Source: Paenibacillus sp. KS-LC4
Lineage (GTDB): Bacteria; Bacillota; Bacilli; Paenibacillales; Paenibacillaceae
Length of the DNA: 64,000 bases
Reading direction: 5' to 3'
NCBI RefSeq assembly: GCF_036894955.1
Contig: NZ_CP145905.1
Location: forward strand, 3,614,501-3,678,500
Position 1 is the first letter of the stretch. Each line of letters begins with the position of its first letter. The notes under the pieces are model-generated. The model ran no database searches, had not been told where the DNA came from, and saw nothing but the letters and a program-made list of their open reading frames with translations. Shown here piece by piece: positions 1 to 64,000 of the stretch. The position numbers and the translations under genes were made by a program.

Positions 1-537
1 CCTTACAATCGGGCAGGGCACGATCGTTATCGGAAAATTTAAGTCATCGGTCATTTGGGCAATGACCGCGACCTGCTGAGCATCCTTCATGCCAAAGTAT
101 GCCCGTTGTGGCTGCACCAGATGAAACAGCTTGCTGACAACCGTCCCAACGCCGTCAAAATGTCCCGGGCGCGATGCACCGCACAAGCGGTCTGTCACCT
201 CGCTGACGAGCACCTTCGTCAGCACCTTGCGCGGATACATTTCGCTGACGGCTGGCATAAATACCAGATCGACACCATTTTCAGCAGCAATGGAAAGATC
301 GCGCTGCTCATTGCGCGGGTACGTTTCAAAATCCTCGTTTGGCCCAAATTGCAGCGGATTGACGAAAATTGAAAGCACGGTGATATCATTTTCCGCTGCT
401 GACTGCCTCATTAAACTGGCATGTCCTTCATGCAAATAACCCATCGTCGGCACAAAACCGATACTTGGCTTGCTGCCTCCGTTCCACATTTTCTTTTGCT
501 GCTCTTTTAGCTCATCTATGGTTCGGCACAAAATCAC
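1..537 (-). CDS. panC: Pantothenate synthetase, 3' part cut by window edge
   Basis: Pantoate-beta-alanine ligase: cytosolic ATP-dependent condensation of pantoate with beta-alanine to pantothenate, the step after PanB toward coenzyme A. The first 179 codons are present; the rest runs off the window (family length about 280). Visible family motifs: PTMGYLHEGH at residues 30-39 (ATP-binding HxGH), a QFGPNEDFETYPR stretch, RPGHFDGV and FGMKDAQQ. I chose the GTG at 537 because an AGGAGG ribosome-binding site lies 9 nt upstream and the protein then begins in the usual way. It overlaps the end of panB by 26 bp, so the two are translationally coupled in one operon. Confidence 0.93.
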   Translation of the reverse strand, partial: MILCRTIDELKEQQKKMWNGGSKPSIGFVPTMGYLHEGHASLMRQSAAENDITVLSIFVNPLQFGPNEDFETYPRNEQRDLSIAAENGVDLVFMPAVSEMYPRKVLTKVLVSEVTDRLCGASRPGHFDGVGTVVSKLFHLVQPQRAYFGMKDAQQVAVIAQMTDDLNFPITIVPCPIVR

Positions 538-1456
538 GCCGCTCAGCCTCCTCTACAGCTTGCTTCATTCCACCCGCACTTTGATCATCACTTGCATGCT
601 CACGGGTCGCTGATCCGCCATAGAGGCTGTCTACAGCGTTCTCAGACCTTTTGCCGAAAACATGCTCCTCCGCTGGAAACGCACCGGATTTGACTTCACC
701 TACAAAAGCGCCGATAGCATCGCGTATCGTCGAGCCGATATCGGCGTAAACCTTCACCATTTTTTTCTTAATGACGGGTGATGAATATTGCAGGATGTCG
801 TGATACACCAGCACCTGTCCATCACAGCCACGGCCAGCCCCGATTCCAATCGTCGGAATGGACAGCTCGCGGCTAATACGGTCCGCTATCGTCTCCGTGA
901 CCAACTCCAATACAATAGCGTAAGCACCCGCCTGTTCAAGCGCCTTGGCATCCCGCAGCAGTTGCTCTGCCTCCGCCTCCTGTTTTCCTTGCACCTTAAA
1001 GCCGCCATGCGTATGAATCGACTGCGGCTTCAGCCCAATATGCCCCATCACAGGTATACCCGCTTTAACAAGCGCTGCGACCTCGTCTGCAATTTCTTCT
1101 CCGCCCTCAAGCTTAAGCGACTGGCCGCCGCCCTCCTGCATCATTCTAGCTGCATTGCGCAGCGTAGCTTCACGCCCGATGCCGTAAGTCATAAATGGCA
1201 TATCTGTCACAATAAACGTATTGCGCGCTCCGCGTGCTACCGCCTTCGTATGATAGATCATATCGTCTAACGTGACCGGAAGCGTCGTCTCATAACCGAG
1301 CACCACATTGCCGAGCGAATCCCCTACAAGAATAATATCGACGCCCGCCTCCTCCGAAAGCATAGCTGAAGGGTAATCATAAGCGGTCATGACCGTAAGC
1401 TTATTGCTCTCCACTTTCATTTGCTGCAAGTTCGTTATCGTTAAACGTTTCCTCAT
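512..1456 (-). CDS. panB: 3-methyl-2-oxobutanoate hydroxymethyltransferase
   Basis: Ketopantoate hydroxymethyltransferase: transfers a hydroxymethyl group from methylene-tetrahydrofolate to 2-oxoisovalerate, the first committed step of pantothenate synthesis. The TIM-barrel family signature is clear: TAYDYPSA near residue 24, metal-binding VGDSLG at 44-49, then GHIGLKPQ and IGIGAG. At 314 aa it is longer than the usual 265-280. The catalytic domain ends around FVGEVKSGAFPAEEHVF, and about 45 charged, low-similarity residues follow before the stop inside panC. The extension could be a native tail or a product of the panB-panC overlap. First gene of a panB-panC operon. Confidence 0.95.
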   Translation of the reverse strand: MRKRLTITNLQQMKVESNKLTVMTAYDYPSAMLSEEAGVDIILVGDSLGNVVLGYETTLPVTLDDMIYHTKAVARGARNTFIVTDMPFMTYGIGREATLRNAARMMQEGGGQSLKLEGGEEIADEVAALVKAGIPVMGHIGLKPQSIHTHGGFKVQGKQEAEAEQLLRDAKALEQAGAYAIVLELVTETIADRISRELSIPTIGIGAGRGCDGQVLVYHDILQYSSPVIKKKMVKVYADIGSTIRDAIGAFVGEVKSGAFPAEEHVFGKRSENAVDSLYGGSATREHASDDQSAGGMKQAVEEAERRDFVPNHR

Positions 1457-1504
1457 CTTGGCCTCATCCCTTCTTCACTTCTGTTTTAGGATAAACACAA
1501 AAAA

Positions 1505-1529
1505 ACCTTTTAGCCGTCGCTAAAAAGGT
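1505..1529 (-). terminator. Rho-independent terminator between birA and panB
   Basis: Read on the minus strand this is a 10-bp stem (ACCTTTTTAGC / GCTAAAAGGT) with a 4-nt loop, followed by a run of seven T. It ends about 40 nt before the panB ATG, so it either closes the cca-birA transcript or acts as a leader terminator in front of panB. Confidence 0.75.
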
Positions 1530-1539
1530 CCCAAAACAA

Positions 1540-1642
1540 GGTGAAACGGCTGTTCCCGTCCTTTGGCGGCACGGCGCATTTCAGCCCGAGAAATATAAGC
1601 CTATTTATAGGTGTGAAACTTATAAATAGTTATATTTCGAGA
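1540..1642. repeat. Two-hairpin dispersed intergenic repeat, copy 1
   Basis: This occupies much of the 376-bp gap between birA and panB. Hairpin 1 runs from GTGAAACGGCTG to GGCGCATTTCAG. Hairpin 2 is a long AT-rich inverted repeat, from GAAATATAAGCCTATTTATA to ATAAATAGTTATATTTC. The segment CCGTCCTTTGGCGG plus CGGCGC(A/G)TTTCAG also occurs at 36788, and the GAAATATAAG...TATATTTC bracket recurs in the tandem array at 44203. No protein-coding capacity is evident. The rest of the gap (1643-1832) shows nothing I can name. Confidence 0.7.
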
Positions 1643-1832
1643 AAGGAAACGTATATCACTTTGCTGCTTCCTTCTGTCTCGGTCCTTTCGGCTCAGAGCA
1701 GACTACCTTTACTACATTCCATTCCTTCTTGCAAATCCATACCGATGCTGGCATGAGGTATAGCACAGTGCAGCTCTTTTCAGATACCGCCTGTTAACCC
1801 CATACTAGCAAAAATATGTTGATTCGTAAATA

Positions 1833-2813
1833 TTACTTGCTCCGGGGCTCGCCCATTTCTGCTGAAAAAATAAGCGACCGGCTGCCGTCCGGCTTTTCCA
1901 CAATAAGCGCTCCGCTGGCATCAAGCCCCCTCGGCGTGCCTTCAACGACGCCTTGCGGGGTTATGAGCGTTGCTGGCTTATGAAGCGATATCGAAAGCGA
2001 TTCCCATAGCGTCACAATCGGGGCAAAGCCCTCGCTTTGATACAGCTCATAAAGCTGCTCCCACTCCAGCAAAAAATCGGCGATTATCGCTTCACGCACC
2101 TGCTTCTCGCCGCTTGCCAAACGCAGGGAGGTCGCTTTCTCCAAAAGCTCCTCGGGATAATCGGCCTGCTGCAAATTCACGCTGATGCCAATTCCAGCGA
2201 TGACATAGCGCAGCCGTTCATCCTCTGCGGCGGATTCCAGTAATATGCCGCTAATTTTTTTTCCATGAATGAGCAGATCGTTTGGCCATTTGATGCCAAT
2301 GTCAAGCTTCGTCAGCCGCTTTAGGCTGCGGCATAACGCGACTGCCGTAAGCAGGGTAAGCTGCGGGGCAAAATAAATCGGCACCGTCGGGCGCATGACC
2401 ATACTCATCCATATCCCTTTGCCCAGAGGCGAGATCCAGCCACGCCCCATTCGGCCACGCCCGCTTAGCTGCTGCTCAGCAACAACGAGCGTACCTTCTT
2501 CTGCACCATCTTCTGCGAGCATTTGTGCAATATTTTGCGTCGATTCAACCGATTCCAGCACCTGCAGCTTTTGGCCGAAGCTTCTGGTTTTAAGACTGGT
2601 TAGCAAAGCTGCCATATTGAGCTTGTCCGGCATCGAAAGCAGACGATAGCCGAGCCTGCGTGAAGCTTCAAATTCATATCCTTGGGACTCCAGCTTGCGT
2701 ATTTGCTTCCACACTGCTGTACGGCTTACATTCAGCTCACGGCTAATATGTTCGCCTGATACATATTCGCCTTCACGATCCGCAAACAAACGCAGCAAGT
2801 TTTCATGGCTCAT
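1833..2813 (-). CDS. birA: Bifunctional biotin-[acetyl-CoA-carboxylase] ligase / biotin repressor BirA
   Basis: Attaches biotin to the biotin carboxyl carrier protein and, in this long class, also binds DNA to repress biotin genes. Residues 1-60 form a winged helix-turn-helix (SGEHISRELNVSRTAVWKQI). The ligase domain follows, with the biotinyl-adenylate loop GRGRMGRGW at 118-126, KWPNDLLI with the catalytic lysine region, and KISGILLE. The 326-aa length is typical of two-domain BirA. I set the start at the ATG at 2813 because upstream in-frame codons would lie deep inside cca. The start overlaps the end of cca by 11 bp, indicating coupled translation. Confidence 0.95.
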   Translation of the reverse strand: MSHENLLRLFADREGEYVSGEHISRELNVSRTAVWKQIRKLESQGYEFEASRRLGYRLLSMPDKLNMAALLTSLKTRSFGQKLQVLESVESTQNIAQMLAEDGAEEGTLVVAEQQLSGRGRMGRGWISPLGKGIWMSMVMRPTVPIYFAPQLTLLTAVALCRSLKRLTKLDIGIKWPNDLLIHGKKISGILLESAAEDERLRYVIAGIGISVNLQQADYPEELLEKATSLRLASGEKQVREAIIADFLLEWEQLYELYQSEGFAPIVTLWESLSISLHKPATLITPQGVVEGTPRGLDASGALIVEKPDGSRSLIFSAEMGEPRSK

Positions 2814-4086
2814 CCGTCTCTTCCTTCCATCTGTCAACTTGATTCTGCAGCTGTTCCTGCGAATTAGAGAGCTCGCCAAGCGCAACTAACAGCAGCAGCC
2901 GTTTCAGCGTCTCGCCCATCCAGACGCCCGGTTTGCGATCCAAGTAGGCTGCAAGCTGATTACCGTTTATCGCCAGCTCCTTGAGCGAGGTAATTTCCAG
3001 CTCCGACAACCAATGCTTCATACTCGGTACATCAGCGGAAAAAGGGTGCTCTTGCCCATTGGCTTCCGCAATATGCAGCCAGCTTTCGGCTGCATCTCGC
3101 CCATAGCGCAGCACGGCTTCAATCCAGCTTGTCCGAAGCTTCTCTCCGGTCAGTCCTCGGTCTGCGAGCAGCTCATGATGAAGCGTTACAATCGCCATTA
3201 TAACGCTGCTGCGGCTTCCTGACATGCGCAGTGCCTGCAGCGTCGCCTTGGCCTCCGCTTGTGTTACGCCTGGCCGCGTCATCAATGCGGCATAACGAAT
3301 GTCCGTACCTCTAAGCGTGGTCAAATAATCCAGCTGCACACGCTCCATCTTCGCAGCCTCAGCTAGCAAGGCGCGAGCTCCCGGCAAAGGCTCAAGCGTG
3401 TAAGCAAGCAGCCCGCTGCCAGCGAGCAGCGCTGCAGCATAATGAGGAGCGGGGCCGCCAATCATTTTATCGAGCTCAGCCTGCACACGCTCCATCGCTA
3501 CGTAGCGCAGCAGCTCGCGATGCTTAATCAGCGCCCGCCAAGTGCGATACACGATCCGAAAGCGAAACTGCGAAGCGAAGCGAAGGGCACGCAGCATACG
3601 AAGCGCATCCTCTTGAAACCTTGCTTCCGCGTCGCCTACACAGCGCACCTGCTTGAGCTCAATGTCGCCCATGCCGCCATAAGGATCGAAATAATCGCCG
3701 TTTACGCGCATCGCCATCGCATTAATCGTTAAATCCCGCCGCAGCAAATCTTCCTTCAGCTCCGAAATAAAAGCCACGCTTTCCGGCCTGCGATGCTTCT
3801 CATATACCGATTCCTTGCGATACGTCGTCACCTCATAACCGGTTCCATCCTGCATCACTGTCACCGTCCCATGCTGTAGGCCGGTTGGAATACAATACGC
3901 AAATAAGGCAACTACCTGCTCTGGTGTCGCCGACGTCGCAATATCTACATCTTTAAGCGCGAGGCCCATTACGGTATCCCTCACGCAGCCTCCAACGAAC
4001 ACAGCTTCATAGCCGTGCTCGTTCAAGGTTGCGAGAATGGGCAGCGCCTCTCGCATCGCATTTGGAATCGAGGTGCAGCGCTCCAT
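2803..4086 (-). CDS. cca: CCA tRNA nucleotidyltransferase
   Basis: Adds or repairs the 3'-terminal CCA of tRNAs using CTP and ATP without a nucleic-acid template (class II). The nucleotidyltransferase head is diagnostic: FVGGCVRDTVMG near residue 31 and DVDIATSATPEQV with the two catalytic aspartates. RRDLTINAMAM and the RF.ED.LR.LRA-type RNA and SpcB-like head region (FQEDALRMLRALRFASQF) follow. The 427-aa length fits the Bacillus class. It sits in a tight cluster bshA-cca-birA, the same order as in B. subtilis. Confidence 0.95.
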   Translation of the reverse strand: MERCTSIPNAMREALPILATLNEHGYEAVFVGGCVRDTVMGLALKDVDIATSATPEQVVALFAYCIPTGLQHGTVTVMQDGTGYEVTTYRKESVYEKHRRPESVAFISELKEDLLRRDLTINAMAMRVNGDYFDPYGGMGDIELKQVRCVGDAEARFQEDALRMLRALRFASQFRFRIVYRTWRALIKHRELLRYVAMERVQAELDKMIGGPAPHYAAALLAGSGLLAYTLEPLPGARALLAEAAKMERVQLDYLTTLRGTDIRYAALMTRPGVTQAEAKATLQALRMSGSRSSVIMAIVTLHHELLADRGLTGEKLRTSWIEAVLRYGRDAAESWLHIAEANGQEHPFSADVPSMKHWLSELEITSLKELAINGNQLAAYLDRKPGVWMGETLKRLLLLVALGELSNSQEQLQNQVDRWKEETDEP

Positions 4087-4105
4087 CTTCTCACCCTCTA
4101 TCCAC

Positions 4106-5272
4106 TTATTCGCAAACGACCGCAGAGGCAGGAAGCTCAGCTTCTAGGCCTAGCACGCGATAATAAATTTCTTCATATTCAGCCGTAATGCGATCATTGC
4201 AGAAAGCATGACAGGAGCGGTAGATGCATGCTTCTTTAAACTTCGCATGCAGCTCTTCATCTGTTAGCAAACGAATGGCATTGGCCGCCATGCTGTCCAC
4301 ATCGCCAATCGGGCTAAGGAAGCCCGTTTCACCATGCGTCACCAGCTCAGGGATACCGCCTGCTGTCGAGCCAATTGTCGGTACGCCGCAAGCCATGGCC
4401 TCCAGCGCTACCAGACCGAAGCTCTCCTTCTCTGACGGGAGCAGCAGCACATCAGCGAGCGATATCACTTGCGCCACATCCTCCTGCTTGCCCAGAAACA
4501 CGACGCGATCCTCCAGTCCCATTTCACGGATTTTGCACTGAATTTTTGATAGCTCTGGTCCTTCTCCGACTAATAGCAGCTTCGAAGGTACCGTCTTAGC
4601 AACCTGCTGGAAAATTTCAATGACATCTGATACCCGCTTTACAGGACGGAAATTGGAAATATGCATTAATATTTTTTCATTCGGGCTGGCGTAATCCAGT
4701 CGCAGCGAGGCGACGTCCCGCGGATAATAAATGCGCTTGTCAACAAAATTATAGGTGAGATCAATCGGCTTCGTAATATCAAGCAGCTTTCTTGTCTCCT
4801 GAATCAAATCTTGGGAAACCGCCGTTACAGCATCACTTTTATTAATGGCAAGTCTGATCAAGTCCTTAAGCGACTCATCCTGCGCGAGCACTGTAATATC
4901 TGTTCCATGCAGCGTTGTAACCGTCTTGAGCTCCTCGCCAATCATCTGCTTGGCAAGATGAGCACAGACGGCGTGCGGAACCGCATAATGCACATGAAGC
5001 AAATCCAGCTTCTCCATCTTGGCAACCTGTGCCATCTTGCTTGCCAGTGATAAATCGTAAGGCGGAAAACGAAACACATAATAATCATTGACTTCAACTT
5101 CATGAAAAAAAATGTTTTTATTAAAATGGCCTAGCCGGAACGGAATGCTGTGCGTTATAAAATGAATTTCATGTCCTCGCTCTGCAAGCAGCTTGCCGAG
5201 CTCAGTCGCAACGACACCAGAGCCGCCAAGCGTAGGATAACAGGTTATCCCAATTTTCAACTTACGTGCCAT
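4106..5272 (-). CDS. bshA: N-acetyl-alpha-D-glucosaminyl L-malate synthase BshA
   Basis: GT4-family glycosyltransferase that joins GlcNAc from UDP-GlcNAc to L-malate, the first step of bacillithiol synthesis. Family features: an N-terminal KIGITCYPTLGGSGVVATELG stretch, HVHYAVPHA, LHGTDITVL, HISNFRPVKR and the C-terminal UDP-sugar site PSEKESFGLVALEAMACGVP. The 388-aa length is normal. Its place next to bshB1, mgsA and cca matches the conserved Bacillus bacillithiol locus, which separates it from generic glycosyltransferases. Confidence 0.95.
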   Translation of the reverse strand: MARKLKIGITCYPTLGGSGVVATELGKLLAERGHEIHFITHSIPFRLGHFNKNIFFHEVEVNDYYVFRFPPYDLSLASKMAQVAKMEKLDLLHVHYAVPHAVCAHLAKQMIGEELKTVTTLHGTDITVLAQDESLKDLIRLAINKSDAVTAVSQDLIQETRKLLDITKPIDLTYNFVDKRIYYPRDVASLRLDYASPNEKILMHISNFRPVKRVSDVIEIFQQVAKTVPSKLLLVGEGPELSKIQCKIREMGLEDRVVFLGKQEDVAQVISLADVLLLPSEKESFGLVALEAMACGVPTIGSTAGGIPELVTHGETGFLSPIGDVDSMAANAIRLLTDEELHAKFKEACIYRSCHAFCNDRITAEYEEIYYRVLGLEAELPASAVVCE

Positions 5273-5360
5273 GTCCTGCTCACTCCTGCCGTCTCTAGCT
5301 TTTATAATCCATTCTATTCCTAATGGTTTGTATATCTTGTCAAATTTGTTGCCTGACCTT

Positions 5361-6059
5361 CTAAAACATCTTCACTTCATGGGGCCGTTTCAAAGCAAAG
5401 CCTTCCGCATATTTCCAGGAGCGTGCTTGACCAAGCAGCATATCTCTCGCTTCCACCCGTTCCACATAGCGGTCGGTGAGCGGCGTCGACACGCGGTCTT
5501 CCTCCCCGGAAATGGCCTCAAACTGCGAGCGATAAGCAAGCAGCGATTGGCGCTTCGTTTCGTATTGCTCACTGATGTCTACAACGAGTGAAACCTGCTC
5601 CATGTCATTTATGTAATAATATATGAGCTGCTGCACCTGAACAGGCGGCAGTTCCGGCATATATTTTCGCAGCTTGGCATTAAATACAGCCTCCTCGACC
5701 AGCTTGCTGCATGCAATATGATCAGGATGCCGATCAACCCAATACGGCGCAAATACGATGCGCGGGCGGCTGCGGCGGATTTCAGCCACAATGCTGTCGA
5801 TGTTGCTGCGGGTAAGCTCAAGTCCGCGATCCGGCAGCTGCAAATTGGTCCGTGAATAAAGACCAAGCACCGCAGCGGCGTTATCGGCCTCTCGCCTTCG
5901 CTGCTCTACGGTGCCGTTCGAAGACATTTCCGCTTCCGTTAAATCACAAATACCAACCAGCATGCCTGCCATCGTATGTTTGGCAATGGTACCGCCCATT
6001 CCAATCTCAGCATCATCTGCATGTGCGCCAAATACGAGAATATCTAACGGCTCACTCAT
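5361..6059 (-). CDS. bshB1: Bacillithiol biosynthesis deacetylase BshB1
   Basis: Zinc-dependent LmbE-type deacetylase that removes acetate from GlcNAc-malate, the second bacillithiol step. The metal-binding motif AHADDAE occurs near residue 11 and the second HPDH motif in [11 protein letters not shown]. The 232-aa length is standard. Its ATG overlaps the mgsA stop by 4 bp, so the two are co-translated. An 88-bp gap separates it from bshA downstream in the same direction. Confidence 0.94.
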
Positions 6060-6475
6060 AGCGGCAATTCAGGCTTGTACTTATGAACAAGCTCTCTCCA
6101 GGCAAAATCTCCGCGTTCCAGCGCCTTGACCAGCAATTCGGCTGTCGCTACGTTTGTCGCAACCGGAATGCCCTGCACATCGCAAAGACGAAGCAGTGCA
6201 ATAATATCTGGCTCATGCGGCTGCGCCATAAGCGGGTCACGCAGGAATATAATCAGATCCATTTCGTTTTGAGCAACAAGGGCGCCGATTTGCTGGTCGC
6301 CGCCAAGCGGGCCCGACATGAAGCGGTGGATGCTCAAATCCGTCTGCTCCATAATTCTCGTGCCGGTCGTACCTGTTGAATAGAGCTCATGCCCTACAAA
6401 AACCTTCTCGTAAGCAATAACAAAGTTGACGATCTCTTCTTTCTTTCGGTCGTGCGCGATGAATGCTATTTTCAT
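6056..6475 (-). CDS. mgsA: Methylglyoxal synthase
   Basis: Converts dihydroxyacetone phosphate to methylglyoxal, a bypass relieving sugar-phosphate stress. It contains the phosphate-binding and catalytic region [12 protein letters not shown] and FLRDPL, plus LYSTGTTG near residue 32. The 139-aa length is typical. Bacillithiol detoxifies methylglyoxal, so co-transcription with bshB1-bshA is functionally coherent (inference). Confidence 0.95.
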
Positions 6476-6515
6476 AGGTGAGGCCCCTCTTCCACTGTCT
6501 AATTCAATCCTTCTA

Positions 6516-7316
6516 CTAATCCATCAAATGCTCGAAACCGTATATTAATCCACTGTAACCCATCACTTTCTTGATTGCGACATTAACGCCCGGCATATAG
6601 CCCGCACGGTCATAGGAGTCATGGCGAATTTTGAGCGATTGGCCATAACCGCCAAATACAACTTCCTGCTGCGCAAATACGCCAGGCAGTCTCACACTAT
6701 GTATACGGAAGCCATTATAGTAGCCGCCTCTTGCTCCTTCGATCGTTTCCTTCTCGTTAGGATTGCCTTGGCGCAGCTCTTGGCGAGCCTCTGCAATGAG
6801 CTCTGCCGTCTTGATCGAGGTGCCAGAAGGGGCATCAAGCTTGTGATCGCCATGATATTCGATAATTTCAACATGCGGCAAATATTTGGATGCCTGTGCT
6901 GCAAACTTCATCATCAGAATAGCGCCAATTGAAAAGTTAGGCGCAATGAGCCCGCCAAGCTGCTTCTCGATACAACGCTGGTTAAGCTCTTCAATTTGCT
7001 CAGGCGTAAAACCCGTCGTTCCCATTATAGGACGAACGCCGAATTCAATGGCTGTTTTTGTATGTTCATAGGCAGCATGCGGAGCCGTAAAATCTACCAT
7101 AACATCGGCCTTTGCGCTGCTAAGCGCCTCTTCAATCGTCTTGCAAGCGATAATTCCCGTATTAGGCTTATTCGCAAAGCTTCCTGCATCTACAGCGCCT
7201 GCTGAAGGCGCGACGGCGGATACGAGCTCCAGCGCCTCATCCTCCAGCACCATTTTTACCACTTCACGGCCCATAAGACCGCCTGCTCCGATAACTGCTA
7301 CTTTAATTGTATCCAC
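6516..7316 (-). CDS. dapB: 4-hydroxy-tetrahydrodipicolinate reductase
   Basis: NAD(P)H-dependent reduction of hydroxytetrahydrodipicolinate in lysine and diaminopimelate synthesis; the pathway also feeds dipicolinate in spore formers. The N-terminal Rossmann motif GAGGLMGRE lies near residue 11, GTTGFTPEQ in the middle, and the active-site [15 protein letters not shown] about residue 150. Most relatives have HH where HG occurs here, but the first histidine, the usual proton donor, is retained. 266 aa. It heads the dapB-mgsA-bshB1-bshA run. Confidence 0.95.
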
Positions 7317-7323
7317 TTATCCA

Positions 7324-7869
7324 TCACCTGTTCCTTCGTCTATGTTGTCCGTTAATCCGGTAGCGCATCAAGCGCCGCCGACGGCTCACATCAGCAAATA
7401 GCCTCCTGGCGGCTGAATGCCCCGGGTCAAGCCGAATCGCTTCGCGCGCATGCTCAGCAGCTTCATCCAGTTGCCCAAGCTCAGCATACGTCATTGCGAT
7501 CCAATAAAAAGCGTCAAAGCACAGCGGATCAAGCTCTACTGCCTGCTTCAGCATCAACAGAGCCTCTTCCAATGCCGGCGGTTGTTGTGTCAGCAACTGC
7601 TGCGCATTCGAAAGCTGCAGCCTTGCTTTAATCGTCTGAAAATGATAAATATATTCCGGTTCATCCTCCGCAAGCTCAAGCGCCCTATGGGCATGCTCAT
7701 AAGCCTTCGACCATTTCCCGCTTCGCGCGCATGAAATAGCGCACTTATGATAATAACTGGCATTGTCAGGCTCTGCGGCAATCGCTTGCTCAAACCAGAC
7801 AATAGCCTGTTCAAAATCGCTGTTCAAAATGAAAGCATACGCCTTTTTGATACAAGCATCCCCATTCAT
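7324..7869 (-). CDS. Tetratricopeptide-repeat protein
   Basis: 181 aa with four to five TPR units: FEQAIVWFEQAIAAEPDN, KAYEHAHRALELAEDEP, ALLMLKQAVELDPLCFDAFY and AAEHAREAIRLDPGHS. There is no signal peptide or membrane segment, so it is probably a cytosolic scaffold. The C-terminus is basic (RRRRLMRYRINGQHRRRNR). It stops 8 bp before dapB and probably shares its transcript. The specific partner cannot be read from the sequence. Confidence 0.85.
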   Translation of the reverse strand: MNGDACIKKAYAFILNSDFEQAIVWFEQAIAAEPDNASYYHKCAISCARSGKWSKAYEHAHRALELAEDEPEYIYHFQTIKARLQLSNAQQLLTQQPPALEEALLMLKQAVELDPLCFDAFYWIAMTYAELGQLDEAAEHAREAIRLDPGHSAARRLFADVSRRRRLMRYRINGQHRRRNR

Positions 7870-7925
7870 TACCGCCCATCCTCCTTGTACACAGGTTGAT
7901 GGTACAGCATATGTGAGGAGCGGTA

Positions 7926-8261
7926 TTACTGTTCAGCGTTTTTTAAAGTCCAGCGGTTTTTATCACGTGTATTGAATTTATCCATGACTTTATTGTGTGC
8001 TTCCGTTAAATCAATATCGAGCGAATTGGCAAAGCAGGATAAAAGAAATAAAATATCGCCAAGCTCCATTTCAATGGAGTTGTCAGCTTCATCCGCCTTT
8101 TTGCGTTTCTCGCCGTAGGAATGGTTCACTTCACGCGCAAGCTCGCCGACTTCCTCACTCATTCTTGCCATCAGTGCCAGTGGACTAAAGTAGCCTTCTT
8201 TAAATTGAGAAATATAATCATCCACTTCTTGCTGGATATCTGCTAACGTTTTTTGAGCCAT
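7926..8261 (-). CDS. ypjD: MazG-like nucleotide pyrophosphohydrolase (YpjD)
   Basis: All-alpha NTP pyrophosphohydrolase expected to hydrolyse (d)NTPs to the monophosphate. The metal-binding motifs are visible: SEEVGELAREV (ExxE) around residue 35 and MELGDILFLL (ExxD) around residue 66. 111 aa matches single-domain YpjD. It lies between the YitT-family gene, which is divergent, and the TPR-dapB genes, as in B. subtilis. Confidence 0.9.
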   Translation of the reverse strand: MAQKTLADIQQEVDDYISQFKEGYFSPLALMARMSEEVGELAREVNHSYGEKRKKADEADNSIEMELGDILFLLSCFANSLDIDLTEAHNKVMDKFNTRDKNRWTLKNAEQ

Positions 8262-8560
8262 ACGTGCAATTCCCTTCTTTCAAGACTATCTTTTTCCACA
8301 GCTATGGAAGCCCGAAAAGCAAGTCAAAACTAATTGTTGTCAATAATTCATATGTTAACGCAAAGAGACGATGAAAACAATGTTTTTGAACGATGAAAAT
8401 TGCGCTATACTACAGAATGGAAACCGCCATCGGATCATCATCGCCGTTTTTCGGCTCCCTACTCTACAGGATTATCGCCAGCAGTAGACAGCGAAGCGAA
8501 TAAGTGAAATAATGGATTTTTTATGCTTATATGCTTATATTTTAAAAAAGGGGATTTTTA

Positions 8561-9430
8561 ATGATGCTTCGTAAAGCAACTAAGCAATTGCAAATTATTT
8601 TGCCCATTCTGCTAGGCACAGCGATATATGCTTTTGGGCTGCACTATTTTCTTATACCGAATATGCTTATGGAGGGCGGTGTAACGGGTATAGCGGTTCT
8701 TCTCAATTACGCAGCCGGATGGCCGCTGTCCATTACAACGCTTGTCCTCAACATTCCTTTGTTTCTACTGGGCTGGAGGACGCTTGGCCGTACCGAAATG
8801 CTTTATACGCTCGCTGGCATCGTTTCACTTTCCTTTTTCCTTGGCGTCATGGAGCAGCTTATTGCCAAAGGCTGGGTCGTAACGTTTCACACTTCAACCG
8901 ATTACATACTTGCTGCTTTATATGCGGGGGTAACGCTCGGCGCAGGGCTTGGCATCGTCTTTCGTTTTGGAGGGACGACGGGCGGTGTCGATATTATAGC
9001 CCGAATCGTATCACGCCGCAAAACGCTTAGCATGGGACAAATTATTCTCATTCTCGATATTGTAATAATCGGAGGCTCGCTCTTTTTTATTCCTATCGAA
9101 AAAGTGCTGTACACGCTCGTAACGGTATTTGTTGCCGCCAAGCTCATTGATTTTATTCAGGATGGCGCCTATGCCGCCAAATCCTTCTCCATTATTACTG
9201 ACAAAGGGACCCCGATGGCGCAGCGCATTACGATTGAGATGGAACGCGGTGTGACGCTAATGCCGGCAAAAGGCGCTTTTTCCGGTCAGCAAAAGGAAAT
9301 CGTATATTGCGTCGTTCAGCGGCAGGAGCTGCGACGCCTTAAAGCAATCGTTCGCAGTGTAGATCCTCGTGCATTCGTCATCATAAATGATGTCCATGAT
9401 GTGCTGGGTGAAGGCTTCAATGAGGAATAG
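8561..9430 (+). CDS. YitT-family membrane protein (YpjC-like)
   Basis: The only confident plus-strand gene. 289 aa, with an N-terminal half of about five to six hydrophobic segments and a C-terminal soluble DUF2179-type domain (FSIITDKGTPMAQRI... RGVTLMPAKGAFSGQQKEIVYCVV). The function of this family is unknown. A ribosome-binding site AAAAGGGG precedes the ATG. The 299-bp divergent gap to ypjD holds a plausible -10 TATACT at 8406-8411 but no convincing -35, and an ATGCTTAT duplication at 8522-8540. Position corresponds to ypjC of B. subtilis, but the orientation is opposite to its neighbours. Confidence 0.9.
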   Translation: MMLRKATKQLQIILPILLGTAIYAFGLHYFLIPNMLMEGGVTGIAVLLNYAAGWPLSITTLVLNIPLFLLGWRTLGRTEMLYTLAGIVSLSFFLGVMEQLIAKGWVVTFHTSTDYILAALYAGVTLGAGLGIVFRFGGTTGGVDIIARIVSRRKTLSMGQIILILDIVIIGGSLFFIPIEKVLYTLVTVFVAAKLIDFIQDGAYAAKSFSIITDKGTPMAQRITIEMERGVTLMPAKGAFSGQQKEIVYCVVQRQELRRLKAIVRSVDPRAFVIINDVHDVLGEGFNEE

Positions 9431-9432
9431 AT

Positions 9433-9469
9433 GCATAAAGCCGCTCCCATCAAGGGAGCGGCTTTATGC
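9433..9469. terminator. Shared convergent terminator with a stop codon in its loop
   Basis: A perfect 16-bp inverted repeat (GCATAAAGCCGCTCCC) with loop ATCAA. It starts 3 bp after the YitT-gene stop. The ypjB stop codon (TGA, 9452-9450 on minus) sits inside the loop, so one hairpin serves both convergent genes. There is no long T-run outside the stem on either side. Confidence 0.7.
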
Positions 9470-10352
9470 CGTAAGGCTGCTGCTTGTATTTACGCCAGCT
9501 TTTATAGGCAAGCACCGCCATAATAATAGCTCCGAGCAGCAGCGTCCAGCTTACCGGGTTAGCCGATGCGGGTGGCGCAAGCGCAGGCTCATCCGTAACT
9601 GATTGCGGCTTGTCCGTGAACAATCTGCTTACGGCTGCTCCAAGCTGCGTCAGCGCCTCGTCGACTCGTCCCGCTTGAGCCTGATCCTTAGGCCCCGCAG
9701 ATAACAGCACATTCGTATAACGAATCCGCTCATGCAGCTCTGCTGTCCGTCCTTCAGGACGCAGCATAAAGGCGGGACCTTCAACGAGTGCCAAATGCGC
9801 GCTTAAGTTGTCCATCGCCGCCCTTGCAGCAGCCGCCCGCTCTTCATACGGGCGCTTCCATGCTTTACTCACCCGGCTTACATCCTCGAGCATAACTCGC
9901 TCATATTGCATCCATAACCCACTGGCTGGTCTAAGCATTGCATCCGCAGTTAGATGAATGCGAGCAGAGGCAGCCAGCCACCCTGCGGGCTGCCTTTTGC
10001 TCAGAAGCTCATCCGAGACAGCCTCTATGCTTTGCTGCAGCCTTGTCCAACCAGTTGGGCGACCTTCTATACCTGTCTCCAGCTGCGGAAGCAGGCGCTC
10101 CAGCTGCTGGACATATTTATAGCCAGCTTGGCGGTTGTCTGCATAAGAAGCTTTATATAATGAATTAGCCGCTTCCTCGAAACGAGCCAAAAGCACCCTA
10201 GCCTCTGTACCCTCTGTTGCCTCTGTTGCCTCTGTTGCCTCTGCATATCTGGCGCCAAGCGGCTCTTTGCCTGCATAAGCCCAAGTCGCAGAAACGGAAC
10301 CAAGCAGCATGGCGATACTTAATACAATGGGTATTGCAATGCGTAATCTCAT
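9450..10352 (-). CDS. ypjB: Sporulation protein YpjB-like, membrane anchored
   Basis: 300 aa with an N-terminal signal peptide (hydrophobic IAIPIVLSIAMLLGSVSATWAYA), a helical extracytoplasmic body and a C-terminal transmembrane helix (WTLLLGAIIMAVLAY) followed by basic residues. In B. subtilis ypjB belongs to the sporulation-expressed ypjA-ypjB pair; its molecular role is unknown. I prefer the ATG at 10352 because GGGGGG lies 6 nt upstream; the ATG at 10358 is within that spacer. Residues about 35-49 are an EATEATEATEGTEA repeat encoded by 9-bp tandem units. The start region is buried in an 18-bp stem. Confidence 0.85.
   Translation of the reverse strand: MRLRIAIPIVLSIAMLLGSVSATWAYAGKEPLGARYAEATEATEATEGTEARVLLARFEEAANSLYKASYADNRQAGYKYVQQLERLLPQLETGIEGRPTGWTRLQQSIEAVSDELLSKRQPAGWLAASARIHLTADAMLRPASGLWMQYERVMLEDVSRVSKAWKRPYEERAAAARAAMDNLSAHLALVEGPAFMLRPEGRTAELHERIRYTNVLLSAGPKDQAQAGRVDEALTQLGAAVSRLFTDKPQSVTDEPALAPPASANPVSWTLLLGAIIMAVLAYKSWRKYKQQPYGIKPLP
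10201..10245. repeat. In-frame 9-bp tandem repeat inside ypjB
   Basis: Five imperfect units of GCCTCTGTT (minus strand AACAGAGGC) encode repeated Glu-Ala-Thr in YpjB just after the signal peptide. Because the unit is 9 bp, copy-number change would alter length without shifting frame. Confidence 0.8.
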
Positions 10353-10392
10353 GGACATCCCCCCATAATAAAGCTTATGAGGGGATGTCCAT
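10351..10392 (-). promoter_or_regulatory. 18-bp stem covering the ypjB start and ribosome-binding site
   Basis: ATGGACATCCCCCCATAA (10351-10368) pairs with TTATGAGGGGATGTCCAT (10375-10392) at 17 of 18 positions over a 6-nt loop. On the minus-strand RNA the 3' arm contains the GGGGGG ribosome-binding site and reaches the ypjB AUG. The 5' arm starts 12 nt after the ypjA stop. It could act as a translational gate opened by ribosomes finishing ypjA, or as an intercistronic terminator without a T-run. Confidence 0.6.
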
Positions 10393-10404
10393 CGTTATGC
10401 TTTT

Positions 10405-11040
10405 TTATACTTGTTTTCTTGCCCGGAGCGCAAGCCAGCCCACTACAAAGCTAAAGATGGATAAGCCGTAGGTAAACAAGCGAACTTGCGGCAAATCGTC
10501 CATCAGCTCATCAGCGAGCCAAGGGAATACGCCGAACGTATAATCAATGGTGTCATTAAGCAGCAGCCAAGCAGTTGCGACAACGACCGCCTTGAAACCA
10601 GCTTTCATAAAACGGGCATACAGCAGCACCTCTACAGCCATGCCAAGATGAGAAAGCACGAGCATGCCGTGCTGCCAATTCAGCTCCCCACCCTGTGCTC
10701 CTGTTGCCACAATCATGGACACCGCCCACAAGCCATATTTTACCGACGTAACGACTGCAAGTCCTTCAATTGCCATTCTAGTCATCTGAACAAATCTGGA
10801 TGCCGATTCGGGCGGCGGGAACAGCAAGTAAAGCAGCGTAAGCGTAAAAAACAAGCTAGCCGTCGGACTGTCCGGCACAAATACAAGCAGCCAGGACGGA
10901 AACCGTTCGTATGTATAAACCAATTGATTCCAATACCATATGTAACCGTAAACGGTCCCTAGAAAATTAACGATGAACAGCAGCCACAAGATCGTGCGAT
11001 TCATCCACAGCATGCGGCTCCATAACCATGACAATCCCAT
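10405..11040 (-). CDS. ypjA: DUF1405 membrane protein (YpjA)
   Basis: 211 aa with about six transmembrane helices, starting LWSRMLWMNRTILWLLFIVNFLG and including WYWNQL near residue 45. The family is found in spore-forming Bacillales next to qcrABC and ypjB; its function is unknown. The ATG at 11040 is preceded by AGGGG with 9-nt spacing; a TTG at 11049 is an alternative. It lies immediately after the qcr terminator and upstream of ypjB. Confidence 0.85.
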   Translation of the reverse strand: MGLSWLWSRMLWMNRTILWLLFIVNFLGTVYGYIWYWNQLVYTYERFPSWLLVFVPDSPTASLFFTLTLLYLLFPPPESASRFVQMTRMAIEGLAVVTSVKYGLWAVSMIVATGAQGGELNWQHGMLVLSHLGMAVEVLLYARFMKAGFKAVVVATAWLLLNDTIDYTFGVFPWLADELMDDLPQVRLFTYGLSIFSFVVGWLALRARKQV

Positions 11041-11110
11041 TGTTTTCAACCCCTATTTCCCTAACCTTGTTGTGCCGTCCGAGCAGTGACTTGCCTAATA
11101 AGTTTGAAAA

Positions 11111-11140
11111 GAACCTGATTGCAATGAAGCAATCAGGTTC
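11111..11140 (-). terminator. Terminator of the qcrABC operon
   Basis: A perfect 12-bp stem GAACCTGATTGC / GCAATCAGGTTC with a 6-nt loop. It is followed on the minus strand by TTTTCAAA, 15 bp after the qcrC stop. Confidence 0.85.
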
Positions 11141-11154
11141 TTGCTGTTACTTTT

Positions 11155-12033
11155 TTATTCAGTTGCAGCTTTCTGTTTGGAGAGCCACGTTGCAATTTGA
11201 TCAATCTGCTCAGCGCTCAGGCTGTCTTTGAAGGAAGGCATACCGCCATTACCGTTTGTAACGGTAGCAACAATCTCTTCCTTGGACAACACATCACCTA
11301 TACCGCGAAGCGCAGGAATTTGCGGTGGATTACCCTTCATATCTGCTGCATGACAAGTTAAACATTTGGATTGCTCAAGCAGCTTATGTGCAGGATCGTC
11401 CGCTTCTACAATTGCAATGGATGCGGTCTCAGGCTTCTTCGTCGTACTAGGAGCCTCTTCACCTTTAGCTGCTGCTTCTCTTGCTTTCTCTTCACGAACG
11501 TGATGCTCAGGTATTGTATTGGTAATTTCCAGTTGATGCTGGTAATGATCCCAAGATATAACCGTTAAATACACCGTCGCGATCAATGATAAAATCATGA
11601 GCGAGGAAGCAATTGGACGACGATAAAATCTACGCTCTTTGCCTGTATCAAGGAAAGGAGCAAGCAGCAAACCGCCGAACATAACGCCAGGAACACCCAT
11701 CGTACCGAGTACGATATAATCCTGTGAAACATATGGATATTTCAAAAATTGATACAAAAACAAGAAATACCAGTCCGGCATCGGAATAAACGCCGCATTT
11801 GTCGGATCTGCCGGATAGCCAAGCGGAGCTGGCTCTGCAATCGTCCATACGAGAAACCCGACGAGTACGACGCAGCCAACCATCCACTCTTTCAGAAGGA
11901 AGTTAGGAATAAACGCCTCTGACTTCCCTGGAAAAGACGTATAGTCCGGCGGAATATTCGGATGATTGTTTTTCTTCACCCGAGAGTCGCCAACGTATAC
12001 GACCTTCTCGTCTGATTTGTGACCATGTGCCAT
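11155..12033 (-). CDS. qcrC: Menaquinol:cytochrome c reductase cytochrome b/c subunit QcrC
   Basis: Fusion subunit of the Bacillus-type bc complex. Residues about 1-180 correspond to subunit IV (C-terminal part of cytochrome b) with three transmembrane helices and the quinol-site PDWYFLFLYQFL region. A charged linker follows, then a C-terminal class I cytochrome c domain with the heme motif CLTCH near residue 225 and a distal Met (GGMPSF). Takes electrons from menaquinol via QcrA/QcrB. Start chosen as the second of two adjacent ATGs (12036 is possible), with GGGAGG upstream. About 292 aa. Confidence 0.95.
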   Translation of the reverse strand: MAHGHKSDEKVVYVGDSRVKKNNHPNIPPDYTSFPGKSEAFIPNFLLKEWMVGCVVLVGFLVWTIAEPAPLGYPADPTNAAFIPMPDWYFLFLYQFLKYPYVSQDYIVLGTMGVPGVMFGGLLLAPFLDTGKERRFYRRPIASSLMILSLIATVYLTVISWDHYQHQLEITNTIPEHHVREEKAREAAAKGEEAPSTTKKPETASIAIVEADDPAHKLLEQSKCLTCHAADMKGNPPQIPALRGIGDVLSKEEIVATVTNGNGGMPSFKDSLSAEQIDQIATWLSKQKAATE

Positions 12034-12052
12034 CATAAAGTCCTCCCTTCGC

Positions 12053-12724
12053 TTAAAGTGGTCCCGAAATACCTTGTTTCCGAATCATCAGGAAGTGAGC
12101 TGCAAGCATAGCAAGCAATGCGCCAGGCAGGAAGAAGACGTGAATCGCGAAGAAGCGAGTCAGCGTTTGTGCACCTACGATGTCGCCGCCATACAGGAAC
12201 TTCCCGATGTAAGGTCCGATGTACGGAACGGATTCCGCGATTTGAACGCCGACCTTAGTTGCGAAGTAAGCTTTGTTATCCCATGGAAGAAGGTAGCCCG
12301 TGAATCCAAGGCCCAACATAATGAAGAAAATAAGCATACCTACTACCCAGTTCATTTCGCGCGGCGCTTTATAAGAGCCGGTGAAGAATACGCGCAGCGT
12401 ATGTAAAAACATCATAACAATAACGAGACTCGCACCAAAGTGATGCATACCGCGAACGATGCCGCCGAATGCGACCTTATGGTTCAAATAGTCAACGCTT
12501 GCATAAGCATTCAGAATGTCCGGAACATAATACATCGTCAGGAACATGCCGGACAAAATTTGAATGACGGTAATAAAAAACGTCAAGCCGCCAAAGCAAT
12601 AGACGAACGCCGAGAAGTGATGTGCAGGGTTAACGTGCTCTGGAACCTCATGGTCCGCAACGTCCCTCCACAACGGCGTAATGTCAAGACGTTCATCGAT
12701 CCAATTGTATACACTTTTAAACAT
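12053..12724 (-). CDS. qcrB: Menaquinol:cytochrome c reductase cytochrome b subunit QcrB
   Basis: b6-type cytochrome with four transmembrane helices. Histidine ligands occur in GMHHFGASLVI / FLHTLRVF and in the last helix (RFFAIHVFFLPGALLAMLAAHFL). The YCFGG motif near residue 43 carries the cysteine that anchors an extra c-type heme in this class (established for Bacillus and b6f proteins). 223 aa, normal length. It lies 16 bp from qcrA and 19 bp from qcrC in the conserved qcrABC operon. Confidence 0.96.
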   Translation of the reverse strand: MFKSVYNWIDERLDITPLWRDVADHEVPEHVNPAHHFSAFVYCFGGLTFFITVIQILSGMFLTMYYVPDILNAYASVDYLNHKVAFGGIVRGMHHFGASLVIVMMFLHTLRVFFTGSYKAPREMNWVVGMLIFFIMLGLGFTGYLLPWDNKAYFATKVGVQIAESVPYIGPYIGKFLYGGDIVGAQTLTRFFAIHVFFLPGALLAMLAAHFLMIRKQGISGPL

Positions 12725-12740
12725 CTGATCATTCGCCTCC

Positions 12741-13274
12741 TTAGCCTACCCGTGAATTTGGCTTAACTGGACCCAAGTAAACAAATCCATTCTCAATCTT
12801 CACTTCGTATTCATCCAATGGATTTGGTGCTACGGTAATGTTCTTGCCGTCTTTCGTATAACGTGCGTCGTGACACGGGCAGTCATACTCATCTTTACCC
12901 TTCGCATTCCAGGCAATCGTACAACCCAGATGTTTGCAGATTGGTGAAAGCGCAAATATTTTGTTATTTGCGTCCTTGGACACCCAAGCAGACAGCTCTG
13001 GATCACTGACGTACCATCCATCAACTTGGTGAATTTGGAACTTAAATTCTTGCGGATCTGTTGTAATTTTGCTCTCTTCTACTACTTTAACAAAGGTGCC
13101 TTCGGTTTTTTTCTCTAATAATGGGTCTACCGCAAAACGCACCATTGGAAGCACGGCTCCGCCCATCATAAAAGCGGTTGTTCCACCGAGCGTATACGAC
13201 AAAAACTGCCGTCTGGACATCTCTTTGCGTTGAAGCGGCTTGTGCGCCGATTCTTGATGTTCGTGGTTACTCAT
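12741..13274 (-). CDS. qcrA: Menaquinol:cytochrome c reductase Rieske iron-sulfur subunit QcrA
   Basis: 177 aa. A basic RRQFLSYTLGG N-terminus leads into a membrane anchor (residues about 20-45), and a periplasm-facing Rieske fold follows. The [2Fe-2S] ligands are visible as CKHLGC and CPCHDARY near residues 110-140. Upstream in-frame ATG codons exist, but the ATG at 13274 has AAAGGGGG upstream and gives a normal N-terminus. First gene of qcrABC. Confidence 0.95.
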   Translation of the reverse strand: MSNHEHQESAHKPLQRKEMSRRQFLSYTLGGTTAFMMGGAVLPMVRFAVDPLLEKKTEGTFVKVVEESKITTDPQEFKFQIHQVDGWYVSDPELSAWVSKDANNKIFALSPICKHLGCTIAWNAKGKDEYDCPCHDARYTKDGKNITVAPNPLDEYEVKIENGFVYLGPVKPNSRVG

Positions 13275-13499
13275 CTTCTGTTCTACCCCCTTTGCCAACC
13301 ATTTCTTGTGTTTTAGCGCATAGCAAAACACATGACGAACTAGGACATACTTATAATAGCCTAGGTGCTTAGGAGCGTCAAGAATATGGCTGGTGATTGA
13401 CTGCCTAATAAAATGTTGATTTTTAATTTGTAATTAATTTGTCACATTTAACCTTGCATGGCATTTGTTTTCCCCAGAAAATCGTTTAATTATGCAAAT

Positions 13500-13612
13500 C
13501 AAGCGTAAACGGCTTTGCCTTCCTTTGACGGCAAAGTTTTCGTTTCGAAGGTGAAATGTAGAGAAGGGATAACGAATTCATATCCCTTCCTATATTTTAA
13601 GGTGAAACGGCT
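13500..13612. repeat. Two-hairpin dispersed intergenic repeat, copy 2
   Basis: In the 322-bp gap between ypiF and qcrA. Hairpin 1: AAGCGTAAACGGCTTTGCC ... GGCAAAGTTTTCGTTTCG. Hairpin 2: GAAATGTAGAGAAGGGATA ... ATATCCCTTCCTATATTTT. A further GGTGAAACGGCTGTCGCCG follows, a second start of the motif that runs into the end of ypiF. The layout matches the copies at 1540, 36788 and 44203. The rest of the gap (13275-13499) presumably holds the qcrA promoter; I see no clear consensus. Confidence 0.7.
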
Positions 13613-14037
13613 GTCGCCGGCTTCGGATTCCACATAAGCGAAACGCGCTCCTTTACGTCCGCAGCATGAGGAAGTTCGCCCGTCTGATCCGGTCTCAGCA
13701 GCAAATCGGCTTGAACGCCTGCCAAATCAAGCTTGCCGGATGCCGTCGCTACAATTATATATCGGAAGCCTGCGCCTCTAAGTGAAGCGCATACATCATT
13801 AATCTTATCAACAGCCGCGTGCGAACCTACATAATGAAGCGCTGGATAAGTGACAACTCGCCCTTTAAAAGGCATTTCAATCAAATCCATAACATCACGC
13901 AGACGCTCCAGGGCAGCAGTTGCCTCATAAGGCTGCTCTTCGCCGCTCATGCCCGTGACAGGCAGCATACAAGTGTCCAAATATGGCCGCAGCTCTTCCC
14001 ACTGATCTTCTTGTACATCGCTAAACTTCATTGCCAA
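13597..14037 (-). CDS. ypiF: DUF2487 family protein (YpiF-like)
   Basis: 146-aa soluble protein of unknown function, recognised by its N-terminal MKFSDVQEDQWEELRPYLDTCMLP pattern and its location upstream of qcrA, as in B. subtilis. No catalytic motif is apparent. The last eight or so codons (…ATAVSP) are encoded within the flank of repeat copy 2, so the native C-terminus may have been replaced or extended by the repeat. Confidence 0.8.
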   Translation of the reverse strand: MAMKFSDVQEDQWEELRPYLDTCMLPVTGMSGEEQPYEATAALERLRDVMDLIEMPFKGRVVTYPALHYVGSHAAVDKINDVCASLRGAGFRYIIVATASGKLDLAGVQADLLLRPDQTGELPHAADVKERVSLMWNPKPATAVSP

Positions 14038-14121
14038 TATCTCCTTCCGCTTGCAGCTACAGCCGGCTTATCGCAGCTTGCGAAAGCCTGCGCGCTTCCA
14101 TTTTATATACCGAGCCTTTGT

Positions 14122-14265
14122 CTATGTTAACGTTTTATTCCCTATTTGCCAATGGGTTTTCCCCTCTGCTGCCGATTCTTTTTGATGCACAGCAAAATAA
14201 GCTTCTACCTTAGCCCGCGAGCTTTCTCGCCGAAGCCTCTGATGGAAGCTTATTTTGCCCTTCAT
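14122..14265 (-). CDS. Possible 47-aa small protein
   Basis: Open frame between the IDEAL-domain gene and ypiF, starting at an ATG with GGAAAG a few nt upstream. It is basic at the N-terminus (MKGKISFHQRLRRESS) with no recognisable domain. Much of it coincides with the inverted repeat at 14192-14258, so the reading frame may be accidental. I do not recognise it. Confidence 0.25.
   Translation of the reverse strand: MKGKISFHQRLRRESSRAKVEAYFAVHQKESAAEGKTHWQIGNKTLT
14192..14258. repeat. 14-bp perfect inverted repeat with inner hairpin
   Basis: GCAAAATAAGCTTC at 14192-14205 and its exact complement GAAGCTTATTTTGC at 14245-14258, with an inner GCGAG-CTTT-CTCGC stem. It lies just downstream of the IDEAL gene and may terminate that transcript, though the only T-run is inside the stem. 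Confidence 0.6.
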
Positions 14266-14287
14266 GCTTACTTTCCACGTTATGCCT

Positions 14288-14467
14288 TCACTTCATTTCG
14301 TTCAATTCTTTAGCTAAGCGATAAAACGTATCCTCATCGCCAGCCGCAAGCGACTGGTCAATTTCGCGGTATATACGCTCCGCACGGAATTTTCGCACCG
14401 CTTCATCCAAAGCCATTTCTGCTGCAAGCGACAGCATCGCTTCGTACGTTACCTTCATTTTATCCAT
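14288..14467 (-). CDS. IDEAL-domain small protein
   Basis: 59 aa consisting almost entirely of an IDEAL-type motif (LDEAVRKFRAERIYREIDQ then a DEDTFYRLAKELN tail), a short helical module found in Bacillales regulatory and adaptor proteins. I place the start at ATG 14467 because GGAGGTG lies just upstream; the GTG at 14482 would overlap that site. It follows the gamma-carbonic-anhydrase gene by 22 bp. Function unknown. Confidence 0.75.
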   Translation of the reverse strand: MDKMKVTYEAMLSLAAEMALDEAVRKFRAERIYREIDQSLAAGDEDTFYRLAKELNEMK

Positions 14468-14489
14468 AGGATACACCTCCACACCGGCG

Positions 14490-14996
14490 TTAAGAGATCC
14501 TATATTCTTCGCCTTTCTTCACGTAGCTTTCCATCGTTCGTTTCATTCGCAGCAAATCGTCCTCTGTAAGCTCTCTAACGACTTTAGCAGGTGAACCAAG
14601 AGAAAGCGTATAGGGTGGTATCTTCTTATTCTCCGTAACAATCGAACCGGCTCCTACTAAAGCATATTCACCAAGCTGCGCGCCGTTAAGTACGATTGCC
14701 CCCATTCCAATTAATGTGCCTTTGCCTATCGTACAGCCATGGATAATCGCCGCGTGCCCGATGGAAACTTCATCTTCCAATATGAGCGGTTGGTTCAAAT
14801 TCACATGCCCGACAACTCCATCCTGTATATTGCAGCTTTCTCCAATATGTATCTTTGCCAAATCTCCGCGAAGCACAGCATTAAACCATACGGTGCTATT
14901 GCAGCCAATGGTTACATCTCCAATCAGCTTCGCTCCTTCTCCGATATAAACACTGGAATGAATCGTTGGTCTTACTCCCAAATAAGGCAGCAGCAT
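14490..14996 (-). CDS. Gamma carbonic anhydrase family protein
   Basis: 168-aa left-handed beta-helix protein built from hexapeptide repeats (VYIGEGAKLIGDVTIG, CTIGKGTLIGMGAIV). The three zinc-ligand histidines expected for gamma carbonic anhydrases can be placed in GHVN and GHAAIIHG. Members may be carbonic anhydrases or acyltransferase-like; the histidines favour the former. Cytosolic. Likely co-transcribed with the IDEAL gene. Confidence 0.88.
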   Translation of the reverse strand: MLLPYLGVRPTIHSSVYIGEGAKLIGDVTIGCNSTVWFNAVLRGDLAKIHIGESCNIQDGVVGHVNLNQPLILEDEVSIGHAAIIHGCTIGKGTLIGMGAIVLNGAQLGEYALVGAGSIVTENKKIPPYTLSLGSPAKVVRELTEDDLLRMKRTMESYVKKGEEYRIS

Positions 14997-15102
14997 CTCG
15001 TAAATTCCCCTCTCATTTGCAATGGACGTTCAGCATAGAGCTGCTAGACATCCATTCCTTATCATTAGCGTGGGGTGATTCTATCAACTGCCGCTGCCAT
15101 TG

Positions 15103-16344
15103 TCAATACATGAACAATCGGTTTTGCTCCTCCAGGCTAATGCCCAACATGACCGCTTTGCCCGCCTTCGTCGTTTTGATGACCGTGCCGTGCTTTTCAT
15201 GCTCCCCTAGCCGTATAAGACCCAGATGGACGAGCATACCGAGCAATCTGTGCTGAAAAATCCGCTCCGCATCGTCATAATAGAAAGGCTTAATGAGCGG
15301 AACAAGTACCTGGCTGAGCGATTGCACCGTTACCCATTGATCCGCTAGTCCGCCAATCCATTGGACGAGCGCTAAAATGTTCGGAATCGGCCCCTTATAC
15401 TGCTTAAGCCAGCATTTGTACAACTGCTGCAATTCATTAGCCGGTGCTGTAAGCAGCCTTTCTTGCCCACCTAGCGTAAGCTTTATGCCAAGAGGCTCCT
15501 CTACAAAATAGTTCATTTGCACGCAATAATCATAAAGCAGTGACATTCGATTCGGATAATGGTGAAAATATTTGCCGTAGCCGAATCGCCACTCTCCCTT
15601 GCCCGGCAGTTCCTCCTTGATTGAAAACAATTCAAGCAGCTGCAAGCTGAAGCGCTTGTATAACGAACCATCGGCAGCCATTGTCACCTCGTTGTGATGG
15701 ATGTAATGCAGCAGCCCGCGAATATCGGCCTGCAGCAGCTCCTGCTCATCCCGGTACACATGAGGCTCGTCCGTATACACAAGCTGTGCTGCAAATTTGC
15801 GCTTCAACGTTTCACGGAACCGCTGCTTCAAATCCTCCGGAACTTGAAACAAATAACGATTCGCACCGGTAAAGCCATTGAACAGCCAGCCCTGATGCTT
15901 GAATTTAACGATGATATCCCTTGGGCTGGTTTCCTTTAAAACAGGCATTTTTTTGGAACGACGCTTCGGCGCAGACGTATTCGCTTTCGCCGGCTGCTGA
16001 TTAGTGGAGCTTTTCTCTCCAGAAGCCTGCTGCTGTTCCTTTATTTCCTTTTGAACAGCGCTTGCTGCCTCAGGGCCGTTAAACCTGCTCTGCTGTGCGC
16101 GAGCTAGAAGCTCCTCCAAGCTGAAAGCATCTCTCGTCTCAAACAGCAGCGAGTTTAAAAAACGTAAATCCTCAATCGCCATGCGGCTGATTTGTTGCTC
16201 GAAAACATCATTTCGGCTTACAGCGCCGAGAATCGACTGAATCAATTCATTTTTGGAGTTGCTATTGCACTCGCATTGATAGACGGAGGCAATGCGGCTG
16301 AGCTGCCCGATATCTGCACAGCCGAGCATATCCGATAAATTCAT
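15103..16344 (-). CDS. Uncharacterised 413-aa protein with HTH-like ends
   Basis: I do not recognise the family with confidence. The N-terminal ~90 residues are helical and read like a DNA-binding or SAP-like region (KNELIQSILGAVSR, MAIEDLRFLNSLLF). A charged, low-complexity linker follows (EIKEQQQASGEKSSTNQQ … PKRRSKK, about residues 115-150). The larger C-terminal part ends in a winged-helix-like segment (LLGMLVHLGLIRLGEHEKHG … TTKAGKAVMLG). There is no signal peptide. Start at ATG 16344, preceded by GGAGGAGA. It stands alone between the gamma-CA gene and a phosphatase gene. Confidence 0.75.
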   Translation of the reverse strand: MNLSDMLGCADIGQLSRIASVYQCECNSNSKNELIQSILGAVSRNDVFEQQISRMAIEDLRFLNSLLFETRDAFSLEELLARAQQSRFNGPEAASAVQKEIKEQQQASGEKSSTNQQPAKANTSAPKRRSKKMPVLKETSPRDIIVKFKHQGWLFNGFTGANRYLFQVPEDLKQRFRETLKRKFAAQLVYTDEPHVYRDEQELLQADIRGLLHYIHHNEVTMAADGSLYKRFSLQLLELFSIKEELPGKGEWRFGYGKYFHHYPNRMSLLYDYCVQMNYFVEEPLGIKLTLGGQERLLTAPANELQQLYKCWLKQYKGPIPNILALVQWIGGLADQWVTVQSLSQVLVPLIKPFYYDDAERIFQHRLLGMLVHLGLIRLGEHEKHGTVIKTTKAGKAVMLGISLEEQNRLFMY

Positions 16345-16505
16345 AGTCTCTCCTCCTTCGCGCTTAACTGCTGCTTTAAGGAACAGCATTGCTTGCACTC
16401 ATGATTGTAGAGCAGCCTTTTTTTATTACCATTATGGGAAAAAACTCAGATTTTATAACCGCAGATTCAGAAAAAATAGTTTTTATGCTCTTTTTTCAAA
16501 AAAAA

Positions 16506-16533
16506 CGCCATCCCTCCGCTTAGAGGAATGGCG
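16506..16533 (-). terminator. Terminator after the histidine phosphatase gene
   Basis: Stem CGCCATTCCTC / GAGGGATGGCG on the minus strand followed by TTTTTTTTGAAAA. It closes the transcript of the gene at 16592-17188. Confidence 0.8.
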
Positions 16534-16591
16534 CTGCCATCGTTAGAACTCAACTGCTGCTGGAAATAATAAAGCAGCTTTCACTATTATT

Positions 16592-17188
16592 TTAAACGCC
16601 GATCTGATCAAGCTGCTGCAAATGCCGGCTGCAATTGTAGAGGATGGACTGCCAATCATTTTCCTTAAACTGCAAGATGGAATAGGACATGTTATCGAGA
16701 AACTGCCGATCTAGTCCTGTGCACAGCTCATCCAGCAGCTGCGCTAGAAAGCTTCCATGCGTAACGACGAGCAAGCGCATCTCAGGATTGCTTTGCCGCC
16801 ATTCCTCTACGAAAGAACGCCCACGCAGGCGCACAGTCTCATCAGACTCCTGCCCAACTTCAGCTTGGCGCCACTTCTCACCCCATCGTGCTATCCGCTC
16901 CTGCTCCGTCGTTCCTTCAATATCGCCATAAAAACGTTCACGCAGCCGATCATCCGGTGCCAGCAGCGGAATGTCCAGCTTATCCGCGACAATTCGGGCT
17001 GTCTCACGGGCACGCAGCAAATCACTGGAAATAACTGCATCCCATAGCTTCTGATCTTCGCTTAGACGGCCTGCGAGTGCTCTCGCTTGAGCAACTCCCC
17101 GCTCATTTAAGGGAATATCGGTTTGCCCTTGAATTTTTCCAAGCTTATTCCAATCCGTATTGCCGTGACGTACCAGACCTAATATCAT
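16592..17188 (-). CDS. Histidine phosphatase family protein
   Basis: 198-aa phosphoglycerate-mutase-like phosphatase. LGLVRHGNTDWNK near residue 3 holds the catalytic RHG histidine, SSDLLRARETA the second arginine, and VVTHGSFL the second catalytic histidine. Substrate unknown; similar proteins act on phosphosugars or cobalamin intermediates. The ATG at 17188 starts the protein directly before the RHG motif, as usual for the family. It lies downstream of the ECF sigma/anti-sigma pair but is separated from it by 80 bp. Confidence 0.88.
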   Translation of the reverse strand: MILGLVRHGNTDWNKLGKIQGQTDIPLNERGVAQARALAGRLSEDQKLWDAVISSDLLRARETARIVADKLDIPLLAPDDRLRERFYGDIEGTTEQERIARWGEKWRQAEVGQESDETVRLRGRSFVEEWRQSNPEMRLLVVTHGSFLAQLLDELCTGLDRQFLDNMSYSILQFKENDWQSILYNCSRHLQQLDQIGV

Positions 17189-17268
17189 TCCGCAGCCTCC
17201 CCAGCTTAATTGCACTCTATTACCGCAAGTTAACGCAAGCAAGGGCCCCTGTCAAGGAGCCCTTCGCG

Positions 17269-17871
17269 TTAGCTGCGCGTTCTTGATAACCAGTTCAGCA
17301 TAAGCAGCGTCATAACCATGCCAAGCAGCGACAGCGCTACCCAATACTGTGGAAAGGCCGGAACAACCTTAAGAACAAAAGGGTCGCTAATACTTGCAAC
17401 CGGCACTTCATATTCAGCGCTTATAACGAGCCCGCTGCCCGAAGCATTAGCTGTATCCATAAAACCTGTTAATTGGGCTAACTGATCCGGACTTGTATTC
17501 GTTTCGTTGCCTACGACAAAAAAGACGAGCGCACAAACGAACATCGCCATGCAGCCAGCCACAACAAGGGCTACATTGCGACGAAAAGAGGCAGAAAACT
17601 GATAGCTTTTGTGGGTAACCGGCATGAGCCAAGATTCCTCTGCATAAATACGATCCATGACACCGCGCGTCACATGATCCATTGGCGGCAGTTCAATCGA
17701 ATCATCCTCGGCAATGCAGCGAATCAGCTCCTCGCTCTCTTCCCACAAACGGAGCTGCTCCATGCAATACTCGCAATCAAGCAGATGGGCCTCCATCTCC
17801 TGCCGCTGCGGATCCTCCTCCGGCAGCTCCCAGCACATATGGAGTTTGTGTTGAACGTCTTCGCATTTCAT
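17269..17871 (-). CDS. Putative zinc-finger anti-sigma factor
   Basis: 200 aa. The N-terminal cytosolic ZAS-type zinc-binding motif HLLDCEYCMEQL (HxxxCxxC) at residues about 29-40 would bind the cognate ECF sigma factor. One transmembrane helix spans about 95-117 (VALVVAGCMAMFVCALVFFVV) and a second lies at the C-terminus (YWVALSLLGMVMTLLMLNW), leaving an extracytoplasmic sensor segment of about 55 residues. Its start overlaps the sigma gene stop by 4 bp, so the two are made together. Confidence 0.85.
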   Translation of the reverse strand: MKCEDVQHKLHMCWELPEEDPQRQEMEAHLLDCEYCMEQLRLWEESEELIRCIAEDDSIELPPMDHVTRGVMDRIYAEESWLMPVTHKSYQFSASFRRNVALVVAGCMAMFVCALVFFVVGNETNTSPDQLAQLTGFMDTANASGSGLVISAEYEVPVASISDPFVLKVVPAFPQYWVALSLLGMVMTLLMLNWLSRTRS

Positions 17872-18464
17872 CGCGTGTTCATCCCTTCAAATTCATCCAC
17901 TCCAAGAGCTTCGCCAAAATAAGGCTCCAATTGAACCTTTACACTGGCTCTGGCTCTGAATAACAAGGATTTCACAGAACTGACCGTTTGCCCTAAAATG
18001 CTGGCAATTTCCTGGTAGTCCATCTGGTCATATTCTCTAAGAATAAGTGCAGAGCGTTGTTTTTCAGGCAAATTATTAATCGCTTCGCGAACCATCGCCA
18101 TGCGTTCATTGCGAAGCACAAGCTGCTCTGGACCTGCATCGGGGGCCGTAACTGGCACAATGCCCGATTCATCCAGCGACAAATTCGCTGCTTTCTGCTT
18201 GCGAAGCTCACTAAGCACAGTGTTGCGGGCGATCGTGTAAAGCCACGTGGAAAAAGTAGCATCCACCTCACGGAACGAGTGCAGGCTGCGATAGGCTTTA
18301 TAAAACGTTTCCGAGCATAAATCCTCTGCAAGCAGCTCAAGCTTCGCGCTTTTGAGCATATGAAAAATAAAAGATAATATTTTGCGCTGATAACGGCTCA
18401 TTAGCTCTGAATAAAGCTCAATGTTGCCATCTTTAATTTCCCTTATTAATTGGGAATCAGTCAT
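17868..18464 (-). CDS. ECF-subfamily RNA polymerase sigma factor
   Basis: 198 aa with region 2 (LMSRYQRKILSFIF, AEDLCSETFYKAYRSLHSF, TFSTWLYTIARN) and region 4 (LPEKQRSALILREYDQMDYQEIASILGQTVSSVKSLLFRAR). Starts at ATG 18464 with an upstream GGGGAGG-type site. Pairs with the overlapping anti-sigma gene; target genes cannot be deduced beyond possible autoregulation. Confidence 0.92.
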   Translation of the reverse strand: MTDSQLIREIKDGNIELYSELMSRYQRKILSFIFHMLKSAKLELLAEDLCSETFYKAYRSLHSFREVDATFSTWLYTIARNTVLSELRKQKAANLSLDESGIVPVTAPDAGPEQLVLRNERMAMVREAINNLPEKQRSALILREYDQMDYQEIASILGQTVSSVKSLLFRARASVKVQLEPYFGEALGVDEFEGMNTR

Positions 18465-18522
18465 GACAGGCGAACCTCCCCACCTGCGAATTCTTCTTCC
18501 CGGCCCTGTTATCATTAAATTG

Positions 18523-18547
18523 TACTAAGCCGGAAGCAAAAAGTTGC
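18523..18547 (-). promoter_or_regulatory. Candidate ECF-type autoregulatory promoter
   Basis: On the minus strand GCAAC(TTTTT) is followed after exactly 16 nt from AAC by AGTA, one mismatch from the AAC-N16-CGTA arrangement of ECF promoters. It sits about 55 nt upstream of the sigma ATG. Confidence 0.4.
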
Positions 18548-18711
18548 GGTATGTATAATAAAAATTACGAATCGCTGGTCTAACAACATAGATTCGCGCC
18601 GCACAATCAAAATCCTGCTTATTTCGACAAAAGGATAAATGAGGAATTTTTTAGAAAAAAGAGCTTGCCTTTGAAATTCTCCCCTACTTAATCCTATTGA
18701 ACATAAGAAAA

Positions 18712-18745
18712 GTGGTTAAGCAGGCAACTCATCCTGCTCAGCCAC
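18712..18745 (-). terminator. Minus-strand terminator inside the 1.06-kb tyrA-sigma gap
   Basis: A 13-bp stem GTGGCTGAGCAGG / CCTGCTTAACCAC (one mismatch, one G-U) with an 8-nt loop, then TTTTCTT on the minus strand. It must end a transcript arising between 18746 and 19483, because the tyrA transcript already has its own terminator. Confidence 0.65.
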
Positions 18746-18876
18746 TATCGCATTCGCCTATCTACCTTACAAATAATACTCACATGAGTGAAAATAACGT
18801 ATAACGACGGCTGTTCAAGGTTATGATACTTATGTTTCATCGGCTTAATTATGACGCTTGCGAATGCAATGCTCAT
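18745..18876 (-). CDS. Possible 43-aa small protein ending at a terminator
   Basis: Open frame whose TAG stop abuts the terminator hairpin (its G is the first stem base). The ATG at 18876 has TAAGGA about 5 nt upstream. Composition is mixed hydrophobic and basic (starts MSIAFASVIIKPMK, ends KVDRRMR). No family recognised. The alternative is a non-coding RNA using the same terminator. Confidence 0.3.
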   Translation of the reverse strand: MSIAFASVIIKPMKHKYHNLEQPSLYVIFTHVSIICKVDRRMR

Positions 18877-19180
18877 TCCCGTCCTTACCCTCATGCAAAA
18901 AAATTATCTCTTCACTTCAATCAAGCCTCATTATTACAGTCTACGCCGCGATATCAATCTTATGTATCCCTTTCGCCGGGTAATCACATTGTTGTTTTAT
19001 ATTTTGTAGCTATAGCTTGTGGATGCAGCTTCACTAACTTTGTTTTTTATAAAATCGAGTCAAATTAATATATAGACAACAGAGATTACAAGTATGTTAC
19101 TTACAAGCATCAAGCTAGAAATATTCATTTGTAGTTTCCGTTTTCTTGTTATCGACGAGCAAATATTGTCGCTCCAAGAG

Positions 19181-19219
19181 AAGCGTTTTCAAAATAAATA
19201 AAGAAAAATGAAAACGCTT
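19181..19219. promoter_or_regulatory. Inverted repeat with cre-like half-sites upstream of the sRNA promoter
   Basis: AAGCGTTTTCA and TGAAAACGCTT are exact complements 17 nt apart. The right arm touches the -35 box of the promoter at 19221. Both arms resemble half of a CcpA/LacI-family operator, and a further near-cre string TGGAAGCGTATACA lies in the promoter spacer. Confidence 0.55.
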
Positions 19220-19220
19220 A

Positions 19221-19249
19221 TTGACATATTGGAAGCGTATACATATAAT
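19221..19249 (+). promoter_or_regulatory. Perfect consensus sigma-A promoter
   Basis: TTGACA (19221-19226), 17-nt spacer, TATAAT (19244-19249). Start of transcription is expected near 19256. There is no annotated gene downstream on this strand before a strong terminator at 19311-19336. Confidence 0.85.
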
Positions 19250-19255
19250 AAAAGT

Positions 19256-19337
19256 ACAGTATGGTTTCTCTCCACTCCTATCCAAAACTTATGTTCTGAG
19301 AATGAACATGGACCGCCTCAATGGCGGTCTTTTTTTG
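19256..19337 (+). ncRNA. Candidate ~80-nt small regulatory RNA
   Basis: Bounded by the consensus promoter and a rho-independent terminator (GACCGCC-TCAAT-GGCGGTC then seven T, 19311-19336). A second hairpin ATGTTC-TGAGAAT-GAACAT lies at 19291-19309. The unpaired 5' part contains TCTCTCCACTCCTATCC, complementary to AGGAG/GGAGAG-type ribosome-binding sites, the hallmark of trans-acting Firmicute sRNAs. A 12-codon frame (19261-19299) lacks a ribosome-binding site. Other RNA classes or a relic promoter cannot be excluded. The rest of the 18465-19525 gap holds the features listed here and nothing else I can name. Confidence 0.6.
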
Positions 19338-19483
19338 TTCCTTTTTGGGTGTATCTGCAAACCCACTTAGAAACCCTTTCACCTCTTTTTCGCCCGCTGC
19401 TTCTTTATGGTTGCTTGACGCCCCAGATATGCCTTCTATTTATTTTGCTACGTAAGTTCAACTAATAGCCATAAACAAAAAAA

Positions 19484-19514
19484 GCCCCGCAAAGCTCAAA
19501 AGCTGCTGCGGAGC
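19484..19514 (-). terminator. Terminator of hisC-tyrA
   Basis: Minus-strand stem GCTCCGCAGCAGCT / AGCTTTGCGGGGC (imperfect) followed by TTTTTTTG, 12 bp after the tyrA stop. Confidence 0.8.
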
Positions 19515-19525
19515 CCATTTCCTAT

Positions 19526-20620
19526 TTACTGATGAACTGCAAAGCCCGCATCTGCAAGCACAAGCTGGGCCTGATCCAAATCCTCCTGCGTGCGGAAGGA
19601 CAGCCTTAGAATGCCCGGAACGTCCTCTCTGCTCTCAATAATATGAATGTTGCTCAAATTGATGCGCTCCTTGCCAAGGTCGCTGGCGATTTTACCGATA
19701 ATGCCGGGATGATCGGGTACGTCTACATAACAATCATAGATCGAATGCAGCATGCCCTTGCGACGCTCAGGAAGCTTGCTGCGGAATTCACCGGCTGTGC
19801 GGAACGCTTCCTCTATGCCTTCGCCATCCTCTCGCTCGAGCAGGTCTGCGAATGTGGCGATTTCGGCATTCCAATCCCTCAGCAGCTTAAGCAGCACACT
19901 TTTGTTATTGACCAAAATATCGCGCCATATGACAGGGTCGCCTGAAGCGATACGGGTAATATCGCGGAAGCCTCCCGCTGCAAGCGAGGCATAAAGCTGA
20001 TCCTGCTCATTGTAGCCGCGAATCTGGTTGACCAGCGCCACTGCAATCATATGCGGCAGATGGCTGATCGCGCCCACGATTTCATCATGCGAATTTGCGT
20101 CTACACTGACAATATTCGCTTTCGTCAGCGCAAGCAGCTCAGTGAGCTTGTCCAGCTGACTCTGCGGTGTCGACGCATCAGGCGTGAGGACGTAAAAAGC
20201 ATTTTCAAACAAATGGGTCGATGCCGCTTCAACGCCGGAGCGCTCCGAGCCTGCCATCGGATGCCCGCCGATAAACGATACGCCGGGCTGGCTCTCCAGC
20301 CTCCGTCCACATAATGCCACGGAAGCTTTCGTGCTGCCGACATCCGTCACAATACAGCCCGGCTTCAGCGGCAGCTGGCTCAGCTCATCTACATACTCCT
20401 CTAGCTTGCCTACAGGAACACAGAGGAATATAAAGTCAGCGTCTGAAGCCGCCTCACGAACAGATGTCGTTGCCGAATCAACGACGCCACGATTGACATA
20501 TTTTTCTGCGGAGGAAGGACGGTTGGAATAGCCGACAACCGTTACGTCCGGCTTGCCCTTAAAACATAGAGCAAGCGATCCGCCAATTAATCCAACGCCA
20601 AATATCGCTATTTTTACCAT
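19526..20620 (-). CDS. tyrA: Prephenate dehydrogenase with C-terminal ACT domain
   Basis: NAD-dependent oxidative decarboxylation of prephenate to 4-hydroxyphenylpyruvate for tyrosine. The Rossmann motif is FGVGLIGGSLAL at residues about 6-17. Catalytic region motifs include GGHPMAGSERSG and SHLPHMIA. The last ~75 residues form an ACT regulatory domain (YVDVPDHPGIIGKIASDL), giving tyrosine feedback control in this class. 364 aa. It lies 4 bp after hisC, so the two are co-transcribed. Confidence 0.95.
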   Translation of the reverse strand: MVKIAIFGVGLIGGSLALCFKGKPDVTVVGYSNRPSSAEKYVNRGVVDSATTSVREAASDADFIFLCVPVGKLEEYVDELSQLPLKPGCIVTDVGSTKASVALCGRRLESQPGVSFIGGHPMAGSERSGVEAASTHLFENAFYVLTPDASTPQSQLDKLTELLALTKANIVSVDANSHDEIVGAISHLPHMIAVALVNQIRGYNEQDQLYASLAAGGFRDITRIASGDPVIWRDILVNNKSVLLKLLRDWNAEIATFADLLEREDGEGIEEAFRTAGEFRSKLPERRKGMLHSIYDCYVDVPDHPGIIGKIASDLGKERINLSNIHIIESREDVPGILRLSFRTQEDLDQAQLVLADAGFAVHQ

Positions 20621-20624
20621 AACC

Positions 20625-21722
20625 TTATGACTGCACCGCCACTTCCTGCAAAACCTGCTCCAAAGCAGCTATAAACTGCTCATTTTGCTCCTTCGTGCCA
20701 ACGCTGACCCGAATATAGGTCGGGTAATACGTCCAGCGGGAACGAATAATAAAGCCTTTGCGCAGCAGCGCATTAAATACTTCCGGAGATGGACGCTTTA
20801 CATCGACCATAATAAAATTGCCATGCGCCGGATAATAAACAAGGCCCAGCCGGTCAAACTGAGCAGCAAAATAAGCGATGCCCGCTGCATTTTGCCCCAC
20901 AACATGCTGAATAAAAGCCTGATCAGTCAAGGCCGCTTTAGCCGCTGCCTGCGCGATTCTCGTTGTATTAAAGGGCTCCCTCACCTGATTAATGAAGCGC
21001 AGCACCTCCGGGTCGCCAACGCCGTAACCAATGCGAAGCGCCGCTAATCCATACACCTTCGAGAATGTGCGAAGTACGACCAAATTCCGGTAGCTGCTAA
21101 GCAGTTCAATACCATCGGGGAATTCCGGATCGGTTACGAGCTCGCAATACGCCTCATCCAGCACAACGAGCACATGGCTCGGAACCTGCTGCAAAAAAGC
21201 AGTCAGCTCAGCCTTCGTCACAATCGTGCCGGTCGGATTGTTCGGATTACAAATCCAGATGATTTTCGTTCGCTCCGTTACCTTCGCCAGCATCGCAGGA
21301 AGATCGTGCTTGCCATCCTTGAGCGGCACCTCAATGATGCGAGCGTTCTCAATTTCAGCGTTGTGCTTGTACTGCGGGAATGTCTCGTCCGCCATAATCG
21401 TTTCGTCTCCTGCAACGAGAAACGCACGAGCCAGCATTAAAATAATTTCACTAGAGCCTGTGCCGAAAATCAGCTGCTCCGGCTTTACGTTAAGATGGCC
21501 CGCAAGTGCTGCTGCAAGCTCAATGCTCGCACCATCAGGATAAATATTCGTTTGGTTTAATTCTTCCATGATTGCCGCTTTAGCCTGCTCCGAACAACCA
21601 TAAGGATTTTCATTGGAAGCCAGCTTCGTAACTTCAGTTAGGCCTAGCTCTCTCTTCACATCTTCAACCGGCTTGCCAGGCTGATAGACAGGGAGATGTA
21701 AAATATTATTTTTTGGCTGCAT
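20625..21722 (-). CDS. hisC: Histidinol-phosphate / aromatic aminotransferase
   Basis: PLP-dependent class I/II aminotransferase of the HisC family. In B. subtilis the enzyme in this position serves histidine and also phenylalanine and tyrosine synthesis. Motifs: SNENPYGCSEQA near the N-terminus, NPNNPTGTIV, DEAYCEL and the PLP lysine in RTFSKVYGLAALRIGYG. The ATG at 21722 has AGAGGTGA upstream; an earlier start at 21734 is less well placed. In the ancestral order hisC follows trpA directly; here 5.4 kb of transport genes lies between. Confidence 0.93.
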   Translation of the reverse strand: MQPKNNILHLPVYQPGKPVEDVKRELGLTEVTKLASNENPYGCSEQAKAAIMEELNQTNIYPDGASIELAAALAGHLNVKPEQLIFGTGSSEIILMLARAFLVAGDETIMADETFPQYKHNAEIENARIIEVPLKDGKHDLPAMLAKVTERTKIIWICNPNNPTGTIVTKAELTAFLQQVPSHVLVVLDEAYCELVTDPEFPDGIELLSSYRNLVVLRTFSKVYGLAALRIGYGVGDPEVLRFINQVREPFNTTRIAQAAAKAALTDQAFIQHVVGQNAAGIAYFAAQFDRLGLVYYPAHGNFIMVDVKRPSPEVFNALLRKGFIIRSRWTYYPTYIRVSVGTKEQNEQFIAALEQVLQEVAVQS

Positions 21723-21757
21723 ACTGCCGATCACCTCTTCTTATATATCTACAGATT

Positions 21758-21779
21758 AATTGATATATAAATATCAATT
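21758..21779. promoter_or_regulatory. AT-rich palindrome upstream of hisC
   Basis: AATTGATAT-ATAA-ATATCAATT, a perfect 9-bp inverted repeat about 36 bp upstream of the hisC ATG. It could be a regulator site or promoter element now needed because hisC-tyrA is detached from the trp operon. No clear terminator separates the ABC gene from hisC. Confidence 0.4.
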
Positions 21780-21860
21780 GCATAAGGCTTATTGTCTCAC
21801 ATCTTGCCCCGCTTTAAAAGATATTCTGCTGCAATTGATGGTGACCGCCATAAGAATAGT

Positions 21861-22643
21861 CTAAAATCCCATATCTGCAAGCCAGGAGGACAGATTTGCT
21901 TCCCTCTCCTTCAAATCAGCCTGTCCAAGCTGTCCGCGCTGCCCAAGCCGCCCCATTACCCGCTCACCGACAATGCAGCCATCTAGCATAAATAAGACGC
22001 GCTGTGTTTTGGCAGCCACCTTCGCATCATGGGTCACCAGCATGATCGTCGTCCCCGCCGCCTGATTTAATTCGGTTAAAATAGCCATAACCTCATCGCT
22101 TGATTTGGAATTAAGAGCTCCTGTCGGTTCATCGCCAAACAAGATATCCGGCTGATTAATAAGCGCCCGGCAAATAGCTGCCCGCTGGAGCTGTCCACCG
22201 GACACCTCCGACTTGTCAGCAGCGGCAAGCTCCGCAATTCCAGTCCGCTGCATCAGATCGCTGGCCCGCCGAACAATAGCGGCGCGACTCTCTCTTTTCG
22301 CCCTATAAGCGGGCAAAATAATATTGTCGAGCAGACTGAGATTTTTCAAAAATCCGCTTTGTTGAAAAACAAATCCCATTTTGCTCAAGCGAAGCTGAGC
22401 CAGCTGCTCTTCAGATAACCCCCCAAGCTCTTGCCCTTGTATGGCAACACTGCCAGACGTCATTTTGTCCATCCCGCTAATCGTGTACAGCAAGGTAGAC
22501 TTGCCGCAGCCAGAAGGGCCCATTATAGACACGAACTCCCCTGCCTGTACTTGCAGATTCACATTTTTCAGCACAGCCTGTTCATTATTTTTGCCTGCGA
22601 AATAGCTTTTGTTCACATTTTTTGCCTCTAACACGATAGTCAT
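21861..22643 (-). CDS. ABC transporter ATP-binding protein (MacB/LolD class)
   Basis: 260-aa nucleotide-binding protein with Walker A GPSGCGKST near residue 43, the Q-loop, signature VSGGQLQRAAICRAL, Walker B ILFGDEPTGAL and the H-loop VTHD. Belongs to the class pairing with FtsX-like permeases. A longer than usual C-terminal tail (about 35 residues after the H-loop region) is rich in Gly, Gln and Leu. Start at ATG 22643 after GAGGG. Co-directional with the permease at 22666; together they form a candidate exporter or resistance transporter. Confidence 0.92.
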   Translation of the reverse strand: MTIVLEAKNVNKSYFAGKNNEQAVLKNVNLQVQAGEFVSIMGPSGCGKSTLLYTISGMDKMTSGSVAIQGQELGGLSEEQLAQLRLSKMGFVFQQSGFLKNLSLLDNIILPAYRAKRESRAAIVRRASDLMQRTGIAELAAADKSEVSGGQLQRAAICRALINQPDILFGDEPTGALNSKSSDEVMAILTELNQAAGTTIMLVTHDAKVAAKTQRVLFMLDGCIVGERVMGRLGQRGQLGQADLKEREANLSSWLADMGF

Positions 22644-22665
22644 CAAAATGCCCTCTTTTCAAAAA

Positions 22666-25005
22666 TTATTTTGTTGCGCCAGCACCTTTGACATTTGCTG
22701 TTATGGTTAAGCTGCTAAACAGCGTCGTTACCAGCCCTACAGCGAGGAATATCAAAGGAATAAGCACATAGGCCACAAGCGGATTAACGACAAATTCGAC
22801 GCGGGCTGCGCCCACAAATGACATCAGCATACTGACTGCGCCCTGCCCAACACTTCCCGCTGCCGCGGTACCTAACACGATTCCAGCCAGCAATACCGCC
22901 AAGGAGCGGATGATGTATTGCTGGCGAATATTTTTCAAGGAAAACCCAAGACTCCTCATAATGACGATTTCAGAAGCGTCCTTCACGATCAGCATGTTGA
23001 AAAATAAAGCGGTAATCAGCAGCGCAATGGCGAGTGCTGCCGCTAACGTAAGCACCGTTATTTTTTGCAGCTGGTTTATCGTGGAGCCCAGTGTCTGAGA
23101 TAAATAATCATCCATAAACGTCACCTTTGCCGGGTAGAAGGCAGCTGCGTATTCAGCCCTTTTTTCGCCAATTGCAACGCCCGGCTTTACATCCAAGCTG
23201 ACCATATACCAAAGGACGGAATGTGGTTCATAAGGCAGCAGCGCTTTAGCTGTTTTGCCGCCATTGGTCACATCCTGATAAATGCCCGTCAGCTTCAGCA
23301 CTCGTTTTTCCCCAGCAACGATGAGCGTCAGCGTGTCGCCGAGCTGCTTGCCGCGCTCCTTCGCATGCAAATAAGAAAGAGCGATCTCATCGTTTGCAGC
23401 GGGAGCAGCCCCGCTTAAATAAGCTAGCGGAAACAGCGAGAAATCGCCCGTTTGCACGCTCACATTTTCATAGACACCATCGTCGCTGCGCATCTTATAA
23501 GAGCTCGTTACGAGCGGCGAATAGCGTTCTACGTCGCTATCGTGTTGAATATAGGCGAGCATCTTGCTGTATCGCTGCGCTACATCGTCTGTTTGCCGCA
23601 AATCAATTTGAATATCGCTCTTCCCCGCTCCCATATAGGTCATAAAATCAGGCGATTTCATCGTATTTAAAAAATTGACAGGCACGATGATTAGGAAGAA
23701 GCAGAGCGTGAATACGAAGGTCAGCAAACCAAATGTTCTAAACCGGATGAACACATCCTGAATGCCGACAAATATATGAATAGGGATAAAACGGCTGCGA
23801 TGGAGCCTCAGCCATTTTGTCATCCGCCCTTTAGCCGAAGTGCTGCCTGAGCGCATGGCTTCAACGGCTGATATTCGTTTAAATCCCCCCAAAACGAAGC
23901 GGCAGAACAACATTACGAATAGAAAAATACAACCTGCCCCCAGCAAGGGGATGATATAGCTTAGTGCATTTTTCTCAGCTATCCCTATGTAAAGGCTCCG
24001 ATTCGCCATAAAAGCCCGTTCTGCAAATAAAGAAAGCACCCACCCCGCCATAGTCGCTGTTAAGGCGATCAGCCGATATTTCATTAAATAAAGCTGACGG
24101 ATATCGCTCCCGGCTATCCCAATCGCCTTCATGACGCCAATTTCATAAACCTCCTCCTCAAGCGCAGCAAGCATCGTAAACCGCAGGCAGAGAAAGGCGA
24201 TGACGATCAGCAGCACGCTGGCTAAAAGAACGACAACGGCGGCAACGCCATCCGTCAGCGCATTCAATAGCCGAAACCCAGCATATGTAATCGCAGTCCC
24301 TTGGTGCGGAAGGCCAGAAGCTAGGTAGAGCTGTTCAAATTCGCTCGTGCGCTCCCCATCATGCAGCAGAAATTCGATCAAATATTCTTTTTCGGCAAAA
24401 TAGCCCTTAAGCTTCTCCCAATCCGCATCGCTTACAACGATACGCTTTGAGCTGACAATAGACGGATTCATCTGGGCATCCCTAACAAAATTTTTTATCG
24501 TAAAGGTTTTGCTGAAGGAGTCCGTCGCCAGTCGCACCGTATCTCCAAGCTCCAAGTCATGCTGCTGCATAAAATAAATCGGCACTGCTATTTCGCCCGG
24601 AAGCACATCCAGCCGCTCATTATTCAAATCAAGTAAAAAATCAAACGCTTTGTTTTGTTTCACAAAGCTCATTTCCATGACGCTGCCGGCCTCTGACACG
24701 CCGCTGGCGCCAAAATATACATCAGCAGGCTCAATAGAAAGCATCTCAACGGTTTGCTGATCCTTTACCAGCTTGCTTTGACTGGCAAAAGCATCAATCT
24801 CCTGCTGATTGATTTCCCCGACATGCATCTGTACAAAATGTGGGACAGCCGCTTTCTCAAACCAGTCATCCACCGAACGAAACAGCTCCAGCAGCATACT
24901 TGCGCTGCTTGCTACTAGCAACGACGACATACAAATGAACATAAATAAAATAGCGGTAATCAGCTTATTCCTTGCGATATCCTTTCTCCACACTCTATCT
25001 AGCAA
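22666..25005 (-). CDS. ABC transporter permease, two FtsX-like domains
   Basis: 779-aa membrane protein. It has an N-terminal helix (residues about 16-38), a large extracytoplasmic domain, three helices around 255-375 (first FtsX domain), a helix near 430, a second extracytoplasmic domain, and three helices at the C-terminus (around 650-770) forming the second FtsX domain. This matches the long-permease class of MacB-like and peptide-resistance ABC systems. Substrate unknown. The start overlaps the MFS gene end by 11 bp. Confidence 0.9.
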   Translation of the reverse strand: MLDRVWRKDIARNKLITAILFMFICMSSLLVASSASMLLELFRSVDDWFEKAAVPHFVQMHVGEINQQEIDAFASQSKLVKDQQTVEMLSIEPADVYFGASGVSEAGSVMEMSFVKQNKAFDFLLDLNNERLDVLPGEIAVPIYFMQQHDLELGDTVRLATDSFSKTFTIKNFVRDAQMNPSIVSSKRIVVSDADWEKLKGYFAEKEYLIEFLLHDGERTSEFEQLYLASGLPHQGTAITYAGFRLLNALTDGVAAVVVLLASVLLIVIAFLCLRFTMLAALEEEVYEIGVMKAIGIAGSDIRQLYLMKYRLIALTATMAGWVLSLFAERAFMANRSLYIGIAEKNALSYIIPLLGAGCIFLFVMLFCRFVLGGFKRISAVEAMRSGSTSAKGRMTKWLRLHRSRFIPIHIFVGIQDVFIRFRTFGLLTFVFTLCFFLIIVPVNFLNTMKSPDFMTYMGAGKSDIQIDLRQTDDVAQRYSKMLAYIQHDSDVERYSPLVTSSYKMRSDDGVYENVSVQTGDFSLFPLAYLSGAAPAANDEIALSYLHAKERGKQLGDTLTLIVAGEKRVLKLTGIYQDVTNGGKTAKALLPYEPHSVLWYMVSLDVKPGVAIGEKRAEYAAAFYPAKVTFMDDYLSQTLGSTINQLQKITVLTLAAALAIALLITALFFNMLIVKDASEIVIMRSLGFSLKNIRQQYIIRSLAVLLAGIVLGTAAAGSVGQGAVSMLMSFVGAARVEFVVNPLVAYVLIPLIFLAVGLVTTLFSSLTITANVKGAGATK

Positions 25006-26269
25006 CTTCCTGCCCCTCCTCTATTTGATTGTGATAAAACCTTTTCGTTACCCAGGCCATCCCCAGCATGGCTGCGAACATGAGCAGCGCAGGGATATAA
25101 ACCTGCTTGCTAAACGTTTCAAACAGCTTGCCATAGACGATTTGCCCAATAGGTGCTGCGATCTGTGCAACCGCCATAATGATGGCCATCACCTTTCCGA
25201 GCAAGTCATTTGGTGTCTGCCTTTGAACCCGGGTCAGCACAAAAATCGAAATGATCGTCAGTGACATCGCAATCGGAATAACACTTGCAATAAATAAAAT
25301 ATAGGCAGGATAATAACCAAGCCCCAGCATCCATGGTGTCAGCGACAGGGATAATGGCAATAGCAAAACGGCAATGATGAGCAGCCACCGAAATAAAGTG
25401 CTCATTTTCATTTTTTTCGCAAAGATGCCGATTGTTAGTGCACCCAAAATCGTGCTGCATTCCAAAATGCCCATGCCGACTCCGTAAAGTGTATCGCTGC
25501 TATGCATCGTAACCCGCAAAATAATCGGTCCGCCAACGACAAAAAACGGCGTTAAAATAAAATTGAGCAGCGCCGCTAGAATCATCGCCTTTAAAATCGA
25601 GCGCTGACGGGCTACATAGGCAAACCCTTCCTTCATATCTGCTGCAAGCGTTGCGACGATATTTTGCTTCTGCTCACGCTTTACAAACGGAATGTCCATA
25701 AATAGCTGCATGACGGCTGACAGGAAAAAAGCGATACCGCTTCCGATCAGTAACGTTTGCAGACCAAGAATGCCATACAGGATGCCGCCAAGCACTGGAG
25801 CAGCCATTTGGGCAAGAGCGCCGATGCCATTCACCATTCCATTGGCCTGCTCTAGCCGGCTCTCCTGCACCAGCAGCGGGATGCTCGCTTGTACAGCAGG
25901 CTGGTACATCGCACTGATTAGCGATAGCAATACCATCACCATACCAATAACAGCAACCGTTGCGTGTCCCCCTGTCAATAGGAACAAAAAGCCCAGAACA
26001 ACCAAGCAGCTTGCAAAATCGAATATAACGATTAAATGACGGCGATTGAAACGATCAGCGATAGCCCCGCCAATTGGCGACAGCAGCAGCGGGATGCTGG
26101 ATAACGCATAGAGCGTGCCAAAAATATCCGCCCGCCCTGTAAGATCCAGTGCATAAAGCGATAGGCCAAAGCGCAGCAGAGCGCTCCCTAAAATCGAAAT
26201 AATTTGTCCTAACAGGAGCAGCTGGAAGTTTCTTCCGAACCACTCTTTTTTCGCTTGGCTTTGTATCAT
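24995..26269 (-). CDS. MFS transporter, drug-efflux type
   Basis: 424 aa with about 12 transmembrane helices and the MFS loop motif GGAIADRFNRRHLIV between helices 2 and 3. Resembles the MFS_3 group that includes macrolide and siderophore exporters. The ATG at 26269 follows GGAGGAGC. It is the first gene of an operon MFS-permease-ATPase and has a palindromic operator in its leader, implying control by the adjacent TetR protein. Confidence 0.9.
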   Translation of the reverse strand: MIQSQAKKEWFGRNFQLLLLGQIISILGSALLRFGLSLYALDLTGRADIFGTLYALSSIPLLLSPIGGAIADRFNRRHLIVIFDFASCLVVLGFLFLLTGGHATVAVIGMVMVLLSLISAMYQPAVQASIPLLVQESRLEQANGMVNGIGALAQMAAPVLGGILYGILGLQTLLIGSGIAFFLSAVMQLFMDIPFVKREQKQNIVATLAADMKEGFAYVARQRSILKAMILAALLNFILTPFFVVGGPIILRVTMHSSDTLYGVGMGILECSTILGALTIGIFAKKMKMSTLFRWLLIIAVLLLPLSLSLTPWMLGLGYYPAYILFIASVIPIAMSLTIISIFVLTRVQRQTPNDLLGKVMAIIMAVAQIAAPIGQIVYGKLFETFSKQVYIPALLMFAAMLGMAWVTKRFYHNQIEEGQEVAR

Positions 26270-26312
26270 CAATTAGCTCCTCCTTAAAAAATAGGCTTGT
26301 TGTTTGTTGTTG

Positions 26313-26331
26313 TAGACTGACCGTCAGTCTA
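26313..26331 (-). promoter_or_regulatory. TetR-family operator before the MFS-ABC operon
   Basis: TAGACTGACCGTCAGTCTA is a perfect 19-bp palindrome about a single centre base. It lies directly after a -10-like TATTAT (26331-26336 on minus), where a bound dimer would block transcription. It shares size and TAGAC...GTCTA ends with the site upstream of the regulator gene. Confidence 0.75.
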
Positions 26332-26472
26332 TAATATTCAAAAAAATAAGCGGCCATACAAGCGTAACCAGCCATTGAACAGCCAGCAGCAAACTTAAAT
26401 ACGCTAACGGCCACGCCCAAGATGCGCAGCTTGAGTGCAGCGCTAATGCGGGGAATTCCAGATGATTTCGGG

Positions 26473-27108
26473 TTATTTCGGGTTAATCAGCATATCCAAT
26501 ATAAAATCAAAGCTGCCTTTTTTCGCTCCTAGCGTCGTTTCCATAACATGAATAAAGGCCTTCGCCTTCTGGAACATCTCCTCTGGCTGCCATTCGAATA
26601 AACCTTCATCGAACAGAAAAGTGGAAGCTACAATTAAAAATTCAACCGTCTCCTTCGGGTATTCAGTCTGAAAAATTTGCTCCTCTATGCCTTGCTCAAT
26701 GACTGCTGTTAATACTGGCGCCAAGTGGATAATGGTCTGTACGAGGCTTTTCTGATGCATTTCGGCATTGCCGACCTGGTGAAATTGCTCCAGCAGCAGC
26801 TCCTTACGGTCACCATCCTTAGGCTTCTGAACCATCAATATTTGAAACAGCTTGATCAGGGTCGGCAGCTCCGAGCTTGCGGCTATGCTTTTTGCAGAAG
26901 CAACATCCGCCGCCACAATCCGCATAATGATTGCATCCATAACCTCCTCTTTGGATTTAAAGTAATAATAAAATGTCCCCTTCGCAATGCCAATCTCCTG
27001 AAGGATGTCATTAATCGTCGTTTTATTGTAGCCCTTCGTATAAAAAAGCATTTCTGCCGTATCTAAAATTTCATTTTTACGTTCTTCCGGATCTTTCAGT
27101 ATACGCAT
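26473..27108 (-). CDS. TetR/AcrR-family transcriptional regulator
   Basis: 211 aa. The N-terminal helix-turn-helix (RKNEILDTAEMLFYTKGY … TINDILQEIGIAKGTFYYYF) is canonical at residues about 10-56. A helical ligand-binding domain follows. Likely represses itself and the MFS-ABC operon through the two palindromes at 27133-27151 and 26313-26331. Confidence 0.93.
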   Translation of the reverse strand: MRILKDPEERKNEILDTAEMLFYTKGYNKTTINDILQEIGIAKGTFYYYFKSKEEVMDAIIMRIVAADVASAKSIAASSELPTLIKLFQILMVQKPKDGDRKELLLEQFHQVGNAEMHQKSLVQTIIHLAPVLTAVIEQGIEEQIFQTEYPKETVEFLIVASTFLFDEGLFEWQPEEMFQKAKAFIHVMETTLGAKKGSFDFILDMLINPK

Positions 27109-27132
27109 CGTCCGCTTCGTCGCTCCTCTCTA

Positions 27133-27185
27133 TAGACCGTCGGTCGGTCTAGTGCTAGTATAAGCCATAATTTGGGCAAAATCAA
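27133..27185 (-). promoter_or_regulatory. Promoter and operator of the TetR gene
   Basis: On the minus strand TTGATT, a 17-nt spacer and TATACT form a good sigma-A promoter (27180-27185 and 27157-27162). The palindrome TAGACCG-TCGGT-CGGTCTA (27133-27151) covers the start point, consistent with autorepression. Confidence 0.75.
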
Positions 27186-27204
27186 TGTTATTTTGAGCTG
27201 CCAT

Positions 27205-27296
27205 AAGCAAAAACGACTTCGTCGTCCTTCCATTAGACGCTATCGTTTTGGCGATAACGTATAGAGTACGGATAATAATATTCATATCCTGTCCAA
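27205..27296. repeat. Diverged candidate copy of the two-hairpin repeat
   Basis: AAAACGACTTCGTCG ... CGCTATCGTTTTGGCG followed by GTATAGAGTACGGATA ... TATCCTGTCC has the same hairpin order and spacing as the clear copies, but low sequence identity. Lies between the TetR promoter and the trpA terminator. Confidence 0.3.
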
Positions 27297-27302
27297 GTAA
27301 AA

Positions 27303-27338
27303 AAGAGGCGCAGAATATGCTCCTATTCTGCGCCTCTT
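27303..27338 (-). terminator. Terminator of the trp operon
   Basis: A perfect 14-bp stem AAGAGGCGCAGAAT / ATTCTGCGCCTCTT with an 8-nt loop and a minus-strand T-run. It separates trpA from everything to the left. Confidence 0.9.
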
Positions 27339-27372
27339 ATATGATGCCTCCCGCAAAGAGGCTGAGTATGCT

Positions 27373-28179
27373 CTAGCCTTTCAGATCAGCTACAAACTCG
27401 CCGATCTGCTTTAAGCCCTCTGCACGGGTATTCTCCTTCTCAAGCAGTTGAATGGATTCTTCAATTTTGCGTACAATTGCACTGCCTACCACAACACCAT
27501 CGCATTGCTTGGAGAAGCGCTCCACCTGCTCACGGCTCGAAATACCAAACCCAACGGCGATCGGCAGATCAGTCGCTTCCCGCACAGTAGCGAGAAAATC
27601 GTCGATTCCACTGTGGAATTCAGCACGCACGCCCGTTACGCCCAGCGAGGATACGCAGTAGACGAAGCCTTTCGCCTTTTGTGAAATACGTACGACCCGA
27701 TCCTTGGAGGTCGGTGCGACAAGCGGAATAAGGTGAATGCCCGCGGCTTCCGCCAGCCGGCGAACCTCGGCATCCTCTTCAATCGGCAGATCGGGAATGA
27801 TCAAGCCGCTGATTTCTTTATTTTTCACCAGCTCCATAAACGCTTCCAGACCGAACTGCAGCACCGGATTAAAGTAGGTGAACAGGATGAAAGGCAGCTT
27901 CACGCCGGCTTCACGCGCCTGCGCCGCAGCTTCAATGCAGTCGCGCAGCGTAATGCTGCTTCTCAAGGCACGCTCGGAAGCTCGCTGAATGACTGGACCA
28001 TCCGCAAGCGGATCAGAATAAGGAACGCCCAGCTCGATTAGATCTGCACCGGATTCCTCCAGCTGCTTAATAATCGACAATGAGGTTGAAAGGTCAGGAT
28101 CTCCTACCGTTATAAAAGGGATCAGCGCGGTACGCTTTTCCTCACGTAGCTTTGCAAATACCGTATCAATGAGATTCAT
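27373..28179 (-). CDS. trpA: Tryptophan synthase alpha chain
   Basis: Cleaves indole-3-glycerol phosphate to indole, which is channelled to TrpB. TIM barrel with the catalytic [19 protein letters not shown] region, [21 protein letters not shown] and the phosphate-binding GFGISS. The ATG at 28179 is preceded by GGAGG; the start overlaps trpB by 14 bp. 268 aa. Last gene of trpEDCFBA. Confidence 0.96.
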
Positions 28180-29371
28180 CAACTGCGCCTCCCAGCTTGC
28201 TCATAATCGTCTCTACATCTTTATCGCCGCGGCCGGACAGGCTGACAACAATAATTTGATCTTTATCAAGCGTTGGTGCCAGCTTGACCGTCTGGGCAAT
28301 CGCATGCGCCGACTCCAGCGCTGGAATGATGCCTTCTGTTCGCGACAGCAGCTGCAAGGCATCCATTGCTTCATCGTCCGTAATCGGAAAATATTCCGCG
28401 CGGCCCGAATCCTTCAAATACGAATGCTCAGGGCCAATGCCAGGATAATCGAGACCAGCCGAAATGGAATGTGCAGGCAGCACTTGTCCATTGTCATCCT
28501 GAAGCACATAGCTCAGCGAGCCTTGGAATACGCCATGACGGCCTTTCGTCATCGTTGCCGCATGCTCATCGGTCTCAACTCCGCGTCCCGCTGCTTCAAC
28601 ACCGATCAAACGCACAGCCGCATCTTCAATAAACGGGTAAAAAATACCGATCGCATTGCTGCCGCCGCCAACTGCTGCGACTACATAATCCGGCAGACGT
28701 CCTTCCTCTGCCACAATTTGCTTGCGCGCTTCGTCCCCGATAATCCGCTGAAAATCGCGGACGATCATCGGATATGGATGCGGCCCTGTCGCCGAGCCCA
28801 AAATATAATACGTATCGTCTACATGGCTAACCCAGTAGCGGAGCGTTTCATTACAGGCATCCTTAAGTGTGCGTGTTCCCGAAAGAACCGGCACGACTTC
28901 GGCTCCAAGCAGCTGCATGCGGAAAACATTGAGCTGCTGGCGCTTCATATCTTCCTCGCCCATAAATACTTTGCATTCCAGTCCAAGCAATGCCGCAATC
29001 GTTGCCGAAGCAACCCCATGCTGGCCAGCGCCCGTTTCGGCAATAATTTTCGTTTTGCCCATGCGCTTTGCAAGAACGCCCTGACCGATTGTATTATTGA
29101 TTTTGTGGGCGCCCGTATGGTTTAAATCCTCACGCTTCAAATAAATTTTAGCACCGCCAAGCTGCTCGCTCAGGCGCTCTGCATAATAGAGCGAGGTAGG
29201 TCTGCCTGAATATTTATGCAGCAAATTGCGGATTTCCTCTTGGAAGGATTCATCCTTGGAATAGTGATTGTACGCTTCCTCCAGCTCAAGCAGTGCGTTC
29301 ATCAATGTCTCGGGAACATAACGGCCGCCAAACTTGCCATAGCGACCATTTTCATCCGGTACTCGGTTCAT
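28166..29371 (-). CDS. trpB: Tryptophan synthase beta chain
   Basis: PLP enzyme joining indole and serine to tryptophan. The PLP lysine lies in [15 protein letters not shown] (residue about 90), with [10 protein letters not shown], the phosphate-binding GGGSNAIG and the C-terminal SLSGRGDKD. 401 aa. ATG overlaps the trpF stop by 4 bp. Confidence 0.97.
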
Positions 29372-30126
29372 CGTTGCATCACCTTTCTGACGAATAATTT
29401 AATTTTCTCAATATCTTTAACGCCGTCCGTCTCTACTCCGCTGGACACATCGAGGCCGTTCGGAGCATACGCAGCTAACAATTCCTGTACGTTGTCCGGG
29501 TTTAGACCACCCGCTACATAAAGCGGCACATTCAATTGCGCTGCCGCCGTTTGGTAGTCAGCGATAACCTCCCAGTTGAACGCTTTGCCCGTACCTCCCC
29601 CGGCAGTGTCGATCAGAACAGCATCGACCTTGCCACCATAAGGAGCGAGCCGAGCAGTTGCCGCCTCCACCCCAGCAAGAGCATCTCCGTCCTTATCAGC
29701 AGCTTTATCAGCATCTTGGTCAGCTCCATTGCCAGCAGCCTTCTCAGCCTGAACAATTGCTTCCTCGCGTATAGAAAATACCTTCCACACCTTAACAGCA
29801 AATTGCTCACGTACCGCTTCGCAAAAAGCCGGTGTTTCACTGCCATGCAGCTGTACCACGTCGAGCGGAGCAATAGCCAGCGTCTCGCGCAGCTCCGCAA
29901 GCGCTGGATTGACGAATACGCCGACGGTTTGGGGACGCTGCCCTGCTGCCGCCTTCAAGCCGTGTACTGCCGCAACCAGCTCTGCTGCTTGCGCAGGCAG
30001 CACTTGACGCTTGCTAGCCGCAAATACAAATCCAATATCATGGAACGGCAGCCCGTCCATTTGCTGAATCGTCTCTACCGTTTTCAGGCCGCAAATTTTA
30101 ATCCGGGGAAGCGTCTGCGCCTGCAC
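29368..30126 (-). CDS. trpF: Phosphoribosylanthranilate isomerase with an inserted low-complexity segment
   Basis: Amadori rearrangement of phosphoribosylanthranilate. Motifs: [11 protein letters not shown] (catalytic Cys), [28 protein letters not shown] (catalytic Asp) and the phosphate-binding [14 protein letters not shown]. At 252 aa it is about 35 longer than usual. The excess is an Ala/Asp/Lys-rich insertion around residues 125-160 ([16 protein letters not shown]) between the VFSIRE strand and the conserved [14 protein letters not shown] start, touching the trpC stop. Confidence 0.94.
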
Positions 30127-30920
30127 TAGCGTCTCACCGGACCCATCAAGTCTATAATAGCCTGACCTGCATCAGCCTGGCGCATGAAATGCTCGCCAAT
30201 TAGAACCCCTTGCGCGCCAATACGTTGCAAATAATCCATATCTGCCGGACCGGCAATGCCGCTCTCGCTAATCACGGTCACCCCTTGCGGCATCAAGCCG
30301 ATCAGCTGCTCCGTTGTACGCAGATCCGTGACAAAGCTTTTCAAATCGCGATTGTTGACTCCAATAAGCGTCGCTTTGTTCAGCTCAAGCACCGCCTCCA
30401 GCTCCTCGCGGTTGTGCACCTCGACCAGCACATCCATGCCAAGCGAAACAGCTGTATCATACAGCTCAGACATTTGCTGCTTCGTCAATATCGCCGCAAT
30501 GAGCAAAATCGCATCCGCGCCAATGACTCTCGCCTCGTACACCTGACGATAATCAATCATAAAATCCTTGCGGAGCAGCGGAAGGCTAACCGTATCCCTC
30601 ACGAGCGTCAAATACTCGTTTGCCCCTTGAAAATACTGCCTGTCTGTCAGCACGGAAATACAATCCGCGCCGGCCTGCTCATACGCAGCTGCCAGCTCCG
30701 CCGGGTGAAATTCAGGGCGAATCAGCCCTTTAGAAGGCGAAGCTTTTTTCACCTCGGCAATGAGTCCAACCGTGCGCTTGCGGCCCGTAGTCAATGCACG
30801 CTCAAAGCCGCGGCACGGAGCAAGCTCGGCAATCGTCCGCTCATATTCCGCCAAATGGAAGGTGGAGGATAGCGCTTCAACCTCTTCGCGCTTTGTTGCT
30901 ACGATTTTATCCAAAAACAT
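30126..30920 (-). CDS. trpC: Indole-3-glycerol phosphate synthase
   Basis: Closes the indole ring from carboxyphenylamino-deoxyribulose phosphate. Motifs: LDKIVATKREEVE at the start, IAEVKKASPSKG, LLRKDFMID with the catalytic lysine, IGVNNRDLKSF and SESGI. 264 aa. Start overlaps trpD by 14 bp and is preceded by GGAGAG. Confidence 0.96.
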   Translation of the reverse strand: MFLDKIVATKREEVEALSSTFHLAEYERTIAELAPCRGFERALTTGRKRTVGLIAEVKKASPSKGLIRPEFHPAELAAAYEQAGADCISVLTDRQYFQGANEYLTLVRDTVSLPLLRKDFMIDYRQVYEARVIGADAILLIAAILTKQQMSELYDTAVSLGMDVLVEVHNREELEAVLELNKATLIGVNNRDLKSFVTDLRTTEQLIGLMPQGVTVISESGIAGPADMDYLQRIGAQGVLIGEHFMRQADAGQAIIDLMGPVRR

Positions 30921-31962
30921 GGGTCAGCTCTCCTGTCGTTTGAATGAGGCCAAGCAGCTTTTGCTCGGCTAATCCGGAATCAATCATGTCCGCCGCGATT
31001 TTAACACCATCTGTCAAGCTCGCAGCAGCTCCGCCCACATAAATGCAAGCCCCTGCATTCGCAAGCACGATATCGCGATAGGCGCCGCGCTGCTCTCCGC
31101 TGAATATGCCGCGAATAATCGCCGCATTGGCTGCTGGATCGCCGCCGAGCACCTCGCTGATCGGGTAGCGGGTGAGGCCCAGCTCCTCCGGCGTAATTTC
31201 ATACGTGCGAACCTCGCCGCCTCGCAGCTCCGATACTCGAGTTGGTGCCGAAATGCTAATTTCGTCCAGCCCGTCGTTGCTGCTCACGACCATTGCACGT
31301 TTGACGCCAAGCTCTGCCAGCACCGAAGCGACGGTATCCGTTTTCTTAGCATCATACAAGCCGATTAGCTGGCGATCAGCACCAGCAGGATTCGTCAGCG
31401 GGCCCAGCATATTAAATATCGTCCGTATGCCCAGCTCTTTACGTGGAACAGAAGCATGGCGAAGCGATGGATGGTACAGCTGCGCAAACATGAAGCAGAT
31501 GCCGACCTGCTTCAGACATTCCTCCGCCTGCTCCGGCGTGAGCGTAATTTGCACGCCCAGCGCCTCCAACACATCAGCGCTGCCCGCTTTGCCTGACATC
31601 GCGCGGTTGCCATGCTTGGCTACGCGAATGCCGGCTGCCGCCGCAATAATCGCCGAGGACGTCGATATATTGAATTTATGAATACCGGAGCCGCCTGTAC
31701 CGCAAGTATCAAGCAGCCCTTCCTGCTCAGTCTGCACATGGCTCGAATGCGCCCGCATCGCCTGAGCAAAGCCTGTAATTTCGTCCTTCGTCTCGCCCTT
31801 CATACGCAGCGCCGTCACGACACCTGCAATTTGAACCGGCGTCGCATCGCCATTCATAATAATATCCATAACGGAGCGGGCTTCTTCGCGTGACAAATGC
31901 TCGCTGCCGATTAATTTAGTTAACGCGCTTTGCATCGTAATCGGTGTTAGACTGTTTGTCAT
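30907..31962 (-). CDS. trpD: Anthranilate phosphoribosyltransferase
   Basis: Transfers phosphoribosyl from PRPP to anthranilate. Contains the PRPP-binding DTCGTGGSG and NISTSSAI, KHGNRAMSGKAGSADVLEAL, and the metal-binding DGLDEIS. 351 aa. ATGA overlap with trpE. Confidence 0.97.
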   Translation of the reverse strand: MTNSLTPITMQSALTKLIGSEHLSREEARSVMDIIMNGDATPVQIAGVVTALRMKGETKDEITGFAQAMRAHSSHVQTEQEGLLDTCGTGGSGIHKFNISTSSAIIAAAAGIRVAKHGNRAMSGKAGSADVLEALGVQITLTPEQAEECLKQVGICFMFAQLYHPSLRHASVPRKELGIRTIFNMLGPLTNPAGADRQLIGLYDAKKTDTVASVLAELGVKRAMVVSSNDGLDEISISAPTRVSELRGGEVRTYEITPEELGLTRYPISEVLGGDPAANAAIIRGIFSGEQRGAYRDIVLANAGACIYVGGAAASLTDGVKIAADMIDSGLAEQKLLGLIQTTGELTHVFG

Positions 31963-33551
31963 TGTCCGAAGCCCTCCCCTGCTTTAATGTAATAATCGCT
32001 ATTAATGGCATTGAAGCTCTGAACACTTACGTCTCCAGGCTTGCCAAACAGCTGTTCAGCGGCCCGAATGGCCGTCAGCAGCGCCTTCGCTTTATTCACC
32101 GTTTCGGTATATTCGCTTTCCGGAACAGAATCCCAGACGATGCCTGCCCCGCTCTGCACGTAGGCTTTGCCATTTTTGAAAATGATCGTCCGAATCGTGA
32201 TGCAGGTGTCGAGCGTACCGCCGAAGCCTAAATAACCAATCGCTCCAGCGTAAGCGCCGCGAGCTTCATTTTCAAGCTCAGCGATAATTTCCATCGCCCG
32301 CAGCTTCGGTGCGCCAGACACGGTGCCGGCAGGAAGACAGGAGAGAAACGCATCGTAAAAATCCTTGTCCTCCCGCAGCTTGCCCGTCACATTCGAAACG
32401 ATATGCATAACGTGGGAGTAACGCTCGATTTCCATGAAGGAATCGCATTTCACCGAGCCGAACTCGGATACGCGGCCAATGTCGTTGCGACCTAAGTCAA
32501 CAAGCATCAGATGCTCCGCGCGCTCCTTCTCGTCTGCCAGCAAATCCTGCTCCAGCGCCAGATCCTCCTCCGGCGTTTTGCCGCGAGGGCGCGTTCCGGC
32601 GATTGGGCGGGTTTCCACCTTGCTGCCATCTACCTTAACGAGCGCCTCCGGCGATGTGCCGACGATTACCTCTTCGCCCATTTTCAAATAATACATGTAA
32701 GGTGAAGGGTTCATCGTGCGAAGCACGCGGTACACATGCAGCGGATCAACGTCGGTCTCAATGCTGAAGCGCTGGGACAGCACCACCTGGAAAATATCGC
32801 CTGCGCGAATGTACTCCTTCGCTTTGTCGACATTGGCGATGAACTGCTCCTTCGTCAAATTAGACTGCACCTCGCCAACCTCAGGCATCGTAGGCACGCC
32901 TGCCCCAATTGGAACGGGGATTTTCACCTGCTGCTGCAAGCGCTCTACCGTCGCTTCGATTTTGGCAACTGCTGCGTTATACGCCTCTTCAACGCCATAG
33001 GACTGAACAATGCCAGTCTGCGTCGTCTCCTTCGGCACATGCACATTGCCGATAATTTGCAGCTGCTGCTTGAAGTGGTCGAACACGATGACTTGATCGC
33101 AGAACATAAACTGCAAATCGTTCATTTCTAAATCATCAACGCGGTGAGCTGGAAGCTTCTCATAATATTGCAGCAAATCGTAGCCGAAAAATCCGATCGC
33201 CCCGCCCGTAAAAGGAGGAAGATGGGACATCGCCGGGCTGCGATAGTAACGAAGATGATCCTTCAGCAAGCTTAGCGGCTTATCGTCGAAGCTGATTTTT
33301 TCACCATTTTTCTCAAAAATCATTTTGCCGTTTTTGCCGTACAGCATCATAAACGGATCGGTCCCAATGAAAGAATAACGCGCCCATTTCACGCCGCCCT
33401 CTACACTTTCAAGCAGAAATGCATGCTTTTCCTTGGCAAAATGCTGAAATAGCCGAATCGGCGTCTCCGTATCCGCCATCATATAACGAACGATCGGAAT
33501 GAGATTGTATTCCTCCGAGAGCTTGACCACTTGCTGTAATTCACTATTCAT
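31959..33551 (-). CDS. trpE: Anthranilate synthase component I
   Basis: Converts chorismate and ammonia (from a glutaminase subunit encoded elsewhere) to anthranilate. C-terminal chorismate-binding domain with GTSPEALVKV, RPIAGTRPRGKTPEED, DLGRNDIGRV, LPAGTVSGAPK and GAIGYLGFGG. The N-terminal domain carries the tryptophan feedback site (LLESVEGG region). No glutaminase subunit (trpG/pabA) is in this operon, as in B. subtilis. ATG at 33551 chosen for the GGGGG site 8 nt upstream; about 530 aa. Controlled by TRAP attenuation (leader at 33599-33918). Confidence 0.96.
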   Translation of the reverse strand: MNSELQQVVKLSEEYNLIPIVRYMMADTETPIRLFQHFAKEKHAFLLESVEGGVKWARYSFIGTDPFMMLYGKNGKMIFEKNGEKISFDDKPLSLLKDHLRYYRSPAMSHLPPFTGGAIGFFGYDLLQYYEKLPAHRVDDLEMNDLQFMFCDQVIVFDHFKQQLQIIGNVHVPKETTQTGIVQSYGVEEAYNAAVAKIEATVERLQQQVKIPVPIGAGVPTMPEVGEVQSNLTKEQFIANVDKAKEYIRAGDIFQVVLSQRFSIETDVDPLHVYRVLRTMNPSPYMYYLKMGEEVIVGTSPEALVKVDGSKVETRPIAGTRPRGKTPEEDLALEQDLLADEKERAEHLMLVDLGRNDIGRVSEFGSVKCDSFMEIERYSHVMHIVSNVTGKLREDKDFYDAFLSCLPAGTVSGAPKLRAMEIIAELENEARGAYAGAIGYLGFGGTLDTCITIRTIIFKNGKAYVQSGAGIVWDSVPESEYTETVNKAKALLTAIRAAEQLFGKPGDVSVQSFNAINSDYYIKAGEGFGQ

Positions 33552-33598
33552 CGTTACGTCCCCCTTCTCGCTATGTGTAGACACATTCAAAATAAAAA

Positions 33599-33618
33599 GC
33601 CCCTGCCAAGGCAGGGGC
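33599..33618 (-). terminator. trpE: trp leader attenuator terminator
   Basis: GCCCCTGCC-TT-GGCAGGGGC followed by TTTTTATTTT on the minus strand, 48 bp before the trpE ATG. The left arm of this stem and the 16 nt before it (33619-33634) can instead pair with the TRAP-binding region, so the terminator is conditional. Confidence 0.88.
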
Positions 33619-33692
33619 GTTGATTTAAGATGAGGACAAAAAAGTAAAGGCTAGCCTGCAAATAAACCTATAGCAGCATCTTGTGCAAACGT

Positions 33693-33810
33693 TTGTACGC
33701 AAACGTAAACAGCTGTCGCCATCTCCTACGATGGATAGACTCTTCTTACGTTGAAATAGAAATCGACTATAAGCGCTAAACTTATACATCCTCTATTCCA
33801 TCATTACGCA
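33693..33810. repeat. Diverged two-hairpin repeat inside the trp leader
   Basis: AACGTAAACAGCTGTCGCC ... GGATAGACTCTTCTTACGTT then GAAATAGAAATCGACTATAAG ... follows the order of the dispersed repeat with several substitutions. A separate short hairpin ACGTTTG-CGTA-CAAACGT lies beside it. It falls in the loop between the two arms of the trp antiterminator. Confidence 0.45.
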
Positions 33811-33843
33811 CTCTGCTCTACAGTCATTATATTCGCAACTTGG

Positions 33844-33911
33844 CTATACTCGTCTCTGCTCTGCTCATCTAATTTCAACTAAACCTGCTCACTTGCTACT
33901 CAACTAGTCTC
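33844..33911 (-). promoter_or_regulatory. TRAP-binding site and antiterminator 5' arm in the trp leader
   Basis: On the minus-strand RNA there are eleven GAG/UAG triplets starting (from 5') at 33911, 33906, 33901, 33890, 33881, 33871, 33866, 33861, 33856, 33851 and 33846. The last six and first three have the exact 2-nt spacers TRAP prefers. The segment at 33864-33879 pairs at 13 of 16 positions with 33619-33634, and GCAGG (33884-33888) with CCUGC of the terminator arm (33611-33615). Bound TRAP would therefore block the antiterminator and allow termination. Confidence 0.85.
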
Positions 33912-33924
33912 ATTTACTTCATCC

Positions 33925-33954
33925 AATATACAACATCTTGTGCCTGATCGTCAA
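33925..33954 (-). promoter_or_regulatory. trp operon promoter
   Basis: TTGACG (33949-33954), 18-nt spacer and TATATT (33925-33930) on the minus strand, just past the aroH stop. The predicted start near 33918 places the first TRAP triplet at about +8 and gives a leader of about 365 nt. The 408-bp aroH-trpE gap is entirely occupied by this leader. Confidence 0.75.
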
Positions 33955-33959
33955 TTAGA

Positions 33960-34328
33960 TTAGGATTGCGTTAAATCTGGACGAAGCACCTGGGCTCCTC
34001 CCAAGTACACATGCTTAATTTCGGCTTGCGTTTTATCCGTATTCACGGTGACCATAAGCCTTATACAGCGCGCAAGGCTCCCCTTGACAGGCACCTCCAG
34101 CGCGCACATAAGGGGAACTAGCTCCCAGCCGCTCATTTGGCGAATAGCCAATGCAGGGAACGCATCATCCAAATCATTCGTCACTGTAATAAATACGCTG
34201 CAAATATCATCAGGCTGAACGTCATTGTCTGCGACAATCGCATGCAGCATTTCTAGTGTTGCTTTTAAAATAGGCTCTTTCTCGTTTGTATCGACGGTAA
34301 TTGCCCCGCGAATTCCCCTAACGCTCAT
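33960..34328 (-). CDS. aroH: Chorismate mutase, AroH class
   Basis: Rearranges chorismate to prephenate at the branch to phenylalanine and tyrosine. 122 aa, the monofunctional trimeric class. MSVRGIRGAITVDTNE at the start holds the active-site arginine and C-terminal IKHVYLGGAQVLRPDL the second arginine region. Starts 1 bp after the aroB stop. Confidence 0.96.
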   Translation of the reverse strand: MSVRGIRGAITVDTNEKEPILKATLEMLHAIVADNDVQPDDICSVFITVTNDLDDAFPALAIRQMSGWELVPLMCALEVPVKGSLARCIRLMVTVNTDKTQAEIKHVYLGGAQVLRPDLTQS

Positions 34329-34329
34329 A

Positions 34330-35427
34330 TTACTCGGCCTCCTGTTTCAATTCCTCCACAATTTCCCGAACCCATGACGCCGGTACATCCTTCTTGATTT
34401 CCACTTCGCCCATAGCCGTAGGCACCACAAACACCATCGTGCTTTCACTGAACTTTTTGTCATGCATCATCGCTTCCATAATCGCGTCCACGTCGAAGTG
34501 CTCTGGCAGCTTCACCGGAAGCCCGCATTTGGCAAGCACGCGCTTCGTTGTAGTATAGACGTCCTCAGGCGCTCCGTAACGCAGGCCAAGCTTGGCCGAG
34601 CCAATCATGCCGATTGAGATTGCCTCACCATGAAGCAGCTCGCCATAACCGGCTACAGCCTCCAGCGCATGGCCAATCGTATGACCCAAGTTCAGAATGG
34701 CACGCAGATCATTTTCACGCTCATCCTTAGAGACGACAGCCGCTTTCACACTGCAGCCCATATATAAGGCATAGCCGAGCGCATCTGGATCAAGCGCCAG
34801 CAGACGCTCGGAGTTTTCATCGCACCACTGCACGAAAGCGTCATCCCAGATGAAGCCGTGTTTGACGACCTCCGACAAGCCTGCACTTACGTCGCGCGGC
34901 GGCAGCGTCTGGAGCGTAAACAAATCATAAAGCACCATTTCCGGTTGATGGAAAGCGCCGATAATATTTTTCGCCAGCGGGTGATTGACTGCCACTTTAC
35001 CGCCAACGCTGCTGTCATGCGCCAAAATCGTCGTCGGAATTTGAATGAATTTCACGCCGCGCATATAGGACGCAGCTACGAAACCAGCCAAATCGCCAAC
35101 TACGCCGCCGCCAAGGGCAACGATCGCCGACTTGCGGTCAAGCCCCGCCTTCAGCGCATGAGTGACCAATTCCTCCAGCATCGCCAAAGACTTCGAGCTT
35201 TCGCCCGACGGTACAATTGCTGTCGACGGCTGGAAGCCTGCTGCGCTTAGCGCATTTGCAAGCGGCTCCAAATAATGGGGTGCCACCTTATCATCCGAGA
35301 TGATTAACAGCGGAGATTTTTTGCTAATGCCATGCTTTTCGAAAAAAGAGGGAGCCTCCTGCAAGAGACCCTCCCCGATATAAATTGGATATGAGCGCTC
35401 GCCTAAATCAACCGTTAGCTCTCTCAT
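34330..35427 (-). CDS. aroB: 3-dehydroquinate synthase
   Basis: NAD- and metal-dependent second step of the shikimate pathway. Motifs: GGGVVGDLAGFVAASYMRG, PTTILAHDSSVGGKVAVNHP, the metal-binding NLGHTIGHALEA and LLHGEAISIGM. 365 aa. 3 bp after aroC; same transcript. Confidence 0.97.
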   Translation of the reverse strand: MRELTVDLGERSYPIYIGEGLLQEAPSFFEKHGISKKSPLLIISDDKVAPHYLEPLANALSAAGFQPSTAIVPSGESSKSLAMLEELVTHALKAGLDRKSAIVALGGGVVGDLAGFVAASYMRGVKFIQIPTTILAHDSSVGGKVAVNHPLAKNIIGAFHQPEMVLYDLFTLQTLPPRDVSAGLSEVVKHGFIWDDAFVQWCDENSERLLALDPDALGYALYMGCSVKAAVVSKDERENDLRAILNLGHTIGHALEAVAGYGELLHGEAISIGMIGSAKLGLRYGAPEDVYTTTKRVLAKCGLPVKLPEHFDVDAIMEAMMHDKKFSESTMVFVVPTAMGEVEIKKDVPASWVREIVEELKQEAE

Positions 35428-35430
35428 CCT

Positions 35431-36600
35431 TTAGTACCTGCCAATTTGCTCTAGGTATTGATTCAGGTTCGAGCGAATTTCCTCAATGGAGTCGCCGCCG
35501 AACTTCTCAAGAAAAGCTTTCGCTACTTCAAAAGCCACAACATGCTCCATTACAACGCTAGCTGCCGGAACCGCACAGCTGTCGGAACGTTCCACTTGCG
35601 CCGTGAATGGCTCCTTCGTGTCAATGTCTACGCTGCGAAGCGGCTTGTAAAGCGTTGGAATGGGCTTCATTACACCGCGGACAACGATTTGCTCGCCATT
35701 GGTCATGCCGCCCTCGAATCCGCCCAGACGGTTCGTCGCTCTCGTATAGCCTTCCTGTGCCGTATACAAAATCTCGTCATGCACCTGTGAGCCGCGCAGC
35801 TTCGCTGCTTCAAAGCCAATGCCGATTTCGCAGCCTTTGAAGGCATTAATCGAAACGACTGCGCCTGCAATGCGCGCATCCAGCTTGCGATCCCATTGCA
35901 CATGGCTTCCCAGTCCAATTGGCACGCCTTCAATAATGCACTCGACCACGCCGCCGATGGAATCTCCTTCGGCTTTAATTTGGTCAATGTAAGCGGTCAT
36001 TTTCTCTTCGGTTTCTTTATCAACGACGCGTACAGGCGATTCTTCCGTAAGGCGAATGAGCTCATCCAGCGGCAATTGGTTTGCCGGCGCTTCAATCTCG
36101 CCAATGCGGATAACCTGTCCACCTACTTTAATGCCGAATTCAGCAAGAAGCTGGCGCGCTACTGCGCCTACCGCTACGCGTGCTGCGGTCTCGCGGGCGC
36201 TGGAGCGCTCCAGTACGTTGCGAAGGTCCTTCAAATTATATTTCAAACCGCCGTTCAAATCCGCATGTCCAGGACGCGGACGGTGTACGCGGCGCTTCTC
36301 TTCATCTCCGCCTTCAATTGGGGCGATGTTCATTACACTTGTCCAATGCTTCCAGTCATTGTTCTCCACAATTAGAGCTACAGGAGCGCCAGTCGTCCGA
36401 CCATGACGAACGCCGCCGACAATGTTTGCCGTATCCTTCTCAATTTGCATGCGACGACCGCGGCCATGGCCTTTCTGGCGACGGTGAAGCTGAAAATTAA
36501 TTTCCTCAAAATCAATGGTTAAATTGCTAGGAAGACCCTCAATAATGGCGGTCAATTGGGGACCATGTGTTTCCCCCGCTGTCAAATAACGTAAACTCAA
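35431..36600 (-). CDS. aroC: Chorismate synthase
   Basis: FMN-dependent final shikimate step making chorismate. Signatures: GETHGPQL, the basic [12 protein letters not shown] stretch, [36 protein letters not shown] and [12 protein letters not shown]. 389 aa. TTG start with AAGGAGGAG 7 nt upstream. First gene of aroC-aroB-aroH, called aroF in older B. subtilis nomenclature. Confidence 0.97.
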
Positions 36601-36620
36601 CCTAAAGCTCCTCCTTCAAC

Positions 36621-36686
36621 GCAAACAACCTAATATGGCCTGGGGCGCTGCAAGCGTGCGCATTGTGCCGATTATTAGGCGTTTGC
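36621..36686 (-). promoter_or_regulatory. Structured 5' leader of aroC
   Basis: GCAAACGCCTAATA (minus strand from 36686) pairs with TATTAGGTTGTTTGC (ending at 36621), a 13-bp stem with small bulges enclosing a GC-rich inner hairpin. It lies between the promoter and the ribosome-binding site. It carries no T-run, so it is not an obvious terminator. Confidence 0.5.
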
Positions 36687-36716
36687 TATCATCAGCTACC
36701 CTAAACATCTTTGCTC

Positions 36717-36745
36717 ATTATAGTACAGCCTTGCGGGTTTGACAA
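36717..36745 (-). promoter_or_regulatory. aroC operon promoter
   Basis: TTGTCA, 17-nt spacer, TATAAT on the minus strand, one mismatch from consensus. Gives a leader of about 110 nt containing the stem at 36621-36686. Confidence 0.8.
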
Positions 36746-36787
36746 GAAATGCGCGCCGCCGATCCGCGTCCAAGCGCCATTTTTATC

Positions 36788-36880
36788 TCAAGGCGAAACG
36801 GCTCCAGCCGTCCTTTGGCGGTGCGGCGCGTTTCAGTCCGAGACATATAGCGAAAGGATGGAAATATCCTATTCTTTCCT
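36788..36880. repeat. Two-hairpin dispersed intergenic repeat, copy 3
   Basis: In the 368-bp aroC upstream gap. AAGGCGAAACGGCTCCAGCC then CCGTCCTTTGGCGG, GCGGCGCGTTTCAGTCCGAG and a weaker second hairpin (GGATGGAAATATCC). Closest to copy 1 at 1540. Located between the terminator of the gene at 36969 and the aroC promoter. Confidence 0.65.
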
Positions 36881-36891
36881 CAATGCTGAAA

Positions 36892-36937
36892 AAAGAGCAG
36901 AATCAGAAGCCTGATAGGGCACCTGATCCTGCTCTTT
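36892..36937. terminator. Bidirectional terminator downstream of the 55-aa gene
   Basis: AAAGAGCAGAATCAG / CTGATCCTGCTCTTT, 14 of 15 paired, with T-runs on both strands. On the minus strand it ends the transcript from 36969-37136. Confidence 0.8.
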
Positions 36938-36968
36938 TTCATAGCGACGCCCCTCTATGGGTCTTCCG

Positions 36969-37136
36969 TCAGCTATTTACCGTGCGCTTGCTCTGCGAAT
37001 CCGCATAATCGGAAGCGATCTGCTGGGCTTTCAATAATCCCGGCAATTGCCCGCTGTCCAATCCTAAAATTTGCGCGCACTCCTGAATCGATATAAAACC
37101 AAGCTTATAGGCTTGAATCACTTTGCGTTTATCCAT
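36969..37136 (-). CDS. Small HTH-like hypothetical protein
   Basis: 55 aa starting MDKRKVIQAYKLGFISIQEC. The first 40 residues read like a short helix-turn-helix (VIQAYKLGFISIQECAQILG … DSGQLPGLL). Start at ATG 37136; GGAGG lies 11 nt upstream, and the alternative TTG at 37154 would overlap it. Own terminator downstream. No known function. Confidence 0.6.
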   Translation of the reverse strand: MDKRKVIQAYKLGFISIQECAQILGLDSGQLPGLLKAQQIASDYADSQSKRTVNS

Positions 37137-37204
37137 CCTTCGTTCCGCCTCCAAAATGGTGCTTTACTACCACTAGTATAGGAGATTAAGGAAGACGCTA
37201 TACA

Positions 37205-37990
37205 TTAATTGCCCGTTTTTCTGTAAAAGAACGTATCTGCCGTATCAAAGCCATATTGGGCTGGGGAAAAAATCTGCTCCGTGCTGCCAACGAACAAAAT
37301 GCCGCCCGGCTTCAAAGCTTTTGCAAACTTGTGGTACAAAACGCGCTTCGCATCCTCGGTAAAATAAATCATAACATTGCGGCAAACAATGAGGTCGAAT
37401 CCGCTATCAAACGTATCATGCAGCATATTTTGCTGCTTGAACTGGATTGATTTTTTCAAATCATTCGATACGGCAAAGGCACCATGATCTGGAGAAAAAT
37501 ATTTTTGGCGGAATGCTGGCGGTACATCCTTAAGGGAGCGCTCTAAATAAATGCCTTCCTGCGCCTTCTGCAGCACGATACTATCCAGATCCGTTGCCAA
37601 AATCGACGATTTGTTAATCGCGCCAATCTCTGTCAAAATCATCGCCAGCGTATAAGGCTCCTCGCCCGTTGAGCACGCAGCGCTCCAAATTTTCAAGCGG
37701 CTGCTGCTTTGCAGCATTTCTGGAAAAAACTGATTTTTCAGCACTTCCCAACGATTCGGATTACGCCAAAACTCCGAGACGTTAATCGTCATGCGGTCGA
37801 GAAATTCATTCATTAACGTTCGATCATTTTCTAATTTCTTCCAATATTCATCAAAGGTCTGGAATCCATGCTTCATGCGCAGCGTCGTAAGCCTGCGTTT
37901 CATTTGCGCTTCCTTATATTGCGATAAATCAATATTGGTCTTATCTCTCATCTTCTGGATAAACGTTGCAAAATCGCGATCTTCCGTCAT
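37205..37990 (-). CDS. cheR: Chemotaxis protein methyltransferase CheR
   Basis: SAM-dependent methylation of glutamates on chemoreceptors. The N-terminal helical domain (FIQKMRDKTNIDLSQYKEAQMKRR) is followed by the Rossmann methyltransferase with LKIWSAACSTGEEPYTLAMIL (SAM site) and FDLIVCRNVMIYF. 261 aa. Isolated from other chemotaxis genes, as in B. subtilis where it lies near aroF. Confidence 0.95.
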   Translation of the reverse strand: MTEDRDFATFIQKMRDKTNIDLSQYKEAQMKRRLTTLRMKHGFQTFDEYWKKLENDRTLMNEFLDRMTINVSEFWRNPNRWEVLKNQFFPEMLQSSSRLKIWSAACSTGEEPYTLAMILTEIGAINKSSILATDLDSIVLQKAQEGIYLERSLKDVPPAFRQKYFSPDHGAFAVSNDLKKSIQFKQQNMLHDTFDSGFDLIVCRNVMIYFTEDAKRVLYHKFAKALKPGGILFVGSTEQIFSPAQYGFDTADTFFYRKTGN

Positions 37991-38023
37991 TATGCCTTCA
38001 GCCTCCGTTTGTATCGCAACTGG

Positions 38024-38467
38024 CTAAACCCAGCGCTGCATCGTTTGTTCGTATTCCACAAGCTGTTCAGGAGTGAAGAAAATAGAAATTTCCCGCACGG
38101 CATTTTCAGGTGAATCGGAGCCATGAATTAAATTAAAATTCGTATGTACAGCAAAATCAGAGCGAATGGTTCCTGGAAGCGCATCCACTGCGTTCGTCTT
38201 GCCAATTAAAGCACGGGTTAGCGCGATGACGTTATCGCCTTGCCAAACCATCGCAAACACGGGACCAGAAGTAATAAATGCCAGAAGCGGCTCATAAAAA
38301 GGCTTGCCTTCATGCTCCTCGTAATGCTTTTGAGCAAGCTCCTTACTTACGGTCATAAACTTCGCTGCAACCAATTGAAGCCCCTTACGCTCAAAGCGCG
38401 ACATAATTTCACCAATAAGGCCACGCTGAACACCGTCAGGCTTAATCATTAAAAAAGTTCTTTCCAC
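38024..38467 (-). CDS. ndk: Nucleoside diphosphate kinase
   Basis: Equilibrates NTP and NDP pools through a phosphohistidine. Contains [17 protein letters not shown] at the N-terminus and the catalytic histidine in [12 protein letters not shown] near residue 115. The GTG at 38467 (AAGGAG 9 nt upstream) gives a 147-aa protein of standard length; upstream in-frame codons overlap hepT and lack homology. Confidence 0.95.
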
Positions 38468-38495
38468 TTGTAGCAGCTCCTTTTTCGCATCTTGA

Positions 38496-39470
38496 TTAAT
38501 AATTGCGTTTGCCGACAAAATGTGCGATATCGGATAAGTTCTTCTTCGCCGGAATAGCGGGCAATTCCTTCAAAGCAGCCAGAGCTTTCTCGACATACTT
38601 TGCTGCAAGCTGCTCAGCGACATGAATGCCTTTGCTATTTTTGATCAAATCAATCGCTTCTCGCGTATCCACATTGCCATTATGCTCGCGAATACGGGCA
38701 ATTTCCACAAGCAGACGCTCGCGGGTTGCTCCATCCTGCAGAGCCAAAATAACGGGCAAAGTAATGTTGCCCTGTCTAATGTCAGAGCCCGGCGGCTTGC
38801 CGATCTGCTTCTCGGTTCCGAACAAATCAAGCAAATCATCGCGAATTTGAAACGCCATGCCCACATTGTAGCCATATTCATACAGCCGGTTTGCCGTCTG
38901 TCTGTCCCCATCTGCTGCAATAGCTCCAAGCTGGCAGCTTACTGCAATGAGCAATGCGGTTTTGCGCCGGATGCGCAGCAAATAATGGCGTATGGTTTGG
39001 TCCGTATTGAAAAAATAACGGATTTGCTCCATTTCGCCAATGCCCATCTGTACAATCGCCTTGGACAGCACCTGATGAATTTGCGGGTTGCCGAGCTCCG
39101 TGGCAATAACGAGCGCTCTGCCGAAAATATAATCTCCCGTATACATCGCAACCCGATTATCCCATTTGGCCTTGACCGTAGGCTGGCCGCGTCTGGTAGC
39201 TGCGTCATCAATTACATCGTCATGGACAAGCGAGGCCATATGAATCAGCTCAAGAGGCACAGCAATTTTTTTCATAACCTCAAGATTATAGCGCCCAAAC
39301 TTGCCCGCAAGCAGTACAAAAACAGGACGCAGCCTTTTGCCGCCTGCCTTGAGCAGATGAAGGGATGCCTCGCTCAACAGCTTATGCTCGAAAGTGACGC
39401 TGCGCTCAAGCTCCTTCTCTATTTGCGTGATATCGCCTTTTAATTTTGCGTACATATCTAATAGTTTCAT
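38496..39470 (-). CDS. hepT: Heptaprenyl diphosphate synthase component II
   Basis: Catalytic subunit of the two-component synthase making the C35 side chain of menaquinone-7. Both aspartate-rich motifs are visible: [13 protein letters not shown] (about residue 80) and [11 protein letters not shown] (about 210). 324 aa. Works with HepS at 42551-43420; four quinone genes lie between them. Confidence 0.94.
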
Positions 39471-39478
39471 TCTTTCAC

Positions 39479-40333
39479 CTATTCGGCAGAATTGTCTTCG
39501 TAGAACGCCAGCTGAGCCTCATGGTCCAGCAGCCCTAATTGTGTCGCATAACGGAAATACAGCGCCAGTCCCTCGCGCAGCTTCTGTCCGAAATCATATT
39601 GCAGACATGTAAAATAGTCCATCCAATACGAGCGTTCGCCGCCAAGCTCGCTGCAAGCCTTGTCCACGAGTGGGGACAAGTTGGCAAGATTGTGACGCTT
39701 AGTCGCCAGCATCGCCTGATGTAAATCATGAATTTCCTGTGGAAAGGCTGCTGCCGCTTCCTTATGAACCGCCACAACCGCAAAGGTCATGCCGAGACCC
39801 GTCCAGCGGTGCCATAGCTCCCCAAGATCAATGATGTGCAGCCCTTCACTTCTCCAAGAAGCATGAATAGCCGGGTCGCCAATGATGAGCGCCCCATCCG
39901 CATCCTCTAGCATCTGGTCAAGCACTGGCTCAGCAGGAATATATTCCGCATCAAGATCGTAATAAAGCTTCATAACAATTTTGAGCAAATTAACGGAAGT
40001 GGCTGAAGCGGTTGTGACCGCAATTCGCCGTGGACGCACTCGCTCAATTGGCTGCTTTAGGAACAGCAGAACCGAATTAACCCGGCCCACCGATCCTACG
40101 CATAGGTCAGGGAGCAGCAAGTAGTCTTTGCTGTTTAAGCCGTAAGCATAGGAGGAGACGGCCGAAGCCTGAAGCTCTCCCTCTCGCAGCTTGCGGTTCA
40201 GCTCTGCCGGAATGCGAGAACACAGCCCGAGCTCAGAAGCATCGAGACGCTGGTCAAGACCAACAAAAAGCGGCCATGCGTTTGCGTAATCAATTTCTCC
40301 AATCATCAGGGGCAAGCTGTCTTTAATCAGCAT
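39479..40333 (-). CDS. mqnA: Chorismate dehydratase MqnA (futalosine menaquinone pathway)
   Basis: Substrate-binding-protein-like enzyme that dehydrates chorismate to 3-enolpyruvyl-benzoate, the entry to the futalosine route. Recognisable by GEIDYANAWPLF, the SAVSSYAYG region, SVGRVNSVLLF and ALIIGDPAI. The ATG at 40333 follows GGGGGG by 9 nt and gives 284 aa, a normal length. Overlaps ubiX by 11 bp. MqnD is a related fold, but the N-terminal pattern favours MqnA. Confidence 0.88.
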   Translation of the reverse strand: MLIKDSLPLMIGEIDYANAWPLFVGLDQRLDASELGLCSRIPAELNRKLREGELQASAVSSYAYGLNSKDYLLLPDLCVGSVGRVNSVLLFLKQPIERVRPRRIAVTTASATSVNLLKIVMKLYYDLDAEYIPAEPVLDQMLEDADGALIIGDPAIHASWRSEGLHIIDLGELWHRWTGLGMTFAVVAVHKEAAAAFPQEIHDLHQAMLATKRHNLANLSPLVDKACSELGGERSYWMDYFTCLQYDFGQKLREGLALYFRYATQLGLLDHEAQLAFYEDNSAE

Positions 40334-40958
40334 CAGGCCCATCCCCCCATCTTGTAAACAATGCATGCTCAATCCCCATGCAATCTAATAATTTGCCAAC
40401 CAAAAAATCAATCATGTCATCCATTGATTGCGGCTTATAATAAAAGGCCGGCATAGCTGGAACAATCGTTACGCCCAGTTTTGCAAGCTTAAGCATGTTT
40501 TCCAGATGAATCGCATGCAGCGGTGTCTCGCGTGGCAGCAGCAGCAGCTTGCGCCCTTCCTTGAGCATCACGTCTGCCGCCCTTGACAGCAAATCATCGG
40601 AAATGCCGTGAGCGATGGAGGCGAGCGTCCCCATGGAGCAAGGCGCAACGACCATCCCCTGTACCCGGAAGGAGCCGCTGGCAATGCTAGCCCCTATATC
40701 TGCATTCGGATGCAAAACAAGCCGCTTCGCCTGCACAGCCTCTGCAAAATGCAGCTCGACAGCAGCTTGTCTGCGGCTCGACACCCAGCCCAGCTCTTCC
40801 TTGAGCACTCTCCAGCCAGCCTCAGTTACAACGAGATGGACGTCAAAGCCCGCTTTGAGCAGCTCCTCTGCCAGCCGTATGCCGTAGATAGAGCCGCTCG
40901 CCCCGGTTATTCCGACTACCCATCTGCCTGCTGCGCCAGCAGCTCTGCCCCCTACCAT
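40323..40958 (-). CDS. ubiX: Flavin prenyltransferase UbiX-type
   Basis: Makes prenylated FMN, the cofactor for UbiD-type decarboxylases, here presumably the one acting in the late futalosine pathway. GITGASGSIYGIRLAEELL near the N-terminus binds FMN; APCSMGTLASIAHGISDDLL and the C-terminal VPAMPAFYYKP follow. 211 aa; the Gly/Ala-rich first dozen residues before the Rossmann strand look dispensable, so a later start is possible. No UbiD partner lies in the window. Confidence 0.9.
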   Translation of the reverse strand: MVGGRAAGAAGRWVVGITGASGSIYGIRLAEELLKAGFDVHLVVTEAGWRVLKEELGWVSSRRQAAVELHFAEAVQAKRLVLHPNADIGASIASGSFRVQGMVVAPCSMGTLASIAHGISDDLLSRAADVMLKEGRKLLLLPRETPLHAIHLENMLKLAKLGVTIVPAMPAFYYKPQSMDDMIDFLVGKLLDCMGIEHALFTRWGDGPDAD

Positions 40959-41827
40959 TTGTGCAATACCATCAAATCAATAATAGCAAACAGAAACAAA
41001 ACGACACTTAAAGTGCCATTCATTCCGAAAAACGAAAGCTGAACGCGGGAAAGATCGTTTGGACGCACCAGCCAATGCTGATAGAAAAGCATAATAATTG
41101 CAAGCACCGTTCCAAGCAAATAAAGCCAGCTCAAGTTTGTCATCAAAAACAAAGTAACAAAGCCTACTGCCGTCACTATGTGGAAGCTGCGGGCAATCCA
41201 CAGCGCCTTCGCTACACCAAACCGGGCAGGAATGGAATTCAAGCCTTCCTTCCGGTCAAACTCATAATCCTGCGTTGCATAGACGATATCGAAGCCAGCA
41301 ATCCATAGGGCAATCGTTACATAAAACACCCATGCTGCCGTGTTAAAGCCGCCCGTAACAGCTACCCAGCCGCCAAGCGGCGACAAACCGATCGTTAGTC
41401 CGAGAAAAACATGGCACAACCAAGTGAAACGCTTCGTATAAGAGTAGAGCACTAGCATTACGACCGCAATGGGAAGCAGCTTCATCGCAAGCGGAGCCAG
41501 ATTAGCAGCAGCAATGAAGAGCAGCACGAAGGAAACAATCGTAAATAAAAGCACCTCCGCTGACTTCAGCAAGCCTGCCGGAATAGCCCGATTGCTTGTC
41601 CGAGGGTTGCGCAAATCAATCGCAGCATCAATGAGCCGATTAAGACACATTGCAGCGCTGCGGGCACCTACCATCGCAAGTGTAACCCAGCCGATTTCCG
41701 CCCAAGAAGGAAGACGCTGCTCCATGACAACAGCGCCCAGAATCGCCCCCATAAAAGCGAAGGGGAGCGCAAATATCGTATGCTCAAACTTTATCATTTC
41801 AAGAATAATGCGTATTTTGCGAATCAT
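40952..41827 (-). CDS. mqnP: UbiA-family prenyltransferase (MqnP-like)
   Basis: Membrane prenyltransferase with 8-9 helices; attaches the polyprenyl chain to an aromatic quinone precursor. The aspartate motifs are [15 protein letters not shown] and [16 protein letters not shown]. With mqnA and ubiX beside it, it is most likely MqnP of the futalosine pathway rather than a ubiquinone enzyme or MenA. 291 aa. Confidence 0.85.
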
Positions 41828-42540
41828 GTTGGCTTCTTCTCCTTTATGCCTATATGCAGCGCAGCAATGCCTCCAGTCAGCGGGTAGCCCTTCACCTGCT
41901 CAAGCCCTGCTTCTTCAAACAGTGCCGAAAGCTGCTTTAGGTCAGGAAAAAGCTTTAATGAATCCGGCAGCCACTTATATTCCTGGAATCGCTTGGCTAC
42001 CAGCTTGCCGATCATCGGCAAAATTCGTTCAAAATATAAATAATATAAGGCCTTGAATGGCTGCCAGCTTGGTTTAGAAAGCTCCAGACATACGACCTGT
42101 CCGCCCGGCTTCACAACGCGGTGCATTTCCTTGAGCACCTGTAAATAATCAGGCACGTTGCGCAGGCCGAAACCAATCGTTACATAATCAAAAGAATTAT
42201 CCTCATAAGGCAATTGCATCGCATTGCCCTGCACAAGCGTAATTTGCTTGTCGAGCGAAAGCTGCTTCACTTTCTCGTAACCGACATTCAGCATATTTTG
42301 GCTGAAATCAAGTCCGCTTATGGCCCCGCTCTCGCTAGCTTGGGCTAGCGATATCGTCCAATCGCAGGTACCGCAGCACAAGTCAAGCGCAGTCTGGCCG
42401 CGCTGTACATTCATTTTGCGCATCGTAAACTTCCGCCAAGCCTTATGACGTCGAAAGCTTAACAGGTCATTCATTAAATCGTATTTGGGAGCGATGTTTT
42501 CAAATACTGCATGCACATGCCCCTTGGAGTTTGCATCCAT
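41824..42540 (-). CDS. menG: Demethylmenaquinone methyltransferase
   Basis: SAM-dependent C-methylation of demethylmenaquinone, the last step of menaquinone synthesis (UbiE/MenG family). Motifs: [18 protein letters not shown], the SAM-binding [16 protein letters not shown] and FGLRNVPDY. The ATG at 42540 follows GAGGTGA; the longer frame overlaps hepS. 238 aa. 4-bp overlap with the prenyltransferase gene. Confidence 0.95.
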
Positions 42541-42550
42541 TCGTCTAAGG

Positions 42551-43420
42551 TCACCTCGTCTCGTTGAGAGCGGGAGCAAAACCCGCAATTTTGTAAAGCA
42601 CTGCATCCAAAATGCGCTGCAGCTCTTGATTCAGCTTGTCTGATTCAAGCTTGCCCGCAATCATTCGGACATCTTCCACAGCCCGCTGTAGCAGCGCCGC
42701 AAGCTTAGCATGAATATCATATTTGTTAAACAAGCCGCTAACGTAACCGGCGTCCATCTGCGGACCTTCCAGCATTAGCTGCTCTTCATCCGTACCTACC
42801 TGCAAAACATGCCAGTAGGCCCAGCTCTGGTGAAAACGCGCCGGCACCTTGCAGCGAGCAAGCTCCTCCAGCACAATCTCGCAACAGCTTAAAGCGTGGA
42901 GCAGCTCCGTCCAATAAAGGGCTGCCGCACCTTCCAGTAAATCTTGAAAGGCAAGAAACAGGCCGCTTTTCAGCTGCACCATGCTGCTAAAATAATCATC
43001 AGCCTGAATGGCAGCTTGCTGCATGCGTAAATAAAGGGTAATCTTCAGCCCATTGACTTCGCATACCGCTTGGCTGATCTTGGCTATCATTGCAATCTCT
43101 CCGGCTTGTGCCAGCAGCTGGTAGAAACGGCCGCTGAAATAATCGCCGGCAAGCACCTTGAGCTGCCTTGATCGCATCTCGCGCTCCGAGCGGCTTCCAT
43201 CCTCTACATCAATCTCATCATGCGTATCCAGTCCTAGCTGCACTAAAGACAGCACCAGTGCGAATAGCTCAGCCTTCTCCGCATAAAAGCGGGTTTCGCT
43301 AAGGAAAGCTTGAAGCAGGTGCAGACGCGAATCGGGAAAAGCAGGAAGCTGCGTATGGTTTTGAATCATGTCATAATCGACGTACTTCTTCGCTAATTGT
43401 GGTACACGATACGGTTTCAT
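42551..43420 (-). CDS. hepS: Heptaprenyl diphosphate synthase component I
   Basis: Non-catalytic partner of HepT that sets product length. Less conserved than HepT; identified by size (289 aa), helical content, the [21 protein letters not shown]-type motif and position before menG. First gene of the menaquinone cluster, preceded by an extended -10 promoter. Confidence 0.85.
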
Positions 43421-43472
43421 GGGGTAAGCCTCCGAACAGAGAAGCAGATATTGCCGCTCAATAATCTAAACT

Positions 43473-43481
43473 ATTATAGCA
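43473..43481 (-). promoter_or_regulatory. Extended -10 promoter of the hepS cluster
   Basis: Minus-strand TGCTATAAT at 43481-43473, an extended -10 that compensates for the poor -35 region. About 50 nt upstream of the hepS start; the ribosome-binding site is GGAGG. Confidence 0.55.
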
Positions 43482-43562
43482 CAACTTTATGTAAGACGCA
43501 TATGAAGCTGCCCTCAGGATTGGCATTTTTTCAAGCGGAAAGACGGAGCAGGCCATTAATCT

Positions 43563-44186
43563 TTATTCCGCAGCAGGTCTGGTAGAATAAGTTGGCACCG
43601 GCCCATCCCATTTCGTCCACTCTGATGTGTTGCTCATACGCAGCCTCTTCCGCCATAATTCATCATGCAGCGGATCAGCGCTGCCAAGCTCTCCAAGGCT
43701 TGCGAGCCAGCTGTCTGTACGCCGAATGTCCATCGCAAGCAGCAGCCGTGATTTCACCGTGCCGTCTGCTTGCCCTGTACGCTCTCCTCCCGCAGAACCT
43801 GCATTGCTTTGCAATGCTGCCTCTTCTGCTGGCACAGCGTAGCGGATCAGCACCCGGTTCACATTTTCCATTCTGGCAAATGACAACCGCAGCAATTGCT
43901 CAACATCGCGAGTCCATTGTGCTGGCAGCTCTCTTCCCGCCTTCACCTTAAACTCCACTGTCAGAAGTGAGCTCTCCCACTCCACCCGCCTAATCGGCGT
44001 AGCCAGCTTTAGGCCAATCATCATATCAACAAGATTGCTGTTCGTCAGCCTTGTTGCAGCAGTTGGCCGAAATACGGCTATCTCACTGCCCGACTCGGAC
44101 TTTCTCATATGTGGCAGCAGGGAAAGCCCCGCCATTACAGCAAGCACAAAAACCAGCGACAGCAAATAAGGCCTGGCCACTCGCAA
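43563..44186 (-). CDS. Uncharacterised membrane-anchored protein
   Basis: About 207 aa from a TTG at 44186 (AAAGGGG 8 nt upstream); a GTG two codons later is also possible. The N-terminal transmembrane or signal segment (YLLSLVFVLAVMAGLSLLP) is followed by an extracytoplasmic domain with an alternating strand-helix pattern (VDMMIGLKLATPIRRVEWESS … VEFKV), reminiscent of GerMN-like folds, but I cannot assign it. The 98-bp repeat array starts 16 bp upstream of the start codon. Confidence 0.7.
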   Translation of the reverse strand: MRVARPYLLSLVFVLAVMAGLSLLPHMRKSESGSEIAVFRPTAATRLTNSNLVDMMIGLKLATPIRRVEWESSLLTVEFKVKAGRELPAQWTRDVEQLLRLSFARMENVNRVLIRYAVPAEEAALQSNAGSAGGERTGQADGTVKSRLLLAMDIRRTDSWLASLGELGSADPLHDELWRKRLRMSNTSEWTKWDGPVPTYSTRPAAE

Positions 44187-44202
44187 TATAACCGCCCCTT
44201 TC

Positions 44203-44548
44203 AAGCGTAAACGGCTTTGTCCACTTAGTGACAAAAGCTCGTTTCGCGTAGAAATATAAGCCCTATGATGAGCTGCATGCCTCATTCATCCTTATATTTC
44301 AAGCGTAAACGGCTTTGTCCACTTAGTGACAAAAGCTCGTTTCGCGTAGAAATATAAGCCCTATGATGGGCTGCATGCCCCATTCATCCTTATATTTCAA
44401 GCGTAAACGGCTTTGTCCATTCTAATGGCAAAAGCTCGTTTCGCGTAAAAATATAAGCCTTATGATGAGCTGCATGCCCCATTCATTCTTATATTTCAAG
44501 CGTAAACGGCTTTGTCAATTTTGTGACAAAAGCTCGTTTCACCCTTTT
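44203..44548. repeat. Tandem array, 3.5 units of 98-99 bp, of the two-hairpin repeat
   Basis: Unit starts (AAGCGTAAACGGC) at 44203, 44301, 44399 and 44498; the last unit is cut after its first hairpin. Each unit has hairpin 1 (AAACGGCTTTGTC ... GACAAAAGCTCGTTTCGCG) and hairpin 2 bounded by GAAATATAAG / CTTATATTTC. Units are over 90 percent identical; changes in loops are often paired (CACTTAGTGAC versus CATTCTAATGGC). Not a CRISPR: units are contiguous with no spacers. It fills most of the 495-bp gap between mtrB and the gene at 43563; 44549-44642 holds nothing else recognisable. Confidence 0.95.
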
Positions 44549-44642
44549 ATACCAAGTGTGTACGCGCGAATATGTCCTCATACCCATTGTACAAACATTT
44601 GGCCTTGCCTATGCCTGGAGCGGCTGTTTTTGCATAAAAAAA

Positions 44643-44671
44643 CTCCCGCCCTGCATCAAGGCAGAAGGGAG
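44643..44671 (-). terminator. mtrB terminator
   Basis: Minus-strand CTCCC-TT-CTGC ... GCAGGGCGGGAG stem with a run of seven T, 10 bp after the mtrB stop. Confidence 0.75.
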
Positions 44672-44681
44672 CGGCAGGTCG

Positions 44682-44903
44682 CTATTGATCGGTCTCTATT
44701 TGGCCATGCTTCGTCATGATGACCGCTTTTCCCCGCACCTTAATGGCTGAAGTATGGTCTGTGAACTGCACGATCAGCACCTCGTTGCGGTCCAGCTTTT
44801 CGGTGTGATGAAACTTCGTATCTTGTCCGCGGGTCAGTCCAATAACCTGTACCCCTTGATCCTTCGCCTTAATGACGATAAAATCGCTGTTTGTCGGCTC
44901 CAT
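44682..44903 (-). CDS. mtrB: trp RNA-binding attenuation protein TRAP
   Basis: 11-subunit ring protein that, when loaded with tryptophan, binds a series of GAG/UAG triplets and represses trp genes by attenuation. 73 aa, matching B. subtilis TRAP (75 aa) along its length: [45 protein letters not shown]. The lysines and arginine known to contact RNA in TRAP lie in EKLD and IKVRG. ATG at 44903 preceded by AAGGGGG. Its target site is at 33844-33911. No folE/mtrA precedes it, unlike in B. subtilis. Confidence 0.95.
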
Positions 44904-44930
44904 TTTCCATCCCCCTTGTCGTTCCTCTCT

Positions 44931-44978
44931 GATAGACAGGTCGTTTATAAGTGTCACACTTATAAACGCATGTCTATC
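44931..44978. promoter_or_regulatory. 48-bp nested palindrome upstream of mtrB
   Basis: Inner perfect 27-bp palindrome CGTTTATAAGTGT-C-ACACTTATAAACG (44942-44968) inside an outer GATAGACA / TGTCTATC pair (44931-44938, 44971-44978). Lies between the HU terminator and the mtrB ribosome-binding site, where the mtrB promoter would be expected; no standard -35/-10 pair is clear. Confidence 0.8.
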
Positions 44979-44984
44979 TAAAAA

Positions 44985-45010
44985 GCGCCCGAACGCTAAC
45001 GTCCGGACGC
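44985..45010 (-). terminator. HU gene terminator
   Basis: Minus-strand GCGTCCGGACG-TTAG-CGTTCGGGCGC followed by TTTTT, 20 bp after the HU stop. Confidence 0.8.
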
Positions 45011-45030
45011 CGATTTAACGAATGCTGCTA

Positions 45031-45306
45031 CTAATTGGATACGAGATCCTTAAGCGATTTGCCTGGCTTAAAAGCCGGGATTTTGCTAGCCGGAATATCA
45101 ATTTCCAAACCGGTTTGCGGATTGCGTCCTTTACGAGCTTGACGCTCGCGAACCTCGAAGTTGCCAAAGCCAACCAATTGGACTTTGTCACCGCCTTGAA
45201 GCGCATCAGAGATGGCATCAAATACAGCATCAACTGCTTTAGTCGCATCTTTCTTGGACAGATCGGATAATTCAGCAACCTTGTTGATCAAATCCGTTTT
45301 ATTCAT
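45031..45306 (-). CDS. hup: HU family DNA-binding protein
   Basis: 91-aa nucleoid protein (Hbs in B. subtilis) binding and bending DNA as a dimer. [21 protein letters not shown] at the start, [25 protein letters not shown] with the DNA-minor-groove arm, and [17 protein letters not shown] at 45306 chosen for the GGGAGGTG site and family start; upstream in-frame codons add unrelated residues. Confidence 0.96.
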
Positions 45307-45412
45307 TCGTTTCACCTCCCTATTAGGCAAATGAAGAGTCATCTTATCCCTCTTATTAACGGAATCACCTAAAAATATACATGCCATAGTTTTCTATGCA
45401 TTTACCAAACCT

Positions 45413-45441
45413 ATAGTAATACAGCCGTTTGGCAATTTCAA
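45413..45441 (-). promoter_or_regulatory. HU gene promoter
   Basis: TTGAAA, 17-nt spacer, TACTAT on the minus strand, giving an untranslated leader of about 100 nt. Confidence 0.6.
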
Positions 45442-45489
45442 GTATTTCAGCACGTTTCCGTATTTTTTCACGATTCTCATTAAAATAGG

Positions 45490-46476
45490 CTACCCATTTC
45501 GGCGTTTGTTCAGATGAATGAACGTAACGGCGAGTGCCAAAACGAGCACAACCCCTTTGATAATATCATTGGAATAATACTGCACCTTCATCATGGTCAA
45601 TCCGTTAAGCAGCACCCCGATCAGCAGTGCGCCAAAAAAAGTACCGATCACATTCGGCTTGCCCGCGCCAAACACGGAATAGCCTACAAATACGGCCGCT
45701 ACGGCCTCCATCATCATAGGCGCTCCAGCGTCAATTTGTCCCGTTCCAACACGTGCGGCGAACAATACCCCGCCAATCGCAGCGAAGACCCCTGAAGCCA
45801 CATAGGCGGCTGTACGAATGCGGCGAACGCGAATGCCGGACAAGCGGGCTGCTTCTTCGTTTCCGCCTGTCGTTTGCATTTGACGTCCCCATTTGCTGTA
45901 TTTGAAAAACAGATGAACGACTATAACAGCAATGACCATCAAAATAACAGGTACCGGAATTTGCCCGATTTTGCCTTGGCCCAGCCACAGGAAGGAGCTG
46001 TTGAAAACGCCAGGCGCAGTCGAGCCGTCAGGCATTGGCATATTGTTGTAAATCGAGTAGCCCTTCGTATACGTTTTGTGAATACCGGCTACAATGTACA
46101 TCACGGCAAGCGTAGCGAGCAGATCCGGAATTCGGATGCGGACGATGAGCAGCGCGTTAAGCAGCCCTACCAAGGCGCCGATCGCGATTGCCACGATCAG
46201 TACAACGATAAGCGGCTGCTGAAACCACACCATCATAGCGGCGGTTACAACCGTTGTCAGTGACACCGTCGAACCGACCGACAAGTCAAAGCCGTCTACC
46301 GTCAGCGAAAAGGTTACGCCAATCGCAACAAAGGTCACAATGGAAATCGAACGCAAAATATCAGAAAGATTGGCATAAGTGAAAAAATGCTCATCCCATA
46401 ATGAGAAAAATAAAATGACAATGGCAATAACGATAAGCGAGCCATATTTAAATAAAAAGCTTGAAAACTTCTCCAT
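45490..46476 (-). CDS. Sugar ABC transporter permease (RbsC-like, CUT2)
   Basis: 328 aa with 8-10 transmembrane helices. DGFDLSVGSTVSLTTVV and the EAA-like GNEEAARLSGI are typical of the RbsC/YtfT family. Partner of the ATPase and binding protein immediately upstream. The substrate is a monosaccharide or similar (ribose, xylose, autoinducer); not determinable here. Confidence 0.92.
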   Translation of the reverse strand: MEKFSSFLFKYGSLIVIAIVILFFSLWDEHFFTYANLSDILRSISIVTFVAIGVTFSLTVDGFDLSVGSTVSLTTVVTAAMMVWFQQPLIVVLIVAIAIGALVGLLNALLIVRIRIPDLLATLAVMYIVAGIHKTYTKGYSIYNNMPMPDGSTAPGVFNSSFLWLGQGKIGQIPVPVILMVIAVIVVHLFFKYSKWGRQMQTTGGNEEAARLSGIRVRRIRTAAYVASGVFAAIGGVLFAARVGTGQIDAGAPMMMEAVAAVFVGYSVFGAGKPNVIGTFFGALLIGVLLNGLTMMKVQYYSNDIIKGVVLVLALAVTFIHLNKRRNG

Positions 46477-47990
46477 TACACCGTTTCATCCTTTCCACCG
46501 CTGGCATATAGCATCAGCTTCTCCTGCGTTGCTTCACCACGTCCAAACTGCTTGACGAGCTTCCCGTCGCACATCACCATAATGCGGTCGGCAATACCGA
46601 TCGCCTCGGCAAATTCACAGGTCAAATACACAATTGCTTTTCCTTGAGTTGCGAGCGTACCGATAATTTTAAAAATATCGCTTTTGGCGCCGATGTCAAC
46701 GCCCTTAGTTGGCTCATCAAACAAATACACGCTTGCGCCGGTAGGCAGCCATTTGCCAATGGACACCTTCTGTTGGTTCCCGCCGCTCAGATGTGCGACC
46801 TTTTGCTCAGGTGAGGAGGCTTTGACGCCAAGCCTCCCAATTATAGCTTCAGCATTATTCGTCTCACGCTTTCCTGACAAAAAGCCGAGCTTGGATAGCG
46901 CGCTCAAAATCGGCAAGCTGAGATTATTTTTCACCGACTCCTCTACCAAAATCCCCTGCTTGCGGCGCTCCTCCGGCACAAGTACAAGCCCGCCTTTAAA
47001 AGCATCTGCTGGCGAGGCCAAATTGACGGCCTGTCCATTTACGCTTACCGTACCTCCATCCGCTTTGTCTGCACCGAACAGCAGCCGGGATAACTCGGTT
47101 TTTCCCGCTCCTACAAGGCCGACTATCGCGACGATTTCACCGCTTTTCACATCAAAGCTGACATCCTTAACCTGATGTCCCCTATGAATACGTGTAACGT
47201 TCAGAAGCGGCTTCCCAATTGTAGCCTCAAGCTTTGGGTACTCCTCCTCGAATACTCGTCCGAGCATGGCGATCACGACGTCCTGCATCGTCATGGCCGA
47301 TGCCGCCTCGGTGACGATTCTCTCCCCATCACGCATAACGGTTATTCGGTCGCAAATTTGAAATATTTCCGGCAAACGGTGGGAAATGAATACGATGCCG
47401 ATACCTTCTGACTTTAGCTGGGCTATAACACGGAATAACCGCTCCGCTTCTTCCAAGCTCAAAGGGGCGGTCGGCTCATCAAAAATGACATATTTAGCTT
47501 TCTCGGTCAACAAACGAGCAATTAATACGAGCTGTTTCTCCGCAAGCGTCAGCTCTGCTGCCTTCCTCCGAACGGGAATACGCGCACCTAAACGAGCCAG
47601 AGTTTCCTCTGCCTCCTTCTCCAGCTTGCCCCAGTTCAACCACGCCTTGCTTCCATTTGCCGAAATGCGATCCAGCATGACATTCTCCACTACGCTTAGC
47701 TGTGCAACCAGTGCGGTATCAACCTCCTGATAAACACAATGGATGCCCAATGACTTGGCATCCCCTGGCGAACTGATATGAACTTGCTGTCCATCGATTA
47801 CAATGGTTCCTTCATCCTGGCTGTAGGCTCCTGATAAAATTTTCATCAGCGTGCTTTTGCCCGCGCCATTGGCGCCAAGCAGCGCATGAACCTCACCGCT
47901 TTGCAAGATAAAATCAACATTCCGGAGAGCGGGAATGCCGGAAAAAGCTTTCCGGATTCCCTTCATTTGCAATTGTTTGTTTGCACTCAT
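46476..47990 (-). CDS. Sugar ABC transporter ATP-binding protein (RbsA-like, two NBDs)
   Basis: About 504 aa with two nucleotide-binding domains: Walker A LLGANGAGKST in the first and VGLVGAGKTE in the second. Only the second carries a full signature (LSGGNQQKVSIGKWL); the first has the degenerate LTLAEKQLVLIARLL usual for this family. ATG at 47990 after GGAGAG. Overlaps the permease start by 1 bp. Confidence 0.93.
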   Translation of the reverse strand: MSANKQLQMKGIRKAFSGIPALRNVDFILQSGEVHALLGANGAGKSTLMKILSGAYSQDEGTIVIDGQQVHISSPGDAKSLGIHCVYQEVDTALVAQLSVVENVMLDRISANGSKAWLNWGKLEKEAEETLARLGARIPVRRKAAELTLAEKQLVLIARLLTEKAKYVIFDEPTAPLSLEEAERLFRVIAQLKSEGIGIVFISHRLPEIFQICDRITVMRDGERIVTEAASAMTMQDVVIAMLGRVFEEEYPKLEATIGKPLLNVTRIHRGHQVKDVSFDVKSGEIVAIVGLVGAGKTELSRLLFGADKADGGTVSVNGQAVNLASPADAFKGGLVLVPEERRKQGILVEESVKNNLSLPILSALSKLGFLSGKRETNNAEAIIGRLGVKASSPEQKVAHLSGGNQQKVSIGKWLPTGASVYLFDEPTKGVDIGAKSDIFKIIGTLATQGKAIVYLTCEFAEAIGIADRIMVMCDGKLVKQFGRGEATQEKLMLYASGGKDETV

Positions 47991-48039
47991 CGTTTGCATC
48001 TCTCCATCCCTGCATGTGCCTATTACTTAGGGTAAGCCC

Positions 48040-49164
48040 TTATTTCAATGCTTCCAAATCTTTCATCCAATCCTCATAGCCTTGTGTGCTGCTTCCCCAG
48101 CCTTCTACATGCTTGGAAAGGTCCGTCGTGCTAACTTTCTCTTCTGGCAACGCATCACGGTGAACGTATACCGGCTCCAGAACGACTAAAGGCTCATTCG
48201 CATCGCCTTTAAATTCTTTGTACAAAATACGAACTTGCACACGGCCGATATCTTTAGGATCAACAGCTGCTGAAGCGACCCATGGGCTCGTTTTGTCTTG
48301 AATCATTTGCAGATCCTCATCGCTCATGTCAATGCCATAAACTTTAATTTCTGTACGGCCAGCCTGCTGGATAGCACGGGAAGCACCTTTAGCAAACTCA
48401 TCCCAAGCTGCCCATACTGCTGTAATATCGCCTTTATTCGGGTATTGGCGCAAAATCGCTTCCATCTGCGATTGTGTATCCAGTGCCGGGTTGTTGGCAT
48501 TACCGAAAGCGGCAATTTCTTTGATGTCCGGATATTTCTCTTGGAACTGCTTGTAGGCCACTTGACGGCGCTCCATTGGCGCAAAGCCTGCTACCCATAC
48601 TTTAACGATATTTCCTTTGCCGCCAGCATCTTTAGCAAGCTGCTCAAGCGTAATTTCAGCCATTTTCTGGTCATCCTGCTGCAATACAGGCACGCCATCC
48701 ACCTTCACGTCTGCATCGAACACGACTACAGAAATGCCTTGCTCTTTCGCTCTTTTAATTCCCGCTTCGAGCGCCGCTGCTTGTCCATGGTCAATCAAAA
48801 TGCCGTCAAAGCCTTGGTTGATTGCTGCATCAAGGTTTGAGGACATTTTCGCCAAATCATTGTCGGATGCGAAAACCGTTACTTCTCCGCCAAATTTTTC
48901 GGCTTGCTCCTTCACCCCTTCTACATATTGGGACGAGAAGGTTCCTGTATTAAATTGCATAACGAGCGCAAGTTTTTTACCTTTTAGAGCTGCCAAATCT
49001 GTGCTGCCGCCAGCTGCATTGTCAGCTGTAGCTTCCGCTGATGCTGTCGGCGAAACCGATGCCTCGCTTGCAGGCGCATTGTTTGTTGCTGCTCCGCAGG
49101 CCGAAATAACCAGTAATACCGCAGCTAGAAAAATTGTTAATGAAAGCTTACCCCATTGTTTCAT
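48040..49164 (-). CDS. Sugar ABC transporter substrate-binding lipoprotein
   Basis: 374 aa. Signal peptide with lipobox LLVISAC, then a Ser/Ala/Thr-rich linker and a periplasmic-binding-protein type 1 fold (LALVMQFNTGTFSSQYVEGV, AAINQGFDGILIDHGQ, VWAAWDEFAKGASRAI). First gene of a CUT2 operon. Start at ATG 49164; the longer frame has no ribosome-binding site. Confidence 0.92.
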   Translation of the reverse strand: MKQWGKLSLTIFLAAVLLVISACGAATNNAPASEASVSPTASAEATADNAAGGSTDLAALKGKKLALVMQFNTGTFSSQYVEGVKEQAEKFGGEVTVFASDNDLAKMSSNLDAAINQGFDGILIDHGQAAALEAGIKRAKEQGISVVVFDADVKVDGVPVLQQDDQKMAEITLEQLAKDAGGKGNIVKVWVAGFAPMERRQVAYKQFQEKYPDIKEIAAFGNANNPALDTQSQMEAILRQYPNKGDITAVWAAWDEFAKGASRAIQQAGRTEIKVYGIDMSDEDLQMIQDKTSPWVASAAVDPKDIGRVQVRILYKEFKGDANEPLVVLEPVYVHRDALPEEKVSTTDLSKHVEGWGSSTQGYEDWMKDLEALK

Positions 49165-49222
49165 GTTCTTTCCCTCTCCCCGTCTCATGTCTCTACCATC
49201 ATCATTATATTGCTTCCTTGCA

Positions 49223-49284
49223 ATCATATCATTTTATCCCACTATGTCAATCGGAATTTAATATTTTGTCGAAAAAACGCGTTT
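49223..49284 (-). promoter_or_regulatory. Sugar ABC operon promoter with possible cre/LacI-type operator
   Basis: TTGACA (49245-49250), 16-nt spacer, TATGAT (49223-49228) on the minus strand. Upstream, AAACGCGTTT (49275-49284) is the symmetrical core expected of CcpA/LacI-family sites, though its flanks match the cre consensus poorly. Confidence 0.6.
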
Positions 49285-49370
49285 GACGCAACAATTGTCA
49301 TTATAGTAACGCTTTTCAAAAATTGCAACCTCATTTTCAAAGCCCTCGCCGCCTGAGCACAAACGTCCGC

Positions 49371-49429
49371 AAATGCAGAACAGCCGTTGCTCGAAGACCT
49401 GATCGGCCTCTCAAGCAACGGCTGCATTT
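49371..49429 (-). terminator. Hairpin after spoIVA
   Basis: AAATGCAG...CCGTTGCT pairs with AGCAACGGCTGCATTT, leaving a 5-nt bulge and a large loop. Placed 18 bp after the spoIVA stop. No strong T-run, so termination is inferred. The remaining 49285-49370 stretch shows nothing distinctive. Confidence 0.5.
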
Positions 49430-49446
49430 AACTAGGTTTAGATGCG

Positions 49447-50925
49447 TTACAAAATAATGGCGATGAGGCCGCCAGACCCCTCGTTAATAATGCGGCCCAG
49501 CGTTTCCTGCAACTTGTAGCGCGCGTTATCCGGCATCATCGCAATTTTGCCCTGAATACCTTCTCTTACAAGGGAATGCAGCGAGCGGCCGAAAATGTCG
49601 GACTCCCAAATTTTGATCGGGTCGCTCTCGAAATCCTGCATCAAATATCTTACAAGCTCTTCGGTCTGCTTCTCAGAGCCAATAATTGGCGCAAATTCCG
49701 ATTCCACATCAACGCGGATCATATGGATAGATGGTGCAGTCGCTTTCAGCCTTACGCCGAATCTCGAGCCTTGACGAATGAGCTCCGGCTCCTCCAGCGC
49801 CATCTCAGCCAGCGTCGGAGCCGCAATGCCGTAGCCAGTAGCCTTGACCATTTCCAGCGCTTCGGCGAAGCGGTCGTATTCCCGCTTTGCATGGGAAAAC
49901 TCCTGCATCAGCTGAAGCAAATGATCTTTGCCGCGAATTTCTACGCCCACCACTTCCATCAAAATCCGGTCATACAGCTCATCCGGCGCATACAGGTCGA
50001 TCTCGGCTACACCCTGCCCCATGTTCATGCCGCTAAGTCCCGCTCTTGCGATAAAGTCGTAATCCATAAACTGCGCTACTACCCGGTCCACATCCCGCAA
50101 ACGGCGAATATCCTTAACTGTATCGCGGACAGAGTTTTCATAGTTGCTGCGCAGCCAGTGATTTTCATTCAGCACCATCACCCAGCTTGGCAGATTTACG
50201 TTGACTTCATGAACAGGGAACTCGTAGAGCACCTCGCGCAATACCGAAATAACTTCCTCTTCCCCCATCGTTGCTACGCTGAGCGTAATGACCGGAATAT
50301 CATATTTCGTTTGAAGCTCGGAGCGCAGCTGCAGCGCTTCCTCGCTGCGCGGACGCGTCGAGTTAATGATCAGCACAAAGGGCTTGCCTACTTCCTTCAG
50401 CTCACTGATGACCCGCTCCTCGGCCTCTACATAGGAGCTGCGCGGGATTTCAGCGATCGAGCCATCAGTCGTCACGACTACACCTAATGTAGAATGCTCC
50501 TGAATAACTTTACGTGTCCCGATTTCCGCGGCTTCTTGGAAGGGAATCGGATCATCAAACCACGGCGTTGTAATCATTCGCGGCCCATTTTCATCCTCAT
50601 AGCCCTTCGCGCCTTCCACCGCATAGCCGACACAATCGACCAGCCGTATGTTTACTTCCAGCCCCTCGGCTACTTTCAATTGCACCGCTTGGTTTGGCAC
50701 AAATTTCGGCTCAGTTGTCATAATGGTTTTGCCCGCGGCGCTTTGCGGCAGCTCGTCTACGGCACGTACACGATCAGCCTCACTCGTAATGTTAGGGAGC
50801 ACCACCGTTTCCATGAACCGCTTAATGAACGTTGATTTACCCGTGCGGACAGCCCCTACAACACCGAGGTAAATATCCCCACCGGTACGTTCGGCTATGT
50901 CCTTGAAAATGTCTACTTTCTCCAC
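49447..50925 (-). CDS. spoIVA: Stage IV sporulation protein A
   Basis: ATPase that polymerises on the forespore surface as the base of the spore coat. Walker A in GVVGAVRTGKSTFIKRFM near residue 24; TRPRSEEAL and a C-terminal anchoring region also fit. GTG start at 50925 with GGGAGGGG 7 nt upstream yields 492 aa, the same length as the B. subtilis protein. Transcription in B. subtilis is sigma-E dependent; I do not see an unambiguous sigma-E promoter here. Confidence 0.97.
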   Translation of the reverse strand: MEKVDIFKDIAERTGGDIYLGVVGAVRTGKSTFIKRFMETVVLPNITSEADRVRAVDELPQSAAGKTIMTTEPKFVPNQAVQLKVAEGLEVNIRLVDCVGYAVEGAKGYEDENGPRMITTPWFDDPIPFQEAAEIGTRKVIQEHSTLGVVVTTDGSIAEIPRSSYVEAEERVISELKEVGKPFVLIINSTRPRSEEALQLRSELQTKYDIPVITLSVATMGEEEVISVLREVLYEFPVHEVNVNLPSWVMVLNENHWLRSNYENSVRDTVKDIRRLRDVDRVVAQFMDYDFIARAGLSGMNMGQGVAEIDLYAPDELYDRILMEVVGVEIRGKDHLLQLMQEFSHAKREYDRFAEALEMVKATGYGIAAPTLAEMALEEPELIRQGSRFGVRLKATAPSIHMIRVDVESEFAPIIGSEKQTEELVRYLMQDFESDPIKIWESDIFGRSLHSLVREGIQGKIAMMPDNARYKLQETLGRIINEGSGGLIAIIL

Positions 50926-51153
50926 TGAATATCCCCTCCCAATTGATTTCCCGGTTCGCCGCCTTCCACCGGACAAGAGGGCAGGCCAGCGACGCAACTC
51001 GTACAGCTTTTAGGACTAGTAATATCCTATTGTTCCAGCTCTCCAATTATGACGATTGTTATCAAATCTTTTAAAGCTTAAGTCACGCTCTTGCCCTTCC
51101 AAGATTGAGTTATATGAGAAATACAGCTACAGTATGCCAATACAGCAAAAAAA

Positions 51154-51189
51154 CCTCCAAACCGATTCTCGAAGAATCAAGCTTGGAGG
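51154..51189 (-). terminator. Terminator of the yphF-like gene
   Basis: CCTCCAAGCTTGATTCT / AGAATCGGTTTGGAGG on the minus strand followed by seven T. The 50926-51230 gap otherwise contains the spoIVA upstream region and nothing further I can identify. Confidence 0.85.
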
Positions 51190-51230
51190 ACGCCTCTATC
51201 ACAATTTATGAAGATCAAATCTTTACAGAT

Positions 51231-51995
51231 TTACGATATCGCCTTCGGCTGTCCATCTGCCCAATAATAGACGGGCGCCTTTACTGGCACAAAAACATCC
51301 CGCTCAACCAACAGCTGGCGCAAGTCATAATCGGCGTCGAAGGACGTTTTGCCCTCCTTCTGGATCGCCTGCATAAGATCAGGGCCATAATCCGCATAAA
51401 CCTGACCTTTCTCGTCGAGCATTGCCGCCATCGTCAAGCCTGAGTAGCTGCTGACAATCGCGGGCGCTTTTTTGCCAAGCAGCTTGTAATCCACGTAATA
51501 AAAGCCCGGATAAGCCTCGTCGCCCTTCGGCAGCTTGCCCGCATTAGCCGTGGAGTACGCCTGCACCCAGCTCGAAATATCGTTGATCTGCTGATAAATA
51601 CGCAAATCCATCAGCCGAACTTTAGGATCTGTTTCTTCATCCGTAATTAGAAAATAATAATTGCCGCCCTTCTCAAACGCCGCTGACGGAATATCGCTCA
51701 AATACCCTTTTCCTTGCAGCGGGATGAAATCCAGAATGAACTTCTCATATAACGGCGTTTCAGACGTGCTATTCTTAATAGGCAATACACCCGTATCTGC
51801 CATATACTCATCAATCGCCGCCTGTACATTACGAACGGCTTCTTTCGGAGCGCCTTGATTTTGCGATAGTCGATCATTCGGATACATGCAGCCGGATAAC
51901 ACCAATAGAGCCGCGGCAGTTGCCAGCAGCGCTGCCTTCCGAAGCCACAGCTCGCGGTTAATGAAATGCGCAAACATAAAATTAAACATTTTCAT
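51231..51995 (-). CDS. YphF-like lipoprotein
   Basis: 254 aa. Signal peptide with lipobox LVLSGC near residue 36, then a soluble extracytoplasmic domain (VRNVQAAIDEYMADTGVLPIKN … YKLLGKKAPAI). Assigned as YphF-like from its position upstream of spoIVA as in B. subtilis and its lipoprotein layout. Function unknown, probably sporulation-associated by context. The ATG at 51989 is an alternative start. Confidence 0.7.
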   Translation of the reverse strand: MKMFNFMFAHFINRELWLRKAALLATAAALLVLSGCMYPNDRLSQNQGAPKEAVRNVQAAIDEYMADTGVLPIKNSTSETPLYEKFILDFIPLQGKGYLSDIPSAAFEKGGNYYFLITDEETDPKVRLMDLRIYQQINDISSWVQAYSTANAGKLPKGDEAYPGFYYVDYKLLGKKAPAIVSSYSGLTMAAMLDEKGQVYADYGPDLMQAIQKEGKTSFDADYDLRQLLVERDVFVPVKAPVYYWADGQPKAIS

Positions 51996-52018
51996 GCGTC
52001 CCCCTATCTTTCAAAGCC

Positions 52019-52363
52019 TTACCAAAGCTTATCATCTTCCTCAGCCTGCCTCGCCAGCTGCTTAAGCACCGCCGCGCGAAGCGGGTCCATCGGAATTTCA
52101 GCCTGCACTTTGCCCTTCACGCGCGCCTGGCAGGAAAGCCGCATGCCATCTTCCAAGCCTGCCAGCTTGCGCCGTTCCACATCGCCGATCGGCATCAGCT
52201 CGCTGCCCGGCTTTACTTCCATTTTGCACATAAAACAAGCAGCCTTGCCATCGCACCGCGTTCTTACCGCAATACCTGCTTGTCTTGCAGCGTCCAGCAG
52301 CGTCGTGCCAGGGCGCACCTTGATTGTTTTGCCAGCAGGCAGAAACGTCACCTCGGCGCTCAT
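52019..52363 (-). CDS. [2Fe-2S] ferredoxin
   Basis: 114 aa, plant/adrenodoxin-type fold: three of the cluster cysteines in RCDGKAACFMCKM and the fourth in LSCQARV near residue 80. C-terminal helical extension of about 25 residues. ATGA overlap with the nucleotidyltransferase-like gene suggests a joint transcript. Redox partner unknown. Confidence 0.88.
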   Translation of the reverse strand: MSAEVTFLPAGKTIKVRPGTTLLDAARQAGIAVRTRCDGKAACFMCKMEVKPGSELMPIGDVERRKLAGLEDGMRLSCQARVKGKVQAEIPMDPLRAAVLKQLARQAEEDDKLW

Positions 52364-52974
52364 ATCAGCTGCCCTACCCGCTGCTCCGCAATCCAGCGGC
52401 GCACTTGTGCTTTCAGCGCTGCGCTTAGCTGATTGCGGCTTTCCAGTTGCTCAAGCGCTGGTGAATGGCGGACTTCATCCTCGCAATACGCTTCAATGAT
52501 CAGCTCATAACGATCCCGGCGATCACGCAGCACATTAAACCATAGCTCATGAGCGAGCGGTACAACCGTTACTGTAGCAGCGAGAGCAGAGCCTCCGCGA
52601 ACCGTCATCTGCTCTGCGTAAGGCAGCAGCAGCGAACGCACCTGCGTTTCATAACAGCTATCATGTGCCCGCACAACGAACCCGCCTACAAGCTCAACGG
52701 TCACGCCGTCAATGAGATAGTGACTCAGCCTGGAACGGTATATACCCGTCTCATCCAATACTGGAATATCTGTAGCAAAAGGCTGAAGCAAGGCATGAAG
52801 ACAATCGACGTCAGCCTCATCGGTGTATAAATCCAAATCTCTAGGTTCGCTGGTCAGCGCCGCGCCTCTCAGCATAAGCCCTGCGCTGCCCCCAACAACC
52901 CAAGGGGCGCCGCTTCCGGCTGTCAGCTGGGCAATGGAGGCCAGCGCTTGCTCGATTCGTCCTCTAATGCTCAT
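52360..52974 (-). CDS. Nucleotidyltransferase-fold protein
   Basis: 204 aa with the NTase pattern WVVGGSAGLMLRG followed by EPRDLDLYTDE (GS...DxD), as in minimal and AbiEii-like nucleotidyltransferases. ATG at 52974, AAGGAAG 8 nt upstream. No toxin partner adjoins; instead it is sandwiched between two ferredoxin genes. Catalytic activity and target unknown. Confidence 0.65.
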   Translation of the reverse strand: MSIRGRIEQALASIAQLTAGSGAPWVVGGSAGLMLRGAALTSEPRDLDLYTDEADVDCLHALLQPFATDIPVLDETGIYRSRLSHYLIDGVTVELVGGFVVRAHDSCYETQVRSLLLPYAEQMTVRGGSALAATVTVVPLAHELWFNVLRDRRDRYELIIEAYCEDEVRHSPALEQLESRNQLSAALKAQVRRWIAEQRVGQLI

Positions 52975-53037
52975 CACTTGCACTTCCTTTATTAAACATA
53001 ATGGCGGCGCTATTCTAACAACTAAACGGCATGTTTT

Positions 53038-53334
53038 TTAAAAATATGTTTTATTGATTGCTTTAATATTCACATCGACCGACTTTACAATCGCTTGGCA
53101 AGCAAGGCGATAGCCTTCTTCAAACTCCTCCGGGTCCATGCGATCCCATTCCTGATCCGTTATTCCTTCAAGCCCGCTAGCTCCTTCAATCACTTGACAG
53201 CGGCATCGGGCACAGGTGCCGCGCGTGCAGGAGAAAGCGAAATCCACATTATGCTTCATCGCTAAATCCAGCAGCGACAGTCCGTCCTCCGCTTCTACAA
53301 TTGCCGTTCTCGTTCTCCCTGTAAGCTCAATCAT
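53038..53334 (-). CDS. [2Fe-2S] ferredoxin, second copy
   Basis: 98 aa with the motif SCTRGTCARCRC (CxxxxCxxC) near residue 35 and the fourth cysteine in LACQAI. Distinct from the 114-aa ferredoxin at 52019 (low identity outside the ligand loop), so not a recent duplicate. Precedes the nucleotidyltransferase gene by 63 bp. Confidence 0.88.
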   Translation of the reverse strand: MIELTGRTRTAIVEAEDGLSLLDLAMKHNVDFAFSCTRGTCARCRCQVIEGASGLEGITDQEWDRMDPEEFEEGYRLACQAIVKSVDVNIKAINKTYF

Positions 53335-53388
53335 AAGCGCAACCGTCCCCTTCTCTATCTGGATGTATGTATGCCTTTCGTATAACCG

Positions 53389-53568
53389 TTAAATAATGGA
53401 AATAACTCCGCAAATAAAACCAATGAGCAGCAAAACAAAAGCAATAAGCGATAAAATAAATTTAACAATCCCCTTCGTCTTGATTCGGGCAAATGTAATG
53501 ATTACCGCCGAAATAGCCATTAAGCCGATGCCGATCAGCGAAACCCACATTTTCATCATAGCATCCAT
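53389..53568 (-). CDS. yphE: DUF2768 small membrane protein (YphE-like)
   Basis: 59 aa with two transmembrane helices (MKMWVSLIGIGLMAISAVII and FILSLIAFVLLLIGFICG) joined by ARIKTKGIVK. Position between gpsA and spoIVA and the size match B. subtilis yphE. ATG at 53568 with a GGGAGAAG site. Function unknown. Confidence 0.8.
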   Translation of the reverse strand: MDAMMKMWVSLIGIGLMAISAVIITFARIKTKGIVKFILSLIAFVLLLIGFICGVISII

Positions 53569-53720
53569 AGTCGACTCTTCTCCCACTCTTCACCAATGTA
53601 ATAAATGCAACCCATATTATATCATTGACTGCAAAAAAGGACAAAAGGCGCAAAATGGCTGCATCGGGATCGCTCCGCTGCAGCAAAGCTTTGCGCTTTT
53701 GCCCTCATAAAAAAGATTTG

Positions 53721-53996
53721 TTACTTCTTAATCATCATTTTGATAAGCGATTCCATGCTGTTCATATTCATGCCGGTCGCCTTAACGGCTTTGACAATAT
53801 CATTTATAGTCGATTCCGCCACAGGCACCTTCGCCATCTCAGACACTTGCTTGATCAGCTTGCGTAGCTCGGCTTCGTTCTGCATCGTCGAATCCGTTAC
53901 ACCGCTGGCCAGCTTCTTGACCGAGTTTTCAGAGATGTTTTTGCCTGTTTTTTTATTAATTGCGCCGAGCACGTCTTTTGAAATATTTTTCCCCAT
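53721..53996 (-). CDS. Stage VI sporulation protein F-like
   Basis: 91 aa, helical: IKKT-type start (DVLGAINKKTGKNISENSV), LASGVTDSTMQNEAELRKLI, QVSEMAKVPV, then a C-terminal MNMNSMESLIKMMIKK. This matches the SpoVIF family pattern of late spore-coat assembly. Start at ATG 53996 after GGGAGGTAA. In Bacillus spoVIF lies elsewhere, so the placement here is a difference. Confidence 0.7.
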   Translation of the reverse strand: MGKNISKDVLGAINKKTGKNISENSVKKLASGVTDSTMQNEAELRKLIKQVSEMAKVPVAESTINDIVKAVKATGMNMNSMESLIKMMIKK

Positions 53997-54099
53997 GCTT
54001 TTTACCTCCCATCGCAATCGCATCAGCTAGTTGATCTTAAGCTTCAGCTCCGATGGGATATCATATGAGCAGTGCAATCGTTTGGTGTAGGCGCCTGTC

Positions 54100-55134
54100 T
54101 TAGCCGATGCTTTCAATCTCATGGGTTTTTAGCCGACCCATCAGATGCTCAACGGCTGTTTTTGGCGGAAATTCCTCAAACAGCACCTTGTACAATTGCG
54201 CAGTAATCGGCATTTCAACCTCATAGCGCTTTGCCAGCTCATGCGCGGCACGCGTCGTACGAACGCCTTCGACGACCATGCCCATCTTCGTAAGCACCTC
54301 AGCGAGCGGCGTGCCGTCCGCCAGCATATGCCCAGCGCGCCAGTTACGGCTGTGCTGGCTCGTACAAGTAACAACCAAGTCGCCAACCCCCGCTAACCCT
54401 GCAAAGGTGAGCGGATTGGCGCCCATAGCTGCGCCAAGGCGTCCGATCTCTGCAAGCCCGCGCGTCAGCAGCGCCGCCTTGGCGTTATCGCCAAAGCCGA
54501 GCCCGTCTGATAAGCCGGCACCGAGCGCGATAATATTTTTAATCGCGCCAGCTACTTCAACGCCCACGACATCTGGATTCGTATAAACGCGAAAATCGGA
54601 GGTCATGAAAGCATCCTGTGCTTGCTCGGCTGCTTTCATATTTGCCGAAGCGACAACTACGGTTGTCGGCTGGCGATTAATCACTTCCTCCGCATGGCTC
54701 GGACCAGACAGCACAACAATTTGCTCAGGCGCACGACCCAGCTCTTCGGAAAGCACCGTCGTCATCCGCTTAAGCGTCTCGGCTTCAAACCCTTTCGTTG
54801 CATGCACGCAAAGCGTCTCGGCTGCAAGATAAGGAGCTGCCTGCTTCGCCACTTCCCGCATCGCTCCGGATGGAGCAACGAACAGCGCAAGCTCCGCTCC
54901 GTTGAGCGCTTTCTGCAAGTCGGTCGTTGCCTGAAGACCTTCCGGAAGCGTTACGCCCGGCAAATATTTAGCATTAGTGCGGCTTTCATTAATGCGGCTT
55001 GCCTGCTCCGCATTACGCGTCCACAGCAACACCTCATAGCCGTTGCGAGCCAGAACGGAAGCAAGCGCTGTGCCCCAGCTTCCTGCTACAAGCACCGCTG
55101 CGCGGCGCGCTTGCTCAGACTTTGCTTTTGCCAT
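54100..55134 (-). CDS. gpsA: Glycerol-3-phosphate dehydrogenase [NAD(P)+] with altered dinucleotide motif
   Basis: Reduces dihydroxyacetone phosphate to glycerol-3-phosphate for phospholipids. SGPSHAEEV, NPDVVGVEVAGAIKNIIALGAGLSDGLGFGDNAKAAL (active lysine region) and CTSQHSRNWRAG are intact. The Rossmann motif reads VAGSWGTALA where the family has GAGSWGTALA: the first glycine of GxGxxG is valine (GTA for GGA). Start at ATG 55134; a TTG at 55164 with GGAG upstream is an alternative. 344 aa. Confidence 0.92.
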   Translation of the reverse strand: MAKAKSEQARRAAVLVAGSWGTALASVLARNGYEVLLWTRNAEQASRINESRTNAKYLPGVTLPEGLQATTDLQKALNGAELALFVAPSGAMREVAKQAAPYLAAETLCVHATKGFEAETLKRMTTVLSEELGRAPEQIVVLSGPSHAEEVINRQPTTVVVASANMKAAEQAQDAFMTSDFRVYTNPDVVGVEVAGAIKNIIALGAGLSDGLGFGDNAKAALLTRGLAEIGRLGAAMGANPLTFAGLAGVGDLVVTCTSQHSRNWRAGHMLADGTPLAEVLTKMGMVVEGVRTTRAAHELAKRYEVEMPITAQLYKVLFEEFPPKTAVEHLMGRLKTHEIESIG

Positions 55135-55141
55135 ATTGGAA

Positions 55142-55750
55142 TCACATTCCTTTCTTTGCGCCAAGCTTGTTCTCCGTTCCCTTCAGCAGCTTCATAATGT
55201 TCGTCTTGTGACGGACAAACGCGAATACGCATAATACAAGGCTTGCGCAAAGCAGCGGCAAGGAGTAAGTAAACAAAGCAATAAAGATCGGCGTCAATGC
55301 TGCGAACAGCAAAGAACCGAGCGATACGTAGCGTGTAATGGCAATCGCAAGTATAGCAACAATTCCTGCAAGCAGCGCTGGCAAAAACGCAAGCGTTAAA
55401 ATAACGCCAACGGTTGTCGCTATGCCTTTGCCGCCTTTGAAACGGAACCAAATGGGCCAGTTGTGACCAATAATAGCAGCAAGACCGCATAATACAGGTG
55501 TCCAGCTTGCAGCGTCGCCCCCGCTAAGCCACTGGCCCAGCAGCACGGCGACTACCCCTTTTGCAATATCCAGCAAAAAGACCGTTATACCTGGCCCTTT
55601 ACCAAGCACGCGAATCGTATTCGTCGCCCCGGCATTGCCGCTGCCATGCTCGCGAATGTCAATGCCTTTCAGCCATTTCGCGATGACGATGCTAAATGAA
55701 ACGGAACCTAATAAATAACTGATAATAACTGCAATGGCTGAGTACAGCAC
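55142..55750 (-). CDS. plsY: Glycerol-3-phosphate acyltransferase PlsY
   Basis: Integral membrane enzyme adding an acyl group from acyl-phosphate to glycerol-3-phosphate. Characteristic GSGNAGATNTIRVLGK near residue 37, WIWFRFKGGKGIATTVG-type loop and RHKTNIMKLLKGTEN at the C-terminus. About five to seven helices, 202 aa. Its product step directly follows GpsA, encoded next to it. Confidence 0.96.
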   Translation of the reverse strand: MLYSAIAVIISYLLGSVSFSIVIAKWLKGIDIREHGSGNAGATNTIRVLGKGPGITVFLLDIAKGVVAVLLGQWLSGGDAASWTPVLCGLAAIIGHNWPIWFRFKGGKGIATTVGVILTLAFLPALLAGIVAILAIAITRYVSLGSLLFAALTPIFIALFTYSLPLLCASLVLCVFAFVRHKTNIMKLLKGTENKLGAKKGM

Positions 55751-55762
55751 GCCTCTTCTCCC

Positions 55763-57085
55763 CTAATCCTCGTCTGACTTGCGACGTGTAAATAAACGTA
55801 GCGGCGTGCCTTCAAAATTAAACGCTGCCCGTATTTTATTTTCCAAATAACGCTCGTATGAGAAATGCATCATCTCTGGCTCATTGACGAAAATGACAAT
55901 CGTCGGCGGTTTTGTCGCCACTTGTGTTACATAGTTGATTTTCAGACGTTTGCCTTTGTCAGTCGGCGGCGGGTTGTAAGCAACCGCATCTCCAACAATA
56001 TCATTCAGCAGATGCGTCTGAATCCGCAAGGCATGCTGCTCCGATACGTGATTCACGACAGGCAGCAGCTTATGCAGACGGGACTTCGTAAGCGCGGACA
56101 AATAAACAATTGGCGCATACGACATAAACAGGAAGTGGTCGCGGATCGTCTGCGAGAAAGCTTGCATCGTTTTCTCGTCCTTCTCGACGACATCCCATTT
56201 GTTGACGACAAAAATAGACGCCTTGCCCGCTTCATGCGCATAGCCTGCAATATGCTTGTCCTGCTCAATAATACCTTCCTCACCATTAATCAGGATGAGG
56301 GCAACGTCAGCGCGTTCAATCGCTTTCATCGCACGCATAACGCTGTATTTTTCCGTCGATTCATACACTTTGCCTCGCTTGCGCATACCAGCTGTGTCAA
56401 TCAGCACGTACTTCTGTCCATCGCGCTCAAAAGGCGTATCAATGGCATCGCGAGTTGTACCTGCTACATTGCTGACGATAACGCGTTCTTCGCCAAGCAG
56501 CGCATTAACGAGCGAGGATTTTCCTACGTTTGGACGTCCAATTAAGGCAACGCGAATAACATCATCCTCATATTCGACATCTTCGATTTCTGGAAGCTTG
56601 GATACGGCAGCATCCAGCAAATCGCCAATACCCATACCATGGGAGCCGGAAATCGCAATTGGTTCGCCAAAGCCCAAGCCATAAAACTCATAAATCTCGT
56701 CCATGCGTCCCGCATTATCCACCTTATTAATCGCGAGTACGATAGGCTTGCGGGAGCGAAACAGCATTTGTCCCACTTCTTCATCCGAATGGGTGAGACC
56801 CGCTTTCGCATCTGCCATAAAAATAATGACATCCGCTTCTTCAATTGCCAGCTCGGCTTGCATCCGAACCGATTTCATAATTTCATCTTCACCATCAATT
56901 TCAATGCCGCCTGTATCTACAATATTAAAGGCTATGCCATTCCATTCTCCGGTGCCGTACAGCCGATCCCTCGTAACCCCCGGCTTATCTTCTACAATTG
57001 CCAGCCTGTCGCCGACTATCCGATTAAATATGGTAGACTTACCCACATTCGGGCGTCCAACGATGGCGATAATAGGTCTTGCCAT
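55763..57085 (-). CDS. der: Ribosome biogenesis GTPase Der
   Basis: EngA: two tandem G domains plus a KH-like domain, acting in 50S assembly. [12 protein letters not shown] at residue 9 and [12 protein letters not shown] at about 184 (P-loops), DTGG and DTAGMRKRG switch regions, NKVD and NKWD. 440 aa. Confidence 0.97.
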
Positions 57086-57163
57086 AGTTTTTAATTCACT
57101 CCTTCAGTAATTCTCACGCTTACCATCATAGCAAAAAACAGCCGCCTTGGCTAACTTTTCATG

Positions 57164-57343
57164 CTAAAGGTGATTGACGAGGATAATGACGCCATTTTTC
57201 AAATTGTGGGCATTCGCATTCAAAATCTTCTCCAGAAGAAAAGCAGTCTGCTCCAGCTCCTGCTCACTGGCTGCAAAAAAGATCGGCGCACCGCCTCCTG
57301 TAACATCCCGATTGCTCGAAACGACTGCAACAATATTCGCCAT
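57164..57343 (-). CDS. Small capping-subunit-like protein next to the YIEGIA gene
   Basis: 59 aa: starts MANIVAVVSSNRDVTGGG, continues PIFFAASEQELEQTAFLLEK, ends NGVIILVNHL. ATG 3 bp after the stop of the YIEGIA gene, with GGAGGG 6 nt upstream inside that gene. The pairing of a YIEGIA membrane protein with a ~60-aa downstream partner recurs in spore formers, where the small one is described as a capping-complex subunit. A 4-bp stem and T-run at 57134-57153 may terminate the unit. Confidence 0.75.
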   Translation of the reverse strand: MANIVAVVSSNRDVTGGGAPIFFAASEQELEQTAFLLEKILNANAHNLKNGVIILVNHL

Positions 57344-57345
57344 CT

Positions 57346-58251
57346 TTAGCCCTCCTGCTTATTGACTTTTGCTTCTGTAGGCATTCGCACAGCCGATTCG
57401 AGAATCGGTACGCGACCGATCACCTTGAGCGCCTTGCTCTTGTCCTTGTCCTGCGGTAGCATAAATACGGCAAGTCTGCCATCCTTCATATCGAGCTTTG
57501 CCATAGGAATTAGGGAAGGCTCGCCATCATCCCGATATACCCCCAGCATCGTAGCCAGATCGTAAAGTATCGCTTGACGCTGGCCCAAATTGCCAATGGT
57601 AACCTTGCTGTTCGCATTGACAGGCGTCAATATAAAGCCCATTCCGCGCTCGCGAATCGTATCTTGATTAGACTTAAGCCCCACATTCATAATATATATA
57701 TCGCCGACGAGCAAATCCGGTCCATCCACGCGCACCTCGGCTGTTTCAGCCGTAACAATGTGCGACAGCGTTTTGCCCGAACGAAAATGATGGACGATCA
57801 GCAGCGATATTCCTCCTGCCAGCAGGCCAACCCATAAATTGACCATTACAGCGAAAAGACTAGTAAGCAGAGATGACATAATGACGAGGTAATTGCGGCC
57901 TTCAAACACCATAGCGATACCCTCTATATAAGTTGCTCCACGGCTGACGAGCTCCAAGCTGTCAATCTTCGTCAGCGTCTCGCGCTCCATTTTTCTAACA
58001 TCGCGAAATTGCTGTGCGGCTAGCGATAAAAAAGTAATGGCCGTATAGTCTTTACTGTATAGCGCCGGAACAGCAACTGCCCCAAGCGCCGCAGCAATAA
58101 CGCCTAGCGAAATATGGATAATTCTGCCGTGAGGATAAGTCGGATATTGGCGATAATCGGTTTTCAGCATGAGCAGCCTTGCTATAATACCGAATGCCAT
58201 TCCAAGCAATACTCCTAGCAGATGCTTATTTTCCATTAAATAGTGGCTCAT
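57346..58251 (-). CDS. YIEGIA-domain membrane protein
   Basis: 301 aa carrying the name-giving GATYIEGIAMVFEGRNYLV motif near residue 107. About four to five transmembrane helices in the N-terminal half (GVLLGMAFGIIARLL, IHISLGVIAAALGAVAVPALY, LVIMSSLLTSLFAVMVNLWVGLLAGGISLL) and a soluble C-terminal half. Conserved in sporulating Firmicutes; biochemical function not established. Overlaps the yphA-like gene by 4 bp. Confidence 0.88.
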   Translation of the reverse strand: MSHYLMENKHLLGVLLGMAFGIIARLLMLKTDYRQYPTYPHGRIIHISLGVIAAALGAVAVPALYSKDYTAITFLSLAAQQFRDVRKMERETLTKIDSLELVSRGATYIEGIAMVFEGRNYLVIMSSLLTSLFAVMVNLWVGLLAGGISLLIVHHFRSGKTLSHIVTAETAEVRVDGPDLLVGDIYIMNVGLKSNQDTIRERGMGFILTPVNANSKVTIGNLGQRQAILYDLATMLGVYRDDGEPSLIPMAKLDMKDGRLAVFMLPQDKDKSKALKVIGRVPILESAVRMPTEAKVNKQEG

Positions 58252-58880
58252 TTCGGGGAGCTCCCTCCTTTATTTCTCCAGCCCGCTTCAGCCAGCTTGC
58301 TGTAAGAAGCGCGAAGCAAATAGAAAGCTATGCTGATGATTCGCGCACAAGCAAAAGCAAGCCAAAAGCTGTCCCACCATGCCAAGGAGCCAATTCTAGC
58401 CATGTAACCGCCGCTTGATAACAGCCCATTTGCCAATTCCGCCATTATGGCCGCGAGCAGCAATAGGCCAAATTGATGGCCCGCCTTCACCGAAAAAGCA
58501 GCTGCGAGCAGTCCGCCTAGCAGACCTCCATCAGCAACGGGAACAAGCCAATAGAACACCGGATCAAGCCGATACAGCTTCTGCGTGCCGCCCAAAATAA
58601 TACCGGTCAAGCAAGCACATAACAGCAGGTAGCGCCTGGATTCTCCAGCTGCACTTCTGCGCAGCGCCCAGCAGACCGCAGCTGCCGTAACGATAACACT
58701 TCCATAAATCTCAATGGCTGTCCCATAAACAGTTGTCTGATAATGAAACGGCTGCACAAGTAGACATAAGGCAGCAACGATCAACTTGGAGCGCCCTGCT
58801 CCGACATATTCCGCCCAGCCTGTCATTATTAATATGAAAGCTATAATCATAATCCAGAACGACAAATATCCTTCGTTCAC
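58248..58880 (-). CDS. YphA-like membrane protein
   Basis: About 210 aa with six to seven hydrophobic segments and few charged loops. Placed as YphA-like by location between the S1-domain gene and der. I prefer the GTG at 58880, preceded by GGGGTG with 8-nt spacing; a TTG at 58916 has no such site. First gene of a three-gene unit with the YIEGIA and small capping-like genes. Confidence 0.65.
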   Translation of the reverse strand: MNEGYLSFWIMIIAFILIMTGWAEYVGAGRSKLIVAALCLLVQPFHYQTTVYGTAIEIYGSVIVTAAAVCWALRRSAAGESRRYLLLCACLTGIILGGTQKLYRLDPVFYWLVPVADGGLLGGLLAAAFSVKAGHQFGLLLLAAIMAELANGLLSSGGYMARIGSLAWWDSFWLAFACARIISIAFYLLRASYSKLAEAGWRNKGGSSPK

Positions 58881-58932
58881 AGTCAAATCACCCCACGTGA
58901 AGCTATTATGCGCCAAAAAAAAGAGGCTATTC

Positions 58933-59443
58933 CTAATTATGAAACATTAGGAACAACCTCAATTTATAACAGATGAAGCGAAACGCCACCTCATCTGACT
59001 CTTGTGAAAATAACGCAACTAACTCCTGATTAAAGCGCTGATCTCCTTTTGGCATATACCAATGAATACACTGTATGGCACGCAAACGATTTTCAGCATG
59101 GCTGCTTGTGAGCTCCTGCCTAATGAAAATTTCCGCCTCAGCGACATTCATTTTTGCAAGCACCTGCATCGACAGGCTTCGCAGGCTATGGAAGTTCCCG
59201 CATTTACGCCTATTAAGAAGCTAATCGTTTCCTGCGAAATCTCCTTAGCACTAAAAAAGCTGAAAATTCCTCAGGCAAACTGACGCCCTTCGCTTGCTCA
59301 AACTGACGATGCTCATCGAGACTAAGCGGACTGTTCATTGTATAAGTATGAGCTTTCGCCCCAAATAGCTGATGGTCTGGATCGGTCTGGGCAGCAGTCT
59401 TCAGCTTTTGATTAATAAGATCCAATTGCTTATGTATAGTCAT
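58933..59443 (-). pseudogene. Decayed SMI1/KNR4-family gene
   Basis: Two fragments in different frames. 59213-59443 encodes the N-terminus of an SMI1/KNR4 protein (FGAKAHTYTMNSPLSLDEH … GVSLPEEFSAFLV) and then loses the motif after about residue 62. 58933-59169 encodes a C-terminal HEAT-like fragment (IRQELTSSHAENRLRAIQCI … VALFSQESDEVAF). The middle of the gene is missing. Intact relatives act as immunity or cell-wall regulatory proteins. Confidence 0.65.
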
Positions 59444-59490
59444 AATATCCCCCTTTGCATGAGGTATATAATTTCATATAAAAAAAACAA

Positions 59491-59514
59491 AAGGCCAAGC
59501 AGCTGCCTGGCCTT
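59491..59514 (-). terminator. Terminator of the S1-domain gene
   Basis: AAGGCCAGGCAGCTGCTTGGCCTT stem on the minus strand followed by TTGTTTTTTTT. Confidence 0.85.
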
Positions 59515-59536
59515 TCGAAAAATACCTGTAAAAGAA

Positions 59537-60766
59537 TTATTTCAATTTATTCAGTTTGTCGCCGAAACGCTCAGCCAGCGAATAGCTCATGCTTTGGCTG
59601 TTCAAGCTAACATTAGGATTGTTCAGTTCCTCTTGTTTAGGAGCGCGCTCGCGTTGTTGTCTTTCTGGCTTTTGCGGTTGCTCAGGAGCTTCTTCTGTTT
59701 CCTTGATGCTCAGGCTAACGCGTTTTTCAGCAGGGTTGAAGTCAAGAACCTTCGCTTGAACTTCTTGCCCTTCTTGCAATACCTCAAATGGAGTTGCAAT
59801 ATGACGGTGAGCGATTTGGGAAATGTGAACCAAACCTTCAACGCCTGGAGCGATTTCAACGAATGCGCCGAAAGTAACAAGGCGGCGAACTGTACCTGTT
59901 ACGATATCGCCAATGTTGAATTGGCTTCCAGCTGTTTCCCAAGGACCTGGTTGAGCAGCTTTAATGCTCAGGCTGATTTTACCAGCAGCAGGATCAACTT
60001 TAAGAACTTTAACCGTTACCGCTTGACCTTCAGCTACTACATCCTTAGGATGAGCAACGTGCTGCCATGAAAGCTCGGAAACGTGAACGAGACCGTCAAC
60101 GCCGCCGATATCAATGAATGCACCAAATGGTGTCAAACGTTGAACCGTACCTTCAAGCTGTTGGCCTGGCTCAATAGCCGCGATCAATTTTTGTTTGTTT
60201 TCTTCGAATTCTGCGTCCAATACTTCTTTCGCAGACAAAATAACTTTGCCGTTTTCTTGGTCGATTTCTTTCACTTTTACGCGAAGTGTGCGGCCTTTGT
60301 AGTCGCTGAAATCTTCTACAAAATGACGCTCAACCATCGAAGCTGGAATAAAGCCGCGCACGCCAACATCAGCGACAAGGCCGCCTTTTACAACGTCAGC
60401 CACGACAACTTCAAATACTTCGCCGCTCTCAAAACGAGCTTGAAGCGCATCCCAAGCGCGCTCGCCATCTACGCTTTTCTTGGAAAGAACAAGCTTTTCT
60501 TTCTCGTCATCAATGCTGATAACTTTAAGCTCAACCTCTTGGCCTACTTGTACGGCATCGTTTGCATTATCCAATTGAACTGCGGACAGTTCGCGAATCG
60601 GGATAACACCGTCATATTTATATCCAAGGCTTACGTAAGCTTGGTTATCTTCGATTTTGACGATCGAACCTTTAACTGTATCCCCTTTTTTCAAGGATAC
60701 GAAATTATCCATAGCCTCTTGATTTTCCGCTACTGCGGACTCTTGCACATTGGTTTCTTCTGACAT
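59537..60766 (-). CDS. ypfD: S1-domain RNA-binding protein (30S ribosomal protein S1 homolog, YpfD)
   Basis: 409 aa with four OB-fold S1 domains at roughly residues 25-95, 110-175, 195-265 and 280-350 (VGVRGFIPASMVER, RLTPFGAFIDIGGVDGLVHVSELSW, RLVTFGAFVEIAPGVEGLVHISQIAH), then a charged Gln/Arg/Glu tail. Shorter than six-domain proteobacterial S1, as usual in Bacillota. Located between plsC and the yphA-like gene, like B. subtilis ypfD. Confidence 0.93.
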   Translation of the reverse strand: MSEETNVQESAVAENQEAMDNFVSLKKGDTVKGSIVKIEDNQAYVSLGYKYDGVIPIRELSAVQLDNANDAVQVGQEVELKVISIDDEKEKLVLSKKSVDGERAWDALQARFESGEVFEVVVADVVKGGLVADVGVRGFIPASMVERHFVEDFSDYKGRTLRVKVKEIDQENGKVILSAKEVLDAEFEENKQKLIAAIEPGQQLEGTVQRLTPFGAFIDIGGVDGLVHVSELSWQHVAHPKDVVAEGQAVTVKVLKVDPAAGKISLSIKAAQPGPWETAGSQFNIGDIVTGTVRRLVTFGAFVEIAPGVEGLVHISQIAHRHIATPFEVLQEGQEVQAKVLDFNPAEKRVSLSIKETEEAPEQPQKPERQQRERAPKQEELNNPNVSLNSQSMSYSLAERFGDKLNKLK

Positions 60767-60872
60767 TGAAATAACCTCCTCAATTCATCCAACAACTTTT
60801 CAACTTACAAATTTATTTAAATCCGCCAACGTTCTAAAGTAAAACATTAAGCAGCATTTAAAACAGCTATGT

Positions 60873-61451
60873 TTATTGGTTCGCTGCAATAAGAGCGCGA
60901 ACGTCCTTCATAATCGCATCAGTCAGACGGTCCAGCTTATCCGGTGAGGAATCATCAATAAATGCGGTAAGATCAACCGGCTTGCCATAATAAACCGTTA
61001 CTTTGCGAAACAAGGAATAATTACCCACAATTGCCACAGGAATAACAACCGCATTGCTGCGAAGCGCGATCATCGCGGCTCCCTTCTTCGCTTCTCCGCC
61101 TTGATTGCGGCGAGAGCCCTCCGGGAAAATTCCCATTACATTGCCTTCCTTCAGCAGGGTGATCGATGATTTGATCGCCTCTTTGCTGACGCCTCCGCGC
61201 TTGACAGGAAAAGCTCCAAATGCTCGAATGAGCGGTCCGAAAACTGGAATTTTAAACAATTCGGCTTTCGCCATATAATGGACTTTCCGTTTGACCTTGA
61301 CACCTACTGTAGGCGGGTCAAAATTACTGACGTGGTTGGCGCATAGAATAACAGGCCCATCAGCAGGTATATTCTCAAGCCCTTTGGCTTCAAGACGGAA
61401 TAGGCATATATAAAGCACACGGAGAAGAAATCGGAACAACAGGTATAACAT
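60873..61451 (-). CDS. plsC: 1-acyl-sn-glycerol-3-phosphate acyltransferase
   Basis: Second acylation of glycerol-3-phosphate giving phosphatidate. One N-terminal hydrophobic anchor, catalytic NHVSNFDPP (HX4D), and FPEGSRRNQGG for substrate binding. 192 aa. 3 bp after cmk. Confidence 0.95.
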   Translation of the reverse strand: MLYLLFRFLLRVLYICLFRLEAKGLENIPADGPVILCANHVSNFDPPTVGVKVKRKVHYMAKAELFKIPVFGPLIRAFGAFPVKRGGVSKEAIKSSITLLKEGNVMGIFPEGSRRNQGGEAKKGAAMIALRSNAVVIPVAIVGNYSLFRKVTVYYGKPVDLTAFIDDSSPDKLDRLTDAIMKDVRALIAANQ

Positions 61452-61454
61452 AGT

Positions 61455-62150
61455 TTACTTCGCCCCCGCCAATTTGGTTCTGCTTAATTTGACAATAGCC
61501 TCGGCGACCTCTTCAATCGACATCGTCGTGCTGTCCAGCAGGATAGCATCTTCAGCGCGGACAAGCGGCGAAATCTCCCGCTGTTCATCCAGTTGGTCCC
61601 GCTGCGAAATTTCCTCCGCAAGCTGTTCCAGCGTAACCGGCTGCTTGCCTGCTAGCTCCTTATACCTGCGAAGCGCACGCTCTTCAACGGATGCCGTTAA
61701 AAAAACCTTCAGCTCAGCGTTCGGAAGCACATGGGAGCCAATGTCCCTGCCATCCATTACAACGCCTTTCTCCTCAGCCAGCCTACGCTGAGCAGCGCCA
61801 AGAAATTGCCTAACTGCATCATTCGCAGCATAATGAGACACACTGAGCGTCACATCACGTGAACGAATTTGCTCGGTGACATTTTCTCCATTCAAAAATA
61901 CAGTCTGTCCATTGTTGCCTGCCTGGAGTTTAATGTCCAGATGCGTCACATGGTCAGCCAGCTTGCCAGCTTCCTGAGGCTCAATACCCGCCAGCTGCGA
62001 ACTATAGGTCACGGCTCGATACATAGCACCTGTATCAATATATACATATCCTAGTTGTTCGGCAACTTTACGCGCTACTGTGCTCTTGCCTGCTCCAGCA
62101 GGTCCATCAATCGCAATGTTGATCCGCTCGCCGTCACCGTCTTGCTGCAT
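61455..62150 (-). CDS. cmk: Cytidylate kinase
   Basis: Phosphorylates CMP/dCMP. P-loop IAIDGPAGAGKSTVARKVA near residue 12, VYIDTGAMYRAVT, VVMDGRDIGSHVLPNAELKVFLTAS. About 231 aa; the GTG one codon upstream (62153) is equally possible. Confidence 0.96.
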   Translation of the reverse strand: MQQDGDGERINIAIDGPAGAGKSTVARKVAEQLGYVYIDTGAMYRAVTYSSQLAGIEPQEAGKLADHVTHLDIKLQAGNNGQTVFLNGENVTEQIRSRDVTLSVSHYAANDAVRQFLGAAQRRLAEEKGVVMDGRDIGSHVLPNAELKVFLTASVEERALRRYKELAGKQPVTLEQLAEEISQRDQLDEQREISPLVRAEDAILLDSTTMSIEEVAEAIVKLSRTKLAGAK

Positions 62151-62232
62151 CACTTAAAGTCAACCCCCCTTATGACGAGAAGGCTGGCTTAATACACCGT
62201 GACAGATGCGACGCTAACCTCTCAATAAAAAA

Positions 62233-62247
62233 GCAGGCTTTGCCTGC
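62233..62247 (-). terminator. Terminator upstream of cmk
   Basis: GCAGGC-AAA-GCCTGC on the minus strand followed by TTTTTTATT. Ends the transcript of the 76-aa gene. Confidence 0.8.
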
Positions 62248-62323
62248 GGACGTGAAAATTATACCACACTATACGAGCGGATGCAAAAACCCCCTACGCC
62301 CTGCTGTCACTTATTTGTACGCA

Positions 62324-62554
62324 TTATGAAGAAACCTGTCCTTTCAGACGGGTCCCTTCCATACGCTCGGCTCCTGATAGCAAGTGTCTTACCACGCTGC
62401 TTTGCAGCGCCGTTTGCGCAAGCAAGCAGGCGATAAGCAGAGCGGCAGCCACGATGCCGAGCCCTTTTCCTATTTGATCAAACCGAGCTGAAAAAGACCG
62501 GCTGGGAGCTTGTCCCCCCTGCTGTTTACGGCTTCGCCCACTCATTCGAACCAT
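62324..62554 (-). CDS. Small single-span membrane protein (YpfB-like by position)
   Basis: 76 aa: a basic, Ser/Gln-rich N-terminus, one transmembrane helix (GLGIVAAALLIACLLAQTAL, residues about 32-51) and a short C-terminal tail. Start ATG 62554 with AAGGG upstream. The position between ypfA and cmk corresponds to ypfB of B. subtilis; sequence alone gives no function. Confidence 0.6.
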   Translation of the reverse strand: MVRMSGRSRKQQGGQAPSRSFSARFDQIGKGLGIVAAALLIACLLAQTALQSSVVRHLLSGAERMEGTRLKGQVSS

Positions 62555-62613
62555 GAAATCAATCCCTTCTATCCCTATTAAAGGATAGCATGCCTAGAGG
62601 GTACAAGCCCTAT

Positions 62614-63267
62614 TCAGCGGTTGCGGAATTCAAGCTGACGCTCAAAGCAATAACGAATAATCCGCTGGCGGTCAGAATCATTAATACCGGCAAATTTAAT
62701 CATGGCTTGTTTGCGCCCTGTCTCAAGACTTTCCACCCGTACAATTTCAGCGGTAAAGGATGCATGCTCTATAGAGCCATTTTTATAAGGAACCAGCAAC
62801 CAGCACTCCAGCACCTGACCTTGGGAAATTTGCCATTTGCCATCGCAAATGAACGAAATTCCGCCGCCGCCAACATCATCTGTAAGCGCCACGAAGCGCA
62901 CGTGATCCGGCGTTTTCACTGCGATTTCAAGCTCCGCAGCTACCCGAAGAAAATTGCGCCGCTGCACCTTTGTAATCTGATCTAGCTCCGGCCTGCGGAT
63001 TTTGACCAGCTTAACGACATCTTCCCGGAATCCAAGAACGTGGGAATTAAAAAAATGCTTGATTCCGTCCTCCGATACAAAATAGACCGAAAGCTCGTCG
63101 CCCAAAAACATCCTTTTCATTCTGCCATTTTGGATATTTATCGGGTTCTCAATCAAAAAGCCTTCATCCAGCACCTCGGCAATACGCGCCTTGTACTCAA
63201 TCGCAGCTTCTGCTTCATCAGAAGAAGCAATTTGGAAAAATAGCGTTTGGTTAATTTTTGGCAACAA
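62614..63267 (-). CDS. ypfA: PilZ/YcgR-type flagellar brake protein (YpfA)
   Basis: 217 aa: an N-terminal YcgR-like domain (1-90) and a C-terminal PilZ domain with the c-di-GMP arginines in QRRNFLRVA near residue 102. The second motif reads DDVGGGGISF, with Gly where DxSxxG has Ser. Binds c-di-GMP and, in B. subtilis, slows the flagellar motor. TTG start with GGGGGGAG just upstream. Confidence 0.88.
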   Translation of the reverse strand: MLPKINQTLFFQIASSDEAEAAIEYKARIAEVLDEGFLIENPINIQNGRMKRMFLGDELSVYFVSEDGIKHFFNSHVLGFREDVVKLVKIRRPELDQITKVQRRNFLRVAAELEIAVKTPDHVRFVALTDDVGGGGISFICDGKWQISQGQVLECWLLVPYKNGSIEHASFTAEIVRVESLETGRKQAMIKFAGINDSDRQRIIRYCFERQLEFRNR

Positions 63268-63326
63268 GTTAGCTCCCCCCTATAATGCTGTCATTATAAC
63301 ACGACATATAGAGAGGAGCCATAAGG

Positions 63327-64000
63327 TTATTTACCGGAACTTGCCACTTTATCAAGCGAAGACAAAACTTCAATGGATTCTTCCATGCCGCTATCGGCAT
63401 TGATGTAAATACGGTAATCACTATCGTTGATCCGGCCCGTATATTCATAGCATAACACTTCATTGCCATCATCGTTTTTGATCAGCGCCATCTGCTCTTT
63501 CGACACTTTCATTTGTGGATTCAGCGCCTTGCGCGCGTCTGCTTTGGAGATGCCTGCCTTAGGCAGCGTCCGCTTATGATGCTCGAAAACATATTCATTC
63601 GCCTGCAAAGCCGCTATATCTCCATTATCAAGGGCAACCTTAATCGTCAGCTTGTCCGGGTAAATCAGCACATCGCCTTGATTGCCGACGAAGCTGAACG
63701 TTCCCGCATTATCATAGACGTCATAGCTGACCGCCTGCATGTCATTAAAGCCATGCTCTTTCAAAAATTTTTCGGCCGCAGCCCGGGCTTGCTCGGCACT
63801 TAGCTGCTTCTCTCCAATTTCGCGAGGATCCATATAAGCGATCAATTGACCACCCTTTTGTGAAAAATCCATATGAATCGCATTACCGGACTTATGCTCG
63901 GACAATACTGCGGAATACGAAGCATATTCCGTGCCTTTGCCATTCTCCTCTATGCGTACGCTTTTGCCCTCGCCTTTTTTGCCGGCAAACTTGATAGCGC
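63327..64000 (-). CDS. ypeB: Germination protein YpeB, N-terminal part beyond the window
   Basis: The last ~223 codons of YpeB, open to the window edge. Two PepSY-type repeats are seen: LSAEQARAAAEKFLKEHGF … VALDNGDIAALQANEYVFEHH and ISKADARKALNP … YRIYINADSGMEESIEVLSS. In spores YpeB stabilises the cortex-lytic enzyme SleB; a sleB gene would be expected just outside the window. Followed by ypfA, as in B. subtilis. Confidence 0.9.
   Translation of the reverse strand, partial: AIKFAGKKGEGKSVRIEENGKGTEYASYSAVLSEHKSGNAIHMDFSQKGGQLIAYMDPREIGEKQLSAEQARAAAEKFLKEHGFNDMQAVSYDVYDNAGTFSFVGNQGDVLIYPDKLTIKVALDNGDIAALQANEYVFEHHKRTLPKAGISKADARKALNPQMKVSKEQMALIKNDDGNEVLCYEYTGRINDSDYRIYINADSGMEESIEVLSSLDKVASSGK

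Follow-up and report, generated by a model that had tools for sequence, protein, structure and literature searches.

The stretch of DNA analysed here, referred to as the window, comprises 64,000 nucleotides of the genome of Paenibacillus sp. KS-LC4. The trp leader lies on its minus strand, between the stop codon of aroH (33960) and the start codon of trpE (33551). AroH is 97% identical to that of Paenibacillus algorifonticola, which places the genome close to that species. Downstream of mtrB follow genes for a heptaprenyl diphosphate synthase subunit, cheR, chorismate synthase and dehydroquinate synthase, and then aroH and trpE. In the direction of transcription, the features relevant to the control of the operon are:

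44682–44903, minus strand: mtrB, encoding TRAP (73 aa), assigned from Pfam, NCBIfam and PDB matches and a residue pattern
33960–34328, minus strand: aroH, chorismate mutase (Pfam CM_1), just upstream of the leader
33925–33954, minus strand: promoter-like TTGACG-18-TATATT just past the aroH stop codon, found by a hexamer pair search
33844–33911, minus strand: putative TRAP binding site of 12 (G/U)AG triplets, with 2-nt-spaced runs of three and six, defined by triplet count and shuffles
33864–33888, minus strand: 5′ strand of the antiterminator inside the TRAP site (33888–33884, 33879–33875 and 33870–33864), from the predicted fold and a swap test
33635–33863, minus strand: spacer of 229 nt with predicted nested helices extending the antiterminator, from the predicted fold and, in relatives, RNAalifold
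33611–33634, minus strand: 3′ strand of the antiterminator, made up of the pre-terminator segment 33634–33619 and terminator left-arm bases 33615–33611, from the predicted fold and the swap test
33599–33618, minus strand: intrinsic terminator of 8 bp with a CTTG loop and a T-rich tail from 33598 (−16.3 kcal/mol)
33560–33566, minus strand: probable trpE Shine-Dalgarno sequence AAGGGGG, read from the sequence
31959–33551, minus strand: trpE, anthranilate synthase component I (530 aa), assigned by Pfam

A first-pass annotation of this DNA had described a trp leader with a promoter, eleven triplets, nine of them in runs with 2-nt spacers, and a terminator ahead of trpE, and this anatomy is borne out. 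The promoter-like hexamer pair is present at 33954–33925 and is weak when taken alone, with one pair found versus 1.1 expected in shuffles; in the order, 73 of 92 leaders carry a comparable pair ahead of the TRAP site. The triplet number depends on the counting, as eleven is obtained if the TAG abutting GAG at 33898–33896 is omitted, whereas 12 non-overlapping (G/T)AG triplets were counted within 33840–33914; the nine in 2-nt-spaced runs (3 + 6) are read directly off the sequence. None of 2000 dinucleotide shuffles of the leader produced a run of at least six triplets, and two of 2000 matched the triplet density. The terminator stem contains seven GC pairs out of eight and is followed by the tail TTTTTATTTT. 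Around 11 (G/U)AG triplets with 2–3-nt spacers in a trp leader and a terminator before trpE, the hallmarks of a TRAP leader, are thus both found here. The B. subtilis trp leader, as set out in the available part of PMC3913778, is built alike, with TRAP, about 11 (G/U)AG triplets, and an antiterminator and terminator before trpE.

The pairing between the arms of the proposed antiterminator is exactly as previously described: 33879–33864 pairs with 33634–33619 at 13 of 16 positions and 33888–33884 with 33615–33611 at five of five, and the separation given as about 230 nt amounts to 229 nt between the strands. The idea that antiterminator and termination are mutually exclusive needs to be narrowed, since it applies to the five base pairs at 33615–33611, but not to the 13-pair helix, which abuts the terminator stem without overlapping it. 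As judged by prediction and co-variation, the leader contains an antiterminator that uses the TRAP site and overlaps the terminator by 5 bp. In B. subtilis, the overlap between antiterminator and terminator is similarly short (4 nt).

Absence of conservation or co-variation of this long-range pairing had been named as the observation that would refute the proposal; instead, the two arms are matched to each other across divergent leaders. In a partner-swap test on 41 leaders, chosen from the 92 for a similarity below 75% over the 24 nt preceding the terminator, in silico hybridisation was compared between every TRAP site and the pre-terminator segments of its own and of all other leaders, row and column means being removed. 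Native partners had a mean advantage of 1.77 kcal/mol (z −4.9), which 0 of 20,000 permutations equalled; for the 27 of these leaders numbered up to L098, which all belong to one family, three of 20,000 permutations reached the observed advantage. Control segments from −54 upstream and one past the terminator gave z values of −0.9 to 0.0, and the overlapping segments −34 to −10 and −44 to −20 were weaker yet not null (z −2.7 and −2.5). The terminator left arm alone showed no own-partner preference among the 41 leaders (z 0.2), as expected of a piece that hardly varies. An earlier duplex test against dinucleotide-shuffled partners was less telling: two of 100 shuffles were as good as the actual partner in the window and up to 79 of 100 in others among the leaders listed, many single leaders being unremarkable. 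That test is weak because both strands are of biased composition, and the swap test was used in its place. RNAalifold, with the terminator included, drew the pre-terminator helix beside a formed terminator in two of three groups, namely in four close relatives (group I) and in six leaders of different sequence (group III); it did not draw the antiterminator in the 14 sequences of group II.

The leader could also form a second long-range contact, in which its 5′ end (33920–33913) pairs with 33648–33641, just before the 3′ strand of the antiterminator; this pairing crosses the antiterminator. In 37 leaders of relatives, the 5′ end showed a preference for its own −44 to −14 segment that is no more than suggestive (z −2.5 in the best of seven windows; 167 of 20,000 permutations).

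Folded up to the terminator loop (33607–33914), the window leader reaches −92 kcal/mol (z −3.39), a stability matched by none of 100 shuffles, and the antiterminator is present in both the MFE and the centroid structure; among the 41 divergent leaders, a fold z below −2 was seen in only 21. For the window leader before the right arm of the terminator exists, the mean probability of pairing with the TRAP site is 0.72 for the 20 nt preceding the terminator and 0.62 for the left arm, the medians over 92 leaders being 0.66 and 0.71. In the complete window leader at equilibrium, the terminator has a probability of 1.00 whether the TRAP site is free or masked, and it reaches at least 0.8 with a free site in 82 of the 92 complete leaders, for which thermodynamics alone would not yield a switch. 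In the other ten it falls below 0.8 with the site free, as it does in none of the 92 with the site masked, and these ten behave, in the folding model, as an equilibrium switch would need. Since the terminator wins at equilibrium in the window with or without TRAP, the switch there must be kinetic, and so, as far as the predicted folds go, has to be the exclusion of the terminator by the antiterminator.

The TRAP site itself is about half paired throughout, its predicted unpaired fraction passing from 0.52 to 0.42 in the window, and from 0.51 to 0.41 over the 41 leaders, as the leader grows. Folds of growing length gave no support to the idea of a delay line, with the spacer holding the TRAP site open for as long as it takes transcription to reach the 3′ strand. 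In nine of the 41 leaders, the window included (0.43 vs 0.51), pairing of the site with the final 70 nt was no higher than in a tail-shuffled control.

The spacer of the window is predicted to fold into a rod rather than an open loop. GAG and UAGCC elements of the TRAP site pair with the pyrimidine-rich pre-terminator strand, and the rod is continued by UGCGAAUA/UAUUUGCA, CUGUAG/CUAUAG and further predicted helices, together with UAGCC/GGCUA. Spacer sequences differ strongly between the RNAalifold groups.

The wide separation of TRAP site and terminator, previously noted as a departure from the compact B. subtilis leader, is real (230 nt by the densest 11-triplet window) and characterises the order rather than this genome in particular. 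The survey started from 96 aroH loci (L031–L126), two of which (L103 and L122) have no trpE in reach; of the resulting 94 leaders, L098 and L120 have only nine triplets and were set aside, leaving 92 from 91 genomes (L062 and L086 share a genome). Outside the order, trpE was found in 11 of 20 stretches, and site and terminator could be measured in 10. By a 9-triplet window, the gap spans 92–448 nt in the 92 order leaders (median 153.5) as against 10–64 nt in the 10 others; the two ranges do not overlap, with the terminators outside the order called by a slightly looser rule (two mismatches, three T) that also required a gap below 250 nt. The compact arrangement of the B. subtilis type, with the TRAP site within some tens of nucleotides of the terminator, is not the one found in the window. 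Terminator strength shows no clear difference, with a median of −15.3 kcal/mol in the order and values of −11.4 to −16.5 kcal/mol outside it. In leaders of the B. subtilis type, TRAP binding goes with a trpE Shine-Dalgarno sequence concealed in a hairpin. This sequence has a local pairing probability of 0.57 in the window (scored on the overlapping AGAAGG) and a median of 0.66 in the 92 order leaders versus 0.82 in 11 leaders outside; in these folding models, the less hidden Shine-Dalgarno sequence hints at the loss of a translational layer of control in the order.

Some leaders of the order are also extended on the other side of the terminator, with about 240–295 nt between terminator and trpE in L055, L056, L057, L111 and others, compared with 47 in the window. 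By eye, this stretch is alike in L055 and L057, and L126 carries three near-identical copies of about 70 nt with inverted ends in it, perhaps a small mobile element.

The putative regulator is encoded nearby. The gene at 44682–44903, put forward earlier as that of TRAP, scores above the curated cut-offs of both family models, with 131 bits against Pfam PF02081 TrpBP (cut-off 21.3, E 1.3e-38) and 138 bits against the NCBIfam MtrB equivalog NF009724 (cut-off 117), and its product matches 15 distinct TRAP sequences in the PDB. TRAP was found in 59 of the 60 genomes in the relatives set. The presence of mtrB and the trp leader in one window is correct as to location and carries no special meaning: of 20 genomes examined outside the order, 14 have aroH no more than about 14 kb downstream of mtrB and 11 have trpE in that range, so that the neighbourhood is ordinary synteny. 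Directly upstream of mtrB stands a gene for HU, and the interval 44904–45030 has no listed frame of at least 70 aa wholly within it. B. subtilis has folE (mtrA) next to mtrB at the place where HU stands here.

The available text of PMC3184956 ties K and T at two positions to 12-mers, names Paenibacillus TRAP as a likely 12-mer and describes the B. halodurans leader with 19 NAG triplets, compared with 12 in the window. K and T occupy both positions in the alignment of the window TRAP and of most order relatives read. A 12-subunit ring like that of B. halodurans TRAP is therefore probable in the order, its size here being read from these residues. Anti-TRAP, which provides the link to uncharged tRNA in B. 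subtilis, was found in none of the 60 genomes; the same search did detect it in B. subtilis, and also gave matches in three control genomes where TRAP had not been found.

Taken together, the leader is very probably the attenuator of the trp operon, operating by the ordinary TRAP mechanism with a long-range antiterminator. This reading is founded on the leader anatomy, its conservation, the co-variation of the arms, the predicted rod and the presence of a TRAP gene; from these we infer TRAP binding, tryptophan dependence and the kinetic success of the antiterminator. When tryptophan is plentiful, tryptophan-bound TRAP (MtrB) would wrap the 12-triplet site of the nascent leader and thereby block the antiterminator strand, allowing the 8-bp terminator to form before trpE. 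Under tryptophan scarcity, the unoccupied site would pair across about 230 nt with the pyrimidine-rich pre-terminator segment and part of the terminator left arm, and RNA polymerase would read into trpE and the genes behind it. The antiterminator would win kinetically, by forming before the right arm of the terminator is made, with five base pairs opposing the terminator. By comparison with leaders outside the order, the TRAP mechanism appears to have been kept while the layout differs from the compact one. The leader would be a clear case of an antiterminator acting across a structured spacer of hundreds of bases.

Alternative explanations differ in how much of this they would replace. B. subtilis TRAP, according to the accessible portion of PMC3913778, has two routes to ending transcription, one through release of the terminator and the other through direct action on RNA polymerase, and it can terminate without the attenuator hairpin where an A+U-rich region directly follows its site. 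It is conceivable that TRAP in the order terminates mainly by acting on RNA polymerase beside its site, with the long-range antiterminator mattering little, but we consider this very improbable: the terminator lies 92–448 nt beyond the site in 92 leaders, a spacing that makes a direct role at the terminator less likely, and such a mechanism does not need the observed co-variation of the pre-terminator segment with the site. The same spacing means that the RNA-refolding role of TRAP could be tested nearly alone. It is likewise improbable that TRAP shares control of the circuit with another regulator carried by the spacer, for instance a T box or a leader peptide. In favour of this are the length of the spacer and a frame of 54 codons within it (33789–33625, minus strand), and with anti-TRAP undetected another tRNA(Trp) signal could be wanted; however, no Rfam family reached its gathering score, none of seven sub-threshold matches (E up to 5) is a T box, and the frame has no Trp codon and shifts after about 27–32 codons in all three close relatives, for which reason it was rejected as a leader peptide.

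The remaining alternative concerns the spacer only and is compatible with the attenuator reading. The spacer may be neutral, an ancestral insertion in the order that has been tolerated since it is folded into a rod, and we regard this as possible, if somewhat doubtful. Strong sequence variation between groups, gaps anywhere from 92 to 448 nt and the co-variation of the arms would all suit a neutral spacer; on the other hand, not one of the 92 leaders has a gap shorter than 92 nt, which hints at selection to keep it.

Unlike the B. subtilis trp system, that of the order thus combines a gap of 92–448 nt with the lack of a detectable anti-TRAP (0 of 60) and a trpE Shine-Dalgarno sequence predicted to be less hidden. 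Attenuation by an antiterminator may not be the only use of TRAP in these bacteria. When this genome was searched for six spaced triplets with no mismatch, the trp leader came up together with a microsatellite-like place and one further site, outside the window (G000:C1:4080279–4080311, minus strand), in the ribosome-binding region of a gene for a 233-aa class I SAM methyltransferase:

L166:1480–1512, minus strand: TRAP-like triplet run upstream of the methyltransferase gene (L166:775–1476), from the genome triplet scan

Upstream of the methyltransferase gene, runs of at least five triplets with 2–3-nt spacing occur in 30 of 33 genus genomes examined, in 28 of 40 genomes of other family genera with a close copy, in six of 12 for distant family members of the protein and in 13 of 20 outside the family, whereas seven of 2900 control shuffles reached this level. 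The regions scored come from 33 of 50 genus genomes with the gene (L177 was left out for its short flank), 52 of 117 in other family genera and 20 of 57 outside the family. In many cases GAGGAGAG closes the run immediately ahead of the start codon, and the Shine-Dalgarno sequence lies inside the run. A backwards-pattern control of the genome scans was uninformative, with 23 matches versus 21 for the pattern itself at two mismatches in this genome, because GAG tracts match the reversed pattern too; the upstream regions of pabA and aroH were used instead. No TRAP-like run was seen upstream of pabA in the 29 genus genomes examined (loci L201–L230, none above two triplets; the gene occurs in 51 genomes, of which 30 were fetched and L221 left out), nor upstream of aroH in 30, one of which has four triplets.

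In B. subtilis, trpG (pabA), trpP and ycbK have TRAP sites in their translation start regions, as described in the available part of PMC11255114. The methyltransferase run resembles these sites in spanning the translation start region, and differs in its target, a class I SAM methyltransferase; the absence of a TRAP-like pabA run in 29 of 29 genus genomes examined likewise departs from B. subtilis, where pabA is a known TRAP target. On the strength of the triplet pattern, the methyltransferase is a possible additional target of TRAP. The enzyme has a confidently predicted structure (mean pLDDT 90.7) and no sequence relative in the PDB at E 0.01; a fold search returned generic class I (small-molecule) methyltransferases of weak likeness, with TM scores up to 0.52 among the best 50 listed.

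On balance, it seems rather likely that the order has rewired TRAP, through a trp antiterminator built as a long-range rod, a TRAP ring probably of 12 subunits, an undetected anti-TRAP, the lack of a pabA run in the genus and a new core target in the methyltransferase; tryptophan would then turn off a methylation step that has yet to be connected with the metabolism of this amino acid. If real, the methyltransferase site would add a target to the textbook regulon and give an initial indication of what this uncharacterised family of enzymes does. Among the matches listed by a search of the open literature, which says little on subscription journals, there was no description of a Paenibacillus TRAP attenuation leader or of a methyltransferase target. 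One further run was seen in a single genome (G012), where seven spaced triplets (L236:5625–5657) lie about 100 nt upstream of a gene for a 725-aa protein with a TrpG-type domain, perhaps a TrpE–TrpG fusion.
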